From assembly GCA_017544185.1 (NCBI GenBank), contig JAFYEQ010000121.1:1-11328 (forward strand): DNA of 11,328 nt, in the 5' to 3' direction. Of this stretch, positions 1 through 11,328 are shown piece by piece. Numbering within the stretch: the stretch's first letter is position 1; every line of letters starts with the position of its first letter. Made by a program: the position numbers and the translations under genes. Source of the stretch: Oscillospiraceae bacterium. GTDB lineage: Bacteria > Bacillota > Clostridia > Oscillospirales > Ruminococcaceae. The notes beneath the pieces are model-generated. The model saw only the letters and a program-made list of their open reading frames with translations, had not been told where the DNA came from and ran no database searches.

Positions 1-404
1 ATATGCCCAACGAGCTCTCCGGCGGCCAGAAGCAGCGTGTGGCTATAGCCAGAGCCATGGCCAACGATCCGTCCATCATACTGGCGGATGAGCCCACAGG
101 TGCGCTGGACTCCCGTACAGGACGCATGGTAATGGATCTGTTCCATAAGCTCCATACCGAGCAGGGCAAGACCATAGTCCTCATCACACATAACAATGAG
201 CTGGCAGCCGAGACCGACAGGATCATCACCATATCCGACGGCAATATCATCGGCGATTCCGACCATACTGCCCGCGACGCGGCTCCTCCCGAGCTCATGC
301 GTCCCGCGCCCATACCCGTGAACGCACAGGGACAGATAGTGACCGATACCGCAGATGCTGCTCAGGGAGAGCAGACGTCTGATGACGGGAAGGGGGCTAA
401 GTGA
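1..404 (+). CDS. ABC transporter ATP-binding protein, MacB/LolD-like (5' end outside window)
   Basis: This is the C-terminal part of an ABC ATPase that powers a MacB/FtsX-type permease; the start and Walker A lie left of the window, and the ATG at position 3 is an internal Met. Visible in order are the signature motif [14 protein letters not shown], Walker B followed by the D-loop ([12 protein letters not shown]) and the H-loop histidine (LITHNNELA). These are the diagnostic parts of the MacB/LolD/FtsE type, which energises mechanotransmission or export of peptides, antibiotics or lipoproteins. About 50 residues after the usual end of the domain form an Ala/Pro/Asp-rich, low-complexity tail, probably disordered. 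The stop codon overlaps the permease start by one base (TGATG), so the two genes are translationally coupled and form one transporter. The substrate cannot be told from the sequence. A periplasmic-adaptor-like (MacA/HlyD) gene would be expected upstream, outside the window. Confidence 0.95.
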
Positions 405-1726
405 TGGGCATCTTTGAGAACATACTCCTTGCCCTCGAAGGGCTCAAGGCCAACAAGATGCGTGCCCTGCTCACAATGCTGGGCATCATCATAGGTATAT
501 CCTCCGTCATTGCCATATCCACCCTCGGTCAGATAATGGAAGCATATGTCATCGACATATTCGACCAGCAGGGCGGTGCCAGCAACGTAGGCTTCAGTAT
601 CCGCCAGAAGGAGGACTCCGCAAGAAAGTACCTCTACTACGAGGACTTTATCACTGTTGATATGGTGGAGGACGTGCAGGAACGATTTGCAGAGGATATA
701 GATGCAGTCGCTCTTTCCGTCGATACTCTGTCTGGCAAGATCCGTCTTCGCCGTGAGGAAAAGGACGTGACCATCTACGGCGTCAACGACGGGTATATAT
801 ACCAGGCCATGCAGGAGCTGACCTGCGGACGCTACATCACCCCCGACGACTGTGAGAAGACCAGGAACGTGGCGGTCATCTCCGATAAGCAGGCCGAGGC
901 CATATTCGGCTCCCAGCGTGCAGCCATAGGCAAGACCATAAGCGTTCAGGTGGATTACGGCAGATACGGCTCCGGGCTCCTTACAGACTTCACGGTGATA
1001 GGTGTATACAAGTATAAGCTCCCTGCGTTCCTGTCCTCGATGATGGACGTAGACTCCTGGAACAATGAGGTGTACGTGCCGTATACTACGCAGATACGCA
1101 TCATGGGCGGCGATGAGAGCTTCTACTACTTCTATATCAAGATCAAGTCCGGAACGGATCCCGATAAGTTCAGCAAGCAGGTGTGCGACTATCTGAACAA
1201 TTCGTACTACCGCGACAACGACTCCTACGAGGTATACTCGCAGACAGCGCAGTCTCAGATGGAGATGACCTCTCAGGTGCTGGGCATCGTATCACTGGTC
1301 ATATCGATCATAGCCGCGATATCGCTCCTGGTCGGCGGCATAGGCGTCATGAACATCATGCTGGTGTCGGTGACGGAGCGTACAAGGGAGATAGGCGTCA
1401 GAAAGGCGCTGGGCGCTCCCAACTCGGCTATACGTACCCAGTTCATAGTCGAGTCCATAGTGATATGTCTGATAGGCGGCATCATAGGTATAGCCCTGGG
1501 CTTCGGCTTCGGTAATATCGCAGGTGCCATAGTCGGTACCTATGCAGCTCCCAAGCTGTCCACCGTGGCGCTGGCAGTGGGCTTCTCCCTTGCAGTAGGC
1601 GTGTTCTTCGGCTTCTATCCCGCTAACCGTGCTGCAAAGCTCGACCCCATCGAGGCTCTCAGATACGAGTGGTCGATCTGTACCATTTGTTTATCTTGTG
1701 TAGATCGATATGGCAAATTTTGTTGA
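404..1726 (+). CDS. ABC transporter permease, MacB/FtsX family, with aberrant C-terminal tail
   Basis: This is the membrane partner of the ATPase just upstream. I chose ATG at 404 rather than the GTG at 401: it shares its A with the ATPase stop and has GGGAAGGGGG about 8 nt before it. The 440 residues show the MacB_PCD/FtsX order: TM1 (about 20-42, with RALLTMLGIIIGISSVIAI), a large extracytoplasmic domain (about 45-285), then TM2 ending in GGIGVMNIMLVSVTERTREIG, which is the classic FtsX signature and coupling region. TM3 lies in IVICLIGGIIGIALGFGFG and TM4 in VALAVGFSLAVGVFFGFYP. The family normally ends at ANRAAKLDPIEALRYE. Here that motif is followed by 18 more residues (423-440) with four cysteines and rare codons, probably read-through of a mutated stop codon at 1670-1672. 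The role, export or lipid/peptide extrusion, is inferred from family membership. Confidence 0.95.
   Translation: MGIFENILLALEGLKANKMRALLTMLGIIIGISSVIAISTLGQIMEAYVIDIFDQQGGASNVGFSIRQKEDSARKYLYYEDFITVDMVEDVQERFAEDIDAVALSVDTLSGKIRLRREEKDVTIYGVNDGYIYQAMQELTCGRYITPDDCEKTRNVAVISDKQAEAIFGSQRAAIGKTISVQVDYGRYGSGLLTDFTVIGVYKYKLPAFLSSMMDVDSWNNEVYVPYTTQIRIMGGDESFYYFYIKIKSGTDPDKFSKQVCDYLNNSYYRDNDSYEVYSQTAQSQMEMTSQVLGIVSLVISIIAAISLLVGGIGVMNIMLVSVTERTREIGVRKALGAPNSAIRTQFIVESIVICLIGGIIGIALGFGFGNIAGAIVGTYAAPKLSTVALAVGFSLAVGVFFGFYPANRAAKLDPIEALRYEWSICTICLSCVDRYGKFC
1673..1708 (+). terminator. Possible weak stem-loop at the end of the transporter operon
   Basis: TCGATCTGTAC (1673-1683) can pair with GTGTAGATCGA (1698-1708), 11 pairs including two G-U, around a 14-nt loop. 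It begins directly after codon 1670-1672, where the permease family normally stops, so it may be the old 3'-UTR hairpin. No U-run follows directly; the nearest T-run is at 1745-1750. A true intrinsic terminator is therefore doubtful. Confidence 0.3.
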
Positions 1727-1761
1727 GATATACAAAGATCTGGATTTTTTATGTCTTATAC

Positions 1762-1790
1762 TTGCATTTGCCTTTGAGATATGCTATAAT
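1762..1790 (+). promoter_or_regulatory. Sigma-A promoter for the secreted protein gene
   Basis: The -35 box TTGCAT (1762-1767) and -10 box TATAAT (1785-1790) are separated by exactly 17 nt, and TGC directly before the -10 box makes it an extended -10 (TGnTATAAT). Transcription would begin near 1797 and leave a leader of about 85 nt. This agrees with the strong ribosome binding site and the expression-biased codons of the gene it drives. Confidence 0.85.
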
Positions 1791-1881
1791 ATGTTAGAAA
1801 CGATAGAGGGGTATCTGACGACATGCTCGATACTTTTATCATATGACTGTCAGAGGATGGCAGTGAAGTGGAGGAATCAAC

Positions 1882-2616
1882 ATGAAGACACGTAGATTTA
1901 TTGCAGGTCTTGCTGCAGCATTGATCACAGTATCGGCAGTAGCATCGTCTGCATCCGCATTCGACTACAACAAGAAGAAGTACACCATCATCGCTCCTCC
2001 GGGGAACAATGATTCTCCTTCTACCACAGGCGGCGGAAGCGGTACTTCCAGCACACCTATATATGTAGATCCCGAGGACGACCTCGACAGGATCATCACC
2101 GAGAAGGACATCCGTAAGTCTGTTGAGTACGATGTGCCCATCCGTATCCGTCACGACGGTGCTACTATCACCAAGGGCGGCGTAGCTGAGATAGCTAAGT
2201 CCGGCAAGCCTGTTGTATTCACCATCGACGGCTGCACTATCACTATCGATCCTGCTTCCGTTAGTGAGGTAAGAGCTGAGTTCATCAAGATCAGGATCAT
2301 CCCTGTTCCCGAGGAAGGCGCTACTTACATCTATCCCGAGGGCAACGGCGGCTATCCCTTCGATCTCGAGATCAAGGTAAACAAGCGCCTGCTCCCCGAT
2401 ACCATGGACAAGGAAACTGCTCATCTCTATCACATAGATGGCAGCGATGTTGAGGATCTTGGTCCTCAGGCATTCGGCGCTGACGGTTCTGCTACTTTCG
2501 TTATCAGCGGCAGATCCTACTACAAGATCGTTGGCTCCAGGATCCTGCATGCAGACGGCACCTATGAGGATGTTTCCGCAGCTGCAGCTACGATCGCTGA
2601 CGGCATCGACCTTTGA
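1882..2616 (+). CDS. Secreted protein of unknown function, signal peptide plus linker plus beta-rich domain
   Basis: I do not recognise a named family. The 244-residue product starts with a clear Sec signal peptide: KTRR, a hydrophobic core of Ala/Leu/Ile/Val, and a likely cut after ASA at residue 26. A Gly/Ser/Thr/Pro linker follows (about 37-62), then a domain of about 180 residues rich in alternating Ile/Val/Thr, suggesting beta structure. The ending, with AHLYHIDGSDVEDLG and later ATFVISGRSYYKIVG, resembles the closing strands of extracellular domains in clostridial surface proteins, where a 'LYxID...VSY-Y-IV' pattern recurs. There is no LPxTG, dockerin or SLH motif, so it is probably released or held non-covalently. 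GGAGGA lies 6 nt before ATG 1882. Of 27 isoleucines, 23 use ATC and only 3 ATA, unlike the neighbouring genes, which suggests high expression. Tandem stops TGA-TAA precede a strong terminator. It stands as a single-gene transcript. Confidence 0.9.
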   Translation: MKTRRFIAGLAAALITVSAVASSASAFDYNKKKYTIIAPPGNNDSPSTTGGGSGTSSTPIYVDPEDDLDRIITEKDIRKSVEYDVPIRIRHDGATITKGGVAEIAKSGKPVVFTIDGCTITIDPASVSEVRAEFIKIRIIPVPEEGATYIYPEGNGGYPFDLEIKVNKRLLPDTMDKETAHLYHIDGSDVEDLGPQAFGADGSATFVISGRSYYKIVGSRILHADGTYEDVSAAAATIADGIDL

Positions 2617-2631
2617 TAAGACGATAAGAAC

Positions 2632-2662
2632 AGGTCTGCTGCTCCGTGCAGCAGACCTTTTT
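2632..2662 (+). terminator. Strong intrinsic terminator after the secreted protein gene
   Basis: AGGTCTGCTGC (2632-2642) pairs perfectly with GCAGCAGACCT (2648-2658) over an 11-bp stem with a 5-nt loop (TCCGT), followed by five T (2658-2662). It sits 15 nt after the stop codon. Confidence 0.93.
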
Positions 2663-2685
2663 CGTTATAATGAGGGGGATATGAT

Positions 2686-3066
2686 ATGATAAATTTCAAC
2701 AAGGACTCTATATTCAATTTGAAGCCCATAGATCTGGGATCCGTCAGGAAGGACGTGATGGGTCTGATGATAGATGGCGAGGAAGCGGTGATGGCGTTCC
2801 AGACCGTAAGAGACCAGCTGGTCTTCACCAACAAGAGGATAATATCCATCGACGTGCAGGGCATCACAGGAACCCGTAAGTCATATTCTACCATGCCCTA
2901 TTCCAAGATACAGTTCTTCTCCATACAGACCCAGGGCTTTCTGGAGATATTCCCCGACTCCGAGCTGTTCCTGATGTTCAGCAACGGCTTCACTGCAAAG
3001 TTCGAGTTCAAGGGAAATGTGGATATAGGCAGTATCGGCAGGATGATCTCCGAGTACGTTCTGTAA
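2686..3066 (+). CDS. Small bacterial PH-domain protein (bPH_1 / DUF1696-like)
   Basis: The 126-residue protein matches the bacterial Pleckstrin-homology family found in YvbH-like proteins. Its hallmark is GEEAVMAFQTVRDQLVFTN followed by KRIISIDVQGITG (about 29-62), then YSTMPYSKIQFFSIQTQG, acidic and hydrophobic strands, and FEFKGNVDIGSIGRMISEYVL, the closing helix. There is no signal peptide or membrane segment, so it is cytosolic. The biochemical role of this family is not established. GAGGGGG lies 7 nt before ATG 2686; another ATG at 2681 is out of frame. Isoleucine is coded mainly by ATA (10 of 14), the normal pattern here and opposite to the preceding gene. No convincing promoter lies between the upstream terminator and this start, so it may depend on read-through or on a non-consensus promoter. 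It ends at a 15-bp hairpin. Confidence 0.88.
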   Translation: MINFNKDSIFNLKPIDLGSVRKDVMGLMIDGEEAVMAFQTVRDQLVFTNKRIISIDVQGITGTRKSYSTMPYSKIQFFSIQTQGFLEIFPDSELFLMFSNGFTAKFEFKGNVDIGSIGRMISEYVL

Positions 3067-3071
3067 TTACA

Positions 3072-3108
3072 GCACCCGCCTTGACATTGTGTCAAGGCGG
3101 GTGCCTTT
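3072..3108 (+). terminator. Terminator-like 15-bp hairpin after the PH-domain gene
   Basis: GCACCCGCCTTGACA (3072-3086) and TGTCAAGGCGGGTGC (3090-3104) form a perfect 15-bp stem with a 3-nt loop (TTG). It begins five bases after the stop. Only a short CCTTT tract follows, so the U-run is weak for the plus strand. There is no U-run on the minus strand, where it would also lie downstream of holA. Confidence 0.75.
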
Positions 3109-3136
3109 CATACTACTCTTGATGTAGATCGTGGAC

Positions 3137-3237
3137 AGATGCGGGGCATGGAGGCAACAGCCCCCATTTGGGATGTGGCGATAGCCACACATTCCCGGCG
3201 ACTGCGTCAGCAGTCGCATCTCTTGTCCCTTGTCTCT
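3137..3237 (+). repeat. Dispersed structured repeat, copy A
   Basis: This is an approximately 100-bp element with a diverged second copy on the opposite strand at 11070-11169. Over the best block (3198-3232 against 11074-11108) 32 of 35 bases agree, and similarity continues with small indels across the rest. Three hairpins with four-base loops follow each other: ATGGAGGC/GCCCCCAT around AACA (3148-3167, one mismatch); GGGA-TGTGGC/GCCACA-cat-TCCC around GATA (3170-3196); and GCGACTGC/GCAGTCGC around GTCA (3198-3217, perfect). A tract CTTGTCCCTTGTCTCT closes the element. It lies in the convergent gap between the PH gene and holA. The orientation is arbitrary, set so that both copies read the same way. 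A REP/MITE-like repeat or a structured RNA fits; the function is unknown. Confidence 0.75.
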
Positions 3238-3266
3238 AGCAACTGTGGCAGCAGTTGCATCTCTTT
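3198..3266 (+). repeat. Tandem pair of 28-nt hairpin units
   Basis: Units 3198-3225 and 3239-3266 agree at 23 of 28 bases (41-nt period). Unit 1 forms GCGACTGC/GCAGTCGC. Unit 2 forms GCAACTG/CAGTTGC (3239-3245 with 3252-3258). The G-C pair at stem position 3 is replaced by A-T in unit 2, so pairing is kept. Both end in ATCTCTT. Copy B elsewhere has only one unit, so the second is a local duplication. Confidence 0.75.
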
Positions 3267-3303
3267 ACTGTGAAAAAAAATTTAGAAGCAGAGCAGAATA
3301 GTA

Positions 3304-4347
3304 TCATCTGTTTGTGAGCATGCGTATCACAGCATTCTCAAGTACGGTCTCGGGCCTGCCTATGCCTGACTTGATGTCTATGTCAGCCTTGCAGAGTATC
3401 TCCATGCAGCGCCTGAGATAGCGTACATCCGTGCGCTGCGCCGACCTGAACGCATTGGTCACCTTGAAGGACAGGTTCCTGGGATAGGAGAAGTCGGCTA
3501 CCACGTCGTTAACGCTCTTCCCCGCATCCAGAGCCAGCCTTGCACGATATATGTCGTCCATAGCTCCCGTGATGAGGTACAGCATCGCCACAGGCTCGCC
3601 CCTGTTGCGTATGAGACGGTCGTATACCTCCAGAGCGCGGTCAAGATCATGGGCAGCTACCGCATCCGACAGAGCGAACACCTTGGTGTCATCATTCTCG
3701 GGAGTCACAGCGAGCACATCCTCCACCGTGACCATACGTCCCGCAGCATAGGCTGCCAGCTTGCCCACCTCGTTGGATACAGCGGTCAGGTCGCCTGTGC
3801 GCTCAAATAGGAGCTGAGCTGCCTTTCGGTCGATGCTGCTGCCTTCCGCCGTGAACATGGACGCGATCTCCTTCGCCGCCTCAGACGCCGTGGGTATATC
3901 TATACGCACTACTGTACCGCATTTAGCGATGAGGTCTGTCAGCTTCTTGTTCTTCTCCGTGGGCCCCTTTTTACCGCCACATATGTCCGCATCAAGGGTG
4001 TAGAATATGAGCACCGTGGTATCGGGAAGATCCTTGATCTCAGCATAAAGCTCCTTGAGCGCCTTGGCCCCGGGCTTTACAGTCTCAAGGTCGAAGTCGC
4101 ATACAGTTACGCACATCTTCTCGGCGAATACGGGCAGCGCCTCGCAGGCCTGTATCATATCGTCGGTGCTGTCCTTCCCCTCGAAGCGATGCAGGTTCAG
4201 GCTCTGGGCATTTTTGTCGATGATACTGTCCACCAGAGCGTTCTTCATGCGGTCGATGGTGTACCCGTCTGTGCCGTATATGTAGTATGCCCCGCCGGCC
4301 TCGTGTGACTTTATTATGCGGGAAAGCTCCGCCTTCTTTATCTCCAT
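3304..4347 (-). CDS. holA: DNA polymerase III delta subunit
   Basis: This is the delta subunit of the clamp loader, which opens the beta sliding clamp during replication. The 347-residue length is usual for the family. The N-terminal domain begins MEIKKAELSRIIKSHEAGGAYYIYGTD, keeping the degenerate nucleotide-fold start (GTDGYTIDRM) that has lost a true Walker A, as in all delta subunits. A hydrophobic strand TTVLIFYTLDAD lies near residue 110. The central part has LFERTGDLTAVSNEVGKLAAY, the classic delta motif where the domain II helices start, and the C-terminal collar domain ends with CKADIDIKSGIGRPETVLENAVIRM. The ATG lies one base after the comEC stop, with GGGAG inside the end of comEC as ribosome binding site, so translation is coupled. 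It is the last gene of the cluster. Eight T on the minus strand (3280-3273) follow its end, without a convincing hairpin before them. Confidence 0.96.
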   Translation of the reverse strand: MEIKKAELSRIIKSHEAGGAYYIYGTDGYTIDRMKNALVDSIIDKNAQSLNLHRFEGKDSTDDMIQACEALPVFAEKMCVTVCDFDLETVKPGAKALKELYAEIKDLPDTTVLIFYTLDADICGGKKGPTEKNKKLTDLIAKCGTVVRIDIPTASEAAKEIASMFTAEGSSIDRKAAQLLFERTGDLTAVSNEVGKLAAYAAGRMVTVEDVLAVTPENDDTKVFALSDAVAAHDLDRALEVYDRLIRNRGEPVAMLYLITGAMDDIYRARLALDAGKSVNDVVADFSYPRNLSFKVTNAFRSAQRTDVRYLRRCMEILCKADIDIKSGIGRPETVLENAVIRMLTNR

Positions 4348-4348
4348 A

Positions 4349-6094
4349 TCATGCTCCCGTCATATCGACCTGTATGTCGTGACCGTCTATGTGTACTGCT
4401 ATCCCGTCTATGGTGCAGGAGGTATCGCCCTCTATGATATATATATCTGCATCCGGGAAGTCGGATGCATACTTTTTTGCCTGTCCCTTGGTACACAGCA
4501 CTGCCGATGGATGGAGCCCATACCGTGCCGCATCCCGCTTCAGATCGTAGCGGTCGTTGCCCGTGTCTATGGCAGCCGAGCCACTTGCCGTCCGGATCAG
4601 CGCATACCCGTCCTCTATGTATGCCTGCGGAGCTTGCAGTGATGTACAGTATACCACCGTTCCCGCTATCATTATCAGGGATACCGTCGACAGCGCCGTG
4701 GGGAGCAGTGTCTTCTTACCGCCCACAGCCCCTGCGAGACAGGCCAGTATACCTCCCACCACCATCTCCGGGAGTATGGCTCCCGAGGGGAGCGGGGACG
4801 CGATAGATGCGGCTATATGGCACAGCCACAGTATCACCTTGGCTATGACCACTGCAAATATGAAGAACAGCTTCGATACTGCTCCTCCCGCCGCCGCACC
4901 TATGTAGGAGAAGAACAGCGCAGGAGCGCAGAGGGGTATCACCAGCATATTTACTATGGGCGATACCGCCGAGATCTGGTCGAAGAAGACCATAGACGCA
5001 GGCAGCACCGCCGCTTGGGTACAGAGTATGAAGACCGCAGACCGAAGGACAGGATGGATATGTGTGAACATCCTCTCCGTGCCCTCACGTTCAGCCTTGA
5101 TCCTGCACAGCTCCCGCTCTGCCATGGGGGATAATACCGCTGCTCCGAAGGTGCCCGACAGGGACAGCATGAAGGACGCGCCCGTCACGCACAGGGGAGA
5201 GTGGATGAGTATGACCAGCACCGCTATGGCCAGTGAATTGAGCGGATCGGATCTGCGCCGCGACAGCCCCGCGCCGTAGACTATGGCAGTCATGATGTAC
5301 GCACGTATCACAGGTACAGTCAGATCCGCAGCCAGCGCTATCACCGCTCCCGTGAGCATCACAGCGATAAAGCGCAGCCTCCTGTCATTGCCCGCCACAG
5401 CCGCCGCGATCATAGCCGCGATGGAGAGATGCAGTCCCGATACCGCAGCGGTATGCCCCGCTCCTGCGGCATAGAGATCTGAGAGCGCAGAGGAGGATAT
5501 GCTCCAGTACCTGCTCCCGAAGAGCATCCCTATGATGTATTCTCCCGCATCTCCCGCGCCCAGATATCGGATGGTGGACATGGAGATATGTCTGAGCCCG
5601 TCCATCCAACGGAACAGCCCTGTCTCCTTACGGATCACCGTGATCTCTGGTGAATACATCACAGCGAGTATCCCCTTGGAGCGCATATAGCTCTCGTTCT
5701 TGGGCACGGAGAGAGTGCCGTCCACATGTATCCTGTCTCCGCGTATCAGCGAGTATTCACCGTATATGTATATACCTGTCAGCTGTCCGTCATGGCGGAC
5801 GATATAGAAGGGCACGCCCTCGGTATCCGCTTCAGTAACCACCCCGTCAAATGAGGCAGGCCCCATTTGGGGCGGCACGTTCACCACAGAGTATACCACA
5901 GAGCCCGCTGCAGCGGAGAGACATACCGTCATTATCACCGCGGTGTACACAGGCGGTATCTTCTTTATCAGCATCAGCACCGCGCCGACTATGAGCATCC
6001 CTACCGTCAGCGGTACCGTGAGACCGCCTGCAGTGGCCGCTATCAGCAGCCCGCCCATGTATCCGAAGGATACGTATACTAGCTTACGGGTCAT
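4349..6094 (-). CDS. comEC: ComEC/Rec2 family DNA-uptake channel, shortened C-terminal domain
   Basis: ComEC forms the inner membrane channel that brings transforming DNA into the cell. The order is N-terminal TM segments (about 10-70), an extracellular OB-like domain (about 80-155; FDGVVTEAD, IRGDRIHVDGTLSVPKN), and the competence domain with its signature GHTAAVSGLHLS (213-224) and ASFMLSLSGTFGAAVLSP (306-323), surrounded by many TM segments up to about 485. At 581 residues it is shorter than full-length ComEC (776 in Bacillus subtilis). After the last TM only about 90 residues remain. They retain YALIRTASGSAAIDTG, like the first strands of the usual metallo-beta-lactamase domain, but no HxHxDH motif. 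The ATG lies one base after the ligA stop and its own stop one base before holA. Channel function is plausible, whereas nuclease activity from this domain is not expected. Confidence 0.95.
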   Translation of the reverse strand: MTRKLVYVSFGYMGGLLIAATAGGLTVPLTVGMLIVGAVLMLIKKIPPVYTAVIMTVCLSAAAGSVVYSVVNVPPQMGPASFDGVVTEADTEGVPFYIVRHDGQLTGIYIYGEYSLIRGDRIHVDGTLSVPKNESYMRSKGILAVMYSPEITVIRKETGLFRWMDGLRHISMSTIRYLGAGDAGEYIIGMLFGSRYWSISSSALSDLYAAGAGHTAAVSGLHLSIAAMIAAAVAGNDRRLRFIAVMLTGAVIALAADLTVPVIRAYIMTAIVYGAGLSRRRSDPLNSLAIAVLVILIHSPLCVTGASFMLSLSGTFGAAVLSPMAERELCRIKAEREGTERMFTHIHPVLRSAVFILCTQAAVLPASMVFFDQISAVSPIVNMLVIPLCAPALFFSYIGAAAGGAVSKLFFIFAVVIAKVILWLCHIAASIASPLPSGAILPEMVVGGILACLAGAVGGKKTLLPTALSTVSLIMIAGTVVYCTSLQAPQAYIEDGYALIRTASGSAAIDTGNDRYDLKRDAARYGLHPSAVLCTKGQAKKYASDFPDADIYIIEGDTSCTIDGIAVHIDGHDIQVDMTGA

Positions 6095-6095
6095 A

Positions 6096-9045
<2,950 letters not shown>

Positions 9046-9083
9046 GTTATACACCTGCTGTTAACGGGATGATGGGATCGGCA

Positions 9084-9153
9084 CAGTGACCGTCGGGAGC
9101 ACGGACCTTTATACAGACTGCGGAGGGCTGCTCCCGGGTAGTCCGTATCACTG
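9084..9153 (-). promoter_or_regulatory. Structured 5' leader of the kinase-ligA-comEC-holA cluster
   Basis: The roughly 100-nt leader has long complementary segments. In plus-strand coordinates, CAGTGA (9084-9089) pairs with TCACTG (9148-9153), and CGGGAGCA (9094-9101) pairs with TGCTCCCG (9129-9136). In addition, 9141-9145 (GTCCG) can pair with CGGAC at 9102-9106, while 9140-9145 can alternatively pair with CAGACT at 9114-9119 (one G-U pair). These two cannot form together. It matches no riboswitch consensus that I know. Confidence 0.45.
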
Positions 9154-9158
9154 ATATC

Positions 9159-9187
9159 ATTATACCATATGTCTCTGGAAATGTCAA
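9159..9187 (-). promoter_or_regulatory. Consensus sigma-A promoter of the kinase-ligA-comEC-holA cluster
   Basis: On the minus strand, TTGACA (9187-9182) and TATAAT (9164-9159) are both perfect and spaced by 17 nt. Transcription would begin near 9152, giving a leader of about 107 nt before ATG 9045. Confidence 0.92.
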
Positions 9188-9212
9188 GCTATTTCTCAAA
9201 ATAATGTTACCT

Positions 9213-9239
9213 TGACACATGCCTATCACATGTCTGTCA
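9213..9239 (-). terminator. Possible weak hairpin after the HD-GYP gene
   Basis: TGAC-ACATG (9213-9221) pairs with CATGT-GTCA (9229-9239, a 2-nt bulge) around a 7-nt loop. It starts just after the HD-GYP stop. An AT-rich stretch with a TTTT run follows about 10 nt later on the minus strand, so any termination would be inefficient. It lies directly upstream of the next promoter. Confidence 0.3.
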
Positions 9240-9244
9240 CCATA

Positions 9245-11002
9245 TCAAAGCTCGCCGTTTCGGATCATATCCAGCACTATATCCGCAAGTTCAGGGTCGA
9301 ACTGGGTTCCCTTGTTGTTTTCTATCTCCTCGATGACCCGCTCTTTTGAGAGCTTCTTTCGGTATACTCTGTCGGTGGTCATGGCGTCGTAGCAGTCGGC
9401 AAGGCACAGCACCTTTGCAAACAGGGATATCTCATCGCCCTTCAGACCGTCGGGGTAGCCCTTGCCGTCGTAGCGCTCATGATGATGGCGAACGCCGTCG
9501 CCGAGCCCTTCCACGAAGTCTATCTTCCCGATCATCCGGGAGCCTATGACGGTATGGCTCTTCATCACGTCGAATTCCTCTTCGGTGAGCCGTCCGTTCT
9601 TGTTGAGTATACTGTCGGGCACGCCTATCTTGCCGATGTCGTGCATCTGACCGATGTACTTTATGCGCTCTATATCCGCCTGATGGCCCTTGCCCTTGAG
9701 CACCTTTGCCAGTATCCGTGACGCGTACTCACCGACTCTTTCCGAGTGGCCGCCGGTGTACTTGTCCTTGGCATCTATGGTGCCTGCGATGGTACCGAAG
9801 GTCATCCGCGTCATATTCTCGGACCACAGCCTCCGGGCATTGGCGTTTCGTATGGTGTCCGCTATGATCTGGAGCATAGTCGCGAAGAGCAGCATCAACA
9901 GCCCGATGCTGAGATACAGTCCCATGGCCATGGGGGACTTGATATAGAAGTTCATCAGCTCCAGTATGCTCATGACCGTTAGTAACAGCATACCTACTGC
10001 AGTGATACTATATCCGCGTATAGCTCCCGAGCGGGTGTCCATGATCATGCTGATGGCGCTCCAGAGTATGATCACAGCTGATAATATATGCGAGAGGGGG
10101 AGCGTATCGGAATAGTCTGCAAGCCCTGAAAAATGCAGTGCGGTATTCATCGTCACTATGAACGCAGCCATACATTCCAGTGTGACGTACACCTTGGTAT
10201 ATCGGTGTTGCTGCACCTCATTGAAGTACATGGCGCCGAAGGCGGCGGCTACTTCTATGAGGATATACGAGAACAGGTTGCTCATGGAGGGCGACTTGAA
10301 CAGCAGCTGCTTTATCGATGACTCGCTCAGTATCCACAGTCCTATGCTTATCATGGTCATCGACAGGTACAGCACTGACTTTATGGACGATATCCTGGAC
10401 CGCAGTACGAGGCATCCCGTTATGGCGAGAAAGCTCAGTATCACGGACATCGCTGCGATGGCGACTATGGGGATGCTGGAGTATATATACGGGTACCAGA
10501 GGTCGCTGCCGTAGGACCATACCACGCTCTCATACCTCACCATGTCACTTTCGTGGGAGGTAACGTATATACATATCTCCTTCGATGCGTCGCTGTTGTA
10601 CAGGTCGCATACCACAAGAGCGCTCACAGGGCTGCGGAACTTCACCGTGGAATTGGCCGCGGTATGCTCCGCACGCAGCTTTCCGTCGATGTATATGGAT
10701 ACCTCCTGCCGCCTGGACCTGAAGCACAGGTGCATACCGTCCCGTATGGTATCGGGCAGCGTATTGGTCAGGGCGACCGTGCTGCCGTGTATATCATCTA
10801 TATAGGGCAGGGATATGCCCTTATGTACGGTGCCGTCCTCTGCCCGGAGATCCCATCCCTCCGACAGCTCGTACAGCTCATAGCCGCCTGTATGCAGCTC
10901 ACACAGGTCTCCCTCTGTGAACATGGCACATATGAACAATATCACCGCGCCCAGCAGAAAAATGGAGAGCACCGTCTTTGCTGCTATATCAGTCTTTTTC
11001 AT
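9245..11002 (-). CDS. Membrane-bound HD-GYP phosphodiesterase-family protein with extracellular sensor and 7TM block
   Basis: This is probably a cyclic-di-GMP phosphodiesterase gated by an extracellular signal. In 585 residues (ATG numbering): TM1 (about 9-28); an extracellular beta-rich domain (about 40-150, GWDLRAEDGTVHKGISLP, VSIYIDGKLRAEH), resembling the galactose-binding-like sensor domain of 7TMR-DISM receptors; about seven TM segments (about 173-385); a short linker; and a cytoplasmic HD-GYP domain. This has GGHSERV (H419), HDIGKIGVPDSIL (H454, D455), HHERYDGKGYPDGL (507-520, with the GYP signature) and LADCYDAMTTDRVYRK (534-549), so the metal-binding set is intact. I chose ATG 11002, because AGGTGA lies 5 nt before it; a GTG at 11035 in frame has no comparable site. 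It is transcribed alone from the promoter at 11222-11250. c-di-GMP hydrolysis is inferred from the motifs, since some HD-GYP proteins act on other nucleotides. Confidence 0.93.
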   Translation of the reverse strand: MKKTDIAAKTVLSIFLLGAVILFICAMFTEGDLCELHTGGYELYELSEGWDLRAEDGTVHKGISLPYIDDIHGSTVALTNTLPDTIRDGMHLCFRSRRQEVSIYIDGKLRAEHTAANSTVKFRSPVSALVVCDLYNSDASKEICIYVTSHESDMVRYESVVWSYGSDLWYPYIYSSIPIVAIAAMSVILSFLAITGCLVLRSRISSIKSVLYLSMTMISIGLWILSESSIKQLLFKSPSMSNLFSYILIEVAAAFGAMYFNEVQQHRYTKVYVTLECMAAFIVTMNTALHFSGLADYSDTLPLSHILSAVIILWSAISMIMDTRSGAIRGYSITAVGMLLLTVMSILELMNFYIKSPMAMGLYLSIGLLMLLFATMLQIIADTIRNANARRLWSENMTRMTFGTIAGTIDAKDKYTGGHSERVGEYASRILAKVLKGKGHQADIERIKYIGQMHDIGKIGVPDSILNKNGRLTEEEFDVMKSHTVIGSRMIGKIDFVEGLGDGVRHHHERYDGKGYPDGLKGDEISLFAKVLCLADCYDAMTTDRVYRKKLSKERVIEEIENNKGTQFDPELADIVLDMIRNGEL

Positions 11003-11004
11003 AC

Positions 11005-11056
11005 GATCACCTACAATGATCCTTATGTCATACACTATCCGGATCCTAGATCATTG
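11005..11056 (-). promoter_or_regulatory. Alternative pairings around the HD-GYP ribosome binding site
   Basis: In plus-strand coordinates, 11014-11021 (CAATGATC) is fully complementary to 11049-11056 (GATCATTG), an 8-bp stem just upstream of the ribosome binding site. The TGATC part of the same segment (11017-11021) can instead pair with GATCA at 11005-11009, placing the AGGTGA ribosome binding site (11007-11012) half in stem and half in loop. The two pairings exclude each other, a layout suited to translational control. Confidence 0.4.
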
Positions 11057-11069
11057 GTCCGTAGTAGGA

Positions 11070-11169
11070 GGGGCAAGGGACAAGGGATGCGACTGCTGAC
11101 GCGATCGCTATGGAATGTGTGACCATCGTCATATCCCCAAGCAGGTCGTTACCTCGTGCCGCTGTATCT
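11070..11169 (-). repeat. Dispersed structured repeat, copy B
   Basis: This is the second copy of the element at 3137-3237, on the opposite strand and within the leader of the HD-GYP gene. In plus-strand coordinates the three hairpins are AGGT/ACCT around CGTT (11143-11154), TGTGAC/GTCATA around CATC (11118-11133) and GCGACTGC/GCGATCGC around TGAC (11089-11108, one mismatch and one G-U pair). Two stem changes relative to copy A keep pairing: C-G to U-A closing hairpin 1, and G-C to A-U in hairpin 2. A tandem CAAGGGA heptamer (11074-11087) ends it. It lacks the duplicated third hairpin of copy A. Its presence in a transcribed leader means that it is made as RNA here. Confidence 0.75.
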
Positions 11170-11221
11170 ATCCATGGAACGGATCAAGAACAGTATCATA
11201 TACGAACAAGATGCTACCCTT

Positions 11222-11250
11222 ATTATACGACATTTTTCCCCGATCGTCAA
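11222..11250 (-). promoter_or_regulatory. Sigma-A promoter of the HD-GYP gene
   Basis: On the minus strand, TTGACG (11250-11245) and TATAAT (11227-11222) are spaced by 17 nt. Transcription near 11215 gives a leader of about 213 nt that carries repeat copy B and the pairings around the ribosome binding site. Confidence 0.88.
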
Positions 11251-11265
11251 GCAGGCAGTGCCTGC
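11251..11265. promoter_or_regulatory. 15-bp palindrome abutting the -35 box of the HD-GYP promoter
   Basis: GCAGGCAGTGCCTGC is a perfect inverted repeat around a central base and touches the -35 box directly. It could be an operator for a dimeric regulator, or as RNA a 6-bp hairpin with a 3-nt loop ending an upstream transcript, although no U-run follows on either strand. Confidence 0.4.
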
Positions 11266-11328
11266 ACCCATTTCGTTGATGTTTGCCTGTGGTGCATTTC
11301 ATTTGCAGCTCGGGAACGTTCATTTGTC
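11266..11328. other. Non-coding or undetermined right edge
   Basis: Beyond the palindrome I see no supported gene. Short frames stay open to the edge on both strands but have no ribosome binding site or recognisable product. The whole gap 11036-11328 is otherwise filled by the promoter, the leader and repeat copy B. Confidence 0.4.

Follow-up and report, generated by a model that had tools for sequence, protein, structure and literature searches.

Delimitation of the element in the window

The 11,328-nucleotide stretch of DNA analysed here, referred to as the window, raised the question of what kind of sequence stands in it twice, in opposite orientations, as a run of consecutive hairpins between genes. 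A preliminary description had placed this sequence at 3137-3237 with a diverged copy on the opposite strand at 11070-11169, and had suggested either a REP/MITE-like mobile repeat or a family of structured RNAs. A mechanical search of the window recovered the inverted match, pairing 3198-3237 with 11069-11108 (40 nt, 88%) and 3167-3195 with 11112-11140 (29 nt, 83%). The interval holds real repeated sequence but is too narrow, as aligned copies share 3110-3304, and while all three of the hairpins described earlier are present in copy A, a fourth hairpin at 3239-3258 and terminal inverted repeats outside the interval had been missed. The features of both copies are collected in Table 1. An nhmmer profile of 190 positions matched copy A with an E-value of 1.5e-57 (model positions 2-189) and the degraded copy B at 11034-11195 with an E-value of 6.7e-23 (model positions 2-188).

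Table 1 Features of the repeated element in the window
Feature	Position	Strand	Basis
Copy A, complete element, 195 bp	3110..3304	+	nhmmer 3111-3298; ends read from aligned copies
5′ terminal inverted repeat, ATACTACTCT (family consensus ATACTATTCT)	3110..3119	+	aligned copies
Hairpin 1, loop AACA	3148..3167	+	folding
Hairpin 2, loop GATA	3170..3196	+	folding
Hairpin 3, first palindrome of the repeated unit, loop GTCA	3198..3217	+	folding
Two heptads, TTGTCCC TTGTCTC	3223..3236	+	sequence; heptad arrays family-wide
Hairpin 4, second palindrome, absent from the preliminary description	3239..3258	+	repeat search
3′ terminal inverted repeat, AGAATAGTAT	3295..3304	+	aligned copies
HolA ORF stop codon (TGA), which overlaps copy A at its outer end	3304..3306	-	sequence
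Copy B, degraded, 165 bp, upstream of an HD-GYP-type gene	11032..11196	-	nhmmer; outer borders by reading the sequence

No promoter-like match was present in 3040-3330, which covers copy A and its surroundings. The bPH-domain gene is closely followed, at 3072-3104, by a perfect palindrome, GCACCCGCCTTGACA TTG TGTCAAGGCGGGTGC, and then CTTTC; this is probably the terminator of that gene and stands directly before copy A. Elsewhere in the window, at 1882-2616, an ORF of 244 aa whose N-terminus is signal-like matched no Pfam family at E ≤ 0.001.

Copy number and modular anatomy in the own genome

The genome to which the window belongs (G000) is an assembly of 1.99 Mb in 393 contigs that is 70% complete. 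A blastn search with 3117-3277, in which 40 of the 94 first-look candidates were scored, gave at least 57 matches at E ≤ 1 and bears out the earlier expectation of a high-copy family. A covariance model built from 25 copies, for which 150 of 619 candidates were scored, yielded at least 76 at E ≤ 0.1. The nhmmer profile, made from 13 seed copies and run on 70 stretches around these matches, found 62 places at E < 1e-5 and 68 at E < 1e-3, one element, on contig C204, being counted twice. The 62 places cover both ends of the model in 29 cases, the 5′ end only in eight, the 3′ end only in five and neither end in 20. Both ends could be placed in 30 copies, which span 124-308 bp, with a median of 186.5 bp and 50% GC. 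The element is thus short, present in many copies and devoid of a transposase gene of its own, as expected of a MITE.

The order of modules in these 30 copies is a terminal inverted repeat, ATACTATTCT, hairpins 1 and 2, units of a palindrome followed by TTGTCCC heptads, and a 3′ module ending in AGAATAGTAT; counts by alignment column showed the inverted repeats at both ends. A full copy starts with ATACTATTCTTGATCTAAACCATGGATAGATGC and continues with hairpin 1 (GGGGC..GCCCC), hairpin 2 (TGTGGC GATA GCCACA), the palindrome GCGACTGC GTCA GCAGTCGC and ATCTC with its TTGTCCC heptads, often a second palindrome, GCAACTGC..GCAGTTGC, and a closing TTTACTGCGAAACAATGATCTAGAAGCAGAATAGTAT. The inner modules are absent, present or repeated depending on the copy, and some palindrome-heptad units stand at places in which the profile detects neither end of the element. 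Replication slippage or unequal exchange would have expanded these units.

Several further arrangements were seen in the own genome. At L063 (C14:2448) and L061 (C210:1158), the palindrome-heptad units are preceded by another sequence, GGTCAGATA..TGAAGAT.AC.CTTCCC, which is common to the two places and may be a second 5′ module. The copies L066 (C307:2619-2853) and L068 (C65:9542-9798) each enclose another palindrome, GTGGGCTGACACATAGGTCAGCCCCTAC and GTGGGCGGACACGCAGGTCCGCC, which we take to resemble the GTAG-ended repeats of Firmicutes, so that one repeat seems to be nested in another. Another short palindrome, unlike these, occurs as GTGGGGGCTTGCCCCCAC or in reverse at L202, L208 and L210 (contigs C160, C328 and C350), two of which have a GGAGCG flank in common.

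Ends of the element and a candidate source transposase

The outer borders are sharp in the aligned copies, with similarity stopping at the terminal repeats, and the last conserved bases are a T at -2 (25 of 30 copies) and an A at +2 (23 of 30). Elements of the IS630 family duplicate TA. A TA duplication fits the ends of the present element but, without an empty site, is indistinguishable from part of the terminal repeat; no empty site was seen at the HolA locus in the relatives, where the neighbourhood downstream of HolA is not shared. Of the two marks of transposition that the preliminary description had proposed to look for, a target-site duplication of 2-12 bp did not rise above shuffles in 29 copies (best z 2.4 in 275 tests of length and offset), and a linked transposase was likewise not found in G000, where the 70% complete assembly had no match to DDE_3 and none to ORF A of the IS element of a relative, G013.

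A candidate for the source of the ends was present in other genomes of the genus. In G015, which at 78% HolA identity is the closest to G000 of the 18 relatives that matched this protein, the sequence ATACTATTCTTCATCTA, which lies 107 bp beyond a DDE_3 match, agrees with the outer end of the element at 16 of 17 bases, while no stretch in 300 mononucleotide-shuffled kilobases had fewer than three mismatches. Its position is about that of the 3′ end of the IS elements in G018 and G002 (110 bp), and the G015 contig terminates inside the IS element. The IS630-like terminal repeat was thus found by way of this relative rather than in the own genome. The IS element of G013 has paired ends, ATACTAATCTTC, and against the NCBIfam IS630 model (cut-off 100) its DDE part scored 157 bits and its other frame 58.5 bits, below the cut-off. 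DDE_3 matches were found in eight of the 20 genus genomes; of the ten regions examined (12 matches), the nine besides that of G015 came no closer to the element's end than 5-7 mismatches, as in shuffles, and the likeness between the IS end and the element's own 3′ end extends over only about 10 bases. In G016, five DDE_3 fragments stand at contig starts (L230, L238-L241); they appear to be a separate multi-copy element, the three examined being without an end like that of this family.

Taken together, the 62 places, the common ends, the inverted repeats, the IS630-like end and the patchy occurrence in the genus make it likely that the element is a non-autonomous MITE, mobilised in trans by a transposase of the IS630 type and BOX-like in its modular interior. 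An IS630-type transposase (Tc1/mariner superfamily), now lost or unassembled in G000, would have recognised ends of the type ATACTATTCTTGATC and inserted the element at TA. The lack of a transposase in G000 lowers our confidence in the IS630 assignment but does not exclude it, since MITEs can outlive their source element. The earlier suggestion of a mobile palindromic element is therefore retained on the strength of its terminal repeats, copy number and IS630-like end, but its REP label is wrong, because the element is modular and bounded by terminal inverted repeats; a length of about 190 bp and up to four hairpins do not fit a REP, which the cited portion of PMC3733652 gives as a single extragenic palindrome of 20-40 bp.

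Occurrence among relatives

We searched 20 genomes of the genus, scoring at most 150 candidates per genome in the covariance-model scans, and among the candidates scored found family members in two, G000 and a sister species, G017; G015, nearer to G000 than the sister species by HolA, had none among its scored candidates. A search of the same 20 genomes with the hairpin-1 pattern gave seven palindromes in G000, 14 in G017 and one in G005, and none with the reversed control. Three of the G000 matches and the one in G005 were read, found to be other palindromes and set aside. The exact pattern from hairpin 1 to hairpin 2, a strict one that recovered seven of the own copies, occurred in the own genome only among 297 family genomes drawn, a draw that did not contain G017. 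The copies of the sister species have in common hairpin 1, a GTG[..]CAC hairpin 2, TATACCC heptads and, in some cases, the terminal repeat (ATACTATTCTTGGAACAT, L182), and differ in the rest of their sequence. No IS630-type transposase was found in G017. A phage or virus origin was considered and rejected, with no match in phages and none in viral_contigs for the one exact pattern used there.

Folding and covariation of the hairpins

The second of the earlier suggestions was a family of structured RNAs, which would be small RNAs or untranslated-region elements whose hairpins are kept by selection. Copy A folds far better than its shuffles (z -4.40 on the plus and -4.17 on the minus strand, with none of 200 shuffles as good), which speaks for such a family, but the fold is lost in copy B (z -0.21 and +0.57 for its own and the opposite strand), and the modules are freely missing or repeated. 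No Rfam family reached its gathering threshold in the window, and permissive matches at 3060-3320 were all far below theirs.

The compensatory changes named in the preliminary description are present in the two window copies, but over the core of 25 copies changes on both sides of a pair are few, amounting to six cells in five of 26 pairs. The share of paired cells, 90.3% versus 89.5% in shuffles, was reached by nine of 500 shuffles, and the other four pairing measures by 23, 11, 117 and 28 of 500, the first two being both-side changes at five pairs and in six cells and the last the covariation score. The share of paired cells and the covariation score speak for selection on the hairpins. Against it, both-side changes were no commoner than with partners slid by 1-3 columns (five pairs versus 0-6), and the RNAalifold covariation term was only 0.11, so that the covariation looked for on the earlier suggestion is at most slightly above its controls. 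The 65 distinct palindrome units of G000 gave a stronger signal, with a pairing of 396 compared to 361.1 (sd 5.4), above all 5000 shuffles; however, this was reached by 19 of 5000 shuffles when one position was left out and by 366 of 5000 when two were, and these two positions look like inherited subfamily differences.

In the sister species, ten quite different sequences stand in the place of hairpin 2 in different copies, and their arms are still complementary. Under strict flanks, 27 of 27 outer pairs were complementary (nine inserts, outer three positions), and under looser flanks 29 of 30 (ten different inserts); these inserts were gathered by a flanking pattern that left copies with other flanks (e.g. 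L159, L162 and L168) uncounted and may favour pairing. Crossing the ten inserts gave 1.52 of three pairs, and none of 20,000 permutations was as high as the real arms.

Two processes can each explain this pairing of swapped stems, namely selection for shape and the copying of one arm from the other. In the latter case, replication strand switching in quasi-palindromes would rewrite one arm from the other and the covarying hairpins would belong to a neutral element, which is compatible with the MITE reading. We regard strand switching as possible, somewhat short of an even chance; the wholesale yet complementary arm changes in G017 and the mostly one-sided decay in G000 agree with it, although it would need to be common in the one species and rare in the other. 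Selection of shape rather than sequence, with the hypervariable hairpin 2 as a transposon-borne DNA or RNA hairpin, seems unlikely to us. For the family as a whole, selection on structured RNA is improbable, being unsupported in G000 even as the swapped stems of G017 pair strongly. The likely reading remains a MITE, in which the hairpins are part of a mobile DNA element.

Heptads and the quadruplex motif

Arrays of at least three heptads numbered 49, of which 14 have three units and 16 have four, the longest having 34. On one strand the heptads read G3N4, in the form TTGTCCC in G000 and TATACCC in G017, and thus differ between the species in their loop letters. The occurrence of such heptads in both species, together with the heptad precedent in the cited portion of PMC4692102, would fit a G-quadruplex regulatory repeat of the Xanthomonas/Nostoc type in which the hairpins are accessory, and each C of the CCC is intact in 53 or 54 of the 55 G017 heptads. 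In G000, however, the middle C is a T in 72 of 302 heptads, and a four-run quadruplex motif occurs in only seven of the 30 complete elements and in neither window copy. We therefore consider a quadruplex repeat very improbable, and keep to the MITE reading.

Insertion sites and stop codons

A TGA stop codon of an ORF lies exactly at the border of the element (offset -2) at ten of the 60 ends of the 30 elements, while the other 99 offsets examined together hold the stops of 23 ORFs. The count was made with ORFs of at least 100 codons; nine of these ten ends were delimited and the tenth (L064) was judged by eye. The ORFs themselves have 104-185 codons in four cases, including that at L064, and more than 200 in the other six. 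The example in the window is HolA at copy A. This HolA has its C-terminus within a few residues of where the G015 and G017 proteins end, and the stop is therefore probably native or nearly so. The coincidence suggests that the element either targets sites at TGA stops or survives there since its end keeps or supplies a stop codon.

An asymmetric TGA..TRA target was also tried, ten of the 30 copies having been dropped beforehand for poor ends; ten of the remaining 20 were concordant (permutation p = 0.035), which is only suggestive, and the target was not adopted. The orientation of copies relative to genes, taken from a crude and unreliable gene caller, was convergent in 11, tandem in nine and divergent in four of 24 typed copies, with six of the 30 untyped. 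One copy, L024 (C313:6566-6745), is flanked on its two sides by the arms of an inverted repeat, ATATCCCCCA, and looks as if inserted into a hairpin loop.

Comparison with known repeats

The closest parallel in layout is the BOX element of Streptococcus pneumoniae, which in the cited passages of PMC3049150 consists of outer modules around variable inner modules, with lone inner modules elsewhere. The likeness extends to terminal inverted repeats, predicted stem-loops, many intergenic copies and near absence from most relatives. By the same passages, BOX ends are ISSpn2-like, whereas those of this family are IS630-like, and the inner unit here is a palindrome followed by heptads, the two being compared by layout. 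RUP, as portrayed there, is likewise a small MITE with terminal repeats like those of IS630-Spn1 (IS630 family) and a proposed mobility in trans, but it is simple, about 107 bp long and AT-rich with 27.5% GC, compared to a modular 124-308 bp and about 50% GC here.

The GGGNATC and GGGGA(C/T)T heptads of Xanthomonas and Nostoc resemble those of this family in their intergenic position and G3 run (PMC4692102, cited portion). They prefer four units, compared to 16 of 49 arrays with four and 14 of 49 with three here, and are generally found without mobile elements, whereas ours lie inside an element bounded by terminal inverted repeats, with four intact runs in seven of 30. The Correia elements of Neisseria, as described in the cited part of PMC10969869 and compared by that description, are also gene-adjacent MITEs, of about 200 bp and in more than 100 copies, but carry promoters, unlike copy A.

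The open-licence PMC literature on MITEs, IS630, stop codons and Ruminococcus yielded no description of such an element. The family is new, and we set it apart as a family of its own within a known kind, the BOX/RUP-like MITEs. The element is probably without a host function, and as an untranslated sequence next to genes it may have an effect on their transcripts. The sharp coincidence with gene stop codons can be tested by a transposition assay. Were the shape of hairpin 2 indeed selected, the reason could be its recognition at TGA-marked gene ends, for example by a transposase, a DNA-binding protein or an RNase. The hairpins of the sister species offer a clean case for telling selected hairpins apart from those that strand switching has made. 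A little-studied genus gains a BOX/RUP-like element of its own, for which a neighbouring species offers a plausible source transposon.
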